From Candidatus Ozemibacter sibiricus (GTDB lineage: Bacteria > Muiribacteriota > Ozemobacteria > Ozemobacterales > Ozemobacteraceae), in assembly GCA_003327425.1 (NCBI GenBank), contig QOQW01000027.1, positions 1 to 64,000 of the forward strand: a stretch of 64,000 nucleotides of DNA. The letters are read 5' to 3'. The notes under the pieces are model-generated. The model searched no databases and was not told the DNA's origin. It worked only from the letters and a program-made list of their open reading frames with translations. Both the position numbers and the translations under genes were made by a program. This document shows positions 1-64,000 of the stretch, piece after piece; positions within the stretch are counted from its first letter, which is position 1; each line of letters begins with the position of its first letter.

Positions 1-38
1 TCCTTCTTGGATGCTGGCACATACTCGGGGCCAACCAT
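1..38 (-). CDS. 5' end of an unidentified gene, cut by the window edge
   Basis: Only twelve codons are visible: an ATG at 38 reading leftwards off the window (MVGPEYVPASKK). The start is supported by AGGAGG five bases upstream on the minus strand. The gene lies downstream of, and on the same strand as, the HEAT protein that ends at 202, so it could be co-transcribed with it. Too little sequence remains to suggest a function. Confidence 0.5.
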   Translation of the reverse strand, partial: MVGPEYVPASKK

Positions 39-201
39 ATACTCCTCCTCGGGGCGATTCCCCGATGAAGGTACTGGTGTTCTGGCCGAAAGTTTTCAAG
101 TTTCATCTGTAGGGTTGCTAGAGTGTCCCAAGGTTACACCTTTTCGATGCTGGAGTGCATCTACAGCATCTTCTGTCTGCTTACGTCCGAAGATTCCATC
201 T

Positions 202-2655
202 TCAACGCAAAAAGAAGAACCACAGCACTCCCAGCATGCCCAGGCCGATGGCGACGCCCTGCAGGATCGCCTCACGCAGGTCGAAATCGTCGGGGGCCGG
301 GGAAGGAGCGGCGGGCGGAGCTCCAGGGGGTCGGGCGATCGGCACCGAGGCCGGCCACGAGGTGACGGGCGCTGGCGCGGCGGCGACAGGCGCCACCGGG
401 CGCCGGGACCGGGCGTACGGCGGCGGAGCGGCCTTACGAGCCTGCGTTTCCTCCCACCGGTTCGGGAAGGTCTCGAGCAGGCGGGCCAGGGCGTCCGGCG
501 CCATCAATTGCAAGTCGCGAATCTGGGCCTGCACGGCCTCGCTGGCCGCCTGCACCTGGGCGGCGGTTTCGCCGGTGAAACATTTCGACAACCGGAACAG
601 CAGGAACAGATTGTCGGGGTCGGGATGGCTTTTGAACAGGGTCAGCACCGTCTCGAGCACGCCAGGATCGCGCGTCGTCTCGAGATGGTCGACCAACGGC
701 TCGCGCACCAGCGCGAAATCGAAGCTCATCAGACAGGCCGTGGCCGAACTCTTGTGACGAGGATTGGGACTCTTGAGGAGGGCGATCACCAGCGACACGG
801 CCTGTTCGGGATCGTGCGCCGACAGCACCTTCATCGCCGCCAGGCGCACTTTCAGACTGGGCGAGGCATGGAAGGTTCCCAGCATCGGAATGATCTTCTC
901 GGCGTCGAACAAGCCCAGATACTCGAGGGCGGCGGCGACCAGCCCTTCTTCCTTGCTATGAAGCCACGGCGTGGCCTGGGCGACGAAGTCGCCGATCCCC
1001 AGACGGGTGGCTGCCCGCAAAGCCGCCTCGCGGACCGTTTTATCGACCTGGGCACCGATCAGAAGAGAGCGCAGGAGGTGGGAAACGGAGACCCCCTCAG
1101 CCTCGGCCAGCTCATCGAGGCGGGCGATCTGTTGTTCCGTCGGCAAAGCGGCGAATCGTGCCGGGTCGATAGGGGCGGCTCGGCTCTCCGAGAGGGGCGG
1201 ACCGGAGGGGGTGGGAGGGGGCGTTGGCGCCTCCAGAGAGGAAGCGTCGGCGGGCGGGCGAGACAGAGGCCCCGGCGGGGCAAGGGCGGCCGGCGAGACT
1301 GGCCCTTCCGGCGCTGGCGCCGACGCAGGAGCGGCGGGGGCACCCTGGTTCCGAGCACGCGGCGTTGGGGCAGCAGCCGCGGGTGGGGCCGGCTTCGAGG
1401 CAAGCACCGACGGCGACGGCTGGCTGGGAAGATCGACCAGGTCGGGCAGGACCATCCGCTCTTCGGAGGGGGCCCCGCCGCCCCCGATGGTCGGGGAGGC
1501 CGGCGGGGTCGAGCAGGTCGAGACGGTCGGAGCGGAGGGGCGAGCGGGAGGAGGAGTCGGCAGGGCCCCACGCTCTCCTTCGTCAGCCTGGACAGACAAG
1601 GCGATCTGCCGCCGTCGCGCGGCTTCACGCTCAGCGACGGCTTGTTTGATGCGGGCCAGCCAGGCCGGAAAGGCATCGCCCAGGATCTCTGAATCCTTGA
1701 TGGCCTGGCAGGCCCCGGTGAAGATCTTCTTGAGCAGGGGGGCGCGCGCCGCATCGGCCCGCATCAGCAGTTCAAGCAGGCGGAAGGGGACATCGGGATC
1801 GGGATTGACCTGGACGATCAGCCCTGCCTTCTCGATCACATCGGGATCGCGAGCCACCGCCAGGCAGTTGAGCAGCGGCCCGCGCGTGATCTCGAAGGGC
1901 AGAACCACCGCCACCCGCAGCATGGCCTGCCGCCGCAGGGGGTCGATGCTGCGCAGCCCGGCATCGAGGTAGCCGCGCGCTTCCTCGGGGTCGAACCCGG
2001 CCAGCGCCTTCACCGCGCCGGCCACGACGCGCGGATCGGGGTCCTGCAGCAGGCGGGGCAGATAGTCGGTCAGTCGCCGCGGGTCGCGCCCGCCCACCGT
2101 CTCGATCGCCCCGCACCGGATGGCGATGAACGGACTGTCGATCAGGGCCAGCACCGGATCGAGCCGGTCCTGGGGCCAGAACCGGCCGAAGGTGCGCAGC
2201 ATCATCGAGATCAGGGCGTGGTTGGTCTCCTGCGGCAGGGCTTCGACCGCCCAGGGGAGCGCCGCTCGCACCTGCGCGGGCGACAGGCGCAGCAACGCGG
2301 CAATGCGGTCGCTGGCCGTTCCGCTGCGCAAAAGAGCCACCGGATCTGCCTCGACCGGCGCAGCAGACGTCCCTGAGTTGGAGGCCGCCAGGCTTCCCAC
2401 CGGCGGCTCCAGACGCGAACGCACCGCTTCGAGCGCGTGGGCGATCAGACAGACGCATTCGTCATCCTGTTCGGTGGCCTGCATCCGCTCGAGGGCCGCC
2501 AGCAATTCCCGGCTGCGCCCATGCGCAATGGCCTGCTCGAGCGCGAACAGCCGGAAGCTCTTGACCGGCGCTTCGAGGTCGGCCAGGATCGTCTGGTCGG
2601 GGCCAGCCAGGGGCGCTATCTGATTCGTTCCCTCGGGACTCAAAACATCCTCCAC
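202..2655 (-). CDS. HEAT-repeat protein with C-terminal membrane anchor (paralogue of 30569-33100)
   Basis: This 817-residue protein is built of HEAT-like helical repeats in two blocks, about residues 40-330 and 500-720, separated by a long Pro/Ala/Ser-rich and probably disordered linker (about 340-500). The last 20 or so residues are a single hydrophobic helix ([16 protein letters not shown]) ending in Arg, so it looks tail-anchored with the repeats in the cytoplasm. The start is GTG at 2655; the nearby ATG at 2648 reads straight into a stop. The N-terminus ([11 protein letters not shown], then a DDEC..HALEAVR patch) matches the HEAT protein at 30569-33100, as does the phrase NPDPD plus RLLELL, so the two are paralogues. 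HEAT scaffolds usually bind other proteins; the partner is unknown. No catalytic motif was seen. Confidence 0.85.
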
Positions 2656-2663
2656 CTCTATGA

Positions 2664-2672
2664 TTTATACCA
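2664..2672 (-). promoter_or_regulatory. Extended -10 promoter of the HEAT gene, possibly leaderless
   Basis: Read on the minus strand the sequence is TGG followed by TATAAA. The GTG start codon follows only eight bases after the -10, with no room for a Shine-Dalgarno site, so the transcript probably begins at or next to the start codon. No good -35 was found. Confidence 0.5.
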
Positions 2673-2939
2673 TGAACGTTCGGGCACGATCGCCCCTTCG
2701 GTCAGAGTGAAGGCAACCCTCGGTAGAGAGATACAGGAAGGGGTCGCCGACTTTTCTCGGAAAGGAATGCCAGGGACCACCGGCCCCTGTACGCCTGGGA
2801 GTCGCAAGCCGAACATGGCGCGCTCGGTCGGCAAGTCAGCCTCTCGCCGAGGCGAAAACGAAGTGCACAGACTGGCCAAGCGGGTTGGTCAGGGTTGGTG
2901 CAGCTCTGACCACCCGCATTTCCAGCGGGATGAAAAGCG

Positions 2940-2948
2940 TGGTAGATT
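2940..2948 (+). promoter_or_regulatory. Extended -10 promoter of cysK
   Basis: TGG followed by TAGATT, giving a predicted transcript start near 2955 and a leader of about 22 bases that carries the cysK ribosome site AGGAGG at 2967-2972. The -35 region is poor. Confidence 0.45.
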
Positions 2949-2976
2949 CCAGGAGAAAACGACGTCAGGAGGCCCC

Positions 2977-3945
<969 letters not shown>

Positions 3946-4782
3946 TCACGGCGAGGCCACGCGAGCCTCGGCCGACTCGCTCACATCGCCCGCCATCGGC
4001 AATGGCGCGAAATCCATGGCCGGTTCTGGAATCAGCGTGGGGCAGTCAAGCCAACCCTGGCCGCGACAGCGCGGGCAAGGATGCCAGGTGTCTGGAATCA
4101 GCCCAGTTCCCTGGCAGGATGGACAGGGCCGCTCGACCTTGTCGACCCGGAAGGGCACCCAGGCCGCCGGGGAATAGCGCGCCCAGGCATTGGCCTGACG
4201 GACTTCCAGGACGTAGCGGTGCCCAAGGCACAGGCGGCCTTCATCGAGCCGACCCCGCCCCCCATCGGTGAACGCCCGCGCCCAGACCTCATCGCCGTGA
4301 TCGCGGTCGTAGAGTCTGAACAGGACGGGCGAACCTTCGGCTCGGCAGATGAATTCCGGCTGGAAAGGATCACCGAAGACGACGGGGTCGGTCGGCGCGG
4401 GCAGCGGCGGGGGCAGGGGGGTTCCGGCAGCACCCTTCGTCAACCTGATGGAAACAGTTCCTTTGGTGGGTCGCTCGCGCGAGGCGACCAACCGCACCCG
4501 CGCGACATAGACCGTGCGCGACATCGATTCTTCGACGATGCCCAGATCGCCATCGACCGTGATCTGGCGCGCCGTGAAGACCACGCCGGCCTCGAACTCG
4601 ACCTCGGGCAGAACGAAGACGAACTCGTAGGTACGGCTGCGAGCGCCCGCCGGCAGTTCGAGGTACGACTGGCTGGCCACCTCGCCGGTGTCGCTGGCGG
4701 CACGGGCGTGGACCTCCCCGACGAGCCAGAGACAGAACACGATCAGGTACAGGCAGAGCGAACCAAGAAACCGCAGGGTCAT
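3946..4782 (-). CDS. Secreted or membrane-anchored protein with a DnaJ-type zinc motif pair
   Basis: This 278-residue protein starts with a Sec-type signal or anchor (residues 1-30, very hydrophobic up to GEVHARA). A mid-region that looks beta-rich follows, with a Pro-rich stretch near residue 145. Towards the C-terminus are two motifs, CPSCQGTG and CPRCRGQG, spaced as in one DnaJ zinc centre; there is no J domain. ATG 4782 is chosen over an ATG nine codons upstream because AGGAGG (4788-4793) precedes it by five bases. The related architecture at 54910-56415 carries sixteen such motifs, so the window has at least two members of an exported zinc-motif group. Function not recognised. Confidence 0.7.
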   Translation of the reverse strand: MTLRFLGSLCLYLIVFCLWLVGEVHARAASDTGEVASQSYLELPAGARSRTYEFVFVLPEVEFEAGVVFTARQITVDGDLGIVEESMSRTVYVARVRLVASRERPTKGTVSIRLTKGAAGTPLPPPLPAPTDPVVFGDPFQPEFICRAEGSPVLFRLYDRDHGDEVWARAFTDGGRGRLDEGRLCLGHRYVLEVRQANAWARYSPAAWVPFRVDKVERPCPSCQGTGLIPDTWHPCPRCRGQGWLDCPTLIPEPAMDFAPLPMAGDVSESAEARVASP

Positions 4783-4901
4783 GGCAACCTCCTCTTCATT
4801 TTGCTGCATAGGTAAGCGAGCTTCACCAAGGAGTCACCGCCCACCCACCTCCCGGGAAAGTTTTTTTTCCAGCGAATTGTCCGGCGATCCCCGGATGAAC
4901 A

Positions 4902-4930
4902 TTGACTTTCCCGGGGTCGGGTCCTATCAT
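4902..4930 (+). promoter_or_regulatory. Sigma-70-type promoter of leuS
   Basis: TTGACT (4902-4907), a 17-base spacer, then TATCAT (4925-4930). This is the best -35/-10 pair in the window. Transcription would begin near 4937, leaving a leader of about 29 bases, too short for a T-box or attenuator. Confidence 0.75.
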
Positions 4931-4965
4931 TGGGGGCCGAATCCAACCGCATCCGGGAGGCAGCC

Positions 4966-7431
4966 ATGGCCGACAAGTATGATTTTCGCTCCATCCAGGA
5001 GAAGTGGCATCCGATCTGGGACGAGCGGGGCCTCTACAAGACCCGCGAGGATCCTGGCCGCCCCAAGTTCTATTGCCTCGACTTCTTCCCGTATCCGTCG
5101 GGCAGCGGGCTGTCGGTCGGCCACCTCCGCAACTACATTCCCACCGATGTCATCAGCCGCATGAAGCGGATGCAGGGATTCAACGTGCTGCACCCCATGG
5201 GCTGGGACGCCTTCGGCCTGCCGGCTGAGAACTACGCCATCCAGCAAGGGGTCCACCCCGCCGAGACGACGGCGCGCAACGCCGCCAACTACCGCCGGCA
5301 ACTGACGCTCGTCGAGTGCTCCTACGACTGGGATCGCGAGATCAATTCGACCGATCCCGAATACTACCGCTGGACGCAATGGTTCTTTCTGCTGCTCTAC
5401 CGGCGGGGCCTGGCCTATCAGGCGACCGGGGCCCAGTGGTGGTGCCCGAGCTGCCGCACCATCCTGGCCAATGAACAGGTCGAACAGGGCACCTGCTGGC
5501 GGTGCGACAGCACGGTCGAGAAGAAAGATCTCAAGCAGTGGTATTTCCGCATCACGGCGTATGCCGACCGGTTGCTCGAAGATCTGAAGACGGTCGATTG
5601 GCCCGAGAAGATCAAGAAGATGCAGGAAAACTGGATCGGTCGGCGCACCGGCACCGAGGTCGTCTTCAAAGCGCTCGATCCCAACGGCGCCGGCGAATTC
5701 GACATTCCCATCTTCACCACCCGCATCGATACCATTTTCGGGGTCACCTTCCTGACCCTGGCTCCCGAGCATCCGCTGGTCGAGAAGCTGACCCATCCCT
5801 CGCGCCGCGCCGAGGTGCAGGACTACATCGCCGCGGCCCGCCGCAAGAGCGAGATCGACCGGCTCTCGACCGAGAAAGAGAAGACCGGCGTGCCGCTGGG
5901 CAGCTTCGCCATCAACCCCTTCAACGGGGCCCGGGTGCCGATCTACATCGGCGACTACGTGCTCGTCAGCTACGGCACCGGCGCGGTCATGGCCGTGCCG
6001 GCCCATGATGAGCGCGACTTCGCCTTCGCCCGCAAGTATGGTCTGCCCATCGTCGAGGTCATCACGCCGGCCGGCGTCAAGCAGGGTTCGTTGTCGGCGG
6101 CCTACGCCGAGTACGGCGTGCTGGTCGATTCGGGCGAGTTCTCGGGCTTGACGTCGGGCGAGGCCATCGAACGGATGACCGCGTGGGTCGAGCAGCGCCA
6201 ACTGGGCGCCCGCCGGGTCAATTACAAGTTCCGCGACTGGCTGATCTCTCGGCAGCGCTACTGGGGCGCGCCGATCCCGATCATCCACTGCGCCGACTGC
6301 GGGGCGGTGCCCGTGCCCGAGCACGAGCTGCCGGTTAAACTACCGGTCATCAAGGAATTCAAACCGGCCGAAGATGGGCGTTCCCCCCTCGCTCGGGTCG
6401 AGAGCTGGGTCAATACGACCTGTCCGACTTGCGGCAAGCCGGCTCGCCGGGAAACCGACACCATGGACGGTTTCGCCTGCTCGTCGTGGTATTTCCTGCG
6501 CTTCGTCGACCCCAAGCTCACGACCGCCCCCTTCGATCAGGCCCGGGTCGCCGCCTGGCTACCCGTCGATCTCTATGTCGGCGGCGCCGAGCACGCGGTC
6601 ATGCACCTGCTCTACGCCCGCTTCTGGACGAAGGTGATGCAGGACGAAGGGCTGGTGCCCTTCAGCGAACCGTTCGCCAAGCTGCGCAACCAGGGCATGA
6701 TGCTGGCCGCCGATGGCCAGAAGATGAGCAAATCGAAGGGCAACGTCATCACTCCCGACGAGATGGTCGAGAAATACGGGGCCGACACGCTGCGGGCCTT
6801 CATCCTGTTCCTGGGCGCCTTCGAACTCGAGGTCGCCTGGTCCGATGAAGGCATTCGCGGGATGCACCGCTTCATCAACCGCGTCTGGGATCTCGTCCAG
6901 GAGTTTCCGGGCGACCAGTACACCTCGCTGGGAGCCGAAGCGGTGGAATTGCACCGGCTGATCCACAAGACGGTCAAAGCGGTCACCACCGACATCGACA
7001 ACTTCAGCTTCAACACCGCCCTCGCCCGCCTGATGGAGTTCTCGAACACCCTCGCCGACCTGTCGAAGCACGGACCGCTGACCAAATCGGCCTTGTGGCG
7101 GGAGGCGATCCGCACCTTCCTCAAGCTGCTGGCCCCGATCACTCCCTTCCTGGCCGAAGAGCTGTGGCAGCGCATCGGCGAGAAAGGCTCGGTGCATGAG
7201 CAGCCCTGGCCGACCTGGGACGAACGCGCCTTCGTCGAGACCGAGATCACCCTGCCGGTGCAGGTCAACGGCAAGCTCCGCGATCAGGTCACCGTGCCCG
7301 TCAACCTGACCGATGACGAGATTCGCGCCAAGGTTCTCGAGAGCGAGAAAGTTCGCAAGTGGGTCGAGGGCAAGCAGATCGTGAAGTTCATCCACGTGCC
7401 CAAGCGGATGGTGAGCTTCGTCGTCAAGTAG
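4966..7431 (+). CDS. leuS: Leucyl-tRNA synthetase
   Basis: This class I synthetase charges tRNA-Leu with leucine. The 821-residue protein has the N-terminal Rossmann half with PYPSGSGL and the GWDAFGLPAENYAIQ block. Next come a zinc-type CxxC pair (CPSC and CWRC), a CP1 editing domain (HDERDFAFARKYGLPI), the KMSKSKGN loop near residue 589, and an anticodon-binding C-terminal part. The signature normally read HxGH is SVGH here, so the first His is replaced by Ser. ATG 4966 is preferred to an upstream ATG at 4930 because GGGAGG (4955-4960) stands five bases before it. The gene is monocistronic as far as can be seen. Confidence 0.97.
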   Translation: MADKYDFRSIQEKWHPIWDERGLYKTREDPGRPKFYCLDFFPYPSGSGLSVGHLRNYIPTDVISRMKRMQGFNVLHPMGWDAFGLPAENYAIQQGVHPAETTARNAANYRRQLTLVECSYDWDREINSTDPEYYRWTQWFFLLLYRRGLAYQATGAQWWCPSCRTILANEQVEQGTCWRCDSTVEKKDLKQWYFRITAYADRLLEDLKTVDWPEKIKKMQENWIGRRTGTEVVFKALDPNGAGEFDIPIFTTRIDTIFGVTFLTLAPEHPLVEKLTHPSRRAEVQDYIAAARRKSEIDRLSTEKEKTGVPLGSFAINPFNGARVPIYIGDYVLVSYGTGAVMAVPAHDERDFAFARKYGLPIVEVITPAGVKQGSLSAAYAEYGVLVDSGEFSGLTSGEAIERMTAWVEQRQLGARRVNYKFRDWLISRQRYWGAPIPIIHCADCGAVPVPEHELPVKLPVIKEFKPAEDGRSPLARVESWVNTTCPTCGKPARRETDTMDGFACSSWYFLRFVDPKLTTAPFDQARVAAWLPVDLYVGGAEHAVMHLLYARFWTKVMQDEGLVPFSEPFAKLRNQGMMLAADGQKMSKSKGNVITPDEMVEKYGADTLRAFILFLGAFELEVAWSDEGIRGMHRFINRVWDLVQEFPGDQYTSLGAEAVELHRLIHKTVKAVTTDIDNFSFNTALARLMEFSNTLADLSKHGPLTKSALWREAIRTFLKLLAPITPFLAEELWQRIGEKGSVHEQPWPTWDERAFVETEITLPVQVNGKLRDQVTVPVNLTDDEIRAKVLESEKVRKWVEGKQIVKFIHVPKRMVSFVVK

Positions 7432-7554
7432 TCCCACCCATCGACCTTCGGAAGGGGCCGGGAGCCTGCCATGCGACCCGGCGGGAGATTTTCCCCCACC
7501 GCAGGGCAGGGTTGTCGCGTCCCATTTTCCCTGATTCCATGGTGGTCGGTTTCG

Positions 7555-7563
7555 TGATACTGT
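7555..7563 (+). promoter_or_regulatory. Extended -10 candidate for the membrane-protein operon
   Basis: TGA followed by TACTGT, about 40 bases before the TTG start at 7606. There is no clear -35. It is consistent with the extended -10 pattern seen at other genes in the window. Confidence 0.35.
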
Positions 7564-7605
7564 GAAGAAACCCTGAAACCTCACAGAAACTGTTCTGGAG
7601 GCAGC

Positions 7606-8412
7606 TTGAAACACCTGATCAAGGAAGCCGGCATCAAGGTCGCCCTCCTGGCGGTGGGGTTGCTGGCCTTGCTGGGAGTGACCGGCGAAATCGTCTGTTC
7701 GGTGGGCCAGACCGGCGGCGTGCACGTCCTTCACGTCGAGGTGGCGACGCCGCGGTTGGCGCCGCTGGTGGTGAACATGCTGGCCTGGGATCTGCTGCTC
7801 GTTCTGTTCGCCCTGGCCGGCCTGACCTCGGACCGGGTGACACGAGCTGGTGCCCGTGGGCGCGCGCTGTTCGGATTGTTCCTGAGCCTGGCCTTATGGC
7901 GGGTGGTAGCGCGACGCATCTGGGCCTTGGCCACCGATGCGCCGGGTCTAGGAGTGGGAACCACGACGGATGCCCTGACCTGGTGGGTAGTAGCCGTGCT
8001 GATCGCGGTGGTGAAAGAACCGATCGCCCAGACCTTCCAGGAAGAAGACGGCCGACAGGACTGCCCCCTGCTGGCGGTGTTCACCTGGCACCATCGCAAG
8101 GACTGGGTGTTCCCGATGCAGGGGGCGGTGGGGCTGACCCTGACCGCGCTCGGCCTGCCCGAGGCGGTGGCCGAAGACCTGCTGAATCTGACCAAGATCG
8201 GGCTGTTGGGAGGCGCCGCCTGGGCCATCGTGGCTCGCTGCGGGGCTCGCCTGGCCCCGCTGTCAGCGGAGCCAGGCCATTCCGATGATCCGGCGGCGAG
8301 GGCGGCGGCAGAGGCCGGGGCTATTCCTTCGACACCAGGGTTTGCCGGGTCCCCGACCGCCGACCAGATCGGAACGGCCAGCGCCTTCCAGAGAGGGTCG
8401 GCATGTCCTTGA
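7606..8412 (+). CDS. Polytopic membrane protein of unknown function
   Basis: This 268-residue protein has about five or six hydrophobic helices (roughly residues 8-29, 55-76, 85-108, 120-138, 165-185, 195-215) and a hydrophilic Ala/Pro-rich tail. The start is TTG at 7606, supported by GGAGG at 7597-7601 four bases upstream and by the immediate membrane segment. Its last ten bases overlap the next gene, so the two are translationally coupled. It begins a same-strand run that ends with the P-type-ATPase-like gene. I do not recognise the family. Confidence 0.7.
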   Translation: MKHLIKEAGIKVALLAVGLLALLGVTGEIVCSVGQTGGVHVLHVEVATPRLAPLVVNMLAWDLLLVLFALAGLTSDRVTRAGARGRALFGLFLSLALWRVVARRIWALATDAPGLGVGTTTDALTWWVVAVLIAVVKEPIAQTFQEEDGRQDCPLLAVFTWHHRKDWVFPMQGAVGLTLTALGLPEAVAEDLLNLTKIGLLGGAAWAIVARCGARLAPLSAEPGHSDDPAARAAAEAGAIPSTPGFAGSPTADQIGTASAFQRGSACP

Positions 8413-9251
8413 ACGAGATCCTGGGACATCGCTTCTTCGGCCTGTGGTGCCTGCTGCTGGCCTTCGCCCTGCTCGCGGCGCGACCGCGCCCCACCGGGAA
8501 TGGAGGCCCGCAACCTCAGGCCGAAGAAGCAGGAACCCTTGTTCCCGCCTGGGCGATCTGGGCGTTGACCGCGGCCGCGGCCTGGGCCTGGGTGGTGGTG
8601 CTGGCCCGCAGCCTGCCTCCCTGGCGGGTGACGATGACCTGGGGCGCGGAAGGACTGGTGCTGTTCGACTCCCGGGCCCCGCTCTGGGCGGCGGTGGGCG
8701 TGTGGGGGCTGCTCCGGCGCCAGGGGGCGGCGCTCGCCGATCTAGCCCCGTACATGCTGGCGGGGGCCTGGATCGCCGACCCGGGGGCGTTCACCCTGCC
8801 CTGGGTGGCCGGGGGCTACCAGACCTTCGCCCCCGGGGAAGGGCTGCCCAACCTTCTGGTGCTCGCCTTGCCTTTGCTGGTCTGGTTTCGAGGCGCCAAA
8901 CCATCCTCGGCCCGCCTGTCGCCTGGCGACGCCGTTGCGGGGCCCGGCGACATCGAGCTGATCAGCGTGCTGATCGCCGCCTGTTTCTGGGGCCTGCTGC
9001 CGGCCCTGGCGATGGTGATGCTGGCGGCTGGCCCCGGTTGGTCAGGCGAGCCTTCCCCCTCGACGATCGATATCTTTTCCCCGCCGGCCGGGTTGCGACA
9101 GGCCGGGGCGCTGGCCCTGTTCGTCGCCGCTCTGCTCGAGTGGCTGGAGACCTCGACCATCGCCGTGGGCGGGCCGGCAGGCGGGCTCGCGGCGGCGGCC
9201 CTGTTCGCCGTCGGCCGGATTCTGCCGATAGTGGGAAAGATGGTATCCTGA
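8403..9251 (+). CDS. Polytopic membrane protein of unknown function, coupled to the preceding gene
   Basis: This 282-residue protein has six or seven hydrophobic segments (for example residues 10-27, 48-68, 90-105, 115-130, 148-163, 188-210, 240-275) and little else. The start lies inside the end of the upstream gene, a ten-base overlap typical of subunits made in step. It contains a conspicuous PWRVTMTWGAEG stretch that should help in a family search. No catalytic motif was found. It could be a partner subunit of the 7606-8412 product. Confidence 0.7.
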   Translation: MSLNEILGHRFFGLWCLLLAFALLAARPRPTGNGGPQPQAEEAGTLVPAWAIWALTAAAAWAWVVVLARSLPPWRVTMTWGAEGLVLFDSRAPLWAAVGVWGLLRRQGAALADLAPYMLAGAWIADPGAFTLPWVAGGYQTFAPGEGLPNLLVLALPLLVWFRGAKPSSARLSPGDAVAGPGDIELISVLIAACFWGLLPALAMVMLAAGPGWSGEPSPSTIDIFSPPAGLRQAGALALFVAALLEWLETSTIAVGGPAGGLAAAALFAVGRILPIVGKMVS

Positions 9252-9335
9252 TCGGGTGAGACGCGCCGGTCCAGGTCGCGGGGAAGGGTCCCGCCCGCCG
9301 GGTGATCAGCCTAGGGAAGCGGAGGACACAGGCCG

Positions 9336-9911
9336 ATGAGCAGTGTCGCAGTGTATTTCGAGCTGCGCGCCCTGGGGTATTTCTTCCTGATGCTGGCCGA
9401 TCTGGTCTGGCAGTCGGGCGTGTTCCACGCTTTCCTGTGGCTGGGTGCGGCGCTGCTGGTCGGCGTCGTCTTCGTGTTCGCCTTGCTGATTCTGATGCCG
9501 CGCATCGTCGAAGACTACGTCAAGATCTACAACTGGTACATCAACTCCGATTTCTACGTGATCTTCGAAGAGAAGGTCGACGTCCGGCTGGTGTTCAAGG
9601 TGGCCGGCCTGCCGATCATACTCGTGCTGGCCTTGTTCTTCGCCGTCGTCAACATGGTGGTGCGCGCCGCCTACCATCTCGCCGCCAAGCTGAACCTGCT
9701 GCGCTGCGTCAACTGCCACGCCACCATCGAATGGGACGAAGGCACCGTGCTGTGCCACATCTGCGGGAGCGAAGTGACCGGCACCGCCACCAAGACCTGC
9801 CCGGGCTGCCATTTCAAGGCGAATACCGTGCGCTGCCCCTTCTGCGGCTACGTGGTCTTCGTCGAGCTGCTGGGGCAGCACCCGTCCGGCAAAGCCGGCA
9901 AGAAGGCGTGA
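9336..9911 (+). CDS. Membrane protein with C-terminal double zinc ribbon
   Basis: This 191-residue protein has two hydrophobic hairpins (about residues 28-54 and 88-112), then a cytoplasm-sized tail with four CxxC knuckles: CVNC and CHIC form one ribbon, CPGC and CPFC a second. Ribbons of this kind usually bind protein or nucleic acid and hold one Zn each. GGAGG at 9321-9325 supports the ATG. It lies 18 bases before the next membrane protein and probably shares its mRNA. Family not recognised. Confidence 0.75.
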   Translation: MSSVAVYFELRALGYFFLMLADLVWQSGVFHAFLWLGAALLVGVVFVFALLILMPRIVEDYVKIYNWYINSDFYVIFEEKVDVRLVFKVAGLPIILVLALFFAVVNMVVRAAYHLAAKLNLLRCVNCHATIEWDEGTVLCHICGSEVTGTATKTCPGCHFKANTVRCPFCGYVVFVELLGQHPSGKAGKKA

Positions 9912-9929
9912 GGGCATGAGGCGGCCACG

Positions 9930-11687
9930 ATGCTGATCCGCTCGAAGAACCGGGTCTACTACTTCGACCGCCACATCTCGGATGCGGTGCTGCGCCTGCT
10001 GGTCTTCGCCTTCACGCTGCTGGCCGGGGTGACCACCTGGCTGACCCTGGCGCGGCCCGATGCGGTCATCGACGCGGTCTTCTGGCCGCGCCTGCAGGAT
10101 GAGATCGCCTTCCTGACCGGGCGCGAGGTCACCAAGCTGGGCACCTCCGAAAAGACCCTGTTCACCCAGGCCCACGAAGAGATGGAAAAGGACGGAGCGG
10201 GCATCACCTCGTTCCCCGAGTATGCCGACCGCATCAGTCCCAACAACCAATCGGTCGAGATGGTGCGGCTGCGGCTGCGCGACCTGCGCATCGCCCTGCG
10301 CATCGTCGGCCTGCTGGTGCTCGACGTCTTCATTCTGGGATTGCTGGTGCTGCGCGTCATCTACGGCAGCGCGCCCCGCCGCTGGAAGGTGCTGCAGTGG
10401 CTGTACGGCCTGTTCAACAAAGACGGAGCCGGGCGCCAGCCCTATGGCTACGTGCATTCGTTCTCGCCGCTGCAGCGCAAGGTCTTCGAGATGGCCTTCG
10501 CCGCCTCGAAAGGCAACCCTGACGGCCGCTTCGATCTCGATCTCGACAAACTGGTCAAGCTCCTCTTCCCCGGCGACGACGTGGTCACCGAGAAGCGCCG
10601 CGCCCTGACCGCCATCGCCTTCACGGAGCTGTGCGAGGAGTATTTCTACTTCCAGATCCCGACCGGGAAGACGACCGCGATCAAGACCTACTGCCCGATC
10701 CTGCCGTTCGAGGACAAAGTGCGCCGCGAGACGGTGCGCGATCTGGCCGGTCGCGAGATCGAGGTGTTCACGGCTGGCACCTTCCGCTTTTCGCCGCCGC
10801 TGTACCAGGAGTATCTGAAATATCGCTACGTCAAACTGCCGCATCCGGTCATCTATTCGATCGACGATCGCAAGCACCCCTTCGCCTTCCGGCTCTACCT
10901 GACCCTGTGGGAAGCCTTGTACGATCTGCGCCAGCAGTCCGACAAGGAGATCGCCACCCACACCGTCACCCTCTCGCTCTTCACCCTGCTCGATCGCGCC
11001 TGCCTCGAGATGACCTACGACAAGGACGCCTCGCTGCTCGAAGCCTTCCACAGCGATCTGGCGGCGCTGAAAGAAGCCGGGTTCATCCGCGGGTGGTCGG
11101 TGGAAGAGCATGGCGACAAGGTCCATCCGCAATGGTACAAAGGCGTCGAACTGTATTCATACGATGCCGCCACCAACACCTATTTCCTCAATTCGAACCT
11201 GCTCAAGCACAAGGCCTACATCTTCGAGATGACGCCATACGCCGAACTCGACAAGATCAAGATCGTGCGCCGGCGCTGCGCCTACATCGATTCCCTGAAC
11301 ACGCCCTGCACCCGCCCGGCCCTGCCGGGCAGCCCCTACTGCAAGCGCCATGCGCGCGCCATGGATTACGAAAGTCCGCGGCTGTTCTACGAGAAGGTCA
11401 AGGCTCTGACCGGGCCGACGAGCGGGGAAGGCACCCCGCCCCCGCCGGCCGCCGGGGCCCCCGAATCGCCAGGCGCGCCGCCCACGACACCCCCCGAACG
11501 ACCGACCGCCGGGCCCGACGGTGCCGATCGCCACGGCCCCGATCGAGACAGCTCCGGCGGCGCCCGGCCCACGACGGCCGATGAATCGCCCGCTGAGATC
11601 GTCGCCGGTCCCACGCCCGCTCCGGGGGGGGCTGACGAACCAGCTTCGCCGGCCGGGCCAGCGACTGGCCCCACTGCACGGCCGTGA
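9930..11687 (+). CDS. Two-helix membrane protein with large soluble domain and Cys/His zinc motif
   Basis: This 585-residue protein has membrane helices near residues 18-41 and 120-146 that flank a small extracytoplasmic loop of about 80 residues. A soluble region of some 300 residues follows (about 165-455). Its segment KHPFAFRLYLTLWEALYDLR and the helices after it suggest a winged-helix-like fold, which is speculative. Next is a zinc motif of the form CX10CX9CX3H (CAYIDSLNTPC, then YCKRH). The final 100 or so residues are Pro/Gly/Ala-rich and probably disordered. It sits between the zinc-ribbon protein and the ATPase-like protein on the same strand, so a common complex is plausible but unproven. 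Confidence 0.7.
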   Translation: MLIRSKNRVYYFDRHISDAVLRLLVFAFTLLAGVTTWLTLARPDAVIDAVFWPRLQDEIAFLTGREVTKLGTSEKTLFTQAHEEMEKDGAGITSFPEYADRISPNNQSVEMVRLRLRDLRIALRIVGLLVLDVFILGLLVLRVIYGSAPRRWKVLQWLYGLFNKDGAGRQPYGYVHSFSPLQRKVFEMAFAASKGNPDGRFDLDLDKLVKLLFPGDDVVTEKRRALTAIAFTELCEEYFYFQIPTGKTTAIKTYCPILPFEDKVRRETVRDLAGREIEVFTAGTFRFSPPLYQEYLKYRYVKLPHPVIYSIDDRKHPFAFRLYLTLWEALYDLRQQSDKEIATHTVTLSLFTLLDRACLEMTYDKDASLLEAFHSDLAALKEAGFIRGWSVEEHGDKVHPQWYKGVELYSYDAATNTYFLNSNLLKHKAYIFEMTPYAELDKIKIVRRRCAYIDSLNTPCTRPALPGSPYCKRHARAMDYESPRLFYEKVKALTGPTSGEGTPPPPAAGAPESPGAPPTTPPERPTAGPDGADRHGPDRDSSGGARPTTADESPAEIVAGPTPAPGGADEPASPAGPATGPTARP

Positions 11688-11852
11688 GGATCGGCCGCCA
11701 TCCGGATCGCTGCTCCAGCCGCCACCCGGCGCTTGGCGGGCGGGCGGCGGGCGGCGGCGCATCCACCCGGGCGGGCGGCCGCAGCGTCTCGCGGGCCGGA
11801 CCGCTGACGGCCACCGCGGGCCGAGGTCCCCGGTCATCGTGCGGAGGCGACC

Positions 11853-14800
11853 ATGCCTGACGCCCGCCACCGGATCGGCCTGTCCTGGTTCGAGGTCGAG
11901 CAACGCCGCAAGTGCCGACCTCCTACCCCGATCATGACGGGCCGCGCCCGGCTGTGGTGGCGGCTGTTCCTGGAGAAGTTCGACGACCCGCTGGTCCGCC
12001 TGCTGGCCGCGACCGCCGGGTTGTCGTTCCTCGTCGGCCTGCCACAGGGGGAGACCACCGAGGGGCTCGCCGTGCTGGCCATGATCCTGACCATCGCCCT
12101 GCTGGGCCTGGCCGGCGAATGGATGGCCTTGCGCCAGTTTACCAGCAGTCTCGAAGACCCTGAACAGAACTGGTTCACCACCATCCGCGATGGCGAACCC
12201 GTGCCCGTCGCCCTGGGCGATCTGGTGCCCGACGACTGCATCCTGCTCGAACCGGGCGATCGCATTCCCGCGGATGGCGTTCTGCTCGACCAGGTCGACT
12301 TCGAGGTGGCCCCTCCCCTTCCGGTCGAAGAGGAGGGTCGAGACGGCGGCCGCCCGTCAATCAGGCCCACCGATTCACGGCAGCCGCGGGCCGGCATGGT
12401 GGTGACGGCCGGCCGGGCACTCTGGCGGCTGTCGGCCTGGCCTGACGTCCCCTCTCCCGAACGGGTGCTGGAGAGCGCCTGGCGGCTCGACCGCACCTCT
12501 CCGCTCTGGCAGCAGACGGAGGCCTTCGTCGGCTGGTTCCCCCCCATCGGCGTCAGCGCCGGGCTTGGCTTGTTCCTGGTGCTGGGGCTCACCGAAGTCG
12601 GCGGCGTGAGCGCCGCCCTGCCCCGCGGGGCCTTCTGGCTGCTGGGGTCGCTGGGCGCCGGGTTGGCGATGGCTCTGGCGTCCTGGTGGGTCCCTCGTCT
12701 GTATCGATCCCTGGCCGGCATGGGCTTCGAGGTCAGCGCCGCCAGCCCTCCCTGGCCCCCGCCCCATCCCGACATCCCCGCCGACGACCGACGGCTCGGG
12801 CTGATGACGACGGGCTTCTTGCTGCTCGTCGGCATCGCGGCGGGCCTGCTGCCCGCCGACCCGCGCACCTGGATGACGATGGCCGGCCTGCATGCCTTGC
12901 TGAGCATGGCGATGCTGGTGCTGGCCATTCTGGTGGCGGTCGTTCCCGACGGGTTGGGCATGCATGTGGTCCTTGGCCTGGTCTGGACGGTGCGCCAGAT
13001 GGTCCGAGCCGGCCTGCGGGTGAGGCGCCTGCAGGTCGCCGAGACCCTGGGCGGCATCGACACGCTCTGCCACGACCTCGACGGGACTCTGACCCGGCTG
13101 CAGCCACGGGTCGCCCAGGTTCTTCTGGGTTCCCGACCGGTCGCCGCCCTCGACTCTCCGGCGGGCGATCGCCTGGGCCGGGCGATCGCCGCCACCTGCT
13201 CCGAGAGCCGGATCTGCCTGGCCCCCGGCCAGCCCCCCATCATTCTCGGCGACCCGCTGGCGGGGGCTTTGCTGCTCTGGCTGCACGATCACTGGCCGAA
13301 CCACCGCCAGGAAGGAACATGGACCATCGAACGGATCGCCGGAGAGGGCGGGTGGACCAGCGCCCTGTTTCGCCCCGCCGCCGACTCGGCCGTCGATGGT
13401 GCAGCGGCGCCTGAAGGGGCAACGGCCGCCGCCGCCGACCAGGGCTCGCCATCAGCGAGCCAGGCGAGCCAGGCGAGCCCCACCGCTACCAACGCCCGAT
13501 CCTGGCCGGAGCATGTCCCCTGGCTGTTCGTGCGAGGCCCCGCCACCGCGGTCGCGCGGATCTGCACCGGCCTCGACCACGAAACCAGCGGCCACGACAT
13601 CGACGGCGACCCTGCCACCGACGGCAACCGCCGCTCGGCCGACCTGGCCGCGCTCATGCGGAGGTTTGAAGAAGCTGATGCGCGCGGGGAAACCTGGCTG
13701 GGCCTGGCCGGCCGACCGTGGCCCGAGGCGCCATTCCGCCCCACCCTGTCGGGACGCGCCTGGCGTGACCTGCGCTGGTTGGGAGCGGCATCTCTGGAAG
13801 CCCCCCCCGCCGAAGGGTATCCCGCCATTTGTCAGACCCTTACCCAAGCAGGGATCGACGTGACCATCCTGACCGAGCGGCCCCTGCCGGTCGTTCGCCG
13901 GGTCATCGCCACGCATGGGCCGACCTTGCGAGCCTGCGCGCCTCGCATCATGACCGGCCAGGGCGAAGGCATCGCGACCTTCCCGATGGTGAGCGCCCCG
14001 CCGGGCCAGACCACGACCACGCGATCTGATGTCTCGCACGACTCGAACGAAGATCTCGCCCAGAACCTGCCCAGCAGCGAGACGTCAGCCGAGGCGCCGC
14101 CTGCCCCCGCCTCCGGCCATGATCTTCCGGGCGCCGCCGGAACGTCCGCCGGCAGCCTGACCCGGGCCCTGCTGGTGCGCCAGCTCCGCGAGCGCGGGAA
14201 GCGGGTCGCCGTGCTCGGCTGGCGGCCCGCGGATGTGCCCGCCCTGGCCGAATCGCACGTCGGCATCGCGCTGGGGCCGGCGGCTCCCCAGCGGGTGCGA
14301 GAGGCCAGCGACGCCATCATTCCCGACGGTTCGCTCCAGTCGCTGGTGCGGGCCATCGCCCTCGGCCGCACCTTCTTTCGGAATATCCGCCGCTATCTGG
14401 TGTTCCAGACGGTGGTCAACGGCTTCATTCTAGGAGCCAGCCTGCTTGGCCCCCTGTTCGGCCTGGGCATTCCCTTCACCGCGCTGCAGATGCTCTGGGG
14501 GCATTTCCTGCTCGACTCGGTGGCGGCCTTGGCCTTGGCGACCGAATCGCCCGACCCTGATGTGCTCGAAGGCCCCCCGACCGATGTCACGGCCCCGCTG
14601 TTCACCTGGGCGATGGCCAGACAGGCCTTGATCATGGGAGGATGGGCGGTGGCCGGCCTGTTGGCCCTGATGGCCGGGCTGGCCCGGGCCAACCTGCCAG
14701 GCGGGCAGGTCGCCTCGCTCCACTTTTCCGCCTTCGTGTTCTTCATCCTGTGGCTGATGTGGATGGCCCGCTGGTCAGGAAGCCGCACCCCTCACGCCAA

Positions 14801-15026
14801 TCGGGCCTGGGACAACCCCTGGGCCCTCGGCCTGCTGGCCGGCACCATGGTCGCCCAGATGGCGTTCGTCCAGCTCGGCGGGCGCCTGTTCCACACTGCC
14901 CCGCTCTCTGAAAGGAGCTGGCTTTTGTTGCTCGCCGGCACCGGCCTGTTCGCCTGGGCCGGCGCCGCACTGACCGACCGGCTGACCGGCCGCCCCTCAC
15001 TCGTCGTCGGCGAACGAATTCCGTGA
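11853..15026 (+). CDS. P-type (P2-like) ATPase homologue with rewritten catalytic motifs
   Basis: This 1057-residue protein has the full order of a Ca2+-pump-like P-type ATPase: actuator domain (IRDGEPVPVALGDLVPDD), M4 (VVPDGL, residues 365-368), P domain, N domain with VRGPATAV in place of the KGAxE region, hinge, and M5-M10 (ALQMLWGHFLLDS, then ALATESPDPDVLEGPP). The catalytic residues are changed. DKTGTLT is DLDGTLT (D408, L409, D410); TGES is lost (PLPVEEE at about 155-161); TGD is TER (674-676); GDGxNDxPAL is GWRPADVPAL. The P loop therefore resembles a HAD phosphatase DxD motif. In M6 only the Asp (D888) of the usual N-x-x-T-D ion ligands remains. The frame is open throughout with GGAGG before the ATG, so it is a maintained gene. 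It is probably not a normal pump; it may be a sensor, a scaffold or a phosphatase-like protein. Confidence 0.85.
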   Translation: MPDARHRIGLSWFEVEQRRKCRPPTPIMTGRARLWWRLFLEKFDDPLVRLLAATAGLSFLVGLPQGETTEGLAVLAMILTIALLGLAGEWMALRQFTSSLEDPEQNWFTTIRDGEPVPVALGDLVPDDCILLEPGDRIPADGVLLDQVDFEVAPPLPVEEEGRDGGRPSIRPTDSRQPRAGMVVTAGRALWRLSAWPDVPSPERVLESAWRLDRTSPLWQQTEAFVGWFPPIGVSAGLGLFLVLGLTEVGGVSAALPRGAFWLLGSLGAGLAMALASWWVPRLYRSLAGMGFEVSAASPPWPPPHPDIPADDRRLGLMTTGFLLLVGIAAGLLPADPRTWMTMAGLHALLSMAMLVLAILVAVVPDGLGMHVVLGLVWTVRQMVRAGLRVRRLQVAETLGGIDTLCHDLDGTLTRLQPRVAQVLLGSRPVAALDSPAGDRLGRAIAATCSESRICLAPGQPPIILGDPLAGALLLWLHDHWPNHRQEGTWTIERIAGEGGWTSALFRPAADSAVDGAAAPEGATAAAADQGSPSASQASQASPTATNARSWPEHVPWLFVRGPATAVARICTGLDHETSGHDIDGDPATDGNRRSADLAALMRRFEEADARGETWLGLAGRPWPEAPFRPTLSGRAWRDLRWLGAASLEAPPAEGYPAICQTLTQAGIDVTILTERPLPVVRRVIATHGPTLRACAPRIMTGQGEGIATFPMVSAPPGQTTTTRSDVSHDSNEDLAQNLPSSETSAEAPPAPASGHDLPGAAGTSAGSLTRALLVRQLRERGKRVAVLGWRPADVPALAESHVGIALGPAAPQRVREASDAIIPDGSLQSLVRAIALGRTFFRNIRRYLVFQTVVNGFILGASLLGPLFGLGIPFTALQMLWGHFLLDSVAALALATESPDPDVLEGPPTDVTAPLFTWAMARQALIMGGWAVAGLLALMAGLARANLPGGQVASLHFSAFVFFILWLMWMARWSGSRTPHANRAWDNPWALGLLAGTMVAQMAFVQLGGRLFHTAPLSERSWLLLLAGTGLFAWAGAALTDRLTGRPSLVVGERIP

Positions 15027-15042
15027 CGGCCCCCCGTCATTT

Positions 15043-15285
15043 TTGTCGGCCCGGAAAGCCACCCACACGACCGCTCTCAATCTCATCCGGGTGGGCGAGC
15101 TACTGATCCCGCTGTTGATCGTCGGCATGCGAGTGGGCGGCATCCGCGGCATCTTCGCAGGCCGACTGCTGACCGACCTCACCGTCGGCGCCCTGGGCCT
15201 GTTCTGGGTCGAGCGGGTCTTGGCCATCATGTCTACGGCCAACCCTGCGTTCCCTCCGGAAGGGGCAGGACCACGGTCTCATTGA
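15043..15285 (+). CDS. Possible small membrane protein
   Basis: An 80-residue frame starting at TTG 16 bases after the ATPase-like gene. It has one or two hydrophobic stretches (about residues 18-33 and 40-65). No Shine-Dalgarno site is visible. Its stop abuts the stop of the convergent FAD oxidase gene in a TGATCA, the same arrangement as at 3943-3948, which mildly favours it being real. It could equally be a chance frame. Confidence 0.35.
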   Translation: MSARKATHTTALNLIRVGELLIPLLIVGMRVGGIRGIFAGRLLTDLTVGALGLFWVERVLAIMSTANPAFPPEGAGPRSH

Positions 15286-17028
15286 TCAGCTCGAGGCCTC
15301 GAACAGCGTGCCAGGGCCGAGGCGGCCGGCGGGGTCGAGAGCTCGTTTGAGGCCCCGCATAGCCGCCAGCGTCTGAGCATCGAACTGGGCGGGCAGCAGG
15401 TATTTCTTCAATTTGCCGATGCCGTGCTCGGCGCTGACCGAGCCACCCAGGGCGACGATCTCGCGGGCGAACTCGAGGTAGAGGGCCCGGCCGCGATCGT
15501 ATTCGGCCGGCGTGCGGGGAATGATGTTGACGTGCAGGTGGTTGTTCCCGATGTGGCCGAACATCACATGCCGCAGGCCGGCTTCGCGCAGGCGGGCGGC
15601 ATAGAGGTCCATGACGGCTTCGAGGTGTTCATCGGGCACCGCCATGTCGGTTCCCAGCTTGGTGATACCGGGATGGACCTCGCGAAGGCTGGCGATCAGG
15701 CGGTTGACGGTCTCGGGCAGGGCGTGCCGGAGGTGCTCGAGGCGGGCCTGATCGACGGGGCCGACCGCCGCCAGACTGGCCTCGACCAGGCCGCCGGCCT
15801 CGGCGATCAGACGGTCCACCGCTGCCAGGCCCGGAGCCACTTCTCGCCGCAACCGCAGACCGACGAACACCGCGACGGTCTGATCGACCCCGAAGCTTCC
15901 ATCCACGCCGTGGTTCGGCGAGATCGACGGAGCGGCAGGTCGGCAGGCGGTTCGGCTTCCCCTCCGCAGCGTCGGCTCGACATGCGCCTGCAGCAGGGCC
16001 AGCGAGTCGGCGCAGAGGTATTCGAGCGCCTCCACGACGAAGGCCGGGTCATCGCGATGGGCCCGCATCAGATGGACGAACCGGCAGGCCGCCCGACGGT
16101 GGGGGAAGAAGGCGACCACCTCGACCGGCAGGCCCTCTACCCGCCGCAAGGCGATCTCGACGGCGGTGATGACCCCCAGCGTCCCCTCCGAGCCGATGAA
16201 CAGATCGAGCAGGTCGGTCGGCGCTCCCCCCGGCGCGGCGAAGTACCCGGCCGCATGTTTGATGGCGGGAATCCGCCAGGTGGGCGCGGGCACGGTCAAG
16301 ATGGGCGATGGGCCCGCGTCGACCGGCGCCCCGGCCCCGACCGCTCGGCTGATCTGCCATGCCTGGCCCGGGCCGCGCCGGTGCTCGCCCCGGGCCAGGT
16401 CGAGCACCAGACCGTCGGCGAGAACGACGGTGAGGCCCCGCACCCAGGCGCGGGTCGGCCCGAAGGCGAAGGTGCGGGCCCCCGAGGCGTTGCTGGCGGC
16501 CATGCCGCCGATCTGGGCGGTGGCTTCGGTGGGATCTGGAGGAAAAACCCAGCGGGTCGACTGCGCGCGGAACTCCTCGAGCAAGGCGCAGGTGACGGAG
16601 TCGGGCGGAGCCGCGAAGGGGAACCGCCCCGACCGGATGGCGCGACGCAAAACGGCCAGGGGCACCCCTGCCCCGACCCGCAGTCGGAATTCGCCCGACG
16701 CCTGGTCCCAGGTGAAGCGGTCGACCCGATCGAGGCGCTCCACCGAGAGCACCCAGCCGCCGGGCGGTACGGCGCCGCCGACCACGCCGGTCCGACCGGC
16801 CGAAACGGTGACGGTGGCATCGGCGCGGGCGGCCTCCTGGAGGAGCTGGACGACCTCGGCCTCGGATTCGGGGAAGGCGACGAGGTCGGCCCGTCCCTGC
16901 AAGCGCGATTCGTCGGTCAGGTACCCCGGGTAGGCCCCGACCGCAGCCGGATCGGCCCACCCCTCGAACCCCGCCCGCACGCTCCCGGTGGCCGGACGGC
17001 CGACCACGACGTCGGGAGGGACGGTCAT
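15286..17028 (-). CDS. FAD-binding oxidoreductase, D-lactate dehydrogenase/GlcD family
   Basis: This 580-residue protein has the vanillyl-alcohol-oxidase FAD fold. The N-terminal PP-loop domain contains SAGRTGVVGGAVP, GGMAASNASGARTF and IGSEGTLGVIT, which bind the FAD pyrophosphate. A C-terminal cap domain ends in FGHIGNNHLHVN and SAEHGIGKLKK, the family's active-site His region. Such enzymes oxidise 2-hydroxyacids (D-lactate, glycolate, 2-hydroxyglutarate); the substrate cannot be read from sequence. There are no 4Fe-4S motifs, so it is not a GlcD-GlcF fusion. It starts seven bases after the PhaR-type gene, so the two are probably co-transcribed. Confidence 0.88.
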   Translation of the reverse strand: MTVPPDVVVGRPATGSVRAGFEGWADPAAVGAYPGYLTDESRLQGRADLVAFPESEAEVVQLLQEAARADATVTVSAGRTGVVGGAVPPGGWVLSVERLDRVDRFTWDQASGEFRLRVGAGVPLAVLRRAIRSGRFPFAAPPDSVTCALLEEFRAQSTRWVFPPDPTEATAQIGGMAASNASGARTFAFGPTRAWVRGLTVVLADGLVLDLARGEHRRGPGQAWQISRAVGAGAPVDAGPSPILTVPAPTWRIPAIKHAAGYFAAPGGAPTDLLDLFIGSEGTLGVITAVEIALRRVEGLPVEVVAFFPHRRAACRFVHLMRAHRDDPAFVVEALEYLCADSLALLQAHVEPTLRRGSRTACRPAAPSISPNHGVDGSFGVDQTVAVFVGLRLRREVAPGLAAVDRLIAEAGGLVEASLAAVGPVDQARLEHLRHALPETVNRLIASLREVHPGITKLGTDMAVPDEHLEAVMDLYAARLREAGLRHVMFGHIGNNHLHVNIIPRTPAEYDRGRALYLEFAREIVALGGSVSAEHGIGKLKKYLLPAQFDAQTLAAMRGLKRALDPAGRLGPGTLFEASS

Positions 17029-17035
17029 GCGGCGA

Positions 17036-17749
17036 TCACGCAGCGCGGCGACCCTTGCGGCGAGCCCCGCCGGCGGGAGCGGTCGGGGCCCCGGCCGCCG
17101 GCGAGCCGGCCTGCTTGAGAGCCTCGAGTTCGGTTTTCAGGCGCTCGAGTTCGCGCTTGAGCGCTTCCGTATCGCCCGCGGCCGGGGTACCGGCAGGGGA
17201 AGAGGGGGCGGGACCGCCGCCCATGGGCGCGCTTCCGGGAAAGGGAGGAGGGGGAGCCGCCGGTCCCGGGGCCGGGGGCGGGGTCGCGGGCCCGGTCGAA
17301 GCCGGGCCATAGCCCGGGCCGCCCATCTGGAACAGCCCAGCGAAGGGGTTGCCGAAGGACGGCAACGGCATGGCGAAGCCGGGGTTCATCCAGCCGAGGC
17401 CGGCCATCATCCGGCGCTGGTTCTCGAGATAGGCATGGAAGGATTGCGGCAGCCAGTGCCAGAGGAAGTCGCGCACGACGTTGTCCTGCGCCCGGATCAT
17501 CAGCAGCACCAGATCGAGGGGCAGATAGTCGGGACGCGTCTTCAAGGTCTCGTACAGCACCTGCCCCATGATGACGTGGGTGATATCCTCGCCGGTCTGA
17601 TGGTCGACGATCCGGATGCGCTCGCCCTGCTTGACCCGATCGGCCAGGTCGTTGAGCGTGACATGGCAGTTGCGGGTGGGGTCGTAGATCCGACGATTGG
17701 GATATTTGCGCAGAACCGTTTCGTTGCCGGAATCGTGGGGCTGGGCCAT
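17036..17749 (-). CDS. phaR: PhaR-type polyhydroxyalkanoate synthesis regulator
   Basis: Residues 10-110 of this 237-residue protein match the PHB accumulation regulator DNA-binding domain: VLRKYPNRRIYD, then VTLNDLADRV, IRIVDHQTGEDITHVIMGQV. A Pro/Gly/Ala-rich linker follows, then a C-terminal coiled-coil segment (about 205-228, ALKRELERLKTELEALKQ). Family members bind PHA granules or oligomers and repress phasin and pha genes. No PHA synthase or phasin is in this window, so the target is unknown. ATG 17749 is chosen because CGGAGGA lies just upstream and homology begins there; a longer upstream reading is not supported. Confidence 0.85.
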   Translation of the reverse strand: MAQPHDSGNETVLRKYPNRRIYDPTRNCHVTLNDLADRVKQGERIRIVDHQTGEDITHVIMGQVLYETLKTRPDYLPLDLVLLMIRAQDNVVRDFLWHWLPQSFHAYLENQRRMMAGLGWMNPGFAMPLPSFGNPFAGLFQMGGPGYGPASTGPATPPPAPGPAAPPPPFPGSAPMGGGPAPSSPAGTPAAGDTEALKRELERLKTELEALKQAGSPAAGAPTAPAGGARRKGRRAA

Positions 17750-17964
17750 GGGTTCCTCCGATCGCACGGGGAATGCCGGCCGCACCGGCCGGTACCCCGG
17801 ATCATACCACGGTTGGTGCGCCGCGGTCATCTTCCTTCCGATCGTCCTTCCCATCAGAATCCGATGGTTGTGCGATGCGGCACGCCTGGACTGTTCCTCA
17901 GGGACGAGCGACCAACCAGGCACCTCGGCGCGATCGACCTGGGGATGCATTCGCCGGGCGGGAT

Positions 17965-17973
17965 TGCTATAAT
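17965..17973 (+). promoter_or_regulatory. Extended -10 promoter, six bases before the start codon
   Basis: TGC followed by a perfect TATAAT. The ATG at 17980 begins where transcription is expected to start, and no Shine-Dalgarno sequence lies before it, so the mRNA is probably leaderless. No -35 box is evident. Confidence 0.6.
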
Positions 17974-17979
17974 GCTGCC

Positions 17980-20358
17980 ATGCGTACGATGAAATGGTGG
18001 TCAGGCGTGGCAGTGGTGGCAGGTCTGCTGACGGCTGGCTGGCTGGGCACTCGGCCGGCGGCCGCGCAGACCACGCGGATCGAGAAGGCCGCATCGCGGG
18101 CCATCGAGGCCTTCGATCATCCCGGCATGTATCCGCCCAACGATCTGTACAAATGGGCCCGCGAGGCCTTCCAGGCCGGGCAGCTCGACGACGCCCGCCT
18201 CTATGCGCTGCGCATCTATTTCGACGGGGTGCGTACCACCAACCTGCTCGATCTGCTGGGGGCGATCGAGGCCAAGGCCGGCTATCCCCTGCTGGCCGGG
18301 GAATGGCTGCGCAAATCGCTCTGCCTCAATCCTCAGGGCGCCTTCGCCCGCAAGCTGCTGGCCCAGCTCCCGCCCAAGCCGCGGCCGATTCCCGTCGCTC
18401 CCGATCAGGTACAGGACCATTTCAACCAGATCTCGAGCCGCCTGCCCCAATTGCTGGCCCGCCTCAACACGCCGAAGCTCCATTTCGACAGCGTCCTCAA
18501 CGACCTGGCCCGCGGCCAGTTCTACAAGGCGCTCGCCCTGGCCGAGGAATACGAGAAACGGTACCCCGGCGTCGATGGCACGGCGTTGACCGCGCTATGC
18601 GCCGTCTACCTCGGCCGCGGCAAGGACGCGCAGACGTTGCTCGAGGCCGGTCTGAAGAAGAATCCTCGCCATGCCCTCCTCCTCTTCGCCAAGGCGATGT
18701 TCGCCGATCCTCACCCCGAAACCAGCGCCACTTCACGACCGCAGGCCCTCTACGACCTCGACCGCTGGGCCGAGGCTCGCACCGCGGCCGCCCAGCATCT
18801 GCAGCTGTTCCCGCGCTCGATCGAGGGCTACCTGGTGCTGGCCCGCCTCGCCCTCGACCTGAACCAGCCCGAGGAAGCCAAGACCCATCTCGAAGCGGCC
18901 GCCCGGATCGATCCCGGCCATCCCGTCCTCAACCGGCTGCTGGCTGACGCCTACCTGAGCACCGGCCAGTTCGCCAAAGCCAGCGAGGTGCTGCAGAAAG
19001 CCTTCCCCCAGGGCTACAATCTGCCATCGATCAGCCTCAAAGCCGGTCTGATCGCCATCGCCCACGGGCATCTGGCCGAAGCCTCGACGATCATGGACGA
19101 CGCGCGCAACAGTCTGCCGTTCACCGACGCCGATGCCTGGCCGATGTTCGTCCAGCTCGCGCTCTACCTCGATGACCCCGAAGACGCGCGACGAGGTCTC
19201 GACCTCTGGAGCAAGCGGTTCCCCCGCAACAGCCTGGCCTGCTACCTCGAAGGGTTCTACTGGTTCAAGGTCGGTCAACCCCGCAAAGCGCTCGATTTCA
19301 TCCGGCAGGGCTTCGCCAAGAACCCCGATCGGTTATCTACCCTCAAACTGCTCGCCATGCTCTCCGCCCTCGATCAAGATCCCCCCCTGGCCGAAGCCAT
19401 CCGGGCCCGCCTCGAGGGGAAACCCGCCCCGGCGGTCCTGCCGAGTCGGCCCGAGCCCCACCCCCCGACCCGACGTCCGCCTTCGGCGCCCGCCACGGCC
19501 GCTCCCCAGTCCGCCGCCGCCCCAGCGGTTCCGGCCGCCCCTCCTCCACCCCCGCCGGGGACCGTCATCCCCGCTGGCAAGTTCACCATCAACGCGGCCC
19601 AGGGCATGGATCTTTCCTACGTCGACGCCCTCAAGCAGAGTCTCGATTCGACCCTGGCCCGCCTCGAACCGCTGCTGGGCGAACTCAAGGAACCCCTCGA
19701 GGTCCATCTGATCACGGCGGCCGGACTGGGCAGCCGTGTCGTCATGTATGACCCCGCCCAGGAGACGCTGACCGTCACCGCTCTCTTCTTCGATCCATCC
19801 ACGATCAAGGCCCTGCTCGAGGGCGAGAAGCCCAACTTCACCGAAGACGAAGCCACCCAGGTTTCGCAATGGCTGCCCTTCCATTCGCTGGCGCGCGAAC
19901 TCAGCCTGGCCCTGATGCGCCGTACCATCCCGGGGGCCCGCGAGACCGCCGCCGCCACCGCCTGGATGCAGCGGGGCCTCGGCGAGCTGCTGGGCGGCAG
20001 CGACGACGTGCTGCGCGATCTGCTGGTGTCGGCGCAGAACCGCATCGCCAGCGACGAAGCCAAACTGGTCACCGCCGACGAGCTGAACCGCATCCTGACC
20101 GACCCCTCGCCCGCCCCCGGCAAGCTCGAAGCGGCGCGGGCCCAGGCCTACCTGATGGTGGCCTTCCTGGTCAAGAAAGCCGGCGACAAAGACACCGGCC
20201 TGCAGAAGTTCGTCAAGCTCATGCAGGCGGTCTGCGCCGGCAAAGATCTCGACGGCGCCCTCAAAGAGCAATTCGGTCTCACCAAGGGCCAGTTCGAGTC
20301 CGCCTGGAAGGAAGCCGCCTACTGGAGCCTGCGGCAGGGCCTGCCCTACGAATGGTGA
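17980..20358 (+). CDS. Exported TPR protein with a degenerate gluzincin-peptidase-like domain
   Basis: This 792-residue protein has a Sec signal peptide ending near RPAAAQ (residue 30). Tandem TPR-like helices follow, about residues 40-510, then a Pro/Ala-rich linker (about 530-560) and a C-terminal domain shaped like the peptidase-MA family. In active members the core reads LAHELTH and is followed by a W-x-x-EG-x-AE helix. Here the core is LARELSLAL and the helix is AWMQRGLGELLGG, so both zinc-binding His residues and the first Glu of the helix are gone. It should therefore be non-proteolytic, perhaps a periplasmic binding scaffold. The start choice rests on the signal peptide and the adjacent TATAAT. 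The next gene overlaps its stop. Confidence 0.75.
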   Translation: MRTMKWWSGVAVVAGLLTAGWLGTRPAAAQTTRIEKAASRAIEAFDHPGMYPPNDLYKWAREAFQAGQLDDARLYALRIYFDGVRTTNLLDLLGAIEAKAGYPLLAGEWLRKSLCLNPQGAFARKLLAQLPPKPRPIPVAPDQVQDHFNQISSRLPQLLARLNTPKLHFDSVLNDLARGQFYKALALAEEYEKRYPGVDGTALTALCAVYLGRGKDAQTLLEAGLKKNPRHALLLFAKAMFADPHPETSATSRPQALYDLDRWAEARTAAAQHLQLFPRSIEGYLVLARLALDLNQPEEAKTHLEAAARIDPGHPVLNRLLADAYLSTGQFAKASEVLQKAFPQGYNLPSISLKAGLIAIAHGHLAEASTIMDDARNSLPFTDADAWPMFVQLALYLDDPEDARRGLDLWSKRFPRNSLACYLEGFYWFKVGQPRKALDFIRQGFAKNPDRLSTLKLLAMLSALDQDPPLAEAIRARLEGKPAPAVLPSRPEPHPPTRRPPSAPATAAPQSAAAPAVPAAPPPPPPGTVIPAGKFTINAAQGMDLSYVDALKQSLDSTLARLEPLLGELKEPLEVHLITAAGLGSRVVMYDPAQETLTVTALFFDPSTIKALLEGEKPNFTEDEATQVSQWLPFHSLARELSLALMRRTIPGARETAAATAWMQRGLGELLGGSDDVLRDLLVSAQNRIASDEAKLVTADELNRILTDPSPAPGKLEAARAQAYLMVAFLVKKAGDKDTGLQKFVKLMQAVCAGKDLDGALKEQFGLTKGQFESAWKEAAYWSLRQGLPYEW

Positions 20359-20813
20359 AGATGGGGCAGCTTGAGAAGGGCTCTCCTGCCTCCTACCGAT
20401 CCGACACCTTGTTTCCGCGCGTGGCGGCGGTCGTCCAGGCGCTGCTCGCCGAGAAGAAACTGGTCGCCCCGCTCGAGGTCTTCCTCCGACTGGGGTATGT
20501 GAACTCGGCCCAGGTCCAGGATTGGCGTTGCCGCCGAATTCCGTATCTGGAACGGGTGATCGGCTGCAACCTCAGCAAGATATCGCGAGTGCTCCAGATC
20601 CTGCAGGGTTATGCCCGCGAGCTGGGTCTGACCGCCACGACCACCTCCTACCAGAGCTACGGACGCGGCCCTTGCGCTGAACTGCAGTTCTCCAAAACCG
20701 GTCATCCCAACCTCGAGAAGGTCTGGCGAAGGTGCTTCCGAGCCGCCCCCCGTGCCGACGCGGCTGGCTCTCCCCCGCCTCCTCTTGAGCCACCTCCGGC
20801 CAGCCGGTCCTGA
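20352..20813 (+). CDS. Conserved hypothetical small protein
   Basis: This 153-residue protein is soluble, basic and mostly helical. It carries a distinctive block (LEVFLRLGYV, DWRCRRIPYLERVIGCNL, LQILQGYARELGL, LQFSKTGHPNLEKVWRRCF) that I associate with a widespread uncharacterised family, not with a known enzyme. The ATG at 20352 overlaps the upstream stop by seven bases; a second ATG at 20361 is also possible. The last 25 residues are Pro-rich. Its size and basic character would allow nucleic-acid binding, but that is a guess. Confidence 0.6.
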   Translation: MVKMGQLEKGSPASYRSDTLFPRVAAVVQALLAEKKLVAPLEVFLRLGYVNSAQVQDWRCRRIPYLERVIGCNLSKISRVLQILQGYARELGLTATTTSYQSYGRGPCAELQFSKTGHPNLEKVWRRCFRAAPRADAAGSPPPPLEPPPASRS

Positions 20814-20987
20814 GAGGGGCTATCGCCCTGTCGGGGTGCGCCATTTCGAACAAGGGCGGCATTTCTCTTCGCCATTTCTCTACGCCACGTCCAGGACGCT
20901 GATTTCGAGGGTGTCGTCCGACGCTTCTTGCAACCTGACGAACCGTCTCAGCCAACCCGCTCTTGATCAATGGTAGGCATGGCGTGG

Positions 20988-21611
20988 TCAAGGGATGGCC
21001 TGGAACTCTTCGAAAGAGGCGGCGCGCAGGGTCGGGTTGCGCGCCTTTTCCTCGCCGAGAGAGCGGGACGGCACCTCGCCGTAATCGTGCCCCGGCAGGA
21101 CCAGCAAAGCATCGGGCAAGCGTTTCAATCGTTGCAGGCTGTCGTAGAGGGCCCGGGCATCGCCGCCCGGCAGATCGGTGCGCCCGCAGTTGCCGATGAA
21201 CAGCGTATCGCCGGTCACCAGCCAGCGCTGCGCGACGAGCAGGCAGATGCCGCCGGGGGTATGTCCCGGCGTATGGATGACCCGCACCTCCTGGTCGCCG
21301 AACGCGAAGCCTTCGCCGTCGGCGAGGGTGCCGTCGAGAGTGACCTCGCCCTGCAGGCCGGGACGGCTGGCGGGGTGAGCCAGGATCTTCGCCCCGGTGC
21401 GCGCCTTCACCGAGGCGGCGGCCGCCACATGGTCGAAGTGATGGTGGGTCAGGATGATCCGGGTCAGATCGAGGCGATGGGCCTTGACGCAGGCCAGAAG
21501 GCGGTCGGGCTCGGCGCCGGGATCGACCACGAAGCCTTCTCCCCCCTCGGCCGCGCCGAAGACATAGGCGAAATTGGCGCCGGGGCCGAGTCGCAGTTGT
21601 TCCATGAACAT
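20988..21611 (-). CDS. Metallo-beta-lactamase-fold hydrolase (glyoxalase II-like)
   Basis: This 207-residue single-domain MBL protein has the metal motif THHHFDH, the downstream His at TPGHTPGG, the Asp ligand at VTGDTLF and the final His in LVLPGHDYG. The block IGNCGRTDLPGGD places it with the compact glyoxalase II/YcbL and persulfide-dioxygenase-like group that binds two metal ions and hydrolyses or oxidises thioesters or persulfides. It lacks the C-terminal glutathione-binding domain of classical GloB. An AAGGAG lies nine bases before the ATG at 21611; an in-frame ATG six codons upstream is less well placed. Confidence 0.88.
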   Translation of the reverse strand: MFMEQLRLGPGANFAYVFGAAEGGEGFVVDPGAEPDRLLACVKAHRLDLTRIILTHHHFDHVAAAASVKARTGAKILAHPASRPGLQGEVTLDGTLADGEGFAFGDQEVRVIHTPGHTPGGICLLVAQRWLVTGDTLFIGNCGRTDLPGGDARALYDSLQRLKRLPDALLVLPGHDYGEVPSRSLGEEKARNPTLRAASFEEFQAIP

Positions 21612-21696
21612 CGGTGAGGCTCCTTTCATCGTGCGGATTGCCGTCAAATCGCCCGAAACGATCGGACGCGGGGCGAGCGCGAACCGCTGGCGAGGG

Positions 21697-22401
21697 TCAA
21701 CGCCACGACCAGGGGAACAGGCGGTAGTGGCCGATGATCTTGAACTCGAGCAGCACATCTTCGAGCTGGGCGCCCGCCCCAATATTGTGGACGACCAGCC
21801 AGCGCGAGGCGGTCCCCGAGGGGCGATCGGTCACGATGCCGATATGCGGCCGGCCGTCGGGCAGGCTCCAGGCGATGAGATCGCCCGGTTCGACGGCGGT
21901 CGGCACCACCGGCAACGGCCTGGCTTTGCCCCGTCGCGCGAAGAAGGTCATCAGGTTGGGCACCCGGCGATGATCGATGTTGGGATCGGGCCGGGTCAGC
22001 CCCCATTTCCGGGGATAGGCGGCGAAGGCGCGCCGCATGTCTTCGTGCACCTCCTTCTGCAGATCGAACCCCAGTCGTCGCAGCGCTCGAATCACCACAT
22101 CGGTGCAGACCCCCCGTTCGAGAGGCACATCGCCCCCTGGATAGGCGAGCTTGACGTAGGCCGGATCGTAATACACGGTCTGGCCGACCTGGGCCATCGC
22201 GGCAGCGATCAGATCGGCAGGTCCGGGGCAGGTGGAATGAGCGATCGGCTGGCCCACTGACACCGACGGTTGTCTGACAGGATGGCCGGCCTGAACGGAG
22301 GTTAGCGGTTCTGCCGCGGCTGACCACGGGGCCATGAGCCATACCGACATCACGGCGATGATGATGCCTGTGGGCCACATCCTTTGTACTCGAGCGTTCA
22401 C
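21697..22401 (-). CDS. DUF1287 family exported protein
   Basis: This 234-residue protein has a signal peptide (about residues 1-31, ending APWSAAAEP) and one DUF1287 domain. Hallmarks are GVCTDVVIRALRRLGFDLQ, VHEDMRRAF, PNIDHRRVPNL and PGDLIAW followed by HIGIVTD. The Cys-containing GVCTD and the HIGIV His fit a NlpC/P60-like papain fold, so a cell-wall peptidase or amidase role is possible; the family has no established function. GTG 22401 is preferred to ATG 22380 because AAGGA sits seven bases before it and it gives a better-formed signal peptide. Confidence 0.85.
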   Translation of the reverse strand: MNARVQRMWPTGIIIAVMSVWLMAPWSAAAEPLTSVQAGHPVRQPSVSVGQPIAHSTCPGPADLIAAAMAQVGQTVYYDPAYVKLAYPGGDVPLERGVCTDVVIRALRRLGFDLQKEVHEDMRRAFAAYPRKWGLTRPDPNIDHRRVPNLMTFFARRGKARPLPVVPTAVEPGDLIAWSLPDGRPHIGIVTDRPSGTASRWLVVHNIGAGAQLEDVLLEFKIIGHYRLFPWSWR

Positions 22402-22737
22402 TATGATTTCCTTCGGCAGAGGCGATCGGGCGTGGTTCTTCGGGCGTCGTCCCCGATCGACCTCGATAGGAGGAGGAGGGGCAACGCCCCTCGTTGTCCA
22501 CTCGGCCAGGGCTCTCGCCCTGGACCAGGTCGAAGCTCGATCAGGCGGCCGAGACAGGGCGCCGGCCCCGCTCGAGACGCTTCCGGTCACCGCGGCCGTG
22601 AGCCCCCGGGGCGCCCCCGGCCGGTGCTCGACCGCCCCTGGTTGGCGCTGGGGATGCCTGGCTGCGGCGACGTCACCATGGTAGCATGGAAAGGGTGGAC
22701 TGTTCCTGCGCCCAGAATTTCCGGCCGAGGTGAATCC
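22402..22737. other. Divergent intergenic region, DUF1287 gene / PPP phosphatase gene
   Basis: It contains the extended -10 at 22679-22687 for the rightward gene. I see no reliable small gene or strong hairpin in the rest. Confidence 0.5.
22679..22687 (+). promoter_or_regulatory. Extended -10 promoter of the PPP phosphatase gene
   Basis: TGG followed by TAGCAT. It predicts a leader of about 45 bases that includes the ribosome site GAGGTGA at 22727-22733. Confidence 0.4.
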
Positions 22738-23793
22738 ATGATGCTCCGTCGCCGCCTGCCTGTCTTCGTGCTGTGGCTGCTGCTCTGTCTGGTCCTGCCC
22801 GGTCAGGCCCGCGACTGGGCGAAAGATCCGCCCTTCATCGACATCCGGTTCGCGCCGCTCGTCGCGGCGATCGGCGACATCCACGGCGCCTGGCCCGAGT
22901 TCGTCGCCTCGCTGAAAGCGGTCGGCATGGCCCGGCCCCGCCCCGGCCCGGAACGCGCCTTGCAATGGACGGGCGGCACCGGTCTGCTGATCCTGACCGG
23001 CGACTATGGCGACCGGGGGGAGTACACGCGCGAGGTGTACGACGCGATCATCGACCTCGAAGCCCAGGCCGCCCAGGCCGGCGGGCGCGTCATCGCCCTG
23101 CTGGGCAACCATGAAGCGCTGCTGCTCAACGGCACGGTCGAGAAATGGGCCAAGACCCTCAAACCCCCGAAAAAGCAGCATTACCAGAACACCATCGATT
23201 CGTTCACTCGCGCCGGACTCGACTTCCATGAAGTCATCTCTCCCAAGGGGCGGTATGGCTCCTGGATCCGCCGGCGGCCGCTCTTCGCCATCGTCAATGG
23301 CTGGCTATTCATCCATGGCGGGGTGCGCGACCCGGCCACCACCCGTTCCGAACTGGCCGCCGACTTCCGCGATGCCCTCGACGCCGAAGCCTGGAGCGGA
23401 CCGTTCTTCATGGGCGAGAAGGACGTCCTGTGGTTCCGCGAGTGGTGGAACGACGATCTGCTGGTACAGCGCAATCTGAAGCTGCTGGGCGTGTCGGGCA
23501 TCGTCTTCGGCCACACCATCGGCGCCATGGGACAGGAAGGTCGGATCAACCTCAAGAACGGGAAGCTGATCGGCATCGACGTCGGCATGTGCCCGGTCTT
23601 CGGCAAGAGCGCCGGCGCGGGCCTGGTGATCACCGCCACGCCCAAGGGCAGGATGACGTTCGAGGCCCGCTATGCCGACCACCCGCCGGTCGAACTGCTG
23701 ACCACCACGATCGCGGTGCCGGCCGCCACGGGGCTGGCGCCGACCGGCACCACCGGCAGCCCCGTTCCGCGGCGACCCTGGCGGCGCCCCTGA
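22738..23793 (+). CDS. Exported PPP-family metallophosphatase (bacterial SLP-like)
   Basis: This 351-residue protein has a signal peptide (residues 1-24) and a calcineurin-like catalytic domain: GDIHGAW, GDYGDRGEY (the PPP form of GDxxDRG), GNHEALLLNG, IHGG and FGHTIG. These supply the bimetal ligands and phosphate-binding Arg/His of PPP phosphatases. The layout resembles Shewanella-like phosphatases, which act on phosphotyrosine or phosphoserine. An export signal implies action outside the cytoplasm. GAGGTGA precedes two adjacent ATGs (22738 and 22741); either could be used. The C-terminus has a Thr/Pro-rich tail. A periplasmic tyrosine-type phosphatase is encoded 2.7 kb downstream. Confidence 0.88.
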   Translation: MMLRRRLPVFVLWLLLCLVLPGQARDWAKDPPFIDIRFAPLVAAIGDIHGAWPEFVASLKAVGMARPRPGPERALQWTGGTGLLILTGDYGDRGEYTREVYDAIIDLEAQAAQAGGRVIALLGNHEALLLNGTVEKWAKTLKPPKKQHYQNTIDSFTRAGLDFHEVISPKGRYGSWIRRRPLFAIVNGWLFIHGGVRDPATTRSELAADFRDALDAEAWSGPFFMGEKDVLWFREWWNDDLLVQRNLKLLGVSGIVFGHTIGAMGQEGRINLKNGKLIGIDVGMCPVFGKSAGAGLVITATPKGRMTFEARYADHPPVELLTTTIAVPAATGLAPTGTTGSPVPRRPWRRP

Positions 23794-23884
23794 TCCGGTC
23801 TGGCGCGGACTCGCCCTGTCCAGGCATGAGACGGTCGACCGCGCCACCCGGGCCGACTCGACTTCCCTCGCCGCTTCGCCGACG

Positions 23885-24445
23885 ATGAACATCATCACGC
23901 ACGCTCTACTGGGGTGGGTGCCGGGCCAGCGCCTGGCGACCCACCGCCGCGATGCCCTGCTGCTCACCGGCGCGGCGATGGCGCCCGACCTCGACGGCCT
24001 GGGCGTGCTGGCCAGTGTGGCGGACCCTGCCCGGGGCCTCGCATGGTTCTCGCAGTATCATCACGTTCTGGCCCATAATCTCTGGGCTGGCCTCGCCATC
24101 AGCAGCACGGTGGGCCTGCTGGCGCGCGATGGCTGGCGTACCGCGCTCTGGGCGTTCCTCTTCTTCCATCTGCACCTGCTGGGCGATCTGGCGGGAGCCA
24201 GGGGCCCCGACGGAGAGTCATGGCCGATCTGGTACCTGTGGCCGGTCGAGGGCGGCCCGGCACTGACCTGGAGCGGCCAGTGGGAGATCAACGCCTGGCC
24301 CAATCTTCTGTTGACGGTCGGTCTGCTCTTCCTGTTCTTCCGGCAGGCTCGCGATTTCGGTTGGTCGCCCCTCTGGTATCTGTCCGCTCGAGCCGATGCA
24401 GCCTTCGTCGCCACACTGCGCCGTCGCTTCCCCCTGTCCGCATGA
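23885..24445 (+). CDS. Membrane-bound metal-dependent hydrolase, YdjM/DUF457 type
   Basis: This 186-residue protein begins MNIITHALLGW and carries PDLDGLG, HHVLAHN and HLHLLGDL, the conserved Asp/His residues of the DUF457 (YdjM, LexA-regulated) family of integral membrane metal-dependent hydrolases. Hydrophobic helices lie near residues 70-85, 90-110 and 135-155. The physiological substrate of the family is unknown. No Shine-Dalgarno site is obvious; the start is fixed by the family N-terminus. Confidence 0.8.
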   Translation: MNIITHALLGWVPGQRLATHRRDALLLTGAAMAPDLDGLGVLASVADPARGLAWFSQYHHVLAHNLWAGLAISSTVGLLARDGWRTALWAFLFFHLHLLGDLAGARGPDGESWPIWYLWPVEGGPALTWSGQWEINAWPNLLLTVGLLFLFFRQARDFGWSPLWYLSARADAAFVATLRRRFPLSA

Positions 24446-24562
24446 TCCCACCCTGCTCCCCCGCCCTCTTGCATTGGGTTCCAGCCATCTCTCCAGCACC
24501 ATTCGCGCTGGCTGGACACACCCAGGAACGCAGGTCGTTCCGTCGGATGAACCCGTGCAGTA

Positions 24563-24571
24563 TGCTAAAAT
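24563..24571 (+). promoter_or_regulatory. Extended -10 candidate for hicBA
   Basis: TGC followed by TAAAAT in a locally AT-rich patch about 175 bases before hicB. A short dyad, CGAAC and GTTCG separated by one base (24712-24722), lies between it and hicB and could be part of an operator. Both are weak calls. Confidence 0.35.
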
Positions 24572-24744
24572 ATAAGAAGGCACCATTCATGCTGGATGGC
24601 TTGCTTTTACCCAGAAGCTTGGGCATTGGATCCCTCCCAGAATGCCCCTGGATGGAAGAAAAAGGGTTCAAAGCCAGAGGCGACTTTCAACCCCGTTGCG
24701 CAGGGCAGATCCGAACCGTTCGATGGATAAGGAGAGAGAACCTC

Positions 24745-24948
24745 ATGAAACTGAAAGTGATCGTTCACAAGGCACAAGAAGGCGGCTATTGGGCTGAGGT
24801 TCCCGCCATTCCAGGGTGCGCTACCCAAGGGGAAACCTTCGAAGAACTTCTGAAAAACCTCTACGAAGCAGTCGAAGGCTGTCTTTCCGTAGAGGTAGAA
24901 CCATCGACACTCGATCCTGACAGTGAAATACTGGACATTGCCGTGTGA
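24745..24948 (+). CDS. hicB: HicB-family antitoxin
   Basis: This 67-residue protein is a single HicB fold: KVIVHKAQEGGYWAEVPAIPGC, then GETFEELLKNLYEAVEG. It would neutralise the HicA mRNA interferase encoded next to it. It has no C-terminal DNA-binding domain, so autoregulation, if any, would need the complex or another factor. AAGGAG at 24729-24734 lies ten bases before the ATG. Its stop overlaps the hicA start by four bases. The surrounding sequence is less GC-rich than its neighbours, as often seen for acquired toxin-antitoxin pairs. Confidence 0.9.
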   Translation: MKLKVIVHKAQEGGYWAEVPAIPGCATQGETFEELLKNLYEAVEGCLSVEVEPSTLDPDSEILDIAV

Positions 24949-25145
24949 AAAGCCTTTCGGGGAAAGATCTGGCCAGGTTGGTCGAGCAACATGGCTGGGT
25001 GCTGGTGCGAGTGAACGGAAGTCACCACATCTATTGCAAACCAGGAACGACCGTTCGCCTTTCCATCCCGATTCACGGCAATACGCCGTTGAAAACAGGC
25101 CTTTTGAGCCACCTTCTCAAACTGGCAGGCATAAAAAGCCCCTGA
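24945..25145 (+). CDS. hicA: HicA-family mRNA interferase toxin
   Basis: This 66-residue protein folds as a small double-stranded-RNA-binding-like domain. SLSGKDLARLVEQHGW leads to NGSHHIY, which carries the catalytic His, then IPIHGNTPLKTGLL. It would cleave mRNA when not bound by HicB. The start is GTG, overlapping the hicB stop in GTGA, so translation is coupled. The antitoxin gene comes first here, the reverse of the E. coli order. Confidence 0.9.
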   Translation: MKSLSGKDLARLVEQHGWVLVRVNGSHHIYCKPGTTVRLSIPIHGNTPLKTGLLSHLLKLAGIKSP

Positions 25146-25266
25146 GACGAGAAGGCGCGGCACCTGGCCCGACGCTGGGCCAAATGCCGGTCCCCGAGGC
25201 AGCGCAAGGCGCTCCGAGACCCTGATGCCTCCGGCGGATGCTCATCCCTTCCCGTAGACCTCACGC

Positions 25267-26433
25267 ATGACCCCGCCCAGCCGCCCCGCCCGCCGCCCCG
25301 ACGAACGACCGCCCTGTCCCGCCCCGGGCGATCGTCTGGCGTTGTACATCCATGTCCCGTTTTGTGCGGGGAAGTGTGCCTATTGCGGGTTCTATTCGGT
25401 GCCGGCCACCCCCGAGGCGATCGACCGCTATCTCGACCGCCTGGACCGCGAAGCGCACGAGCGGATCACCCCCGAGCTGGCCGCCCGTCTCCGGACCGTG
25501 TTCATCGGGGGAGGCAATCCGACAGCCCTGGGGGCGGCAGCCCTCGGTCGACTTCTGCACACCTTGACGGACATCCTTGGCGGTTCGCCGATCGAGGAAT
25601 GGACGATCGAAACGAACCCCGAAACCTTCCGCCGCGAGCTGCGGCCGTTGTTGCGACCGCTGCCCGGCCTGCGCCTGAGCATCGGCCTGCAGCGCCTGCG
25701 GGACGAGGAGATCGCCTGGCTCGGCCGGTCGGCCACCGCCCGCCAGGGCCGGCAAGCCATCGAAACCGCCCTGACCATCACGCCCAACGTCGGCATCGAT
25801 CTGATCCTCGGCGTGCCGGAGCTGCCGTCTCTCGCCCCTGAACTGCGCAGCCTCGTCGAATCGCTGCCGATCCGGCATGTGTCGGCCTATTTCCTGACCC
25901 TCGAGCCCGACACGCCCTACGCCGAGGCCGTCGCCGCCGGCTCGCGCCAAGACCCCGCCGAGACCGGCCCCGAAGAGCTGTTCGGGGTGGCGGCCGTCCT
26001 GCAGGCGGCCGGGTTCGAGCAATACGAGATCTCCAACTTCGCCCGGGCCGGCAGCCGCTGCCAGCACAACCTCGCCTACTGGCACCAGCACGAGTATCTC
26101 GGCCTCGGCCCCGCCGCCGTCGGCACCCTCGCCGGCCAGCGCCGCACCAATCCCCCCTCGTTGCCCGACTGGCTGGCCGACGTTCCGCCGACGTTCGAAT
26201 CGCTCGACGAGTCGACCCGGCAGCGCGAATTCCTGCTGCTGCGCCTGCGGCTGCTGCAGGAAGGGCTCGATCTGCAGGAATGGGAACGCCGCTTCGGCCC
26301 GCCCGCGCCGACTCTGATCGCGGCCCTGGACCGCGAGGTGGCCGCCGGCCTGCTCAGCCAGGCAGGCCTCCGCTACCGCCTGACGCCCGCCGGTCTGCCG
26401 TTCGCCAACCAGGTCATCGCCCGCCTGTTCTGA
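25267..26433 (+). CDS. hemW: Radical SAM protein, HemW-type (coproporphyrinogen oxidase-like)
   Basis: This 388-residue protein has YIHVPFCAGKCAYCGFYS with the CxxxCxxC cluster ligands near its N-terminus, then IGGGNPT (usually GGGTP), the NPETF strand, RLSIGLQ, and a HemW-type C-terminal winged domain. The YEISNFARAG and YLGLGPAAVG blocks are typical of HemW/HemN-like proteins. It lacks the long N-terminus and C-terminal tail of true HemN, so a heme-chaperone role (HemW) is more likely than coproporphyrinogen oxidation. No other heme gene is nearby. The first 20 residues are Pro/Arg-rich. Confidence 0.85.
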   Translation: MTPPSRPARRPDERPPCPAPGDRLALYIHVPFCAGKCAYCGFYSVPATPEAIDRYLDRLDREAHERITPELAARLRTVFIGGGNPTALGAAALGRLLHTLTDILGGSPIEEWTIETNPETFRRELRPLLRPLPGLRLSIGLQRLRDEEIAWLGRSATARQGRQAIETALTITPNVGIDLILGVPELPSLAPELRSLVESLPIRHVSAYFLTLEPDTPYAEAVAAGSRQDPAETGPEELFGVAAVLQAAGFEQYEISNFARAGSRCQHNLAYWHQHEYLGLGPAAVGTLAGQRRTNPPSLPDWLADVPPTFESLDESTRQREFLLLRLRLLQEGLDLQEWERRFGPPAPTLIAALDREVAAGLLSQAGLRYRLTPAGLPFANQVIARLF

Positions 26434-26486
26434 GCCAAGGCCAGCGAGGGCCGACGCGCGCCCCGATCTTTCCCAAACGGGGACGT

Positions 26487-27227
26487 TCAGCGAGGCCGAG
26501 GCTGGGGACGATACCGGCGGATGAAATCGGCGATGCGGTCGGCGGCCATGAGATGCGGGTGCAGCCCGTATCGGAGGGCCTCCTGCAGGGCCGCTTCGTT
26601 GCTCATGCCATTCTCGATGCGCCAGACGGCGACCATGGCGCCGGTTCGATTCTTGCCGGCCGCGCAGTGGACGTAGACCTTGCCGTTGGCCGGGTTGCGC
26701 AGGATGGCCAGGAACTCGGCCACCTGCGCGGCGGTCGGCGGCATGGTGTCGGGCAGGGGGATGCGATAATAGTTCAGCCCCAGTTCCCGGACGGTCTGCT
26801 CTTCGGAAGGGTCTTCCAGCCGGAGGTTGATGATGGTCTTCACTCCCATCTCCTTCAAGCGACGGAAGCCCTCGGCGTTGGGCTGCCCCCCTCGGTAGAG
26901 CTGGCGGTCGACGCGGGCGAAATTGGGAAGCACCTGCTTCTCGGGGGGAAGAACGAAGCTGCGACTGAACAGCCAATCAAGATAGCCCTGGTTCAGGTTC
27001 AAGAGGGTGGTGGCGCGATGGCGGTAGCCGGGTTTGTCCCAGAGCTGCATCACCAGTTGACGCACCTGGCTGGCCACCTCGGGGGAATAGGGCGGCCGGC
27101 GCGCCGCCAGCTCCTGCAAGGCGGCCAGCGCCTGCCGGTCGGTCAGGGACGTCGTTTCCGCGCCCCACGCGGGGTGGAGAGACACGCCAAGGCACAGCAC
27201 CACACCAAGCACCACCAAGATTCGCAT
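26487..27227 (-). CDS. Exported dual-specificity/tyrosine phosphatase-like protein
   Basis: This 246-residue protein has a signal peptide (residues 1-22, ending PAWGAE), a helical spacer, and then a compact cysteine-phosphatase domain. RQLYRGGQPNAEGF, TIINLR, the catalytic loop VHCAAGKNRTG (HCxxGxxRT) and a general-acid candidate in LPDTMPP are all present. This combination is seen in bacterial DSP/SIW14-like phosphatases that act on phosphoproteins, phosphoinositides or inositol phosphates. The predicted location is the periplasm. AGGAG lies just upstream of ATG 27227. It follows the HemW gene tail to tail. Confidence 0.85.
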   Translation of the reverse strand: MRILVVLGVVLCLGVSLHPAWGAETTSLTDRQALAALQELAARRPPYSPEVASQVRQLVMQLWDKPGYRHRATTLLNLNQGYLDWLFSRSFVLPPEKQVLPNFARVDRQLYRGGQPNAEGFRRLKEMGVKTIINLRLEDPSEEQTVRELGLNYYRIPLPDTMPPTAAQVAEFLAILRNPANGKVYVHCAAGKNRTGAMVAVWRIENGMSNEAALQEALRYGLHPHLMAADRIADFIRRYRPQPRPR

Positions 27228-27304
27228 ACGGTCTCCTGCACGTAGGTTGTTGCAACTGCGGTTGCCTATGATACCTGAAACTACCATGCCCGTTCGCCAG
27301 CCAG

Positions 27305-30300
27305 TCATTCAGTCGGCGTTCGGCCCACGAGGGGCCCCTCAGCGGCGATCGCTCGTTCGACCATGAGAACGGTGAAGTCGTCGGGCAGGCTGCCGCCGGC
27401 CTGCACCACCGGGTGCTCGGCGAGGCAGCGGCGACAGGCCTCTTCGAGGGGCAGGGCGGCCCGTTCGGCCAGGAACTGTCCCAGCACGTCGAATCCTGAG
27501 AGCGAGGCGGTGCCTAGCGACTCGAACAGGCCATCAGAATAGAAGACCCACCGTTCGCCGGGTTCGAACTGAAAGTCCCCGAACCGCCCTTTGAAGACGG
27601 AACGGAGGCCCACCGGCGACCCCGGCAGGGCCACCGCGACCGGCGGCTGCCCCGGGCGGAACCGCCAGGGGTAGGGATGGCCGCAGTTGCAGAAGGTGGC
27701 CTGCCCGGTCGTCGCATCGATGAGCAGCACGCCCAGCGTCATGAACAGCGACTCGCCTCCGCCGTGCCGGATGGCCCGATGGAGGGCGGTCATCAGGTCT
27801 TCGAGCGAGGACTGGCGGGCCGCCGCCTCGGTGATGATGGCCTTGGCCATGGCCATGACCAGGGCGGCGGGCACGCCGTGACCGGTGACATCGCCCTGCA
27901 GCACCAGCAGGCGCCCCGGGCCGAAGGCCAGGTAGTCGAAGTAATCGCCCCCCAGCTCGGAGGCCGGCAGCGACCGGCCGAACGCCCGCATCTCACCAAG
28001 GGCCAGGGGCTGGCGCGGGAACAACCGGTCTTGGACCTGCCGGCCCATGTCGAGCTCATGCATGCCTTCCATCATGCGATTGAACAGGACGGCGAGGTCG
28101 CCGAACTCGTCCCGGTCGAGAACCGGCAGCCGGTAGCGGAATTCCTTGCCCCGCACGGCCTCGACCCCGCGCGCCACCTCTCTGACCGGTTCGAGGAACT
28201 TGCGAGCCAGCAGGACGCTCACCAGGCCCGTGAAGGTGGCGATCAGCAGGGCGAACACCAGCAGGGTCCGGCGCAAGGCGGTGATCTGCGCGGCCAGCGG
28301 GGCGAACGGGCGCACGGCGAAGAACCCGAAGCCCGGCAGCCCCTGGCCCGGCACGCAGGTCAACAAAGCGGGCTGGCCTTTGTAGTCGATGCGACCATGA
28401 CAGAGCTGACGCTGAGCCCGGAAGCGCTGGAAGATCCGATGGAAATCAGCGCCGACCGGCCGCCGGGGAAACATCGGAAAGAACGACTCGCGGACCCGTT
28501 GCCGACGACGACGCGGCTTGCCCCGGCTCTGGTTCGCGGACCGCTCCGTCGGGACCTCGGTGACGACTCGGTTTCTGGTCCGGTGGACGCGCGTCAGACG
28601 CGCACAGAAGAGTTCGGTGCCATCGTCGAGCGGCTTCATCGGCAAGAACCGGCCGAGGTAGAGGGCGATCAGGTCGTCGACATCCCAGGCGATGCCGACG
28701 ATCTGGGCGGGCTTGCCCTGACGGGGGCCGACGACGTCGTAGAAGATGTAGGTGTCCATGGTTCCCACATGCAGACGTTGCAAGGTGCCCAGGCCGGCCA
28801 GCAGGTCGGCCAGCAGATCGGCCGGATCGCGGGCCAGCAGCAGGCTGGCGGCCACCTGGGAACGGGCGAGCCCCCCCGCGTTCCCACCTTTTCCAAGGTC
28901 GGAGGCGTCGCCCCGCACCTGGGCCAGGACCTCCCCCAGCAAGCCGCTGATCAGCTTGCGCAACTGCTGTTCGCCCGGGCGCAGGCCGGCGCCTTGCCGC
29001 AACAGGGTTTCCCGCCCCTGATGGTCGAGAATCTGGATGGTACGGCAGTGGTACCGCTGCCGAAAGGTCTCGAGATCGGCCTGCAACCGTGCCTGCCCGG
29101 CGGGGGTTCGTGGCGCCGACGAGCGCAGCAGGTGCTGCAGTCGCACCTCGCACAAACGGAAGACCCTGACCAGCTGGGAATCGAGGGTCTGCAAGATCGA
29201 TTCGGCGGCCCGATGGGCCTGATCGACGAGCAGAACCTCGCGCTCGCGCAGGTAGGCGGCGAGCAAGAAAAAAGCGACGAACACCGGCAAGAAGGAGGCG
29301 AACCCGAACACGACGGTCAGTTTCCAGCGCCACGAGATCCAGGGCGGCGGGTCCATCCGCTGAACCATCCAGATGGCCAGGGTGACCAGCAGGAAGAACC
29401 CGATGGCGAATCCCCGATATTGCGTCCGATGGCGGGCGGGAAGATCGGAGACCCGATCGGGGCAGGAAGCCAGCACCCGATACCGCGAGTCGACCAGCCC
29501 CATCGCCCACAAGCGGCCCCCTTCCCGGAGGCAGGGGGTGTTTTCCCGTTCCCCTCGCAGAACCACCGGAATGGCCTGTCGGCGAAAGGCTTCATCGCCG
29601 GGCCCGCTCAGAGTCATGGCATAGGTGTCGAGCAGATGCAGGGTGATTTCGCCGCGCGGCGGCGCCGCCACGCGGGAGCGGATGCCCAGATCGGAGGTGA
29701 AGCCCTGGCGATGCACGAAGGCCAGCAGAGCAAACCGGGAACCGAGGTGGGTGAACAGCCAGGTCTTGCGGGGCAGGCGGTTGATGTCGGTCCAGCCCTG
29801 GCCGATGTTCTCGAATTTCGGCTGGCCCGGTCGTCCGCCGAGCAGGAGGGCGAGGGACGGCGCCTCTTTGAGGGCGAGGCGATGCCGTTCGCCGCGTTCG
29901 ATCTCCCGCAGTCGCTGAAGGAAGCGGGTGACCAGCCTGGCCGATTCCCCCTGGTCGGATTTCCAGATCACCCGATCGCGGTCGTCGGCCAGGAAGAAGG
30001 AAAACAGCCCCGGGTAGCGGCGAACGAGGGCACGCAACCGAGGGTACACCCAGCGGTGCGGGCAGCTCTGCCCCTCAGCCCGTTCGACGAGACGCCGCAA
30101 GGCGGGCTGGATGAGATCTTCAGCCTCGGCCAGCCCGAGCAGCCTGGTCACCTCGGTCTGCAGAGCGGCGAACTGTTCCCGTTCGAGCGCTTCCCGACGA
30201 ACCTCCCAGAGGTAGGAGGAGGCCACATCGCCGAGAATGAGCGGAAACCCGCAAAAGCAGAATGAGATGGCGCAGGCCAGCAGCATCTGTCGCCCGCACG

Positions 30301-30367
30301 ACGGCCGCGTCGTCGGTCGTCGCGGCTCGCCCATCATGGCGCGCGGTGAAGGGTCGGAGCAGCTCAT
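27305..30367 (-). CDS. Membrane SpoIIE/RsbU-type serine phosphatase with HAMP domain
   Basis: This 1020-residue protein has hydrophobic helices near residues 28-50, 328-346, 355-378 and 700-722. Between the first two is an extracytoplasmic sensor-like region. HAMP sequence follows the last helix (ARKFLEPVREVARGVEAV, then DRDEFGDLAVLFNRMM). The C-terminal PP2C phosphatase (about 770-1010) has the motifs ASELGGDYFDY, GDVTGHGVPAALVM, FCNCGHPYPW, YSDGLFE and DDFTVLMV with the metal-binding Asp residues intact. Such proteins dephosphorylate STAS-domain antagonists; a STAS gene lies at 33149, just past the divergent HEAT gene. No RsbW-type kinase is in view. Confidence 0.9.
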   Translation of the reverse strand: MSCSDPSPRAMMGEPRRPTTRPSCGRQMLLACAISFCFCGFPLILGDVASSYLWEVRREALEREQFAALQTEVTRLLGLAEAEDLIQPALRRLVERAEGQSCPHRWVYPRLRALVRRYPGLFSFFLADDRDRVIWKSDQGESARLVTRFLQRLREIERGERHRLALKEAPSLALLLGGRPGQPKFENIGQGWTDINRLPRKTWLFTHLGSRFALLAFVHRQGFTSDLGIRSRVAAPPRGEITLHLLDTYAMTLSGPGDEAFRRQAIPVVLRGERENTPCLREGGRLWAMGLVDSRYRVLASCPDRVSDLPARHRTQYRGFAIGFFLLVTLAIWMVQRMDPPPWISWRWKLTVVFGFASFLPVFVAFFLLAAYLREREVLLVDQAHRAAESILQTLDSQLVRVFRLCEVRLQHLLRSSAPRTPAGQARLQADLETFRQRYHCRTIQILDHQGRETLLRQGAGLRPGEQQLRKLISGLLGEVLAQVRGDASDLGKGGNAGGLARSQVAASLLLARDPADLLADLLAGLGTLQRLHVGTMDTYIFYDVVGPRQGKPAQIVGIAWDVDDLIALYLGRFLPMKPLDDGTELFCARLTRVHRTRNRVVTEVPTERSANQSRGKPRRRRQRVRESFFPMFPRRPVGADFHRIFQRFRAQRQLCHGRIDYKGQPALLTCVPGQGLPGFGFFAVRPFAPLAAQITALRRTLLVFALLIATFTGLVSVLLARKFLEPVREVARGVEAVRGKEFRYRLPVLDRDEFGDLAVLFNRMMEGMHELDMGRQVQDRLFPRQPLALGEMRAFGRSLPASELGGDYFDYLAFGPGRLLVLQGDVTGHGVPAALVMAMAKAIITEAAARQSSLEDLMTALHRAIRHGGGESLFMTLGVLLIDATTGQATFCNCGHPYPWRFRPGQPPVAVALPGSPVGLRSVFKGRFGDFQFEPGERWVFYSDGLFESLGTASLSGFDVLGQFLAERAALPLEEACRRCLAEHPVVQAGGSLPDDFTVLMVERAIAAEGPLVGRTPTE

Positions 30368-30375
30368 GCGCCGCC

Positions 30376-30381
30376 AGTATA
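30376..30381 (-). promoter_or_regulatory. -10 element, eight bases before the SpoIIE phosphatase start
   Basis: TATACT on the minus strand, with GGCGGCGC between it and the ATG at 30367. There is no Shine-Dalgarno site, so a leaderless transcript is likely if this is the promoter. No TGn extension or -35 is seen. Confidence 0.4.
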
Positions 30382-30568
30382 CCCCATACCCGCCGCCATC
30401 GCTGCCGACCAGGAAGGTTTCGCACGGCGCGAGACCAGATGGAGGAGCGCAGGTTCATCCCGATTCCACCCCGCCACCGCCAGAACCCGCCGAGGCCGAA
30501 TCCTGATAGCCTCCGACCGAGAAGGCAGAAGAGATGAAGAGTAGTCAGCGGGCGAGGGTCGGAGTATC

Positions 30569-33100
30569 ATGAGGGCGGACCGCGTCAGCCATATGGACGA
30601 CCTTCTTCAGGAACTCGTATCGCCGATCAAGACCTTCCGGCTGTTCGCCCTCGAGCGGATCATCCAGCAAGGAGGGCCGCCGGAGCTGCGGCAGTTCCTC
30701 GAAGACCGGCAGCTGCACGAAGAGGATGAGGAGTGCCAGGTCCTGCTCATCCATGCGCTGGCGGCGGTGCGGGCCCGCGAAGAAGCTCGCCTGACAACAG
30801 CGCCCGCCGCACCGGCCTCGCCCGTCTCGCCCACAACTCCAGCCTCCTCAGCCCCGCCGCTCGATCCCGCCACCCTGACCTGGCCGGTCGATGATCCGGC
30901 CGCCCAGCTCGAGCTGCTGACCCGCCTGCCCGCCGAGCGGCTGGCCGAGTTCGCCCCGCGCGCGCCCATCTGGCTGGCCGCCACCGAGGCGCCCCATGCG
31001 CAAGCCGCCCTGCTTCGAACCTTCCGGGCCCACTGGCCAGAGGACCACCTCGAGGCACTGGCCCCGCTGCTGGGCGCCAATTCCCTGGCCGTGCGCAGCG
31101 CCGCCTTGCAGCTGCTGATCGACAAGGTCCCGCAGGAGGTCGGGCGGTTCCTGCCCCGCTTGCTGTCGGCCGATGATCCGCGGCTGCGTTCGCTGGCCAT
31201 CCAGGGCCTGGCCGCCATCGACCTGGAAAGCGCCCTCGAGCACATCGAGGCCATGCTGGTCAGCTCCCAACCGGCCAGCCGTGGGTTCGCCATCCGCAAC
31301 TGCCTGTTCCTGCCGTTCGAGCGGGTCAAACCGTTGCTGCTCAAGGCGCTGGCCGTCGAATGCTTCCCCGAGCTCATCGAGAAGGCCGGCGCCATCCTGC
31401 GCAGCAACCCTGATCCCGAGACGCCCTATCGGCTCTGGGAGCTGATCGAACGAGCCCCCGCCAAACTGCAGCCCCCTCTCAAAGGCGTCCTGCAGGGGGT
31501 CTGCCAGAGCCTGCGCGACTCCGGCCTCCTCGGCGACGGCTACCAGGAGTTTCAGGCGCACCTGCAGGAATGGGTCCATCGGCGGGTCGCGATCCACAAG
31601 GTTCAGGCCTGGCTCGAACGCGAGCCCGACCCCGACCTGCCCGACGGGGGCGATCTCGACCCGCCCGATCCCAGCTCGCCGTACATTCGATGGGCGCTCG
31701 AGCAAGCCCTGACCTGGGATCTCCCCTCAGCCGCCCGACAACGGGTCGCCTGTCTGCTCGCCCCGCCGCAGCTGTCACCCGCAACGACGGTCACCCCACC
31801 CACCGCCGATGCCTCGCCGGCGCCCAGTCTCGAGCGGGGCCCCACCCCGACCTCGAGGACCGCCGTCCCCAGCCAGACCGCCCCCCCACCGCCCGCCCCG
31901 GCCGCCAGCGCAGGCGCGGCCAGCGCGGCCCCCACCGACCCGACGCAGGCCTTGCTGTTCCGCCTGCATCGCCTCCAGGACGAAGACCGCCAGGAAGCGC
32001 GCACCCTGCTGGCCGAGGTGCTGACCAAGGGAAGCCACCCGCCGCCGGTCCTGGCCACGGCCTTCCGAACGGCGGCACGGCTGCGCTTCCTGGAGTTCGT
32101 CATTCCTGCCGAGCGGCTGCTCAAGACCAACCATGAGAGCCTGCTCGCCGCCGTGCTCGAATACCTGGGCACGGCCGATCCCGATCGGGTCATGCCGTTC
32201 CTGGGCAAATTCCTCCAGTCGCGGTCCCGGCGGGTCAAGGGCGCCGCCCTCGAACTGATCCGACGGCTCGACCCGCCGCGGGCGCTGTCGGCCCTCGAAT
32301 TCATGCTCTCGAACCGGGAAGAAGCCGAACAGGAGCAGGCGCTCGCCTGCATGGTGCATTTCGAGTTCTCGCTGATCCGGAAACTGCTCACCGACTATCT
32401 GTCGCGCCATCCGCCCGAGGCTCTGTTCCTCAAGGGGTTGTGCCTCTTCCAGGCCAATCCCGAGAAAGACAACCTCTATCCGCTGTACTGTCTCGAGAAA
32501 TCGCTCAGCCCTCCGCTCGACGCCAAGGTCAGGAAGGTGCGGGAAGCCACCATCCAGGCCCTGACCGAGCTGGGCCTGCCCATCGAACCCGAGATCAAGA
32601 CCGAAACCCATCTCGAAGATCGCCGCCAGGCCGACGAGGCACGACGGCGAACCCCCCCGCCTTTCAGCCCGGCGCGCCTCAGGCAGGCGGCCGAGGGGCC
32701 GAGCCGGCTGGTTCGTCTGCTGGAAGCGCTGGGCCTGCGGGAATGGCACCCGCCGACAGGCCTCGAGCCGGTCTTGCTGGTCGTGGCCATCTTCCTGGCG
32801 GTGGTGGGCTGGTATGCCCTGCGCGAGCCGCCGCCGCCCCCGACGCCGGCCGGCACCATGCGACCGGGCGCGGTCCTGGCCCAGCGCCTGGAGGTGGAAG
32901 GCCGCGTCCTGCGGGTCTTCCGCGACCGCCTCACCACCATCGAAATGACCGGCCCCGACGGCGTGCAGTATTCCGTCGAGGTCGCCATCGATGCCCCGAC
33001 CGTGGCTCCTGGCGATCTCGTGCAGGTCGTGATCGTCCCCGTGCGGGTCACCCGGCTGGGGGTGGTCATCGCCCGCTGCCTGTCGTTGAAAAAAGCCTGA
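30569..33100 (+). CDS. HEAT-repeat protein with C-terminal membrane helix and soluble tail domain
   Basis: This 843-residue protein is a paralogue of the HEAT protein at 202-2655. The N-terminus IKTFRLFALERII, then a DEEC-type patch and HALAAVRAREE, matches, as do LIEKAGAILRSNPDP and RLWELIERAP. HEAT blocks at about residues 20-350 and 465-680 flank a Pro/Ala/Thr-rich linker. One membrane helix (VLLVVAIFLAVVGWYAL, about 735-752) is followed by an 80-residue beta-rich, OB-like domain (VEGRVLRVFRDRLTTIEM) that the paralogue lacks. The start may be ATG 30569 (GGAG four bases upstream) or ATG 30593. It is divergent from the SpoIIE phosphatase and upstream of the STAS gene, suggesting membership of a signalling locus. 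Confidence 0.85.
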   Translation: MRADRVSHMDDLLQELVSPIKTFRLFALERIIQQGGPPELRQFLEDRQLHEEDEECQVLLIHALAAVRAREEARLTTAPAAPASPVSPTTPASSAPPLDPATLTWPVDDPAAQLELLTRLPAERLAEFAPRAPIWLAATEAPHAQAALLRTFRAHWPEDHLEALAPLLGANSLAVRSAALQLLIDKVPQEVGRFLPRLLSADDPRLRSLAIQGLAAIDLESALEHIEAMLVSSQPASRGFAIRNCLFLPFERVKPLLLKALAVECFPELIEKAGAILRSNPDPETPYRLWELIERAPAKLQPPLKGVLQGVCQSLRDSGLLGDGYQEFQAHLQEWVHRRVAIHKVQAWLEREPDPDLPDGGDLDPPDPSSPYIRWALEQALTWDLPSAARQRVACLLAPPQLSPATTVTPPTADASPAPSLERGPTPTSRTAVPSQTAPPPPAPAASAGAASAAPTDPTQALLFRLHRLQDEDRQEARTLLAEVLTKGSHPPPVLATAFRTAARLRFLEFVIPAERLLKTNHESLLAAVLEYLGTADPDRVMPFLGKFLQSRSRRVKGAALELIRRLDPPRALSALEFMLSNREEAEQEQALACMVHFEFSLIRKLLTDYLSRHPPEALFLKGLCLFQANPEKDNLYPLYCLEKSLSPPLDAKVRKVREATIQALTELGLPIEPEIKTETHLEDRRQADEARRRTPPPFSPARLRQAAEGPSRLVRLLEALGLREWHPPTGLEPVLLVVAIFLAVVGWYALREPPPPPTPAGTMRPGAVLAQRLEVEGRVLRVFRDRLTTIEMTGPDGVQYSVEVAIDAPTVAPGDLVQVVIVPVRVTRLGVVIARCLSLKKA

Positions 33101-33114
33101 ACCGATGGTAGGCT
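33086..33114 (+). promoter_or_regulatory. Promoter of the STAS gene inside the end of the HEAT gene
   Basis: TTGAAA (33086-33091), a 17-base spacer ending in TGG, then TAGGCT (33109-33114). The STAS gene therefore probably has its own transcript in addition to any read-through. Confidence 0.5.
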
Positions 33115-33148
33115 GGAACAAGACTCAGCCACCCAGGAGCGGTTCTGC

Positions 33149-33511
33149 ATGGCCACCCCCGTTCAGCCGTTTTCCATCGAACTCAAATCCGAGGCGGGCC
33201 TGCCCGTCCTCGAGATGCACGGGTATTTCGGCCAGGAGGCGGCCGCGCGCGCCCGCGAGATCCTGGTCGATCTGCTGGCGAAAGGGCAGACCCGGATCAT
33301 CTTCGATTTTTCCCCCTGCAAACTGATCAACAGCCCTGGCGTGGTCGGCATCATGAAGCTGACCATGGAGATCGTCGAGGATTTCCAGGGCGATCTGGCC
33401 ATCACGGGACTGGACAACCTGAAGTTCACCGTGCTCGACATGGCCGGGGTCTTCCCCATGGCGCAGCGCGCGACTTCTCGGGCCGAAGCCATCCGCCTGC
33501 TGAAAAAATAA
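33149..33511 (+). CDS. STAS-domain anti-sigma factor antagonist-like protein
   Basis: This 120-residue protein is a single STAS domain. Strand-helix blocks IIFDFSPCKLINSPGVVGI and LAITGLDNLKFTVLDMAGV match RsbV/SpoIIAA proteins, with the switch serine at INSPG (residue about 61). In partner switching the unphosphorylated form sequesters an anti-sigma kinase, and SpoIIE-type phosphatases reactivate it. The phosphatase at 27305-30367 is the obvious candidate partner. AGGAG at 33135-33139 supports the start. No cognate kinase or sigma-B-type factor is adjacent; the ECF factor downstream is of another class. Confidence 0.88.
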   Translation: MATPVQPFSIELKSEAGLPVLEMHGYFGQEAAARAREILVDLLAKGQTRIIFDFSPCKLINSPGVVGIMKLTMEIVEDFQGDLAITGLDNLKFTVLDMAGVFPMAQRATSRAEAIRLLKK

Positions 33512-33574
33512 CCGACGAACCTTCGTGTAACACTCCCTCCCCCACCGACGTAACCGGGGTGAAGTCCAGCATTT

Positions 33575-33592
33575 CCGGACCCCTCGGTCCGG
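33575..33592 (+). terminator. Hairpin after the STAS gene
   Basis: CCGGACC and GGTCCGG form a seven-base stem around a CCTC loop. It is nested inside a weaker outer pairing of CTCCCTCC (about 33533) with GGAGGGAG (about 33598). There is no U-run, so this could be a terminator or a structured leader. Confidence 0.35.
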
Positions 33593-33655
33593 GGAAAGGA
33601 GGGAGATGGATCCAGGGGCGGTCGTCGCCCCCGCCAGGCGGCCCCAGGACCCGAC

Positions 33656-33700
33656 ACTGGATTTTTCCCCACCCATCCGATATAACAGGAAGAATCCAGT
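33656..33700 (+). promoter_or_regulatory. ECF sigma gene promoter embedded in a 13-bp dyad
   Basis: The arms ACTGGATTTTTCC (33656-33668) and GGAAGAATCCAGT (33688-33700) pair at 12 of 13 positions. Between them lies TATAAC (33681-33686), a good -10, with TGGATT 17 bases upstream as the best -35 match. A repressor bound to this dyad would cover the promoter, and the right arm would be at the 5' end of the mRNA. This fits autoregulation of the sigma/anti-sigma pair, but the binding protein is unknown. Confidence 0.55.
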
Positions 33701-33727
33701 TTCTCGAAAGCAGGTGAAGACAGGAAC

Positions 33728-34306
33728 ATGGAAGCCCCGGCCCGGTCCAGCCCCCCGCCCTCCGGCCCATCCGATGCCGATCTGGTTCGGCGGGCCCTCG
33801 AAGGCGCACGGGATGGCTATGCCGGCCTGGTCGACCGGCACCTGCCCTCGCTCGTCGGGTTCCTGCGGTATCTGAACGCCCCGCCGCCGCTGGTGGACGA
33901 CCTGGTGCAGGAAACCTTCACCAAGGCCTTCAAGCACCTCCGCGACTACGACCCGCGCCGCCCGTTCACGACCTGGCTGTTCAGCATCGGCAAGAACACC
34001 TTCTACGACCATTGCCGCAAACACCATCGAGAACAGAAGATGCTGGAAGCCCACCCGCCGGCCCCCGACACCTCCTTCGAAGGCGTCGAGGAAGGAGTCG
34101 TGAAACGACGGACCCTGGAAGAACTCCTGGCCTCCCTCAATGAGCAGGAACGTATGTTGATCCAGCTTCGCATCTATCAGGATCTCCCGTTCGCCGAGAT
34201 CGCCCAGATCATGGGCGACTCGGAAGGCGCCCTGCGGGTCCGCTTCCATCGGATCCTCAAGACCCTGCGGGCCGCTGCCAGCAAGGAGGGAAACCATGCA
34301 GCCTGA
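33728..34306 (+). CDS. ECF-type RNA polymerase sigma factor
   Basis: This 192-residue protein has sigma region 2 (about residues 15-85: DADLVRRALEGARDGYAGLV, DDLVQETFTKAFKHL, FTTWLFSIGKNTFYDHCRK) and region 4 (about 125-180: LNEQERMLIQLRIYQDLPFAEIAQIMGDSEGALRVRFHRIL). There is no region 3, as expected for the extracytoplasmic-function class. It overlaps the anti-sigma gene by 11 bases, so the pair is made together. The promoter sits in the dyad at 33656-33700. Confidence 0.93.
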   Translation: MEAPARSSPPPSGPSDADLVRRALEGARDGYAGLVDRHLPSLVGFLRYLNAPPPLVDDLVQETFTKAFKHLRDYDPRRPFTTWLFSIGKNTFYDHCRKHHREQKMLEAHPPAPDTSFEGVEEGVVKRRTLEELLASLNEQERMLIQLRIYQDLPFAEIAQIMGDSEGALRVRFHRILKTLRAAASKEGNHAA

Positions 34307-34793
34307 GAACACCTGCGCCCGGTTCCTCGACGAACTGCTCGCCCGCGGTCAGCCCTCGGCCGCCCTGGCCGCCCATCTGGCTACCTGCCCCGAGTGCCGC
34401 GGCCTCGCCGACACCATTCACGGACTGCGCCGGCTCCCTTCCGCCTATCCCGAGGGGGCCTTCCCTGCCCTCAAGGCCAAGGTGCTGGCCAGCAGCATCC
34501 CGGCCGCCGCCACCGCGAGCGGTGGAGCAGGGGCCGCCGCCGCGGCCAGCAGCAGCCTGCTCAAAACCGCCGCCGCCATCCTGGTGCCTCTGGCGATGGT
34601 GACCGGCCTGGCCGTCGTCAGCCTGCGTCAGCCTGCCGCCCCGGGCGCCGGGTCCGCCCCGACCCAGGTGGCCGCCCCGGCGGCCAGCCACGCTCCCCTC
34701 GCCACGCCGGCCATGGCCGTGGCCACGCCGGCGGCCGCGGCCCACCAGGCCGCTCCCCTGGCCGACACCCTCCTGCCCACCGACAAGGAATAA
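34296..34793 (+). CDS. Membrane anti-sigma factor with zinc-binding (ZAS-type) domain
   Basis: This 165-residue protein has an N-terminal zf-HC2 domain with HLATCPEC (H27, C31, C34) and probably C7 as the fourth ligand, then an Ala-rich linker. One membrane helix follows (about residues 90-108, AAAILVPLAMVTGLAVVSL), then an extracytoplasmic Ala/Pro-rich tail ending LLPTDKE. It would hold the ECF sigma factor at the membrane until a signal releases it. GGAGG before ATG 34296 lies inside the sigma gene. Confidence 0.9.
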   Translation: MQPENTCARFLDELLARGQPSAALAAHLATCPECRGLADTIHGLRRLPSAYPEGAFPALKAKVLASSIPAAATASGGAGAAAAASSSLLKTAAAILVPLAMVTGLAVVSLRQPAAPGAGSAPTQVAAPAASHAPLATPAMAVATPAAAAHQAAPLADTLLPTDKE

Positions 34794-34853
34794 CCCTCGC
34801 TGGTCTTCGGATCCGCCGGACCCGGCGGCACGGTGGCACCCGGGCCATTCCCA

Positions 34854-34862
34854 TGGTAACCT
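34854..34862 (+). promoter_or_regulatory. Extended -10 promoter of the minor-pilin operon
   Basis: TGG followed by TAACCT, 51 bases before the start at 34914. It suggests the pilin genes are transcribed separately from the sigma/anti-sigma pair, whose coding ends at 34793. Confidence 0.4.
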
Positions 34863-34913
34863 GGAATTCCTCCCGATCTCCGTGAGCGACGCCGCACGAG
34901 GAAGGACCAGCCG

Positions 34914-37019
34914 ATGAGATGCCTCTTCCCGATCAGGCCTTCCCCTCCCATGGCAGGGAGGGCCCGCCATGGCATCGTCAGTTCGATCGTCGTGCTGGTC
35001 ATCGTCGTGCTGACCATCCTGATCGTCCAGTTCCACCACATGTCGCGGCAGTCGCAGTCAGCCACGCTCGGGCTGGAACAGCGCGAAGTGGCGCACCAGA
35101 TGGTCGAACTGGGCATGGAAGAGGCGTTCACCCGCCTGCAACGGGAGACCCTCGACGGCAAGAGCGCCGGGGCCAACTGGCTGATCCGGCGCGAGGCGCG
35201 ACCATTCCCGCTGCCCCTACCCTATGCGAGCAAGAAGATCCTCGATCTGTGCCGCAGCAGCCAGGACCCGGTGATCGAAGCCGATGCCACCATCGTGATG
35301 AGCGATTTCCGCAATGTCGACAGCCGGGGCAACAAATACTACGGGTCGGAAGGAGTGGGTTCGGTCAAGCTCTCGGTCCGCCTCTGGATCACGTCGGCCG
35401 CCAAGGCCAAGGGTCGCCCCCCGTATGCCGAACTGATCCGAATGCACGACTACAAGGTGGTCGCGGTGCGCACGGCCCGGGACAACGGCACCGAGCGAGC
35501 GGTTTACGCCCAGAATTTCCCGCTCGACTATGCCTTGCTGGTACGCAAGGGATTCGAGGAATTCAACAACACCCCCTTCGGTCGCAATCTCAACAACAAC
35601 CAGGCCAGGCTGGTCATCAAGCAGAGCGGGTCTCCCGATACCATGGGCAAAGTGGTCATCGGCGGCACCGGCTCTGACAAGTTCGTCTTCCTCAACGTGC
35701 ACGAGAAGTTCTGGAAGGAAGACGGTACGGGGCTGGTCCCCAAGCCTTCCACCCCGACCTTCAAGGTGACCTTCGACGACTGCCTGATCCTCTTTCCCAA
35801 GATCAAAGACATGATCGATCAGAAGATCGACCAGATCATGACCCAGCTCGACCAGCAATCTTCGTCCGACCTGATGCCCCCCCCCGATCGGGCGACCATC
35901 GAACAACAGATCTATCAAGTCCTGCGGCAATCCCTCTACGGGATTTTCACCTTCCGCCACCTGCCAGCCGTCAGAGACGACTACAACGGGCCCGATCTCC
36001 AGGAAGAGAGGAGAATCATCAACCTGATCGCCGCCCGGGAGGACGGCCCCGGGGCGAACATCGAACGTGGCATCGAACTCATCGGGCCCGATCTGGACGC
36101 CTTCCGCACCTGTCCCCCTGATCAGCTGCTCGAGGGCGACATCCGCTCGCGCTTCCTCAAGCGGGTCGATTTCCACATGGATGGCACCCCCAACGACAAG
36201 ATCGACGCCGCGATGATCGAGGACATCAAGAAGAAAACCAGCATCTACTGCGTCGAAACGACCGTCGATACCGGGGCGGGCGGCGCCCTGGCCGACCGCC
36301 AGAAACTGGTCGAAGGGCTGCGCACCCTGTCGAGCAAATATTCGAAGGATTTCTTCTCCCGGTTGATCGCCTCCTACCCCTATAAGATCGGAGTCACCGA
36401 ATCCACCCCTCCCGGCTTCCGGACGCTCAATCATCGCAACCTCGCCGGGGCCGCCATTCCGCTCGAGACCTCCGGCGAATCGGGGGTGCAGCCATTCTTC
36501 CATGTCAACCTGCGGGGCAAGCGGATGGAAACCAGCGACCTCCTCGAGCAGGTCGACATCATCGATCCCGACAAGGGCACGATCAACCTGAACGGGTATG
36601 CCGACGTGCAAGGCGACGTGACCATCGGCCAAGCCGGTCAGACGCTCAAGATCAACGGCCAGGGGGGCATCTTCTCGGCCAAAGGCAGCATCACCATCAA
36701 CGCCAACCTCGAGAAGGGAAGCGACGAGGCCTTCTGCGTCTTCTTCACCCGCCTGGGCAACATCACGGTCAATGCCGAACGGGTCGAAGCCTCGCTCGTC
36801 GCCCTGGGCGGCGGCACCGGCCGCATCATCTTCACCAAGCCCGTCACCGTGAAAGGGGCGGTGGTGACCGAATTCCTGTCGCTGGCGAACTGGGCGGCCG
36901 GCCAGCACACCTTCATCTACGACCCCATCCTCAAGTCGCGGAATCCATCCACCGATCTCTACGTGGTCAACCTCGGGCTGCCCATCACCTTCCAGCGCCT
37001 GGTCGACGGCCGCTTATGA
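34914..37019 (+). CDS. Large PilX/GspK-like pilus component with C-terminal repeat-rich domain
   Basis: This 701-residue protein has a single N-terminal membrane helix (about residues 23-43, SSIVVLVIVVLTILIVQFHH) that continues into an amphipathic helix (QREVAHQMVELGMEEAF), as in minor pilins of the PilX/GspK type. There is no clear G-F/M-xxxE prepilin cleavage site. The middle 400 residues are unassigned. The C-terminal 150 or so (GTINLNGYADVQGDVTIG, SAKGSITINANLEKG, GNITVNAERVEASLVALGG) look like stacked beta-strand repeats of a bactofilin-like or right-handed helix. It overlaps the next prepilin gene by four bases (ATGA). Confidence 0.75.
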   Translation: MRCLFPIRPSPPMAGRARHGIVSSIVVLVIVVLTILIVQFHHMSRQSQSATLGLEQREVAHQMVELGMEEAFTRLQRETLDGKSAGANWLIRREARPFPLPLPYASKKILDLCRSSQDPVIEADATIVMSDFRNVDSRGNKYYGSEGVGSVKLSVRLWITSAAKAKGRPPYAELIRMHDYKVVAVRTARDNGTERAVYAQNFPLDYALLVRKGFEEFNNTPFGRNLNNNQARLVIKQSGSPDTMGKVVIGGTGSDKFVFLNVHEKFWKEDGTGLVPKPSTPTFKVTFDDCLILFPKIKDMIDQKIDQIMTQLDQQSSSDLMPPPDRATIEQQIYQVLRQSLYGIFTFRHLPAVRDDYNGPDLQEERRIINLIAAREDGPGANIERGIELIGPDLDAFRTCPPDQLLEGDIRSRFLKRVDFHMDGTPNDKIDAAMIEDIKKKTSIYCVETTVDTGAGGALADRQKLVEGLRTLSSKYSKDFFSRLIASYPYKIGVTESTPPGFRTLNHRNLAGAAIPLETSGESGVQPFFHVNLRGKRMETSDLLEQVDIIDPDKGTINLNGYADVQGDVTIGQAGQTLKINGQGGIFSAKGSITINANLEKGSDEAFCVFFTRLGNITVNAERVEASLVALGGGTGRIIFTKPVTVKGAVVTEFLSLANWAAGQHTFIYDPILKSRNPSTDLYVVNLGLPITFQRLVDGRL

Positions 37020-37489
37020 TGCGTCGGCGCGGCTTCTCCCTCATCGAGATCCTGATCGCCTGCTTCCTGCTGGCCGTCGTCCTGCTGACGCTTTTGTGGA
37101 TGAACCGCCATTCCCACCTCAGCTCGATGGATGCCTACTACGAGGGCATCGCCATGTCGGTGGCGCGCGAACCCCTCGAGATCTTCCGGGGCATGGGGTA
37201 TGCCTGGCTCGACCTGTACCGGCAGGGCAAGGCCGACCTGACCGGATCTCCCCTTCTGAAGGCCTGTCCGCCCGGGGAATGGTTCGACCTGGCGGAGGCC
37301 GAGCCGGGACTGTACCCGGCTGAGGCGTGCGATCTCAAGCGTCGCATCACGGTCGCCCCCGCCGATGCCGAGGGCATCAAGGGCTTCGCCATCACCGTCG
37401 AAATCGCGCCCTCCCGCCAGACCCGCGTGGATACCTGGCTGAGCCGTGATTTCGTCACCCTCAAGTCGTACGTCACGGAGAAGAAATGA
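37016..37489 (+). CDS. Type IV prepilin-like protein (PilV/minor pilin)
   Basis: This 157-residue protein has a class III signal: RRRG, cleavage, FSLIE with Glu at +5, then a hydrophobic helix up to about residue 28. It would be processed by a PilD-type peptidase (none in this window) and inserted in a pilus or pseudopilus tip. Two Cys residues in the globular part could form a disulfide. Start and stop overlap both neighbours by four bases (ATGA), a tight three-gene operon. Confidence 0.9.
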   Translation: MMRRRGFSLIEILIACFLLAVVLLTLLWMNRHSHLSSMDAYYEGIAMSVAREPLEIFRGMGYAWLDLYRQGKADLTGSPLLKACPPGEWFDLAEAEPGLYPAEACDLKRRITVAPADAEGIKGFAITVEIAPSRQTRVDTWLSRDFVTLKSYVTEKK

Positions 37490-38253
37490 GCCACGCCACC
37501 CGGGGCCTGACCCTGATCGAGCTGATGCTGGTCCTGCTCTGCCTGTTCCTGCTGCTCAATCCCGCCTTCCGCATCCTGCGCTCGGGCACCCAGTCGTCGC
37601 TGAAGGGGATGATGCAGATCGGCACCACCCTGGAAGCCCGCAACGTGCTGCGCCAGGTGGTCAACGATCTGCGGGTCTCGGCCTACCGCGTCGACGGCAA
37701 CCAGCAGCTCAAGATCTCGTGGGCCACCCTGCTGCAGGTGAGCGGCGCCCTGCCCGAACCGGAATATTCGTTCCTGGCCTTTCCCTTCACCGATTCGATC
37801 GAAGCGGCCATCGACAAAGGCGGCAGCGGCATGGCCTGGCGCAATGCCTCGCTCATCACCTACCGGGTCGAGCCTCACCCCACCCGGCCTTTCATGCGGC
37901 AACTGGTCCGCGTGGAAGAGTTCCACCCCAGCCATCCGGCCCATGCCCGCTATCCCGGCGGCAAGCGGGAAGCGGTGCTGAGCGACCACGTCAACCTGTT
38001 CGAGATCAAGCCGCTGGTCATCTCCTCGAGCGGCAAATCGCTGGTCGCCTTCCGGATCCATCTGCAACTGGTCGATTTCCTGCCAGGGCGGGAAACCACC
38101 GTGGCGGTCGGCAGCAGCAACCTGACCCGACCGCGCGAGGGAGCCATCGCCGATTACTTCGAGATCGTCGTCTCGGAGTTCTATCGGGCCATGCGGCACA
38201 AGGCCAAGTTCAACCCCAACTGGCAGAATGGCATCCATGGTCCCCGCGGGTGA
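37486..38253 (+). CDS. Type IV prepilin-like protein (PilW/minor pilin)
   Basis: This 255-residue protein has the prepilin site TRG, cleavage, LTLIE (Glu +5) and a hydrophobic helix (MLVLLCLFLLLNPAFRIL), then a globular domain of about 220 residues rich in beta-strand. Its size and position as third gene fit a PilW/GspJ-type minor pilin. It is translationally coupled to the preceding gene. No pilus ATPase, PilC or PilQ is nearby, so the assembly machinery must be elsewhere. Confidence 0.88.
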   Translation: MSHATRGLTLIELMLVLLCLFLLLNPAFRILRSGTQSSLKGMMQIGTTLEARNVLRQVVNDLRVSAYRVDGNQQLKISWATLLQVSGALPEPEYSFLAFPFTDSIEAAIDKGGSGMAWRNASLITYRVEPHPTRPFMRQLVRVEEFHPSHPAHARYPGGKREAVLSDHVNLFEIKPLVISSSGKSLVAFRIHLQLVDFLPGRETTVAVGSSNLTRPREGAIADYFEIVVSEFYRAMRHKAKFNPNWQNGIHGPRG

Positions 38254-38414
38254 GCGTGCTCCCACCTGGCGAGGGGCGCCCAGGTGCGTTGATTCGCTCC
38301 GGGTCGAGGTCCTGGTTCCAGGGTTGAGCCATGCCCCCGAGGTCGGGCTGGTCGACCGTTCGTTCGCCGATGGCTTCCGAAGCCACTGCCGATAAATTTC
38401 ACGGAGACCGTCTG

Positions 38415-41111
38415 ATGCCGCCGAGGCTGCACTGGCGAGGGGCGTGGTGGCTGCTGGCGATCCTGGCGATCGGCCGCTGGAGCATGGTGGCCGTCGATGC
38501 GCCCCGCTATTTCCATGCCATGAATCGGGTCGACTCCGAGCTGGTGGCGGCCAACCCCCTTCTGAATGGCGTGGCCATTACCGTGCTCTTCGGGCTTCTC
38601 TTCCTGGCCACCGCCGCGGTGGCCCGCCAACGTGCCGTCCAACCCTCCACGACACGTCTGGTGGCAGCCCATCTCGCGGCCGGGGGACTGTACCTCCTGC
38701 TTCTGGCGTGCACCATTCAGATAGGGAAGGGCAACGCTCTGCTGTGGTGGATCCAGGGGGTCATACCGACCGATTCCTTCCTGGCGGTCATCTTCCTGCG
38801 AGCGGCCGATCCCCCCTGGGGGGTTTTGGCGTATCTCGCCGTCCTCTTCGCCCTTCCGGTCTGCTCCCATTGGCCCCGCGGGCGGCTCTGGCTGCTCCCT
38901 ATCGGATGGCTGGGACTGGCCATCTCGGGGCCTGTCCTGTCCGCCACCCCAAAATTGGCAGCGTTGTTCGGCTGGTCGCTCGGGCTGATCGGCCTGTCGA
39001 GCTGGGTCTGCCGTCCCGCGGCACTGCCCTGGTGGGGACAGGCAGCTCCCATCCTGATGGGGGCCATTTCCCTGCTCAGCCCAAGCTGCCGCGAACCGGG
39101 TCCCCTGCTGGTGATCTTTCAGATGGGGTTGATCAACCTCGGGGTGATGGGGATGGCGCATCTGCTGCAGCCGGCGGTTGATCGCTCGTGGCCGTTGTCC
39201 TGGCTTGTCCCGTTCCTGACCCTGGGCCTGGCCGCGGCGGTTTCCCCCGTCCATACGCATCTGGTACGGTTTCTGATCGCCGTGACCGGGCTGCCCCTTC
39301 TGCCTCTGCCCGAGGCGGCCGTCATGGCGGGAGCGTGGTGGCTGGCCTGGCGGTGGCCGCGACCAGCGCTGCAACGCATCGTGAGCCTGTTGGCCGCAGC
39401 GTATGTCGTTCTCACGCTTGTCGATCTTCAGGTGTTCCGTCTCCTGGGCATTCGGTTGTCGTGGCGACTGCTCGATTTCGCCGGGCACCTGACGATCGCC
39501 TTCGCCTCGATCCGGCCGTATCTGACCCTGCCCACGCTGGGCCTCGCCGCGGCCGTGCTCGCCCTCGGCCAGGACTGGTCGGCGCAGTCGCCTAGGCAAT
39601 GGCTCCAAGTTCCCCGACGGCCGATCGGTATTCTGCTGGTCGTTCTCGGCTGGATCGCGATGGCGGTCTTTCTCCATCCAGGCATGCCGACCTATGTTTC
39701 CCCCCTGTGGTGGCAGGGAGCCGCAGGGCTGGCGGAAAAACTGGCCGTCAAGCGGGGGAATTCCGCTCCTCCCGACCAGATCTTGCGGGATCTCGATGCG
39801 ATCCTGCCCTTTTCCGACCAGTCCCCTGTCTCGCGTTTCCCCACAGGCCACCACCTTCTGCTGGTGATCTGCGAGTCCATGCACACCCGCTACCTATCGC
39901 TCTATGGCGCGCCCTTCGCCACCCAACCGGGCCTGGCATCATTCACCTCGCGCATGCGTCTGTTCACCCGCATCCACTGCAATTTTCTCTCTTCCGAACA
40001 TGCCAATTTCGCGATCCTCAACGCCCTGCACCCTCCTGCGGAGACGGTCGGCGACCTAGCTCCCGAGCTGACCTGCCCATCACTGATTCGGATCCTGGCC
40101 GAGGCGGGCTACTCGGTCGGCTATTTTTATCCAGGAGACAATCGGTACCAGAATTTTGCGAATTGGCTCGTCTTCCAGCCCCTGGCGCACTGCTACGATC
40201 AATTCACCCTTCCTGGACGTGACCAATGGGGATACGCCGGGTGGGGGATCGACGAACGTGGCCTGCGTCAAGCCATCTTCGACCATATCCGGGAGAGCCA
40301 GGCCCGCCGGGAACGATTCGCCGTCATCTACCGAAGCCTCACCCCGCATCATCCGTTTCCTCTTCTCGACCCAGCCTACCGCATCTTCGTCCCGACGGTG
40401 GAGGAAGTCGCCGCTGGGACGGACATCCGTCCACGCTACCTCAACCAACTGCTGTTCATCGACGACGTCTTCGCTGGCCTGCTGCACGATCTGCAAACCG
40501 CAGGGCTGCTCGACTCGACCCTGGTCGTCTTCATCGCCGACCATGGCGAGTCGCTGGCCGAAGCGGGCCGGCCGCACGGGCACGGGTTCCTGCTCGCCCC
40601 TGATCTGACCAATGTCTTCTGTGTCATGCTCGAACCGGGACGCACCACCTTCCTCCGCGATGAAACCCTGGGCTCGCAAGTGGACCTGATGCCGACCATC
40701 CTCGAGGCGTTGGGCCTGCCCATGCCAGCCGGCCACCCCTACCAGGGCCGCTCGCTGTTCGGACCTCGGCCTTCGCACCCCTTGGTGGTCTCCTCGTACC
40801 AGGACCGCGCGCTGGTCACGCCAGAGCATTTCGTGCGCTTGCCCGAGCAAGGCTTGCCGGAATGGTATCGAGTCCGCGCCCCCGAGCGGACCGAGCCTCC
40901 CGATTTCGATCTGTCTCCGCAGCCATTCCCGGCCACCAAAGCGGCCGCCGCCTGGCAGCAGGCCATCAAGGCCTTCGAGGCACGCCAGCGCGAGTTCATC
41001 CTGCGTTATGCCGAGATCCAGCCTGTTTTCGCCGCCGGAGCGTGGCGGACGGCCACCGCGCCAGCGGCCCCCTTCGCCGATCTGGCGAGCGTCCTTCCCC
41101 CGACGCCCTGA
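38415..41111 (+). CDS. Membrane sulfatase/phosphotransferase of the LTA-synthase/EptA-like superfamily
   Basis: This 898-residue protein has about ten hydrophobic helices in its first 420 residues, then an extracytoplasmic alkaline-phosphatase-superfamily domain. Visible motifs are LLVICESMHTRYLSLYG (metal ligand Glu), HCNFLSSEHANFAILNAL around the likely Ser/Thr nucleophile, YRSLTPHHPF, and VVFIADHGESLAEAG with HGHG (metal ligands). Such enzymes move phosphoglycerol or phosphoethanolamine onto envelope glycans or lipids, or hydrolyse sulfate; the donor cannot be read. ATG 38415 is chosen for GGAGA seven bases upstream and the membrane segment directly after; an ATG 28 codons upstream is less likely. 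Confidence 0.85.
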   Translation: MPPRLHWRGAWWLLAILAIGRWSMVAVDAPRYFHAMNRVDSELVAANPLLNGVAITVLFGLLFLATAAVARQRAVQPSTTRLVAAHLAAGGLYLLLLACTIQIGKGNALLWWIQGVIPTDSFLAVIFLRAADPPWGVLAYLAVLFALPVCSHWPRGRLWLLPIGWLGLAISGPVLSATPKLAALFGWSLGLIGLSSWVCRPAALPWWGQAAPILMGAISLLSPSCREPGPLLVIFQMGLINLGVMGMAHLLQPAVDRSWPLSWLVPFLTLGLAAAVSPVHTHLVRFLIAVTGLPLLPLPEAAVMAGAWWLAWRWPRPALQRIVSLLAAAYVVLTLVDLQVFRLLGIRLSWRLLDFAGHLTIAFASIRPYLTLPTLGLAAAVLALGQDWSAQSPRQWLQVPRRPIGILLVVLGWIAMAVFLHPGMPTYVSPLWWQGAAGLAEKLAVKRGNSAPPDQILRDLDAILPFSDQSPVSRFPTGHHLLLVICESMHTRYLSLYGAPFATQPGLASFTSRMRLFTRIHCNFLSSEHANFAILNALHPPAETVGDLAPELTCPSLIRILAEAGYSVGYFYPGDNRYQNFANWLVFQPLAHCYDQFTLPGRDQWGYAGWGIDERGLRQAIFDHIRESQARRERFAVIYRSLTPHHPFPLLDPAYRIFVPTVEEVAAGTDIRPRYLNQLLFIDDVFAGLLHDLQTAGLLDSTLVVFIADHGESLAEAGRPHGHGFLLAPDLTNVFCVMLEPGRTTFLRDETLGSQVDLMPTILEALGLPMPAGHPYQGRSLFGPRPSHPLVVSSYQDRALVTPEHFVRLPEQGLPEWYRVRAPERTEPPDFDLSPQPFPATKAAAAWQQAIKAFEARQREFILRYAEIQPVFAAGAWRTATAPAAPFADLASVLPPTP

Positions 41112-41153
41112 CTTCGACCAGCAACCGCCCGTCAGCGGCCACTGGCCGGGCGA

Positions 41154-41170
41154 CCTGGCGAGGTGCCAGG
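41154..41170. terminator. Short hairpin between convergent genes
   Basis: CCTGGC and GCCAGG around a GAGGT loop, between the sulfatase stop and the GH3 stop. It is short and lacks a U-run, so it is only a candidate bidirectional terminator. Confidence 0.3.
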
Positions 41171-41173
41171 AAC

Positions 41174-43006
41174 TCAAGCCGCGGGTGGGGAGGGACGAAG
41201 ATCGCCGCCGGTCGGCCGCGGCCCACCCGATGAGGCCCTTGGTCCAAAGGGGCCCCACCGCGAGGCAGGGAACCAGCGATCCCAGTCACGCCAGGGGGTG
41301 AGGGGCGGGAATTTCACCGTGCCGAGACGACCACCGGCGGCCACCAGGCGCTGCGCCCGGGCCTGCCGCAGGTCGGCCGGCCCGCCCGGCACCGGCACCA
41401 CGCGCGGCGCGTCGAGCTGTCCCACCTGTCGGCACCAATCATAATGGAAATTCTCCCGCAGGCCGGCCTCGAGCTGGGCCGCGAGAACCTCACCGGCGGC
41501 GGTCACGGCGGCAACGTCCGTCAGAGACCCCACGCTTTCGGCGAGGCGCGCCGGCGCTCGACCGGCCAGAGCGAGCAGCACCTGCTCGGGCAGGAACAGA
41601 TCGTAGCCCGCGGGTCGATCGGCGCTGGCCGAGCGGGGGGCGAGGAAAGCGCCGCTGTCAGAGGGCAACCAGCGCTCGAGCAGCCGACCGACATGCCGGG
41701 CATGCAGTTTTTCGCCGCACAGATCGGAGATGGCGTCTTCCTTGCCGAGGAAGCGCAGACATGGCACCTGCCCCCATCGTCCCGCAACCTGTACGATATC
41801 ATTCAATTCGTATCTGTACAGCCCGCCTGGGGTGGTCATCACTACCCGGTAGCAGGCGCCCTCTTCCAGATCCCAGGGGGGATGTACGGGGGTTTCCCCC
41901 TCTTCGCCTTCCCGGAACTCGAAAAAGGCCGAAGTCACGGCCAGGACGGGCGCAGGGGCCCCGCCCAAGGGGATGGTCACCGCCCCTTCGGTCGCCAGCA
42001 GCCCCTTACCCTGGAAGGCAACGGTGGGGAACCAGGCGCGCAGCGCGGGCAGGGCGGCGGCCGCCTCGCCGTCCATCCAGGTGCTGATCAAGGCCAGCCG
42101 CGGCCAGAGACGCTCGCCCAGACCGGCCGGCGCCCGCGGGTCGAAGCCGGCCAGCCAGCGGGCGACGTCGCGGGCCCGCGCCCGATCGGGCCGCGACTGT
42201 CCAGCGCGCGCCCACCAGTCGTTGGGGCCCGTCGAAAGACCAGGCCCGGTGGCCAGACCTCGGGCTGTCCCCTCGTGCAGGTCGCGGCAGAGAGGTTCGG
42301 CCCAGTCGGCCAGCCCTTCGAGCAGCACCGGCAGGAAGGATGGGCTCCACAAGGAGATCAGGCGCAGGCCGGTCGCCCGCAACAGGCACAGCAGAGTCAG
42401 ATACCGGAAGGAGGCCAGGTCGGGGGCCAGCCGCAGCTCCTCGGGAACCGCCATCAGCCTCCCGATCAGGCGGGCAGCGAACCCGCCGAAATAGGCGGCA
42501 TCGGCAGCGAACCCCACCGGCAGGCCGCCGCTGGTTCGTTCGGCGGGATTGGACAAAGGGGTGATCACCCAATAGGCCGGCCCCCCCCAGACCCCCGGGT
42601 TTCTGGCCCAGACATCGGTCACCCAGGGGTGCAGCGCCCGATTGAAGGCTTCTTGCAGTCCCGCCGTGTAGGGAATGAGCTTGCTCGCGCTTGCCGTGCC
42701 GCTCGACCGCTCGAACAACCGCACCGGATCGGCGGTCAGCACCGCGGGCTCGCCAGCCGCCGCGCGTTCGATCCAGGGGCGGTGCGCCTCGTAGTCGCCC
42801 ACCGGCACCGCCCGCTGGAAATCGGCCACCGAGCGGAGAGCGGCGAACCCATGCGCCCGGCCGAAGGCGGTCGCGGCGTTCCGCGCCAGCACCCGCCGCA
42901 GCACCCGTTCCTGCATCAACCGCAGATCCTGCCGCGATGCCCGCCAGAACGCCAGGGCGCGCGGCAGGCAGGAGGCGATCCACGCCCCCTGCAGCGCCAG
43001 AATCAC
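41174..43006 (-). CDS. GH3-family acyl-adenylating (acyl-amide synthetase) enzyme
   Basis: This 610-residue protein matches the GH3 auxin-responsive family of the ANL adenylating superfamily. FGRAHGF, VPVGDYEAHRPWIER, the ATP-binding loop ERSSGTASASKLIPYT, FFEFRE, the GLYRYELNDIV block and FLGKEDAISDLCGEKL all fit. Plant GH3 enzymes join carboxylic acids to amino acids through an acyl-AMP; bacterial members are mostly uncharacterised. The start is GTG at 43006; no better codon lies upstream in frame. It is on the same strand as, and 248 bases downstream of, the radical SAM/GNAT operon, so it may act on the same metabolite. Confidence 0.88.
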   Translation of the reverse strand: MILALQGAWIASCLPRALAFWRASRQDLRLMQERVLRRVLARNAATAFGRAHGFAALRSVADFQRAVPVGDYEAHRPWIERAAAGEPAVLTADPVRLFERSSGTASASKLIPYTAGLQEAFNRALHPWVTDVWARNPGVWGGPAYWVITPLSNPAERTSGGLPVGFAADAAYFGGFAARLIGRLMAVPEELRLAPDLASFRYLTLLCLLRATGLRLISLWSPSFLPVLLEGLADWAEPLCRDLHEGTARGLATGPGLSTGPNDWWARAGQSRPDRARARDVARWLAGFDPRAPAGLGERLWPRLALISTWMDGEAAAALPALRAWFPTVAFQGKGLLATEGAVTIPLGGAPAPVLAVTSAFFEFREGEEGETPVHPPWDLEEGACYRVVMTTPGGLYRYELNDIVQVAGRWGQVPCLRFLGKEDAISDLCGEKLHARHVGRLLERWLPSDSGAFLAPRSASADRPAGYDLFLPEQVLLALAGRAPARLAESVGSLTDVAAVTAAGEVLAAQLEAGLRENFHYDWCRQVGQLDAPRVVPVPGGPADLRQARAQRLVAAGGRLGTVKFPPLTPWRDWDRWFPASRWGPFGPRASSGGPRPTGGDLRPSPPAA

Positions 43007-43254
43007 CGGATCAATCGTAGCTCTTCCTCCCCTCCGATGGCAGTGGATGGACCTCGATCAAGGAAGTCCCATCGGCGCGGCCCGTTTGCAGCTCCACCCT
43101 CGGCAACCCAGACCTGGTCAACGAGGTACGGCAGAACAGCCCACTTTGGCTTTCAGCGGACCTCACCGCGGCCTGCCATGCGCAAAGGCTCTACCTCTCC
43201 ACCCCTCAGACGGCCACCATCGCCTCCCCTAGCGATTGATCGGGTCACGCCAGC

Positions 43255-43989
43255 TCAGGCTTTCAGGACGCGGCGGATGTAGGGCCGGAGGTTGTCGGCG
43301 CGCAAGGGCGCCAGGCAGGCCAGCTCGACCCCCTTGGTGTGGTCGGGGTTCCGCTTGACGAAGAACGCCACATGCGGGTCGGCCAGCCGCTCGGCGGTCA
43401 CTTCGGCCACCCCCTCCCGCAAAGGGGTGGGGTTGGACAGATGCACCGTTCCCGTGTCAGGGTGGTACTCGCTGCCGAACAGCAGAGTTCCGAAGTGATC
43501 GAGCAAGGCCGCCATGGCCGGCGGGGTCGGCTGGTCGCAACAGGGGTAGAATTCTTTGAAGAAGACCGGCAGGAAGCGATAGGTCTTGTACCCGCTCGAC
43601 AACAGGAACCAATAGAGCGGCACATCGCCGGCCGCGGCGATCCGTTCGAGCATGAACCGGCCCCAGATGCGGGGCAGCTCGAGACTGCCCCAGAACTCGC
43701 GCTGGATGACGGTATCGCCGCTGTAGAGGGCCTGCACGGGGCGCCCTTCCCATTCGCTCTTGATCAGCTTGAGCGAGGTGAACCCACGCACCACGTTGCG
43801 GCGATCGCGCAACAGCAGGACCCAGTCCTTGCGGCTCAGGTCGCGTTCGAACGCCACCCGGTCGACGAAGAAATAGCGGTCCATCAGCCAGAACATTTCT
43901 TCGATGAGGCCGATGGACAGGTCGGTTACCTCGAGAATCCTGCCGTACAATTCCTCGCCGGCCGGCGGTTCGTGTCGATCGATATCCAT
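43255..43989 (-). CDS. Unidentified protein, possibly GNAT-like
   Basis: This 244-residue soluble protein has a strongly patterned core (WVLLLRDRRNVVRGFTSL, ALYSGDTVIQREFWGS, LYWFLLSSGYKTYRFLP, FFKEFYPCCDQP). The strand-strand-helix rhythm recalls an acetyltransferase fold, but I cannot find a clear acetyl-CoA loop. It starts one base after the stop of the GNAT gene, so the two are co-translated. The CC pair and the many aromatic residues in the core stand out. Function not recognised. Confidence 0.7.
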   Translation of the reverse strand: MDIDRHEPPAGEELYGRILEVTDLSIGLIEEMFWLMDRYFFVDRVAFERDLSRKDWVLLLRDRRNVVRGFTSLKLIKSEWEGRPVQALYSGDTVIQREFWGSLELPRIWGRFMLERIAAAGDVPLYWFLLSSGYKTYRFLPVFFKEFYPCCDQPTPPAMAALLDHFGTLLFGSEYHPDTGTVHLSNPTPLREGVAEVTAERLADPHVAFFVKRNPDHTKGVELACLAPLRADNLRPYIRRVLKA

Positions 43990-43990
43990 G

Positions 43991-45181
43991 TCAGAGCATT
44001 CCCAGGCTGAGCCAGAACTGATGTCCGGGGGACACCGCGAAAGGAGTCTCATCGGGCCAGACCACCTGATAGATCTGGCTCGCGTAGGGCAGATGGAAGA
44101 ACCGCTGCCGCACTCGGGCCATCGGATGCGCGGCCGGCACTCCCCAGGCCGCGAACACGGCCCCCTGCCCGCGGGCCTGCGCCAACGCCGCATCGAGCAG
44201 GGCCACGACGGCCCGCGTCTCCCCGGGGCGGGCGGTCCAGGGGTCGAGCAGCCGGTAGGGGATGTCCTGGTCGGGGGCGGGCAGGCCGAGCACCGCCCGC
44301 CCCAACCGCCACAGATGCCCCCACCAGCCTTCGCCGCCCGCCAGCCGGATCGGCTTGACGGGCGATTGGTCCCATAAGGCGAAGGCGGCCACCAGCCGGC
44401 CCGCCCGCCATGCTCCCAGAAACCCGGTCACGGGCAGGTCCGGCAGGGGTTCCGGCCCAGACGCCAGCACCGGCAGGCCATCGTGCCAGGCCGCCCCGGC
44501 GGCCCACAGCTCATCGAGGGCGGGGCGATCGGCCGGGGTCAGCGCCCGGATCTCCAGATCGGCCACGCGCGGCGAGGGGCGGGCGCGGCGCGGCCAGCGG
44601 GCATTCGGTCCTCGCAGCGGGAAGAGCACGGTCTGATAGGAACACAGCGGCAGATAGCGCGGCAGCGGCCCCCGGCCATCCTGGTTCTCGAGGAGGGCGC
44701 GGGCCGTCTGGTTGCCGCTCAGAATGGCAGTGAACGTGGCCGCCACCGGCTCCCGTTCGGCCTCCCGCCGGAAGGCCCGGAACCCGCGCGCCAGGGTCGT
44801 CCCCCCCCGCCACCGCGGGTGGATGCGGAGATGGTGGAAATAGGCCACCCGCCGCGGCTCGCCGTTCAGCCAGACGTGGCGTTGCGAGCGGATGCCCAGA
44901 GCCCCCAGGCGGACGACTTCCCTATCGCGGCCGCAGCCCTGGTCGTGGTCGGGCAGGAAGACGACCTGATGGCGCTCGCCCCAGGTCGGCAGGGCGGCGG
45001 CGAACGTCGGCGCGGTGCGGAACTCCAGCTCGATGGCCCCTCCCTGCATCTGGCAGACGCGGTCGAGATCGCGAATGGCCGCATCGAGCCCGGCGGGCAG
45101 GGACGGCCGCCCGCCGGGCTTCGACCCGCCCGCCGGAGCAAGCTCGCCCACGGTCACCGTCTGGAAGGGCACCAGGGACAT
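43991..45181 (-). CDS. GNAT-family acyltransferase, probable tandem-domain
   Basis: This 396-residue protein has an N-terminal half with a GNAT fold: strand RVAYFHHLRIHPRWRGGTTLARGF carries the acetyl-CoA pyrophosphate loop (RxxGx-type, here RWRGGT), followed by ATFTAILSGNQTARALLE. The C-terminal half (about 215-396, beginning LEIRALTPADRPALDELW) looks like a second, weaker GNAT domain. It lies six bases downstream of the radical SAM gene with AAGGAG inside that gene's end. The acyl acceptor is unknown; context suggests the product of the radical SAM enzyme or a substrate of the GH3 enzyme. Confidence 0.78.
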   Translation of the reverse strand: MSLVPFQTVTVGELAPAGGSKPGGRPSLPAGLDAAIRDLDRVCQMQGGAIELEFRTAPTFAAALPTWGERHQVVFLPDHDQGCGRDREVVRLGALGIRSQRHVWLNGEPRRVAYFHHLRIHPRWRGGTTLARGFRAFRREAEREPVAATFTAILSGNQTARALLENQDGRGPLPRYLPLCSYQTVLFPLRGPNARWPRRARPSPRVADLEIRALTPADRPALDELWAAGAAWHDGLPVLASGPEPLPDLPVTGFLGAWRAGRLVAAFALWDQSPVKPIRLAGGEGWWGHLWRLGRAVLGLPAPDQDIPYRLLDPWTARPGETRAVVALLDAALAQARGQGAVFAAWGVPAAHPMARVRQRFFHLPYASQIYQVVWPDETPFAVSPGHQFWLSLGML

Positions 45182-45187
45182 CGGCCT

Positions 45188-46531
45188 TCAGGCTCCTTTG
45201 ACGATGGGGTCGACGAACCCGAGGGGCAGGCCGAACTTCTCTTCCACTTCGCGGCGCCCGAGGTAGTTCTGGGTCAGGAACAGACCGAACACGGCCAGGG
45301 AGCGGGCATTGGTCTGCAGATCGAGCCCCCGGTGCAGGATCGACCGCCACGAATAGAATTTGCGGCGGTACCGTCGGCACAGCTCGGCAACCTGGGGCGC
45401 CGTCATCGGCCGCGGATGGAAGGCGACCTGGCCGAACCGGAACGCGGGATCGAGCCACCAGGCCGGCGAGACCAGGCGGCCTTCGGCCTGCAATCTCGCG
45501 TAGAGCGGCGTGCCGGGGAAGGGGACGACATGGTTGAAGGCGGTCAGGAAGAAACGATGCTTCCGGATGAAGGACATCGCTTCGCGGAACGAGGCCGGGT
45601 CATCGCCATCCATGCCGAACATCAGGGTGGCGTAGACGCAGATGCCGTGCTGCCGCAACAGGGCGAGCGCCGCGTCGTAGCGTTCGGGACCGCCATTGCA
45701 GCGTTTGTTGAGCCGGACCAGGGTGTCTGGACGCAGGGACTCGAAGCCGATCAGCACCCCCATGCAGCCCGCCTCGGCCATGGCTTTCACCAGCCGCGGA
45801 TTGGCGGCGGCATCGACGCTGATCTGACTGACCCAGTTGACACCCAGCGGCTTGAACGCTGCGCAGAGGGCGAAGGCGGCCTCTTCGCTGGCGGCGATGT
45901 TGTCGTCGATCAGAAAGACCGTCTTGTTCCCGGCCGCCCGCACTTCGACCGCCACCTCGGCCGGCGGCCGGAAGCGATGAGTGGCTTTGTAGAAGGCGGT
46001 GATCGAGCAGAAGCTGCAGGCATGCCGGCAGCCCCGCGAGAACTCGACCAGGGTCAGCGGCAGGTAGGGCTTGCCAGCGTAGACGCGCCGGTCGACCTTC
46101 AAGCCGGCCAGATCGGTGGTGCGCTCGCTGCGGTAGACGGGCTGCAGGCGCCCGGCCTTGGCGTCGGCCAGCACGGTGGCCCAGACCGGCTCGGCCTCGC
46201 CGATGACCACCGCATCAGCATGCTGCCGCACCTCGTCGGGCAGCAGGGTGGCATGGTAGCCGCCCATCACCACCCGCACCCCTCGCCGACGGAATTCCGC
46301 CGCGATCTGGTAGGCCCGGCGGGCCGTGTAGGTTTCGACCGTGATGGCGACCAGATCGGTGGGCCGGTCGTAGTCGAGCGGTTCGACTCGATCGTCCTGG
46401 ATCTCGGGCGTCCAGTCGGAGGGCGTCAGACCGGCCAGCAGCGCCAGCACCAGCGGCTCCATCTGCCAGGTCGTGATATAGCGCTGACCGGGCTTGCGCC
46501 CGATCGATGGCATGATCAGCGTGACCTTCAT
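45188..46531 (-). CDS. B12-binding-domain radical SAM protein
   Basis: This 447-residue protein has an N-terminal Rossmann-like domain of the cobalamin-binding type (VAITVETYTARRAYQIAAEF, VVMGGYHATLLPDE, AVVIGEAE) and then a radical SAM barrel with C168, C172 and C175 in SRGCRHACSFC and the later FLIDDNI, IGFESL and LMFGMDGDD strands. The classical DxHxxG cobalamin motif is not evident. Relatives include HpnJ/HpnH- and BchE-type enzymes and many orphan lipid- or pigment-modifying proteins. It is a close paralogue of 48319-49689 on the opposite strand. It heads, or follows the secreted-protein gene in, a minus-strand operon with the GNAT genes. Confidence 0.9.
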   Translation of the reverse strand: MKVTLIMPSIGRKPGQRYITTWQMEPLVLALLAGLTPSDWTPEIQDDRVEPLDYDRPTDLVAITVETYTARRAYQIAAEFRRRGVRVVMGGYHATLLPDEVRQHADAVVIGEAEPVWATVLADAKAGRLQPVYRSERTTDLAGLKVDRRVYAGKPYLPLTLVEFSRGCRHACSFCSITAFYKATHRFRPPAEVAVEVRAAGNKTVFLIDDNIAASEEAAFALCAAFKPLGVNWVSQISVDAAANPRLVKAMAEAGCMGVLIGFESLRPDTLVRLNKRCNGGPERYDAALALLRQHGICVYATLMFGMDGDDPASFREAMSFIRKHRFFLTAFNHVVPFPGTPLYARLQAEGRLVSPAWWLDPAFRFGQVAFHPRPMTAPQVAELCRRYRRKFYSWRSILHRGLDLQTNARSLAVFGLFLTQNYLGRREVEEKFGLPLGFVDPIVKGA

Positions 46532-46580
46532 CGCCCCCCGCCTTCCCGTTCATCGCCTTGGTCGGCGCCCGCGCGAGCGG

Positions 46581-47942
46581 TCAGAGATTGTATTTGCCGC
46601 GACCGGAGAAGATGTACAGCTGCCGGCCATCGGGCGACTGCTCGAAGGACATCTCCTCGAGGACGGGCGTGAAGGGCAAGCCCTTGCGCATGTTCTCGGA
46701 GGCGGCCTTCAAGAAGAAGTTGATGCCCTGCTCGCCGACGAAGCGGGTCAGGTCGGAGGCGAGGCCGTCATCGACCACCAGCAGCACTTCCGAGAAGGCC
46801 ACGTGGCCATCCTTGGGCTTCAGGGTGCCGATGGCCTTTACCGAGACCAGACCGGTGACATCGGTTCCCTGCAGGAAGATCAGATTCCTGGCCGCCAGGT
46901 TCTTGATCTCGATGAAGCCATCCTGCACGGCCGTCTTGGCATTGAGCACCTGGAACCGGTCGTCCCCTTCCAGCGCTTTCAGCACCTCGGGAATGCCTGA
47001 GGGCTTCTTGAATTCCATCTTGAAGCTCTGGCCGGGCATGAACGACCCCATCTCGTAGGATGTGCTCTGGTTGGCGTGGGGAACGACGTTGAGCTGCTCG
47101 TCGTCCTGCACGACCCGGTAGCGCTTGAAATGGGTGTCGCCCAGCACCTCGGCCACCTCGGAGGGATTGCTGTCATCGAGGGCTGCCAACGGCACGCCGA
47201 CGAAATCCAGTTCGCCCTCGCGCACGGCGAAGCCGGTGGGCGCGATGAAGTTCTTGACCGCGATGTGCAGGTCGAACTGGTCGCCGGACTTGAGCGAGAC
47301 CTGGACATTCATCTCGCCGGGGTCGGTGACCACCGTCTTGATCTTGGCCAGCAGATTGGCCGCCCGACTGCCGGTCAACCTGGCGGGCTGGCCCTGCTCG
47401 TCGGTGACTTCGAGCGTGATCCGCTGATCGAGCGGCTTCTGCGCCAGCTTCTGGCGCATCGCCTCGATCTTGGCGAGCCGAGCCTTGCGCTTGGCGGTAA
47501 GAGCCTGGGCATCGACCGTATCGTCATCCGGCAAACTGGGATCGAGGTAGCGTTCGATGGCCTGGGTCATCTCATCGATGCGCTTGATGGTCTCGGGATC
47601 GGTGATCTCCTGCTGGGTCTTGGTGAAGGTCAACCGCTTCTGGGCTCGAGAGAGGGCGACCTCGAACATGGCCCGAGCCGCCTTGCGGGCTTTCATCTGA
47701 TGGGCGGCGGCCAGGAGTTTCTGGAAGGGGGAGATATCGAGATCTTTCTCGAGCCGCTCGCGCAACTCGTTGTCGAGTTCGTTGACCTTCTCCTGGAACA
47801 CCGGATCGTTGACGCCTTTGGTGCCTGCCGAATAGGCGGTGATCATCTCGGCGATCCGCTCATCGATATCGGCCTGAGCCGGCAGAGAGAGAACGAACAT
47901 CAGGAAGACGATCCCCGCAACCAGAAGCCAACGATAGTACAT
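46581..47942 (-). CDS. Secreted protein of unknown function
   Basis: This 453-residue protein has a signal peptide (residues 1-24, ending LPAQA). An N-terminal helical region (about 25-180) is rich in charged residues. The C-terminal half is beta-rich (about 200-450; phrases such as MNVQVSLKSGDQFDLHIAVKN and SYEMGSFMPGQSFKMEF). It has no Cys in the mature part and no catalytic motif. GGAAGGAGAG precedes the ATG, and an extended -10 lies at 47975-47983. It is followed after 49 bases by the radical SAM gene on the same strand. Confidence 0.75.
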   Translation of the reverse strand: MYYRWLLVAGIVFLMFVLSLPAQADIDERIAEMITAYSAGTKGVNDPVFQEKVNELDNELRERLEKDLDISPFQKLLAAAHQMKARKAARAMFEVALSRAQKRLTFTKTQQEITDPETIKRIDEMTQAIERYLDPSLPDDDTVDAQALTAKRKARLAKIEAMRQKLAQKPLDQRITLEVTDEQGQPARLTGSRAANLLAKIKTVVTDPGEMNVQVSLKSGDQFDLHIAVKNFIAPTGFAVREGELDFVGVPLAALDDSNPSEVAEVLGDTHFKRYRVVQDDEQLNVVPHANQSTSYEMGSFMPGQSFKMEFKKPSGIPEVLKALEGDDRFQVLNAKTAVQDGFIEIKNLAARNLIFLQGTDVTGLVSVKAIGTLKPKDGHVAFSEVLLVVDDGLASDLTRFVGEQGINFFLKAASENMRKGLPFTPVLEEMSFEQSPDGRQLYIFSGRGKYNL

Positions 47943-47974
47943 GGCTCTCTCCTTCCATAGGGGCGTTGCTTACA

Positions 47975-47983
47975 AGTCTAGCA
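47975..47983 (-). promoter_or_regulatory. Extended -10 promoter of the leftward operon
   Basis: Minus-strand TGC followed by TAGACT, giving a leader of about 25-30 bases with an AAGGAGAG ribosome site before 47942. There is no -35. Confidence 0.5.
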
Positions 47984-48303
47984 TACCTCCCAAGAGGAGG
48001 GGACGAAGGTCTGCCCCACCCCCTGAAATGGTGTTCGAGAGCTTGACATCGAAAACGGCAACGATGTGACAAAGCGGTCTCATTTCCACTCACCAAGCGG
48101 CATCGTGCTCTCGACCTTCTCTCTCCTGCCCGATCATGCACGCTCCGGTCGCAGTCCGGACCGGATATCATGGGGTAGGGCCAGTCGGCTCTTGTTTTCG
48201 ACCGAGAGAAACCCGCATGCGGCAACGACCGCCGCACCGAGGAGGCGACCGCGCCTCAGGCCCGGCCATCTTTGTCCACACCTGCATGGCCGAAAGCAGT
48301 TTT

Positions 48304-48312
48304 TGATAGAAT
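48304..48312 (+). promoter_or_regulatory. Extended -10 promoter, six bases before a GTG start
   Basis: TGA followed by TAGAAT, then six bases and GTG 48319. There is no Shine-Dalgarno site. The geometry is the same as at 17965-17980 and suggests a leaderless mRNA. Confidence 0.5.
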
Positions 48313-48318
48313 GACCCC

Positions 48319-49689
48319 GTGCCACCCGCTACCCACCAGCGCCCGCGGTCGATCGCGCTGATCAAACCGACGATCGGGGAACGGCATGGGCGCCCCTACC
48401 GGACACCCGCCGTCCTCGAACCGCTCGTCTTTGCCGTGCTGGCCGCCAGCACCCCGCCGGGGTTCGAGCTGGCCTTTTTCGACGAACGCCTGGAAGAGGT
48501 GCCGTATGACGGCGGGTTCGACCTGGTCGCCTTGTCGGTCGAGACCTATACCGCCCGGCGAGCCTACCAGATCGCCACCGCTTTCCGGCAACGGGGCGTG
48601 CCCGTGGTGCTGGGCGGGTTCCATCCTACGCTGCTGCCCGAAGAAGCGGCCGCGTATGCCGACGCTGTGGCGATCGGCGAGGTCGAATCGACCTGGCCCC
48701 GCCTGCTCGCCGACTTCGCCGCCGGCCGCCTGCAGCCGGTCTACCGGGCCGACGACCCCGGCGGCCCCGCCAGCCCACCGTTCGCCACCGATCGGCGCTT
48801 GTTCGCCGGCAAGGGCTACCTGCCCGTCTCGCTGGTCGAAACCAGCCGCGGCTGCCGCCACGCCTGCCATTTCTGCTCGGTCCGACGGTTCTACCGGGCG
48901 GCCATCTTCCATCGCCCGCTGGCCGAGGTGGTACGCGAGATCGAAGGTCTGGGGCGCCGGGTGGTCTTCTTCGTGGACGATAACATCATCGCCGATCCGG
49001 CGCGCGCTCGCGAGCTGTTCCAGGCGATTCGCCCCCTCGGCCTCCGGTGGGGCAGCCAGGCCAGCCTGCAGACCGCCGCCGACCCCGAATTCCTCGATCT
49101 GATGGTCGAGAGCGGTTGTCTCGCCCTGATCATCGGCCTGGAATCGATCTTCCCCGACAGCCTCCGCCAGATGGGCAAAGCCTGGCACGCCCGGCTGGGC
49201 TCGCTCGAACACCTGCTCGACCAGTTCCGGCGGCGTGGCATCCTGATCTACGCCTCCTTCGTCTTCGGATTCGACGCCGATACCCCGGCGCGCATCCGGG
49301 AAACCGTCGAGTTCGCCCTGGCGCAACGGCTGTTCATGGCCAATTTCAACATGCTGATCCCGTATCCCGGCACCCGGATCTACGACGAGCTGGCCCGCGA
49401 GGGCCGCCTGCTCGCGCCGCGCTGGTGGCTGTCCCCTGCTCAGCGCTGGGACCGACCGCTGTTCCGCCCTCGCGGCATGAGCCCCGACGAACTGGCCGCG
49501 GCGGTCACCGAGGCCCGCCGCCGGTTCGCCAGCCTGAGCAGCCTGTTCCAGCGCGCCCTCGATCCGCAGGCCAACTTCGCCGATCCCCTCCGCGGGCTGA
49601 TCTACCTGGCCGCCAACCTGATCTCCCGCCGCGACATCGGGCGCAAAACCGGTCTGCGCCTGGGCTTCTCCGGGGAAGGCCCGCCCTGA
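48319..49689 (+). CDS. B12-binding-domain radical SAM protein (paralogue of 45188-46531)
   Basis: This 456-residue protein has the same architecture and phrasing as the leftward enzyme: SVETYTARRAYQIATAF, LGGFHPTLLPEEA, then SRGCRHACHFC with C179, C183 and C186, VFFVDDNIIAD, IGLESI and FVFGFDADTPA. The C-terminal third (YPGTRIYDELAREGRLL) also aligns. Two diverged copies on either side of one promoter region suggest a duplication followed by specialisation, for example two steps on one substrate. The start is GTG, probably leaderless. Confidence 0.9.
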   Translation: MPPATHQRPRSIALIKPTIGERHGRPYRTPAVLEPLVFAVLAASTPPGFELAFFDERLEEVPYDGGFDLVALSVETYTARRAYQIATAFRQRGVPVVLGGFHPTLLPEEAAAYADAVAIGEVESTWPRLLADFAAGRLQPVYRADDPGGPASPPFATDRRLFAGKGYLPVSLVETSRGCRHACHFCSVRRFYRAAIFHRPLAEVVREIEGLGRRVVFFVDDNIIADPARARELFQAIRPLGLRWGSQASLQTAADPEFLDLMVESGCLALIIGLESIFPDSLRQMGKAWHARLGSLEHLLDQFRRRGILIYASFVFGFDADTPARIRETVEFALAQRLFMANFNMLIPYPGTRIYDELAREGRLLAPRWWLSPAQRWDRPLFRPRGMSPDELAAAVTEARRRFASLSSLFQRALDPQANFADPLRGLIYLAANLISRRDIGRKTGLRLGFSGEGPP

Positions 49690-49700
49690 CGCCCACCGCC

Positions 49701-50012
49701 ATGGGCCCCTGGAAAGAAGTCCCTGTTCCCCTGGCGAACGTTTTGGGCACGGTCCTGAACGTGAATGTCATTCGGCAAGGGTGGGAAGCAGACGTCATGG
49801 CCGTGCTCGCACTCAATCCGGAGTGGCCTGCCTTGTTCGAGAGCCAGCTCCGGGAAGCGATCGTTTCGCATGCCATCTGTCCCGACCTGTTTCGGCGATT
49901 GACCCTGGAGACACGCATCTTCACGCAAGAAGACGTGGATTGGCGATTGCGGGAACTCTGGCAGGCCGTCTATGGCACTCCATTGGTCGAAGAAATGGCC
50001 GATGACCCGTGA
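49701..50012 (+). CDS. Small hypothetical protein downstream of the radical SAM gene
   Basis: This 103-residue acidic soluble protein has helical predictions and a conserved-looking core (VLNVNVIRQGWEADVMAVLAL, DLFRRLTLETRIFTQEDVDW). It starts 11 bases after the radical SAM stop. No Shine-Dalgarno site is obvious, so translation may depend on coupling. Not recognised. Confidence 0.5.
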   Translation: MGPWKEVPVPLANVLGTVLNVNVIRQGWEADVMAVLALNPEWPALFESQLREAIVSHAICPDLFRRLTLETRIFTQEDVDWRLRELWQAVYGTPLVEEMADDP

Positions 50013-50208
50013 CCAGCAGCGAAGCGGAAAACATCGCCTGGTGAGCATCAACGATGACATGGACCAGCCTCTCTTTCCTCTCGTGAAGAACCTCCCCCGC
50101 CGGGAGAAGATCCTCGACGAAGAACTGGGCGTGTCGTGGCCCGGCTTCGGCCCGAAGAAAGAAGATGATGCCTGCCCGTATTGCCCCAGGCCCGGCTCCA
50201 GGCCATGA
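50002..50208 (+). CDS. Possible very small protein with CxxC
   Basis: A 68-residue frame overlapping the end of the preceding gene by 11 bases. A shorter reading begins at GTG 50041. The segment LFPLVKNLPRREKILDEELG and the final CPYC look more like protein than chance, but there is no ribosome site and no known family. Confidence 0.3.
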   Translation: MTRDQQRSGKHRLVSINDDMDQPLFPLVKNLPRREKILDEELGVSWPGFGPKKEDDACPYCPRPGSRP

Positions 50209-50722
50209 AAGGCCAGCATGATTGAGGCCCATCCTTAGCTTTTCCATTTTATTCATGGCAACCAGCCATGCGCCTCGACCCATCATTGATGAGGTGGTCG
50301 GTCGGATTTTTCCAATCCCGCTCCCGTCGCCGTCGTCCACCCCAAAAGCAGGGCCGCCCTCCTCTTTGTGATCAAAGCCAGCGTCCCATCGCCCGTCGTT
50401 CCCATCGATGCCGCGAAGAAAGGGTGGGAAGGTTCGCTGAAATTGATGAGAAGGCCAGATACCGAAGCATGATTGAAATGGAAAAGCAAGCCTGGAATTC
50501 GGCGCGTCGGGCGCAGGTTTTCAGGCAGCCACCCGGCTGGCCCTGGCCAAACCATGATCATTCCACGACTTTCGGCTGGCCCGAAACTTGCTTTCTTCCC
50601 ATCGGACTTTGCGGAGAGCCCGATCGGCCATGACCTGTAACGAATGCTCCGGGCCACGCGTATACCCCGCAAGTTCTGGCACGACTCGACAAGCCAACAT
50701 AAGTAGGAAGAAAGGAGTACCC
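50209..50722. other. 514-base gap with a possible decayed reading frame
   Basis: No convincing gene. One plus-strand stretch is open for 59 codons (50293-50472) with a coding-like phrase (LLFVIKASVPSPVVPIDAAK) but no usable start, so it may be a gene remnant. The region is less GC-rich than its surroundings. Confidence 0.3.
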
Positions 50723-51628
50723 ATGGTTCGCACGTCGTTCGGATTGGTTCTGGTCCTGGCCCTGGTCACTGTCCCCGCCTGGTCCTTTGATCGCGCCGAT
50801 GATCCCCTGACACCTCTGCAGGCCACGATCCACCAGCTCATCGCCGCCTCCTGGCAGGCGACCGACGAGGCGCTGACCGCCAGCCACGACGTCGCCGGCC
50901 CCGATCGTGACGCCGCCGCCGAGACCGACCGCCTGGTGCGCGACCTCGGTCGCCGATTGACCGACGCCCTCGAGGCCGGCAACCGGCAGCCCCTCGAAGC
51001 GTTCCGCGACGAATACCTCGCCCTCGATCCGGCCGGCCGGGCCGCCCTCTTCCCGGTGCTCGACCAGGTGCGGGCCTCCCAGCTCCAGGCCCTGCGCCCC
51101 GCCGTCAGCGAGACCCAGATGCGTGAATACTTTCCCGGCTACGGCCACACCGAATACGGGTACAAATACCGCAAGGGCCGCGAAGTCTCCCGCGAACATA
51201 AAGGGTTCCGCTGGCAGAGCGAGGAACGGACGATCAACATGAATCTCAACCAGGAGCTGGTGATCAACCTCGACCTGCTCAGCATCTTCCAGGGGTTGGC
51301 CCAGTCCGGGGCCATCAAAGACCTGAAGGTCGGCGAGCCCTATCAGATGACCACCGGCGGCGCCCCCTTCTTCGTCTGCAAGATCAGTTTCACCGCCAAC
51401 AAGACCCTTGTCACCAAGACCAACCGCAAGTACGAGGTCAGCAAGGTCTGGTTCGAACTGTGGCGCGCCAAAGGCATCATCTGGACCACCGGCGACTGGG
51501 AACTGGTGGGCCAGACCTACGTCATCATGCAGGAGCCCACCGGTGACGACGTCGTGACCGGCGTCAACCGCGTGCTCGATCAGCCGCTCCAAGTCGGCCA
51601 GCCCGCCTTCGCCAAAGTCGAGCCCTGA
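50723..51628 (+). CDS. Secreted protein of unknown function
   Basis: This 301-residue protein has a signal peptide (residues 1-20, ending VPAWSF) and a helical N-terminal half (about 30-130). A second half contains GYGHTEYGYKYRKGREVSRE, INMNLNQELVINLDLL and YEVSKVWFELWRAKG. AAAGGAG at 50711-50717, five bases before the ATG, fixes the start. It has one Cys and no recognised motif. It is followed by another exported-protein gene after 80 bases, and the two may share a transcript. Confidence 0.75.
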   Translation: MVRTSFGLVLVLALVTVPAWSFDRADDPLTPLQATIHQLIAASWQATDEALTASHDVAGPDRDAAAETDRLVRDLGRRLTDALEAGNRQPLEAFRDEYLALDPAGRAALFPVLDQVRASQLQALRPAVSETQMREYFPGYGHTEYGYKYRKGREVSREHKGFRWQSEERTINMNLNQELVINLDLLSIFQGLAQSGAIKDLKVGEPYQMTTGGAPFFVCKISFTANKTLVTKTNRKYEVSKVWFELWRAKGIIWTTGDWELVGQTYVIMQEPTGDDVVTGVNRVLDQPLQVGQPAFAKVEP

Positions 51629-51708
51629 CCCACGGCCACCCGCCCCGACCCTGACCGGCGCGGAGTTCGCATCGGTCGGCGGGCGGGGCGCCGCCGGGAG
51701 GACTTCCC

Positions 51709-52641
51709 ATGCAACTACCCAGATTCATCATGTTCGGTCATCTGCGCTGGCTTCCCGCCGCCCATTCCGCTCTGCCGATCAGATGGTCAGCCACGGCCGC
51801 CGCCCGCCTGCCCTGGCCCCCCGCTCGTCGCGCGTCCGCCATCCGCCCCCCGGTCTCGCCACTGGCCATCTTCATTCTCCTCTCCGCCCTGATCCTGAAC
51901 GACCCCGTCGCAGCGGCGACGTTCACCGTCGGCTCCACCAGAGTCGAGGTCGAGGTGCGCAATTCCGTCATGCTGCCGATTCCCGATGCCAGGGCCCGCG
52001 GATGGGTGTCCGGCACCACCTTGGTGCTGGAAGCCTGGGCCGCCGGGTATCAGACCGCCCACATCGAGCTGGCCGCCCCCTCCCACCCCGGGGCGATCGT
52101 CCATCATGAGTTCGTGCTCGCCGACACGCCCAAGCGCCTGTCGGCCCGCGATCTCACCGATCACCCACTCCAGTCGGTCCACTTCGAGAAAGGCCAGGAA
52201 GGCTATCCGGCCTCCCAGTACGGCATCACCGCGTTGATCCCGAAGAAATCGTGGCCCCGACCCTCTGCCGCCAATGTCGAGGTCATGGACCTCGCCTGGA
52301 GCATCCCCCTCAAGTCAAGCTGCACCATCGAATCCGAGGGCGAATTCCATCGGGTCAGACTGACCCTGCCCCGTCGCGCCCTCGACCTGACCGGCACCGA
52401 TCTGATCGTCTACTTCAACACCGAGAAGAGCTACCTCCAGGGCGAGATCCTGCGGTGGCTGAAGGCTCTCGAAAAAGTCGAAAAGGTGATCTCGCCACCG
52501 CTGGGTTCGGCCATGGAACTGGCCCGGTTCCTGTTCGGAGCGCTGCCGCGGCCGCAGGTCGAAGCCACCGGCCAGGTGCCCGAGACGCTGCGCCAGCTCT
52601 ACTCTCGCGCCGATCGTTTCGCCGAGCTGCATCGCGACTGA
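51709..52641 (+). CDS. Probable exported protein of unknown function
   Basis: This 310-residue protein has an unusually long N-region (about 45 residues, Arg/Pro-rich) before a hydrophobic core (SPLAIFILLSALIL) and an Ala-rich cleavage region (PVAAATFTV). A beta-rich carboxypeptidase-regulatory-like stretch may follow (IPDARARGWVSGTTLVLEAW), then an alpha/beta region. GGGAGGA six bases before ATG 51709 supports that start despite the long N-region. Not recognised. Confidence 0.65.
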   Translation: MQLPRFIMFGHLRWLPAAHSALPIRWSATAAARLPWPPARRASAIRPPVSPLAIFILLSALILNDPVAAATFTVGSTRVEVEVRNSVMLPIPDARARGWVSGTTLVLEAWAAGYQTAHIELAAPSHPGAIVHHEFVLADTPKRLSARDLTDHPLQSVHFEKGQEGYPASQYGITALIPKKSWPRPSAANVEVMDLAWSIPLKSSCTIESEGEFHRVRLTLPRRALDLTGTDLIVYFNTEKSYLQGEILRWLKALEKVEKVISPPLGSAMELARFLFGALPRPQVEATGQVPETLRQLYSRADRFAELHRD

Positions 52642-52657
52642 GCGAGCGCCGTCCCCT

Positions 52658-52701
52658 CCCCCGCCGTCCTCAAGGTTCGCGTTCCTGGGCGACGGCGGGG
52701 G
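52658..52701 (+). terminator. Terminator-like hairpin
   Basis: CCCCCGCCGTC (52658-52668) pairs perfectly with GACGGCGGGGG (52691-52701), an 11-base GC stem. It lies 17 bases after the stop of 51709-52641. There is no U-tract. Confidence 0.5.
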
Positions 52702-52930
52702 GATGGTCTTGTCGATAGATTCACTCGGGTCCACTCGCCGACGCGCCGCGGTCAGCCGCACTCCTGGCCTGTTCCCGAAAAAGGGGCGGCGGGCGGCCTC
52801 GCACCCGCACCACGACACCCGAGCCTGCCATTCCTGCCGAACAACGAGCGGCCTGCTCTGCAAGCAAGGCGGCCTTCTTTCCGCTCAGGAACGCGGGAGG
52901 TCCGTTCGAACCACGTTGGATCGGCAACGA

Positions 52931-53872
52931 TCAGCGCTGGAGGAGCGAATACATGTAGACCAGGAACGACCCCAGCAGCAACACTCCTTCGGCCCGCACG
53001 ATCCGCATGCCGGTGTGCATGATGGGCAGGCATCCCAGGCTGACCACGACCATCACCGGGATGTCGATGCCCAGCATCTGGTCGGACACCGAGAGCGGTA
53101 GAAGGGAACCGGCGATCCCGAGGATGCCCAGGATATTGAAGATGTTGCTGCCGACCACGTTGCCGACGGCGATTTCGGGCTGCCCCTTCCAGGCCGCCAC
53201 GACCGAGGTGGCCAGTTCGGGCAGGGAGGTTCCGGCGGCGATCAAGGTCAGACCGATGATTTCATCGGACAGGCCGAAAGCCTTGGCGAGATTGACCGCC
53301 CCGTACAGCAGTAGCTTCGACCCGGCAACCAAGCCAATCAGCCCGGCCACCAGCCAGCCGAGGTCCTGGGCGAGGGTGGTCGGTTCGGTCTTCTGGGCCT
53401 CTTCGGGGATGTCAGGGACGGCTTCCTGCTTCCCGAGGTGGTAGCTGACCGCGATGTAGACCACCAGGATGCCGAGCAGCACGAGCGCTTCGAGCCGGGA
53501 GAGGGTCTGATCGACCGCCATCCACCAGCACAAGCCCGAGGTCAGGATCATGACCGGCACGTCTCGTCGCACCACCGCCCGGTTGCACGCGATAGGACGG
53601 ATCAGGGCCGCCAGGCCCAGGATCATGGCGGCATTGAAGATGTTCGAACCGACCACGTTGCCGACCGCAATGCCGGGCTTGCCTTCAAAACTGGCCTGCA
53701 CACTGACGACCACCTCGGGCATCGAGGTGCCGAAAGCCACGACCGTCAATCCGATGAACAGGGCCGACACCCCCATGCGGTAGGCCAGGCCGACCGCCCC
53801 CGCCACCAGCCAGTCGGCAGCGTAGGTCAGCAATGACAATCCCGCAACGACCGCAACGATGTCAAGTATCAT
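52931..53872 (-). CDS. Calcium/sodium antiporter, YrbG/CaxA family
   Basis: This 313-residue integral membrane protein has the two inverted alpha-repeats of the Ca2+:cation antiporter superfamily. VAFGTSMPEVVVS with GNVVGSNIFN (about residues 47-85) mirrors IAAGTSLPELATS with GNVVGSNIFN (about 210-250). The acidic residue in each GTSxPE and the GSNIF asparagine form the cation path. About ten hydrophobic helices surround a short acidic cytoplasmic loop (EAVPDIPEEAQKTE). It would exchange Na+ (or K+/H+) for Ca2+. ATG 53872 is chosen because the family N-terminus begins there; no Shine-Dalgarno site precedes it (see 53879-53884). Confidence 0.93.
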   Translation of the reverse strand: MILDIVAVVAGLSLLTYAADWLVAGAVGLAYRMGVSALFIGLTVVAFGTSMPEVVVSVQASFEGKPGIAVGNVVGSNIFNAAMILGLAALIRPIACNRAVVRRDVPVMILTSGLCWWMAVDQTLSRLEALVLLGILVVYIAVSYHLGKQEAVPDIPEEAQKTEPTTLAQDLGWLVAGLIGLVAGSKLLLYGAVNLAKAFGLSDEIIGLTLIAAGTSLPELATSVVAAWKGQPEIAVGNVVGSNIFNILGILGIAGSLLPLSVSDQMLGIDIPVMVVVSLGCLPIMHTGMRIVRAEGVLLLGSFLVYMYSLLQR

Positions 53873-53878
53873 GCCGCG

Positions 53879-53884
53879 ATGGTA
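53879..53884 (-). promoter_or_regulatory. -10-like element six bases before the antiporter start
   Basis: Minus-strand TACCAT, then six bases and ATG 53872, with no ribosome site. The spacing matches the other putative leaderless starts, but there is no TGn extension here. Confidence 0.35.
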
Positions 53885-54163
53885 TCCCACCACCGCCCGA
53901 CATGCAAGTGGTCACGCTGGGCGACCGGCTCCACCCCTCACCAGGAGCTGGATTTGGGGCGCCGTGGCGCCGGATCGCCGGGCTCTCCGGGGTTGGCCCA
54001 CCCGCCAGCCGACCGCCCTTCTGCCCCAGACGGTCGATGAAGGCGCCGAGGGAACGGCTGGAGCGGAGAAAAACGCCGCGCCGGCTACCATTGCGCGGCA
54101 AGCCGGCCGCGCGAGCCGCCTGCCCCCCCCATCACCCGGCGGCACTCTCCCCCTCCAACCGCG

Positions 54164-54195
54164 AACGGCCTGGCCCCGTCTGGGGCCAGGCCGTT
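54164..54195. terminator. Strong 14-bp hairpin
   Basis: AACGGCCTGGCCCC (54164-54177), loop GTCT, GGGGCCAGGCCGTT (54182-54195): a perfect 14-base stem. It is 83 bases past the end of the lipoprotein gene in the leftward direction. There is no U-run on the relevant strand. Confidence 0.55.
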
Positions 54196-54232
54196 GAAAC
54201 CTTCGATGATCCTTTTCGATTCGTCTGAGCTG

Positions 54233-54253
54233 ACCCAGGGCAAGCCCCTGGGT
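54233..54253 (-). terminator. Hairpin just after the lipoprotein gene
   Basis: ACCCAGGG and CCCTGGGT around a five-base loop, 25 bases past the stop of 54278-54646 in its direction of reading. It is a candidate terminator without a U-tract. Confidence 0.4.
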
Positions 54254-54277
54254 GGAGCGCCGTCGGCTCGATCGCGC

Positions 54278-54646
54278 TTATTCGCGGTCCGAGCTGGGGA
54301 TCTGGTCGCCCTCATCGACGCGGGACGCCGGGCGCGCGGCCGGCCCCGAACTGGCGCTGGACACGGGCTTGGGGGCCGCCGCCTTGGGCTTCTTGAACAG
54401 GCTGACCGTCTTCTTGACCTGGGAGACGATCTGCCCGACCACCGGCATCGCCTGCTGGGCGAAGTTCGCCATCATCATGCCGCAACTTCCCGAACTGCAG
54501 CCTCCCCCAAATCCTCCACCCATGCTGCCGCAGCCGCCGGAGCCGCAGGAACCGCCTTCCATGCCGCAGCCGCCCAGCGCGATGACCATCAGCACCGCCA
54601 GACCAGCCATACCCAGACCACGCCCGAAATTCTTCAGCGTTCGCAT
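54278..54646 (-). CDS. Gly/Cys-rich lipoprotein of unknown function
   Basis: This 122-residue protein has a lipoprotein signal (VLMVIALGGC, Cys at about residue 27). A striking Gly/Ser/Cys/Met-rich stretch follows with six more Cys in about 30 residues, then QQAMPVVGQIVSQVKK and a Pro/Ala/Ser-rich tail ending EGDQIPSSDRE. AGGAGG lies seven bases before the ATG. The helix phrase and the tail match the lipoprotein at 56548-56871 (QQVIPVVSNIISGIKG and a tail ending AIPNSDKE), so they are diverged paralogues flanking the zinc-motif gene. Confidence 0.75.
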   Translation of the reverse strand: MRTLKNFGRGLGMAGLAVLMVIALGGCGMEGGSCGSGGCGSMGGGFGGGCSSGSCGMMMANFAQQAMPVVGQIVSQVKKTVSLFKKPKAAAPKPVSSASSGPAARPASRVDEGDQIPSSDRE

Positions 54647-54909
54647 CCTTCATCCTCCTGGTCGGATTTCACCCAGGTTACGCCGACCGACATCCTGGCG
54701 TTACACCCGATCGCCCGCCGGCGTTTCCTTCGGCCCCCGCGGTCTCCCGGCCCAGAGAGATTCGCCCCTCAGCCCGCCCTGCCAGCGACTCAACCTGCCC
54801 TGTCACAAATCACGTCGAAAATCTGTCGGTGGCTTTACCCGCCTTGGTTGATCAAGGCGAAACGGTCTGCACAACGCAGACCCATCACGTAGAGGAGGTT
54901 CGTTCACTG

Positions 54910-56415
54910 ATGAAGGTTTTTCCCCGCCCCTGGAGTATCTATTTGATTTGGGTAGCCATCCTCTTGATCGGAGGAGGAGCATGGGCATGCCAGGATGGAG
55001 CATGCAGCCATCGCTCGCCCACAGCCCTCTCTCCATCGACCGCCGAAGCACCGGCGCCCGCTCCTGAGGCTTTGTACAAGCTGCTGGAAACCCTCGAGCA
55101 GCAACCTTCCCAGGATGAAGCCATCGCATTGGTCTCTTCTCTGCGGCAGGGCTGTCAGGCGATCCTGCGGCACGCCCTCGGGGTTCCACCCCGCCTGGCG
55201 GATGACCTGCGGCAGGAGCTCGATCGCCTGTCCTTCGCCTTCGCGAATGAGGCGACGCCTGAGACCGCCGATCGGGTCCGTCTCAGCCTCGCGAACCTGC
55301 GCACCCTGCTGACGGCGCTGGCCCACCGCCAGGTCAGCCCTTCTTCAGAGACCACTCCTGAAGCGGTCGCCCCCTCGACCACAGCGGCGAACGAACGGCC
55401 CGCCTCCCGGGCCCAGGGGAAGCGTGAGCGCCCGGCTCGCATCTGGGTGAGCAAGATCCACCCCAATCAATGGTACTTCGTCGCCAAGAAGTGTGGACTC
55501 TGTCAGGGAACCGGCAAATTTTCCTACTCGACTTGTGGAGTCTGCGACGGGAGCGGGGTCATCTATACCGACCCCGCCACCAAGCTGTGCGGATTCTGCA
55601 AAGGCGTTGGCTGGCACCAGGGGCGCACGTGCTTCGGCTGCGAAGGCACCGGTTGGTGCCGGGCCGACCTGCCCAACCCCAATCAGCTCTATGAATTCCG
55701 CGCCTGCGCGTGGTGCGGCGGCGGCGGCTGGACCCAGAACGGTTCATGCTCGATCTGCGATGGCGATGGCTGGAATCAGATTCCCAAGGCGGCCCCGGTC
55801 TGCCCGTCATGCAGAGGCTCCGGACGCAACCAGTATGGCTCCTCCACCTGCTCGCCGTGCAGGGGCACTGGCTATGCCCCGGTCGCCGTCTCCCAGCCGG
55901 GCGGGCAACCGCCCGCCGGCACCCCCCCTGGCAGTGCTGGGTACCCCGGGTATCCGCCCCCGCCCAACATCCATGAGCTGATGAGCCTGCAAGTGTGCGC
56001 CCTGTGCAAGGGCAAAGGCAAATTCCGAGCCGTCTATTTCTGCCCGGCCTGCCAGGCCGACGGCTATGTGACCGTTCCCAATCCTCCCAAGCGCTGCCAA
56101 GGCTGCGGAGGCAGGGGGGAAATCAACGGCAGCATCTGCGCGCACTGCACGGGCACCGGCTGGACCGACGGCGCCATCTACTCCCTGCCCCCCGGGCGGG
56201 CGATCTGCAAGCGCTGCAACGGCCAGGGCTCGATCCCCAATGGGGTCTTCTGCTCGGTCTGCAACGGCCAGGGATGGGTCATCGCCACGATCGATCCTTT
56301 GAAGAAGGCGTGCGGCATGTGCCAAGGCAAAGGTTCCATCGAGGGCCAGTTCTGCCCGGCTTGCAATGGCGGCGGGTGGGCTCGCATGGTACTGCCTGCC
56401 CCTGAGCGCCCTTGA
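54910..56415 (+). CDS. Exported protein with sixteen DnaJ-type CxxCxxxG zinc motifs
   Basis: This 501-residue protein has a signal peptide or anchor (residues 1-26) and a helical region (about 45-165). Two blocks of eight CxxCxxxG motifs follow (about 195-322 and 362-487), joined by a Gly/Pro-rich linker. Examples are CGLCQGTG, CEGTG-type and CDGDG-type units in block one, and CALCKGKG, CNGQG-type and CPACNGGG in block two. In DnaJ four motifs make two zinc centres, so eight centres are possible here. There is no J domain. The lead-ins of the blocks (KKCGLCQGTGKF and QVCALCKGKGKF) suggest that one block arose by duplication. AGGAGG lies 11 bases before the ATG. It may bind unfolded or thiol-rich partners outside the cytoplasm. 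Confidence 0.8.
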   Translation: MKVFPRPWSIYLIWVAILLIGGGAWACQDGACSHRSPTALSPSTAEAPAPAPEALYKLLETLEQQPSQDEAIALVSSLRQGCQAILRHALGVPPRLADDLRQELDRLSFAFANEATPETADRVRLSLANLRTLLTALAHRQVSPSSETTPEAVAPSTTAANERPASRAQGKRERPARIWVSKIHPNQWYFVAKKCGLCQGTGKFSYSTCGVCDGSGVIYTDPATKLCGFCKGVGWHQGRTCFGCEGTGWCRADLPNPNQLYEFRACAWCGGGGWTQNGSCSICDGDGWNQIPKAAPVCPSCRGSGRNQYGSSTCSPCRGTGYAPVAVSQPGGQPPAGTPPGSAGYPGYPPPPNIHELMSLQVCALCKGKGKFRAVYFCPACQADGYVTVPNPPKRCQGCGGRGEINGSICAHCTGTGWTDGAIYSLPPGRAICKRCNGQGSIPNGVFCSVCNGQGWVIATIDPLKKACGMCQGKGSIEGQFCPACNGGGWARMVLPAPERP

Positions 56416-56427
56416 TGCTCTCACCGC

Positions 56428-56457
56428 GGAACGGCCGGAAGCTCGGCCGGCCGTTCC
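56428..56457. terminator. Hairpin after the zinc-motif gene
   Basis: GGAACGGCCGG (56428-56438) and CCGGCCGTTCC (56447-56457) form a perfect 11-base stem with an eight-base loop, 13 bases past the stop of 54910-56415. Confidence 0.55.
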
Positions 56458-56478
56458 CCTTGGGTTCGCTCTGACGGA

Positions 56479-56508
56479 AACCCTCCGAGGGGTCACCCTC
56501 GGAGGGTT
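56479..56508. terminator. Strong 13-bp hairpin between convergent genes
   Basis: AACCCTCCGAGGG, loop GTCA, CCCTCGGAGGGTT: a perfect stem. It lies 40 bases past the end of the leftward lipoprotein gene. With the previous hairpin it would stop transcription from both sides. Confidence 0.6.
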
Positions 56509-56547
56509 CGCCGTTTCCTGGTCACTTCTGATCAGCGCGGTCAGGAG

Positions 56548-56871
56548 TCACTCTTTGTCGGAATTGGGGATGGCTTCCGCGTCATCGCCTTCCTTGATGG
56601 CGGTATTGGACGGGGTGGAAGAACCCGGTGAAGAGATCGAACTGGTGCCCGTCGCGCTGTTGGTGTTGCCCGACCCCGAGCTGGAAGACCCCGAGCCCTT
56701 GAACTGATCGATGATGCCCTTGATCCCGCTGATGATGTTGGAGACCACCGGAATGACCTGCTGGATGAAATCCAGGATGCCAGCCGCATTGCAGCCGGTC
56801 AGGGTCATCGAGGCCATCGACAGCAGCAGCACGAAGGCGATCGCCCGGCACCCATTCTTGAAGCGGTTCAT
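56548..56871 (-). CDS. Small lipoprotein of unknown function
   Basis: This 107-residue protein has a lipobox LTGC (Cys near residue 26), then GILDFIQQVIPVVSNIISGIKGIID, a Gly/Ser/Asn/Thr-rich low-complexity segment and an acidic tail ending AIPNSDKE. ATG 56871 has AGGAGG eight bases upstream; an ATG two codons earlier is too close to that site. It resembles the lipoprotein at 54278-54646 in the helix and tail but lacks its Cys-rich stretch. Confidence 0.75.
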   Translation of the reverse strand: MNRFKNGCRAIAFVLLLSMASMTLTGCNAAGILDFIQQVIPVVSNIISGIKGIIDQFKGSGSSSSGSGNTNSATGTSSISSPGSSTPSNTAIKEGDDAEAIPNSDKE

Positions 56872-57047
56872 CGTCATTTCCTCCTGGCGTGATGTTCGTC
56901 GTCTTCCAGCCATGTTACGCCAAGACGACCAGGGGTGTTACAACATTTTTTTCCACCGCCTGGCCATGCCGCCGAGGGCACTCGCGGCAGCAGGCTCCGA
57001 CCCGCGCCAGGGGCCCCAGGCCCAGGGCCGCTCACCGGCGCGGCGGG

Positions 57048-58466
57048 TCAGAGCCGACCATCGATGAGCAGGCGGATCGCCTGGCGCTGCGACGGCTCGA
57101 GGCGGTCGAGCGCCCGCTGCAGGGCGGGGCCGGCGTTCTTGCGCAGGAAGGCGCCCAGCCATTGCAGGAACTCTTCGCGACGAGCGGTTTCGGGCAGGGC
57201 CTCCTGGAACTGGAGCAGTCGCCCCAGGTCGTCGGGCTGCGCCAGTTCGAGCAGATAGGGGAACAGCTCGGCCCGGGCCTCGCTCGAACGGCTGCCGATC
57301 TCCTCGAGCAGATCGCGCAGGCCTTCCTCGCGCGGCTGCAGGAGGGCGTGCAGACCCGCGGCGTTGGTGGCGATCCCCGGGCTGGGGCTCTGGCGCACGG
57401 TCGCCAGGGCGGCCGCGTTCTTCTGCCCGTACAGGGCATACAAGGCATTCATGCGGATCTCGGGCACCTCGGCTTCATCGAGGGCGATATCGGTCAGCTT
57501 CTCGCCGGCCGCCTCGATGGAGTAGCTGCCCAGCGAGCTGATGGCCATCAGCCGCACTTCGACGGCCGGATCGCGCAGCATGCGTTCGATCTGCTCGAAG
57601 CCGGCCTGATCTTTCATCTTGGCCAGGGCGGCCGCCGCCACCTGCCGCACCCATTTGTCGGGGTGGTCGAGCCCTTCCCGGACCATGGCGATGAACGGCA
57701 GCGCGTATTCCGACAGTTCGATCACCTTCAACAGCACGGCCGGCACCTGGTCGTCGAGCCCTTGCAGGGTTCGGACCGTGGTGGCGAGCTGATCTTCGGC
57801 ATGATGCCGCCACTCCAGGCGGAGCTGCCGGTTGGCCTCGACCGACGAGGGATTGACCAGCAGCCGCAGCAGGCTTTCGCCGCCCAGCCGCTTGAGCGCG
57901 AACAGGGCGGTCTCGGTGAACTGGTAGTTGGCATAGCCTTCGATGCCGTTCAGGGCCGACTGCAGGAAATGGATGATGAGCGGGACGTGCTCGGGCGTGC
58001 GACCGCAGGCCAGGATCTCGACCGCCTTCCCCTTCCGGACCAGGTCGGTCTTCGATTCGAGCACGGCGCGCGCCACCCCCCCGAGGTCGGCCAGGTCGAT
58101 GGGAGGCTGGCGGACCCGCGACGCCACATCGGCCAGGGCCGACAGCAGGTGCGGCCGGCAGGCCGGCGCCACCCGCTCGATGGCGGTGGCCAGGCGCTTC
58201 ATGACCCGCCGTCCCTTGCCGGGATGGAAGAACAGGAAATCCTCGATCTTGGCGGCCACCCGGCGCTGCACGCGGGGCGGCAACGTCGGCATCTGGTGCA
58301 GCAGCACGGCCAGCGACAGGCCGCGCAGGTCGATGATGTCGCAGATGGCGGCATCGAGCCGGCGCGGGCGCAGCGCGGCCAGCCGCCGGACGCGCCGTTT
58401 CAGGCGCGAGGGATGGCGGTTGAGCGGCACGGACGGGCCGGACGCAGGGGGTTTGGACGTGGTCAT
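57048..58466 (-). CDS. HEAT-repeat protein, soluble
   Basis: This 472-residue protein is made of HEAT/armadillo-like helix pairs over nearly its full length. Well-formed repeats lie at about residues 230-330, for example DHPDKWVRQVAAAALAKM and DPAVEVRLMAISSLGSY. The first 35 residues are basic. There is no membrane helix or signal, unlike the other two HEAT proteins here. ATG 58466 is chosen for AGGAAGGA upstream, placing it 13 bases after the TPR gene's stop; an ATG at 58490 would overlap that gene. It is the last gene of the ATPase-TPR-HEAT operon. Confidence 0.82.
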   Translation of the reverse strand: MTTSKPPASGPSVPLNRHPSRLKRRVRRLAALRPRRLDAAICDIIDLRGLSLAVLLHQMPTLPPRVQRRVAAKIEDFLFFHPGKGRRVMKRLATAIERVAPACRPHLLSALADVASRVRQPPIDLADLGGVARAVLESKTDLVRKGKAVEILACGRTPEHVPLIIHFLQSALNGIEGYANYQFTETALFALKRLGGESLLRLLVNPSSVEANRQLRLEWRHHAEDQLATTVRTLQGLDDQVPAVLLKVIELSEYALPFIAMVREGLDHPDKWVRQVAAAALAKMKDQAGFEQIERMLRDPAVEVRLMAISSLGSYSIEAAGEKLTDIALDEAEVPEIRMNALYALYGQKNAAALATVRQSPSPGIATNAAGLHALLQPREEGLRDLLEEIGSRSSEARAELFPYLLELAQPDDLGRLLQFQEALPETARREEFLQWLGAFLRKNAGPALQRALDRLEPSQRQAIRLLIDGRL

Positions 58467-58479
58467 GGGCGTTCCTTCC

Positions 58480-60393
58480 TCAGCCTCCATAGGCCTGCAA
58501 CAGGCGGGTGAGCCGAGCCCGGTCGGCGTCGTCGGCCACCGCGATCTCGAGCAGTTTGCGGGTCTCGACGCGGATGCGCTCGGCTTGGGCGAACTGCATG
58601 ACAGGGGCCAGGGCGTGGCCGAGCCAGACGGCGGGCAGGGAGTCGCTTTCGATGGCGCGTTGCCAGTAGATCCAGAATTTGTTGGGCTTGCTGCGTCCCA
58701 GGTAGGCCAGGGCGGTCACCGCGAGGGCTTCGGCATGGTCGGGATCTTCCCGCAGGACCGCTTCGAGCTGGGACAGCGCCCCCGCGAAGTCGCCCCCGAA
58801 GAAGAACGCTTTGCCGAACAGCAGATGGTCTTCGAGGAAGCGGGGCTTGTAGTCGCCGATCCGTTGCAACAGGGGCTTGACCTCGCCGGCGCGCCCAGCG
58901 GCCAGCAGCAGCTCGACCCGCGACAGGATCTCGACCAGGCTCTCCAAGCCGTCGGAGAAGCGTTCCCAGACGGCCAGGCCGTCGGCCGGCCGGTGGCGCA
59001 GGATGGACAGCCGGCCGTACCAGACGGCCACTTCTTCATCTTGGGGCGCGAGCGGCAGCAGCCGCTGGAACGCGGCTTCCGCCCCCGCCAGATCGTCGAG
59101 CCGGAGCGCCACATACCCGCGCAGGAACAGACCATGCGGATGGTCGGGGAAATCGGCCAGCGTCTGCATCAGGGTCTGCAGCGCCCCTTGGAAGTCTTTC
59201 TCCAGCAATTTGATCTCGACCAGGGTCAGCGGCAGGTCGGGCTCCTGCGGCAGCTCGTGCATGGAATCGGCCAGGAACTGCCGCGCCCGGTAGGGATCGC
59301 CATCGAGGGCCATCGCCTTGGCCAGGTCGATACGATAGCGCGGCTCGCGCGGCCGCGCGCCGTAGAGACGGGAATAGAGCTGGGCGGCCTCGCCGAACTG
59401 CCGGGCCTGGAACAGCAGGTTGGCCAGCTCATCGCAGACGAACAGATCGTCTTCGTCTTTGCGGTAGAGATCGCGGATCTCGTGGATGGCCATCGGGAAC
59501 GTGATGCGCCCGTCGTAGAGGGCATCGAGCACGTCGTAGACCTGCGTCTCATAGGGGCTGGGCCGCGCGGTCGGGCGCGCCCCCTCCCGGGCGGCCCGGG
59601 CTTCCCCGGCCTTCTTCTGCAGGACGGGCAGCCGGCGCAGCAGCTCATCCATCTTCTGCCGCAGGGCGGGCTCATCGGGCAGGCGCTGCAGAGCCTTCTT
59701 CAGGTGGTCGAGCGCCCCTTCGACCTGGTGCTCGGCCAGCAGCAGCTCGACCTGCAGCAGGTGGAAGCCGGGATGCTGCGGCGCCATCAGCAGGGCCCGC
59801 TTGATCGAGGTGCCGGCCTTGTCGAGCGCGCCGAGGGCGAGCTGGGCGCGGATCAGGCCCTCCAGGGCGGGAATCGAGGAGGGCGCCGCATTGAGCGCCC
59901 GCCGGAAGACTTCGGCGGCGTCGGCCCAGCGTTGCAGCTCCAGCAGCTGCCCGCCCAGCCGCAGCAAGGTATCGGGATCGGCGGCCAGCTTCTCGAGATG
60001 GGGCAGCAGGGTCTCGGCCGCTTCGACCAGTCGCCCGAGCGCGGCCAGCGCCTGGGCTCGGCCTTTGATCACCGCCAGATCGTCGGGCAGGAACTCGGCG
60101 GTGCGTTCGAAAGCGGCCAGGGCCTTGACGTGGTCTTCGACGAAGAGGTAGGCCTTGGCGATGTTGAACAGGGCAAGCGCGTGATCGGGGTTGCGGGTCA
60201 GCACCTTCCCCAGCACGTCGATGGCGCGCGCGCCGACGCCCTTCTGCAGCCACGCGGCCCCGAGGTTGACCGCGGCGTCTTCGTGGGCCGGATCGAGGCT
60301 CAGGGCGCGCGTGTAGGCATCGATCGCCTGGTCGAACAGACCGCGCTCCTGCAGCTCGACCCCGCGGCGGAAATGCTCCCGGGCTTCTTCCAT
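58480..60393 (-). CDS. TPR-repeat protein, soluble
   Basis: This 637-residue protein begins directly with canonical tetratricopeptide repeats (EEAREHFRRGVELQERGLFDQAIDAYTRALSLDP is the first, in segments) and continues with about 12-14 repeats, interrupted near residues 255-280 by a charged linker. It has no signal peptide or membrane helix, so a cytoplasmic scaffold is expected. It starts one base after the stop of the ATPase gene and is followed closely by the HEAT gene, so the three products are probably made in fixed ratio and may form a complex. Confidence 0.85.
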   Translation of the reverse strand: MEEAREHFRRGVELQERGLFDQAIDAYTRALSLDPAHEDAAVNLGAAWLQKGVGARAIDVLGKVLTRNPDHALALFNIAKAYLFVEDHVKALAAFERTAEFLPDDLAVIKGRAQALAALGRLVEAAETLLPHLEKLAADPDTLLRLGGQLLELQRWADAAEVFRRALNAAPSSIPALEGLIRAQLALGALDKAGTSIKRALLMAPQHPGFHLLQVELLLAEHQVEGALDHLKKALQRLPDEPALRQKMDELLRRLPVLQKKAGEARAAREGARPTARPSPYETQVYDVLDALYDGRITFPMAIHEIRDLYRKDEDDLFVCDELANLLFQARQFGEAAQLYSRLYGARPREPRYRIDLAKAMALDGDPYRARQFLADSMHELPQEPDLPLTLVEIKLLEKDFQGALQTLMQTLADFPDHPHGLFLRGYVALRLDDLAGAEAAFQRLLPLAPQDEEVAVWYGRLSILRHRPADGLAVWERFSDGLESLVEILSRVELLLAAGRAGEVKPLLQRIGDYKPRFLEDHLLFGKAFFFGGDFAGALSQLEAVLREDPDHAEALAVTALAYLGRSKPNKFWIYWQRAIESDSLPAVWLGHALAPVMQFAQAERIRVETRKLLEIAVADDADRARLTRLLQAYGG

Positions 60394-60394
60394 G

Positions 60395-62095
60395 TCAGAA
60401 CTCGTCCTCGCGACGTTGGTGGGCCTGGGCGGCGTTCTCCTTGAGCGCCTTGTCCTCCTTGAATTTCTGGAGGTTCTCGATCATGGCGGTGTAGTTCTCG
60501 ACTTCCTGCGGCGCGCATTCCTTGTATTTGGCATACGCTTCGAAATAGCGATAGAAGATGCGCGTATTGGCCACTCCCATCTTGTTCTTGGCCAGATGCA
60601 GCTCGGAAATGGGGATCATGAAATTGTCCTTCCCCCACTCCCATTCGAGGAACGGCGTCTCGAAATCGTTGAGATAATCGCAGTAGAGGAAGAAAATGAC
60701 GTAGGGATCATAGAGCAGGCCCATGATCTCCTGCAGATCTTCGCGGCGGGGGCGGCGATGGCTGATCGCCTTCGGCAAGCCGGCGGTCGCGATGAGGGTG
60801 ACCCGCTCGGCCGCGCACAGACTCTTCAATTCGCTCGAGAGCTGGTTGCACTTCTCGAAGAAGCTGATCCGTTCGTCGCGCAGGTGGATCTTGAACAGGG
60901 GATCGATGATGACGGCCAGATCGCCGCCCCGTTCGAGGCGAACCCGCTTGACCAGCTTCTTGATGTCATCGAGGAAGATGCGGCCCCCCGATTCGTCGAC
61001 GATCATCAGGCGCTCCTGACGGCGTTCGACCAGCTCGAGGCCTTCCAGGCGCTTCTTCTCGAACTCGGCATTGGGCATGAACGGGTTCTTGACGTAGTCG
61101 ATCGGAATCTCCTGGGCCTGGGCGACGATCTTGGCGGTGACATCGAGCCGATTCATGTCCAGAGAGAAGAAGAGCACGGTCAGCGAAGGATTGAGGTTGA
61201 CCAGGTCCCAGGCGAGTTGCGTGCAGAAGGTCGACTTGCCCATGCCGACGCCGCCGGTGATCAGGTAGAACTCCTTCTGGATGCCGTTGAGGCGCTCCTG
61301 CAGGAGCGGGAAATTGGTATCGAAGCCGCTGTAGCCCAGCTTGCGGGCGCGGCCGTTGTGCACCAGCTCGCGCATCTCGTACAGGTGCGAGGTGAGATCG
61401 CGCAGGTAGCCGGCCGTGTTTTCGAGGAAGAGGGTGCGCAGCTCCTGGATGCAGTTGCCCACCGCCTCGAGCGCATCGGCCGAGGCCTGGGCGATCTTCT
61501 CGGAATACGTGATCAGCAGGCGGCGGGCCCGGTTCCGGATATTGCGATCCCGGATCCGGTCGATGACGGGTTCGAGGTCTTCCAGCATCCGGACGCCAGG
61601 AGCGAGGAAGGGATTGGTGAACAACTGCTCGACCCGCTCGAGTCCGACCCATTCCAGCTTCGAGCGGGTTCCCTTCTTCTGTTCGCGCAGGTGATCGATG
61701 ACATTGGCCAGCGTGAGCGATTCTTCGCCTTCCAGCATCTCGAGCATGGTGCCCAGCAACACGCGATTGGCCTCGACGCCCTGGAAATCAGCCACCGAGA
61801 AGCGCTTCTCGCGCAACTGCCGGCCGGCGACCACCGGGTCGAAGGCCAGGTTGGCCAGGATCAGCTCTTCGTCGAGGGCGATCTCGGCCATCTGACGAGC
61901 CAGGGCCGAAGCCGCGAGAGCATCGGGAAGCGACGCCACGCTGCCGCCTCCAGCCGCAGGAGGCGCCGCCGCCGGCGACTCGGCGGGCGAGGCCTCTCGG
62001 GCTTCAGGGGAGGAAGTCGGCGAACCAGGCGACGCCGAGGGAACAGCACCGGTGGCCGCAGGGGGCGGGCCGCCCTGTCGTTTGCTCTTGGACAC
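60395..62095 (-). CDS. DnaB/RecA-like (SF4) ATPase, divergent
   Basis: This 566-residue protein has a Pro/Ala-rich N-terminus, then a helical region resembling a DnaB N-terminal domain (LLGTMLEMLEGEESLTLANVIDHL) and a linker with conserved Arg. The RecA-type motor has Walker A GGVGMGKST (about 280-288), the DnaB-like VLFFSLDMN, and a Walker B-type LAVIIDPLFKI. The C-terminus ends in a charged helix. It is too divergent to be the main replicative helicase and has no primase neighbour. The start is GTG with GGAGGT five bases upstream. First gene of an operon with TPR and HEAT scaffolds, so a specialised DNA or protein-remodelling role is likely. Confidence 0.82.
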   Translation of the reverse strand: MSKSKRQGGPPPAATGAVPSASPGSPTSSPEAREASPAESPAAAPPAAGGGSVASLPDALAASALARQMAEIALDEELILANLAFDPVVAGRQLREKRFSVADFQGVEANRVLLGTMLEMLEGEESLTLANVIDHLREQKKGTRSKLEWVGLERVEQLFTNPFLAPGVRMLEDLEPVIDRIRDRNIRNRARRLLITYSEKIAQASADALEAVGNCIQELRTLFLENTAGYLRDLTSHLYEMRELVHNGRARKLGYSGFDTNFPLLQERLNGIQKEFYLITGGVGMGKSTFCTQLAWDLVNLNPSLTVLFFSLDMNRLDVTAKIVAQAQEIPIDYVKNPFMPNAEFEKKRLEGLELVERRQERLMIVDESGGRIFLDDIKKLVKRVRLERGGDLAVIIDPLFKIHLRDERISFFEKCNQLSSELKSLCAAERVTLIATAGLPKAISHRRPRREDLQEIMGLLYDPYVIFFLYCDYLNDFETPFLEWEWGKDNFMIPISELHLAKNKMGVANTRIFYRYFEAYAKYKECAPQEVENYTAMIENLQKFKEDKALKENAAQAHQRREDEF

Positions 62096-62121
62096 GGATC
62101 ACCTCCGGATGACGTGCCGCC

Positions 62122-62130
62122 ATGGTACCA
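62122..62130 (-). promoter_or_regulatory. Extended -10 promoter of the ATPase-TPR-HEAT operon
   Basis: Minus-strand TGG followed by TACCAT, with TTGCGT 18 bases upstream as a passable -35. It gives a leader of about 20 bases containing the GGAGGT ribosome site. Confidence 0.45.
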
Positions 62131-62244
62131 TCCCGTGACCGGCCGACGCAATTCCCTCCTCCCTGCCAGGAGGGGCACCCGGATGTTCTCTCTGCCCCTT
62201 CGGTCGCCTGATCCGAAGTCAGGGCCCTGCCATGGCCTGACTCC

Positions 62245-62427
62245 TCAAACCATCCTTCCTTGGGTGGCAGCCCGCTCATCGGCGGCTGATCGGCAGCCCT
62301 CCGTGACACGCCCATGCTCATTCCATGCCGACCGGATGGTCTGCCCCGAGGCCATGAGCGAGCACCCCAGCATGAACGCCACCATGCACAGCACTATCAG
62401 GATCGATCGGCAAGAGCCTTGATGCAT
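62245..62427 (-). CDS. Small exported or lipoprotein-like peptide
   Basis: This 60-residue product has a clear export signal (RSILIVLCMVAFMLGCSLMASG); the MLGC could be a lipobox, or cleavage may follow MASG. The mature part would be only about 35 residues with one further Cys. An excellent AAGGAG eight bases before the ATG supports it as a gene. Function unknown. Confidence 0.55.
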   Translation of the reverse strand: MHQGSCRSILIVLCMVAFMLGCSLMASGQTIRSAWNEHGRVTEGCRSAADERAATQGRMV

Positions 62428-62556
62428 TGTCTTCTCTCCTTATGGACCCCTAGGACTTATTGTTTGCTACGACAACCGCCTTGACGAAAATGTGACACCC
62501 AAGGCTTATCCCCACTGTTGCAGTGGCTGATCGAGGTAGCGCATCCCGGGTGACCG

Positions 62557-62575
62557 CCGCCTTGCCCTCAGGCGG
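62557..62575 (-). terminator. Short hairpin after the RqcH-like gene
   Basis: CCGCCT and AGGCGG around a seven-base loop, about 30 bases past the stop of the leftward NFACT gene. There is no U-tract. Confidence 0.35.
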
Positions 62576-62606
62576 AGCGAAAGGGGGAAACCACAAAGAG
62601 GAAAAG

Positions 62607-64000
62607 CTACGCGGGGTCGCCCCCGGTCGGTGCAGCCCCCTCCAGCCAGGTGCGGGCTTCGGAAGGATCGACGTAGTAGGTCTTCTGATGGGTGTATGAC
62701 ACGCGGCCCGGCCCGCCGCCCGGAATGCGGCGGACATGGGCCACCTCGGTGACATCGACGGCGACCTTGCCGGCCTGTCGGGCGAAGCTGAACCAGGCGG
62801 CCAGGACCGCGCCGCGACGGCGATCTTCGGGGGTGGGCGGACCGTCGGGACGCTTGACGATGACATGGCTGCCCGGAACATCATTAGCATGGCACCAGAC
62901 ATCGGTCTTGCGGGCCAGGGAAAAGGTGAGCAGATCGTTCTGCCGGCCGTTGCGACCGACGTAGAACCGACAGCCATCGAGTTCGAGGAGCGGCTTGAGC
63001 CGCCGGGCGGCTTCCTTCCCCTCGCGGCTCCCCTGATCGACGGTCGCGGCGCGCCGACCGGCCCGCCGCGGCGGCAGCATCAGATCGGCGGGCGACGTGG
63101 CGGTCTCGCACAGCCAGATCTGCTCGCGCAGCCAGGCGATCTCCTCGTCGAGCGCGGCCAGGCGGCGCCCCACTTCCTCGCGGCCGCGCATCGCTTTCTT
63201 GCACAGCTTGAACAGGCGCTGGGCGTTGGCGGGCCCCGAACGGGCCGGATCGAGGGGGATCTCGACCGGCGCCCCGGTCTCCCAATCGGTGAGGGTGACC
63301 GAGGTGGCCCCCGGCGTGATCGCTGGTAGATTGGCCAGCAGCAGATGCCCCCAGTGCTGGTACCGTTCACCATCGCGGTAGCGGGCCAGGTCGGCCGTCA
63401 GCTCGGCATGCAGGCGAAGCCGCGCTGCCAGGTCGGCGGCGAAGCGGGCGCGGGCCTGCTCGCGGGCGCGGGCCAGGCGAACCGCCCGCACCTCATGCGC
63501 GTCGACCCAGGCCATCGCCTCATCGACCGTGGGAAAGGTCAGCCGCTCGGCCGCCTCCGCCAGGTGCCGCAGCTCGACCGGCACCACCGCCCGCACCTTC
63601 CCGTCCTGGCGATAGACCGACACCGGGCCAGGGCCGGTCGCCTCGGCCACCAGGGCCTCCCACAGGGCCCGCCGGGGCGCGGCCGCTTCGCCCGCCGGCC
63701 CCGCCGCCGCGCACCGCCAGGCGAGTTCCCGCGTCATCAACGGGGAAAAGTTGGCCAGCCGTCCCTTCCAACTGGCGGGCGGCCCGGCCAGCACCCGCTC
63801 GACCAGCTCTGCCTCCCCTGGTGTTCCGAGGTGGCCGACGGGGGGCGGCCCCTCGAGCACGGGAGGTCGATAGGGCATCCGCAAGCGATTGTTGCCGGTC
63901 GCCCGATGCAGGTCGAGCACGGTCAGGCTCTCGTCGCAGACCAGCAGATTGGCCACCCGCCCGGTGAGTTCGATCAACAGGTGCGAGATCTTCTTGGTGG
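62607..64000 (-). CDS. rqcH: RqcH/FbpA-like NFACT protein, 5' end outside the window
   Basis: At least 464 residues are visible, continuing past base 64000. The NFACT-N region is partly present (LLIELTGRVANLLVCDE, then HRATGNNRLRMPYRPP). A central coiled-coil section follows (about 170-300 of the visible part), then the NFACT-R domain with DVWCHANDVPGSHVIVK and VSYTHQKTYYV. RqcH binds split 50S subunits carrying stalled peptidyl-tRNA and adds alanine tails that mark nascent chains for degradation. The DVWCHA...PGSH motif is usually DIWLHAKDIPGSH, so Leu is replaced by Cys. Other names in use are FbpA and fibronectin-binding protein A. Confidence 0.9.
   Translation of the reverse strand, partial: TKKISHLLIELTGRVANLLVCDESLTVLDLHRATGNNRLRMPYRPPVLEGPPPVGHLGTPGEAELVERVLAGPPASWKGRLANFSPLMTRELAWRCAAAGPAGEAAAPRRALWEALVAEATGPGPVSVYRQDGKVRAVVPVELRHLAEAAERLTFPTVDEAMAWVDAHEVRAVRLARAREQARARFAADLAARLRLHAELTADLARYRDGERYQHWGHLLLANLPAITPGATSVTLTDWETGAPVEIPLDPARSGPANAQRLFKLCKKAMRGREEVGRRLAALDEEIAWLREQIWLCETATSPADLMLPPRRAGRRAATVDQGSREGKEAARRLKPLLELDGCRFYVGRNGRQNDLLTFSLARKTDVWCHANDVPGSHVIVKRPDGPPTPEDRRRGAVLAAWFSFARQAGKVAVDVTEVAHVRRIPGGGPGRVSYTHQKTYYVDPSEARTWLEGAAPTGGDPA

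Follow-up and report, generated by a model that had tools for sequence, protein, structure and literature searches.

The window, that is, the whole 64,000-nucleotide stretch analysed here (contig QOQW01000027.1 of Candidatus Ozemibacter sibiricus), comes from a third species of a genus that also contains genomes G001 and G002, within the family Candidatus Ozemobacteraceae (Riflebacteria). It carries a gene for a protein resembling a P-type Ca2+-ATPase, hereafter the pseudo-pump, whose locus and altered motifs are as follows:

4930 to 7431, plus strand: leuS
7606 to 9251, plus strand: two membrane proteins (268 and 282 aa) on the same strand, conserved in the genus
9336 to 9911, plus strand: zr191, a two-TM protein with C-terminal zinc ribbons, beside p585 in all seven genomes having zr191
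9930 to 11687, plus strand: p585, a family-restricted 585-aa protein with two TM helices, a C-terminal Cys/His cluster and a predicted twin winged helix like that of replication initiators; in related loci it immediately precedes the pump
11841 to 11847, plus strand: ribosome-binding site GCGGAGG before the ATG
11853 to 15026, plus strand: pseudo-P2B (PMCA-like) P-type ATPase, 1057 aa, assigned by ORF, profile, PDB and fold matches
12309 to 12398, plus strand: actuator stretch where TGES is expected (residues 153-182), motif deleted
12945 to 12956, plus strand: M4 PDGL for PEGL (residues 365-368); all five dead copies have PDGL, all intact pumps PEGL
13074 to 13094, plus strand: motif I DLDGTLT for DKTGTLT (residues 408-414)
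13533 to 13541, plus strand: RGP for the nucleotide-domain KGA (residues 561-563)
13872 to 13880, plus strand: TER for TGD (residues 674-676)
13953 to 14162, plus strand: linker (residues 701-770), of low model confidence and dN/dS about 1
14217 to 14246, plus strand: GWRPADVPAL for GDGxNDxPAL (residues 789-798), the first Asp replaced by Trp
14418 to 14516, plus strand: M5 Asn856 to M6 His884/Asp888, an altered cation site (N...NxxxD in intact pumps)

The original prediction, that this protein is a full-length homologue of P2 Ca2+ pumps, is borne out by profile, PDB sequence and fold matches alike. Pfam recognizes Cation_ATPase_C (E 1.5e-26) and E1-E2_ATPase (1.4e-10); the best NCBIfam model is the PMCA-type TIGR01517, with 213.8 bits against a cut-off of 507 bits that is not reached; the best PDB sequence matches are ACA8 and PMCA1/2, and the predicted fold is nearest to PMCA (Foldseek against the PDB, E 4.9e-33). 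The AlphaFold (AF2) model, of moderate confidence (12-sequence alignment, mean pLDDT 68, pTM 0.65), retains the actuator sheet, the Rossmann fold of the P domain and an N domain, as well as M1-M2, a broken M4 and the C-terminal helices, with pLDDT below 50 in three long stretches, including the loop that formerly held TGES and the linker (here 704-768). Together with Foldseek and Pfam, it places the domains in the P-type order (M1-2, A, M3-4, P-N-P, M5-10).

The open frame, which lacks any internal stop, had itself been taken as a sign of selection. By itself this is weak evidence, because the same GC-rich DNA also holds an overlapping 469-aa antisense ORF (11834-13243), rejected as an artefact of base composition since its frames are closed in relatives. 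The frames of the relatives, together with the substitution rates given below, do support selection: frame 0 is stop-free in the copies of all four species compared, the other five frames carrying 2-60 stops each, and both the start codon and the ribosome-binding site are conserved in the three species of the genus.

The dead-pump locus was found in five genomes: the window, the two congeneric species (G001 and G002) and one copy each in two further genera (G003 and G004). P2B-like matches at E <= 1e-25 occur only in this family among 40 genomes of the phylum. The genomes are without exception MAGs or draft assemblies, and three of the five dead copies are closely related. zr191, p585 and the pump form an unbroken run in the window, G002 and G003. 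The assemblies of G001 and G004 break between the last two genes: p585 stops no more than about 100 bases short of a contig end, the pump starts on a different contig, at base 1 or close to it, and the two are likely adjacent across the break. The copies of the other genera (L042:2834-6013, minus strand, with DHGIPLT and GESLED; L040:1-2319, plus strand, with GDSGRML and GVHDAD) have suffered differing losses. p585 is present in 7 of the 40 genomes, all in this family (loci including L036 and L084-L088). In G007 and G014, zr191-p585 lacks an adjoining P-type ATPase, so neither gene depends on the pump.

Another P2B gene has a separate history at leuS. Downstream of leuS, G001 has an intact pump (TGET, DKTGTLT) and feoAB-like genes (L038:2915-8807), all missing from the window between leuS and the 268-aa gene (7431-7606). 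The leuS-linked pump of G002 is reduced to a remnant that lacks the actuator domain: a single open frame (L036:3-2339) runs through M1-M2 and M3-M4 as far as DKTGTLT and on into a FeoB-type G domain, an in-frame fusion that may reflect decay or an assembly effect. In both G001 (L038:6182-8793) and G002, FeoA/FeoB G domain and FeoB membrane domain lie in separate, overlapping ORFs. Elsewhere in the window, the minus strand encodes a Sodium/calcium exchanger family protein (52931-53893; PF01699, E 6.8e-67), by which Ca2+ export may be covered, and, in this Riflebacteria genome, a PHB/PHA accumulation regulator DNA-binding domain protein (17036-18094; PF07879).

Every motif change originally listed (DLDGTLT, the lost TGES, TER, GWRPADVPAL) is present in the window protein, and three more were found (PEGL to PDGL, KGA to RGP, and M6 NxxxD to H884xxxD888). 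The five dead copies were compared with seven intact P2B pumps from the same family. In the order window, G002, G001, G003 and G004, motif I reads DLDGTLT, DIDGTMT, DLEGVMT, DHGIPLT and GDSGRML; TGD has become TER, TDQ, SAH, SSE and SSD; GDGxND has become GWRPAD, GWRPED, GWRPED, GESLED and GVHDAD; and KGA has become RGP, RGP, RGP, RGD and KAK. TGES is deleted throughout the genus, is TGKT in G003, and lies outside the coverage of the truncated G004. Thus DKTGT, the TGES glutamate (that site being uncovered in G004), TGD, the Mg2+ aspartate of GDGxND and the nucleotide contacts are gone. What remains is D408 in four copies of five and, in all five, the motif II Ser/Thr, D794, M5 Asn856 and M6 Asp888; the M6 Asn to His change is found within the genus.

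Does this loss fall on the motor in particular? The intact pumps share 296 invariant columns, and within these the catalytic and nucleotide positions, picked from textbook P-type residues ahead of counting, were compared with the remainder. The two slower copies show a marked excess of loss at the catalytic positions: G003 keeps 10/27 catalytic against 186/267 other positions (P = 0.001), and G004 5/24 against 166/218 (P = 1e-7). The window copy keeps 10/27 and 134/267, a difference that is not significant in the fast-evolving copies of the genus.

Selection was measured with a one-ratio codon model (GY+F3X4, maximum likelihood, three congeners), which gives an omega of 0.105 for the pseudo-pump, 0.063 for zr191, 0.056 for a TPR gene, 0.050 for p585 and 0.031 for the PMCA. 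Fixing omega at 1 lowers lnL from -7975.0 to -8362.6, worse by 388 log units (kappa held at its fitted value), and the original suggestion that selection maintains this protein is thereby upheld. Such figures weigh heavily against reading the gene as a pseudogene in decay or an isolated degenerate copy, the outcome that had been named as fatal to that prediction and one that we consider very unlikely. This reading draws on the fast evolution of the gene (NG86 dN/dS of 0.316 between window and G002, three times that of its neighbours, which together with the intact pumps stand at 0.10-0.12), on the linker with its dN/dS about 1, and on the leuS-linked intact pump, itself gone in the window and a remnant in G002. 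Against it, all complete copies have open frames behind a conserved ribosome-binding site and start, synteny is kept across genera, and the rejection of omega = 1 refutes neutral decay across the genus; neither an omega near 1 nor broken frames, the marks of a pseudogene, were seen. Gap lengths at the nucleotide level reflect an aligner that splits gaps in fast linkers.

Constraint is unevenly distributed along the pseudo-pump, omega being lowest in M5-M6 (0.033), P2b (0.043) and M4 (0.052), while N (0.124) and the A tail (0.139) have the highest values. Compared with the intact PMCA paralogue, constraint is relaxed 2-fold in the A core and 3-fold in N and M7-M10, as against 13-fold in the P domain, 17-fold in M4 and about 30-fold in M5-M6, these last three ratios being rough as the PMCA omega is near zero there (near the floor in M5-M6). 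Regional NG86 figures had suggested a relaxation confined to the motor, a pattern rejected once the maximum-likelihood comparison with PMCA showed the membrane site helices to be relaxed too. Relaxation is thus strongest where a working pump is held tightest, which fits a protein that has stopped pumping, still folds and has a role.

The altered motif I had also raised the possibility of a P domain turned into a working HAD phosphatase or signalling enzyme, in which D408 would be the nucleophile and D410 the general acid. HAD phosphatases require the second motif-I Asp and the motif-IV acids. The pair D408/D410 is present in the window (DLDGT), with DIDGT in G002, and motif II (T/T/S/S/S) and motif III (R/R/R/K/R) agree with the HAD pattern in all five copies, a match that is not diagnostic because all P-type ATPases have a motif II Ser/Thr and a motif III Lys/Arg. 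The position of the second Asp reads D, D, E, G and S: it is retained in two of three congeners, is Glu in the third (G001), and lies within DHGIP and GDSGR elsewhere. The first motif-IV acid is W/W/W/E/V (the second being Asp in all five), and the weakening of P-domain constraint is the opposite of what a conserved active site would show. The phosphatase reading, to which we give hardly any credence, fails because the DxD is not conserved and all three congeners carry Trp in place of the motif-IV acid. Of the two variants expected to mark a clade, the loss of TGES is indeed conserved in the genus; the DLDGTLT form is not, and no conserved variant of DLDGT was found. Judging from the aligned copies, DLDGT is best read as two drift steps from DKTGT that would match the HAD pattern by chance in two species.

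Whether the five dead copies descend from one event was approached by trees and by gene order. The whole-protein tree groups them together with support of 84/88, under a long-branch warning. The membrane-only tree speaks neither for nor against this grouping, or the leuS-linked intact pump as their parent, and orthology is therefore argued from synteny. Their monophyly rests on that synteny, the common PDGL, and the 84/88 tree with its long-branch warning.

The explanation that we favour, and hold to be probable, is that in an ancestor of several Ozemobacteraceae genera a P2B (PMCA-like) copy lost ATP-driven catalysis and was retained as a pseudo-P-type ATPase, a non-pumping membrane protein. 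The sequences show that the pump fold and ten-helix plan persist, that the motor residues, among them the lysine and threonine of the phosphorylation motif, have been lost, and that selection maintains the protein. We infer from the missing motifs that it cannot run the E1-P/E2-P cycle. The original suggestions that the protein has left transport, here ATP-driven transport, and that it is a pseudo-pump are supported. The motif-I Asp in four copies of five and D794 in all five count against a dead site, because a fully dead site needs neither.

Those residues also bear on an unorthodox working transporter, similar to the human protein ERMA/TMEM94, that would move a cation by means of D408, D794 and the altered site (PDGL, N856, H884, D888). 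The set of missing motifs is the same as reported for ERMA (PMC13322241), the M5 Asn and M6 Asp are universal among the copies, and M5-M6 is the most constrained region. Conversely, G004 has no motif-I Asp (GDSGR), nucleotide-contact residues are lost, and constraint on M4 and M5-M6 has slackened to the extent given above. We regard such a transporter as unlikely. It stays alive through the Mg2+ uptake reported for ERMA/TMEM94, which lacks the same motifs and in which the Asp is essential (PMC13322241), a result that speaks against the non-pumping reading, despite the state of G004.

If the pseudo-pump is indeed non-pumping, it could act through binding, as a membrane scaffold or an ion-occupancy sensor whose conformation is read by p585 and zr191, though this is speculative. 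p585 has no sequence relative in Pfam, NCBIfam or the PDB; for the soluble part of its model (pLDDT 63.6, pTM 0.35), Foldseek finds Rep-type initiators, among them RctB domains 2-3 (E 3.9e-4, probability 0.98). A lead offered by this prediction is that p585 may be a membrane-anchored twin winged-helix protein with a fold like that of the RctB/RepE replication initiators. A more specific version, which we think doubtful, would make the pseudo-pump the ion-sensing half of a signalling pair, occupancy of the altered site in M4-M6 moving the retained A/P/N shell that p585 reads; if true, it would link ion status to DNA.

Pseudoenzymes are common among kinases and phosphatases. In the literature searched, no bacterial lineage of P-type ATPases was found described as motor-less yet under selection, which is not proof of absence. 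P2B (PMCA/ACA-type) Ca2+-ATPases resemble the pseudo-pump in domain order, ten-helix plan and sequence; they differ in that it has lost all catalytic motifs, carries PDGL for PEGL and (in the genus) His for the M6 Asn, and scores below the PMCA NCBIfam cut-off. The likeness to HAD phosphatases (DxDGT/DxDGTL) is limited to the letters of motif I (two copies out of five), a motif II Ser/Thr and a motif III Arg/Lys, whereas the pseudo-pump keeps a membrane pump architecture, its second Asp is unconserved and its motif-IV acid lost. LysP-CadC offers a possible logic, no homology being claimed, in which a transporter-like protein stands beside a membrane-anchored protein with a DNA-binding fold; here the pairing is predicted from gene neighbourhood, and the p585 fold resembles RctB/RepE initiators. 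A transceptor role for P-type ATPases has been discussed in the case of P1B pumps (PMC10654040).

The nearest precedent, by analogy, is human ERMA/TMEM94, an ER P-type-like protein with DKQGI for DKTGT, GSSANL for GDGVND and no TGES, whose nucleotide pocket is occluded and reported not usable, and for which D427-dependent Mg2+ uptake is nevertheless reported (PMC13322241). Both have a P-type fold, a noncanonical motif I, a replaced GDGVND and no TGES. ERMA/TMEM94 differs in being eukaryotic, with a PILP cation site in TM4 and the DK of motif I kept, whereas the pseudo-pump is a bacterial protein derived from P2B pumps and has a synteny of its own, the two being compared at superfamily level only. 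Can a P-type fold without TGES, DKTGT and GDGxND transport? This is the open debate on ERMA/TMEM94, to which the pseudo-pump adds a companion case: five dead bacterial P2B copies, whose genomes also carry intact paralogues and whose neighbours are known, make the question testable on simple proteins.
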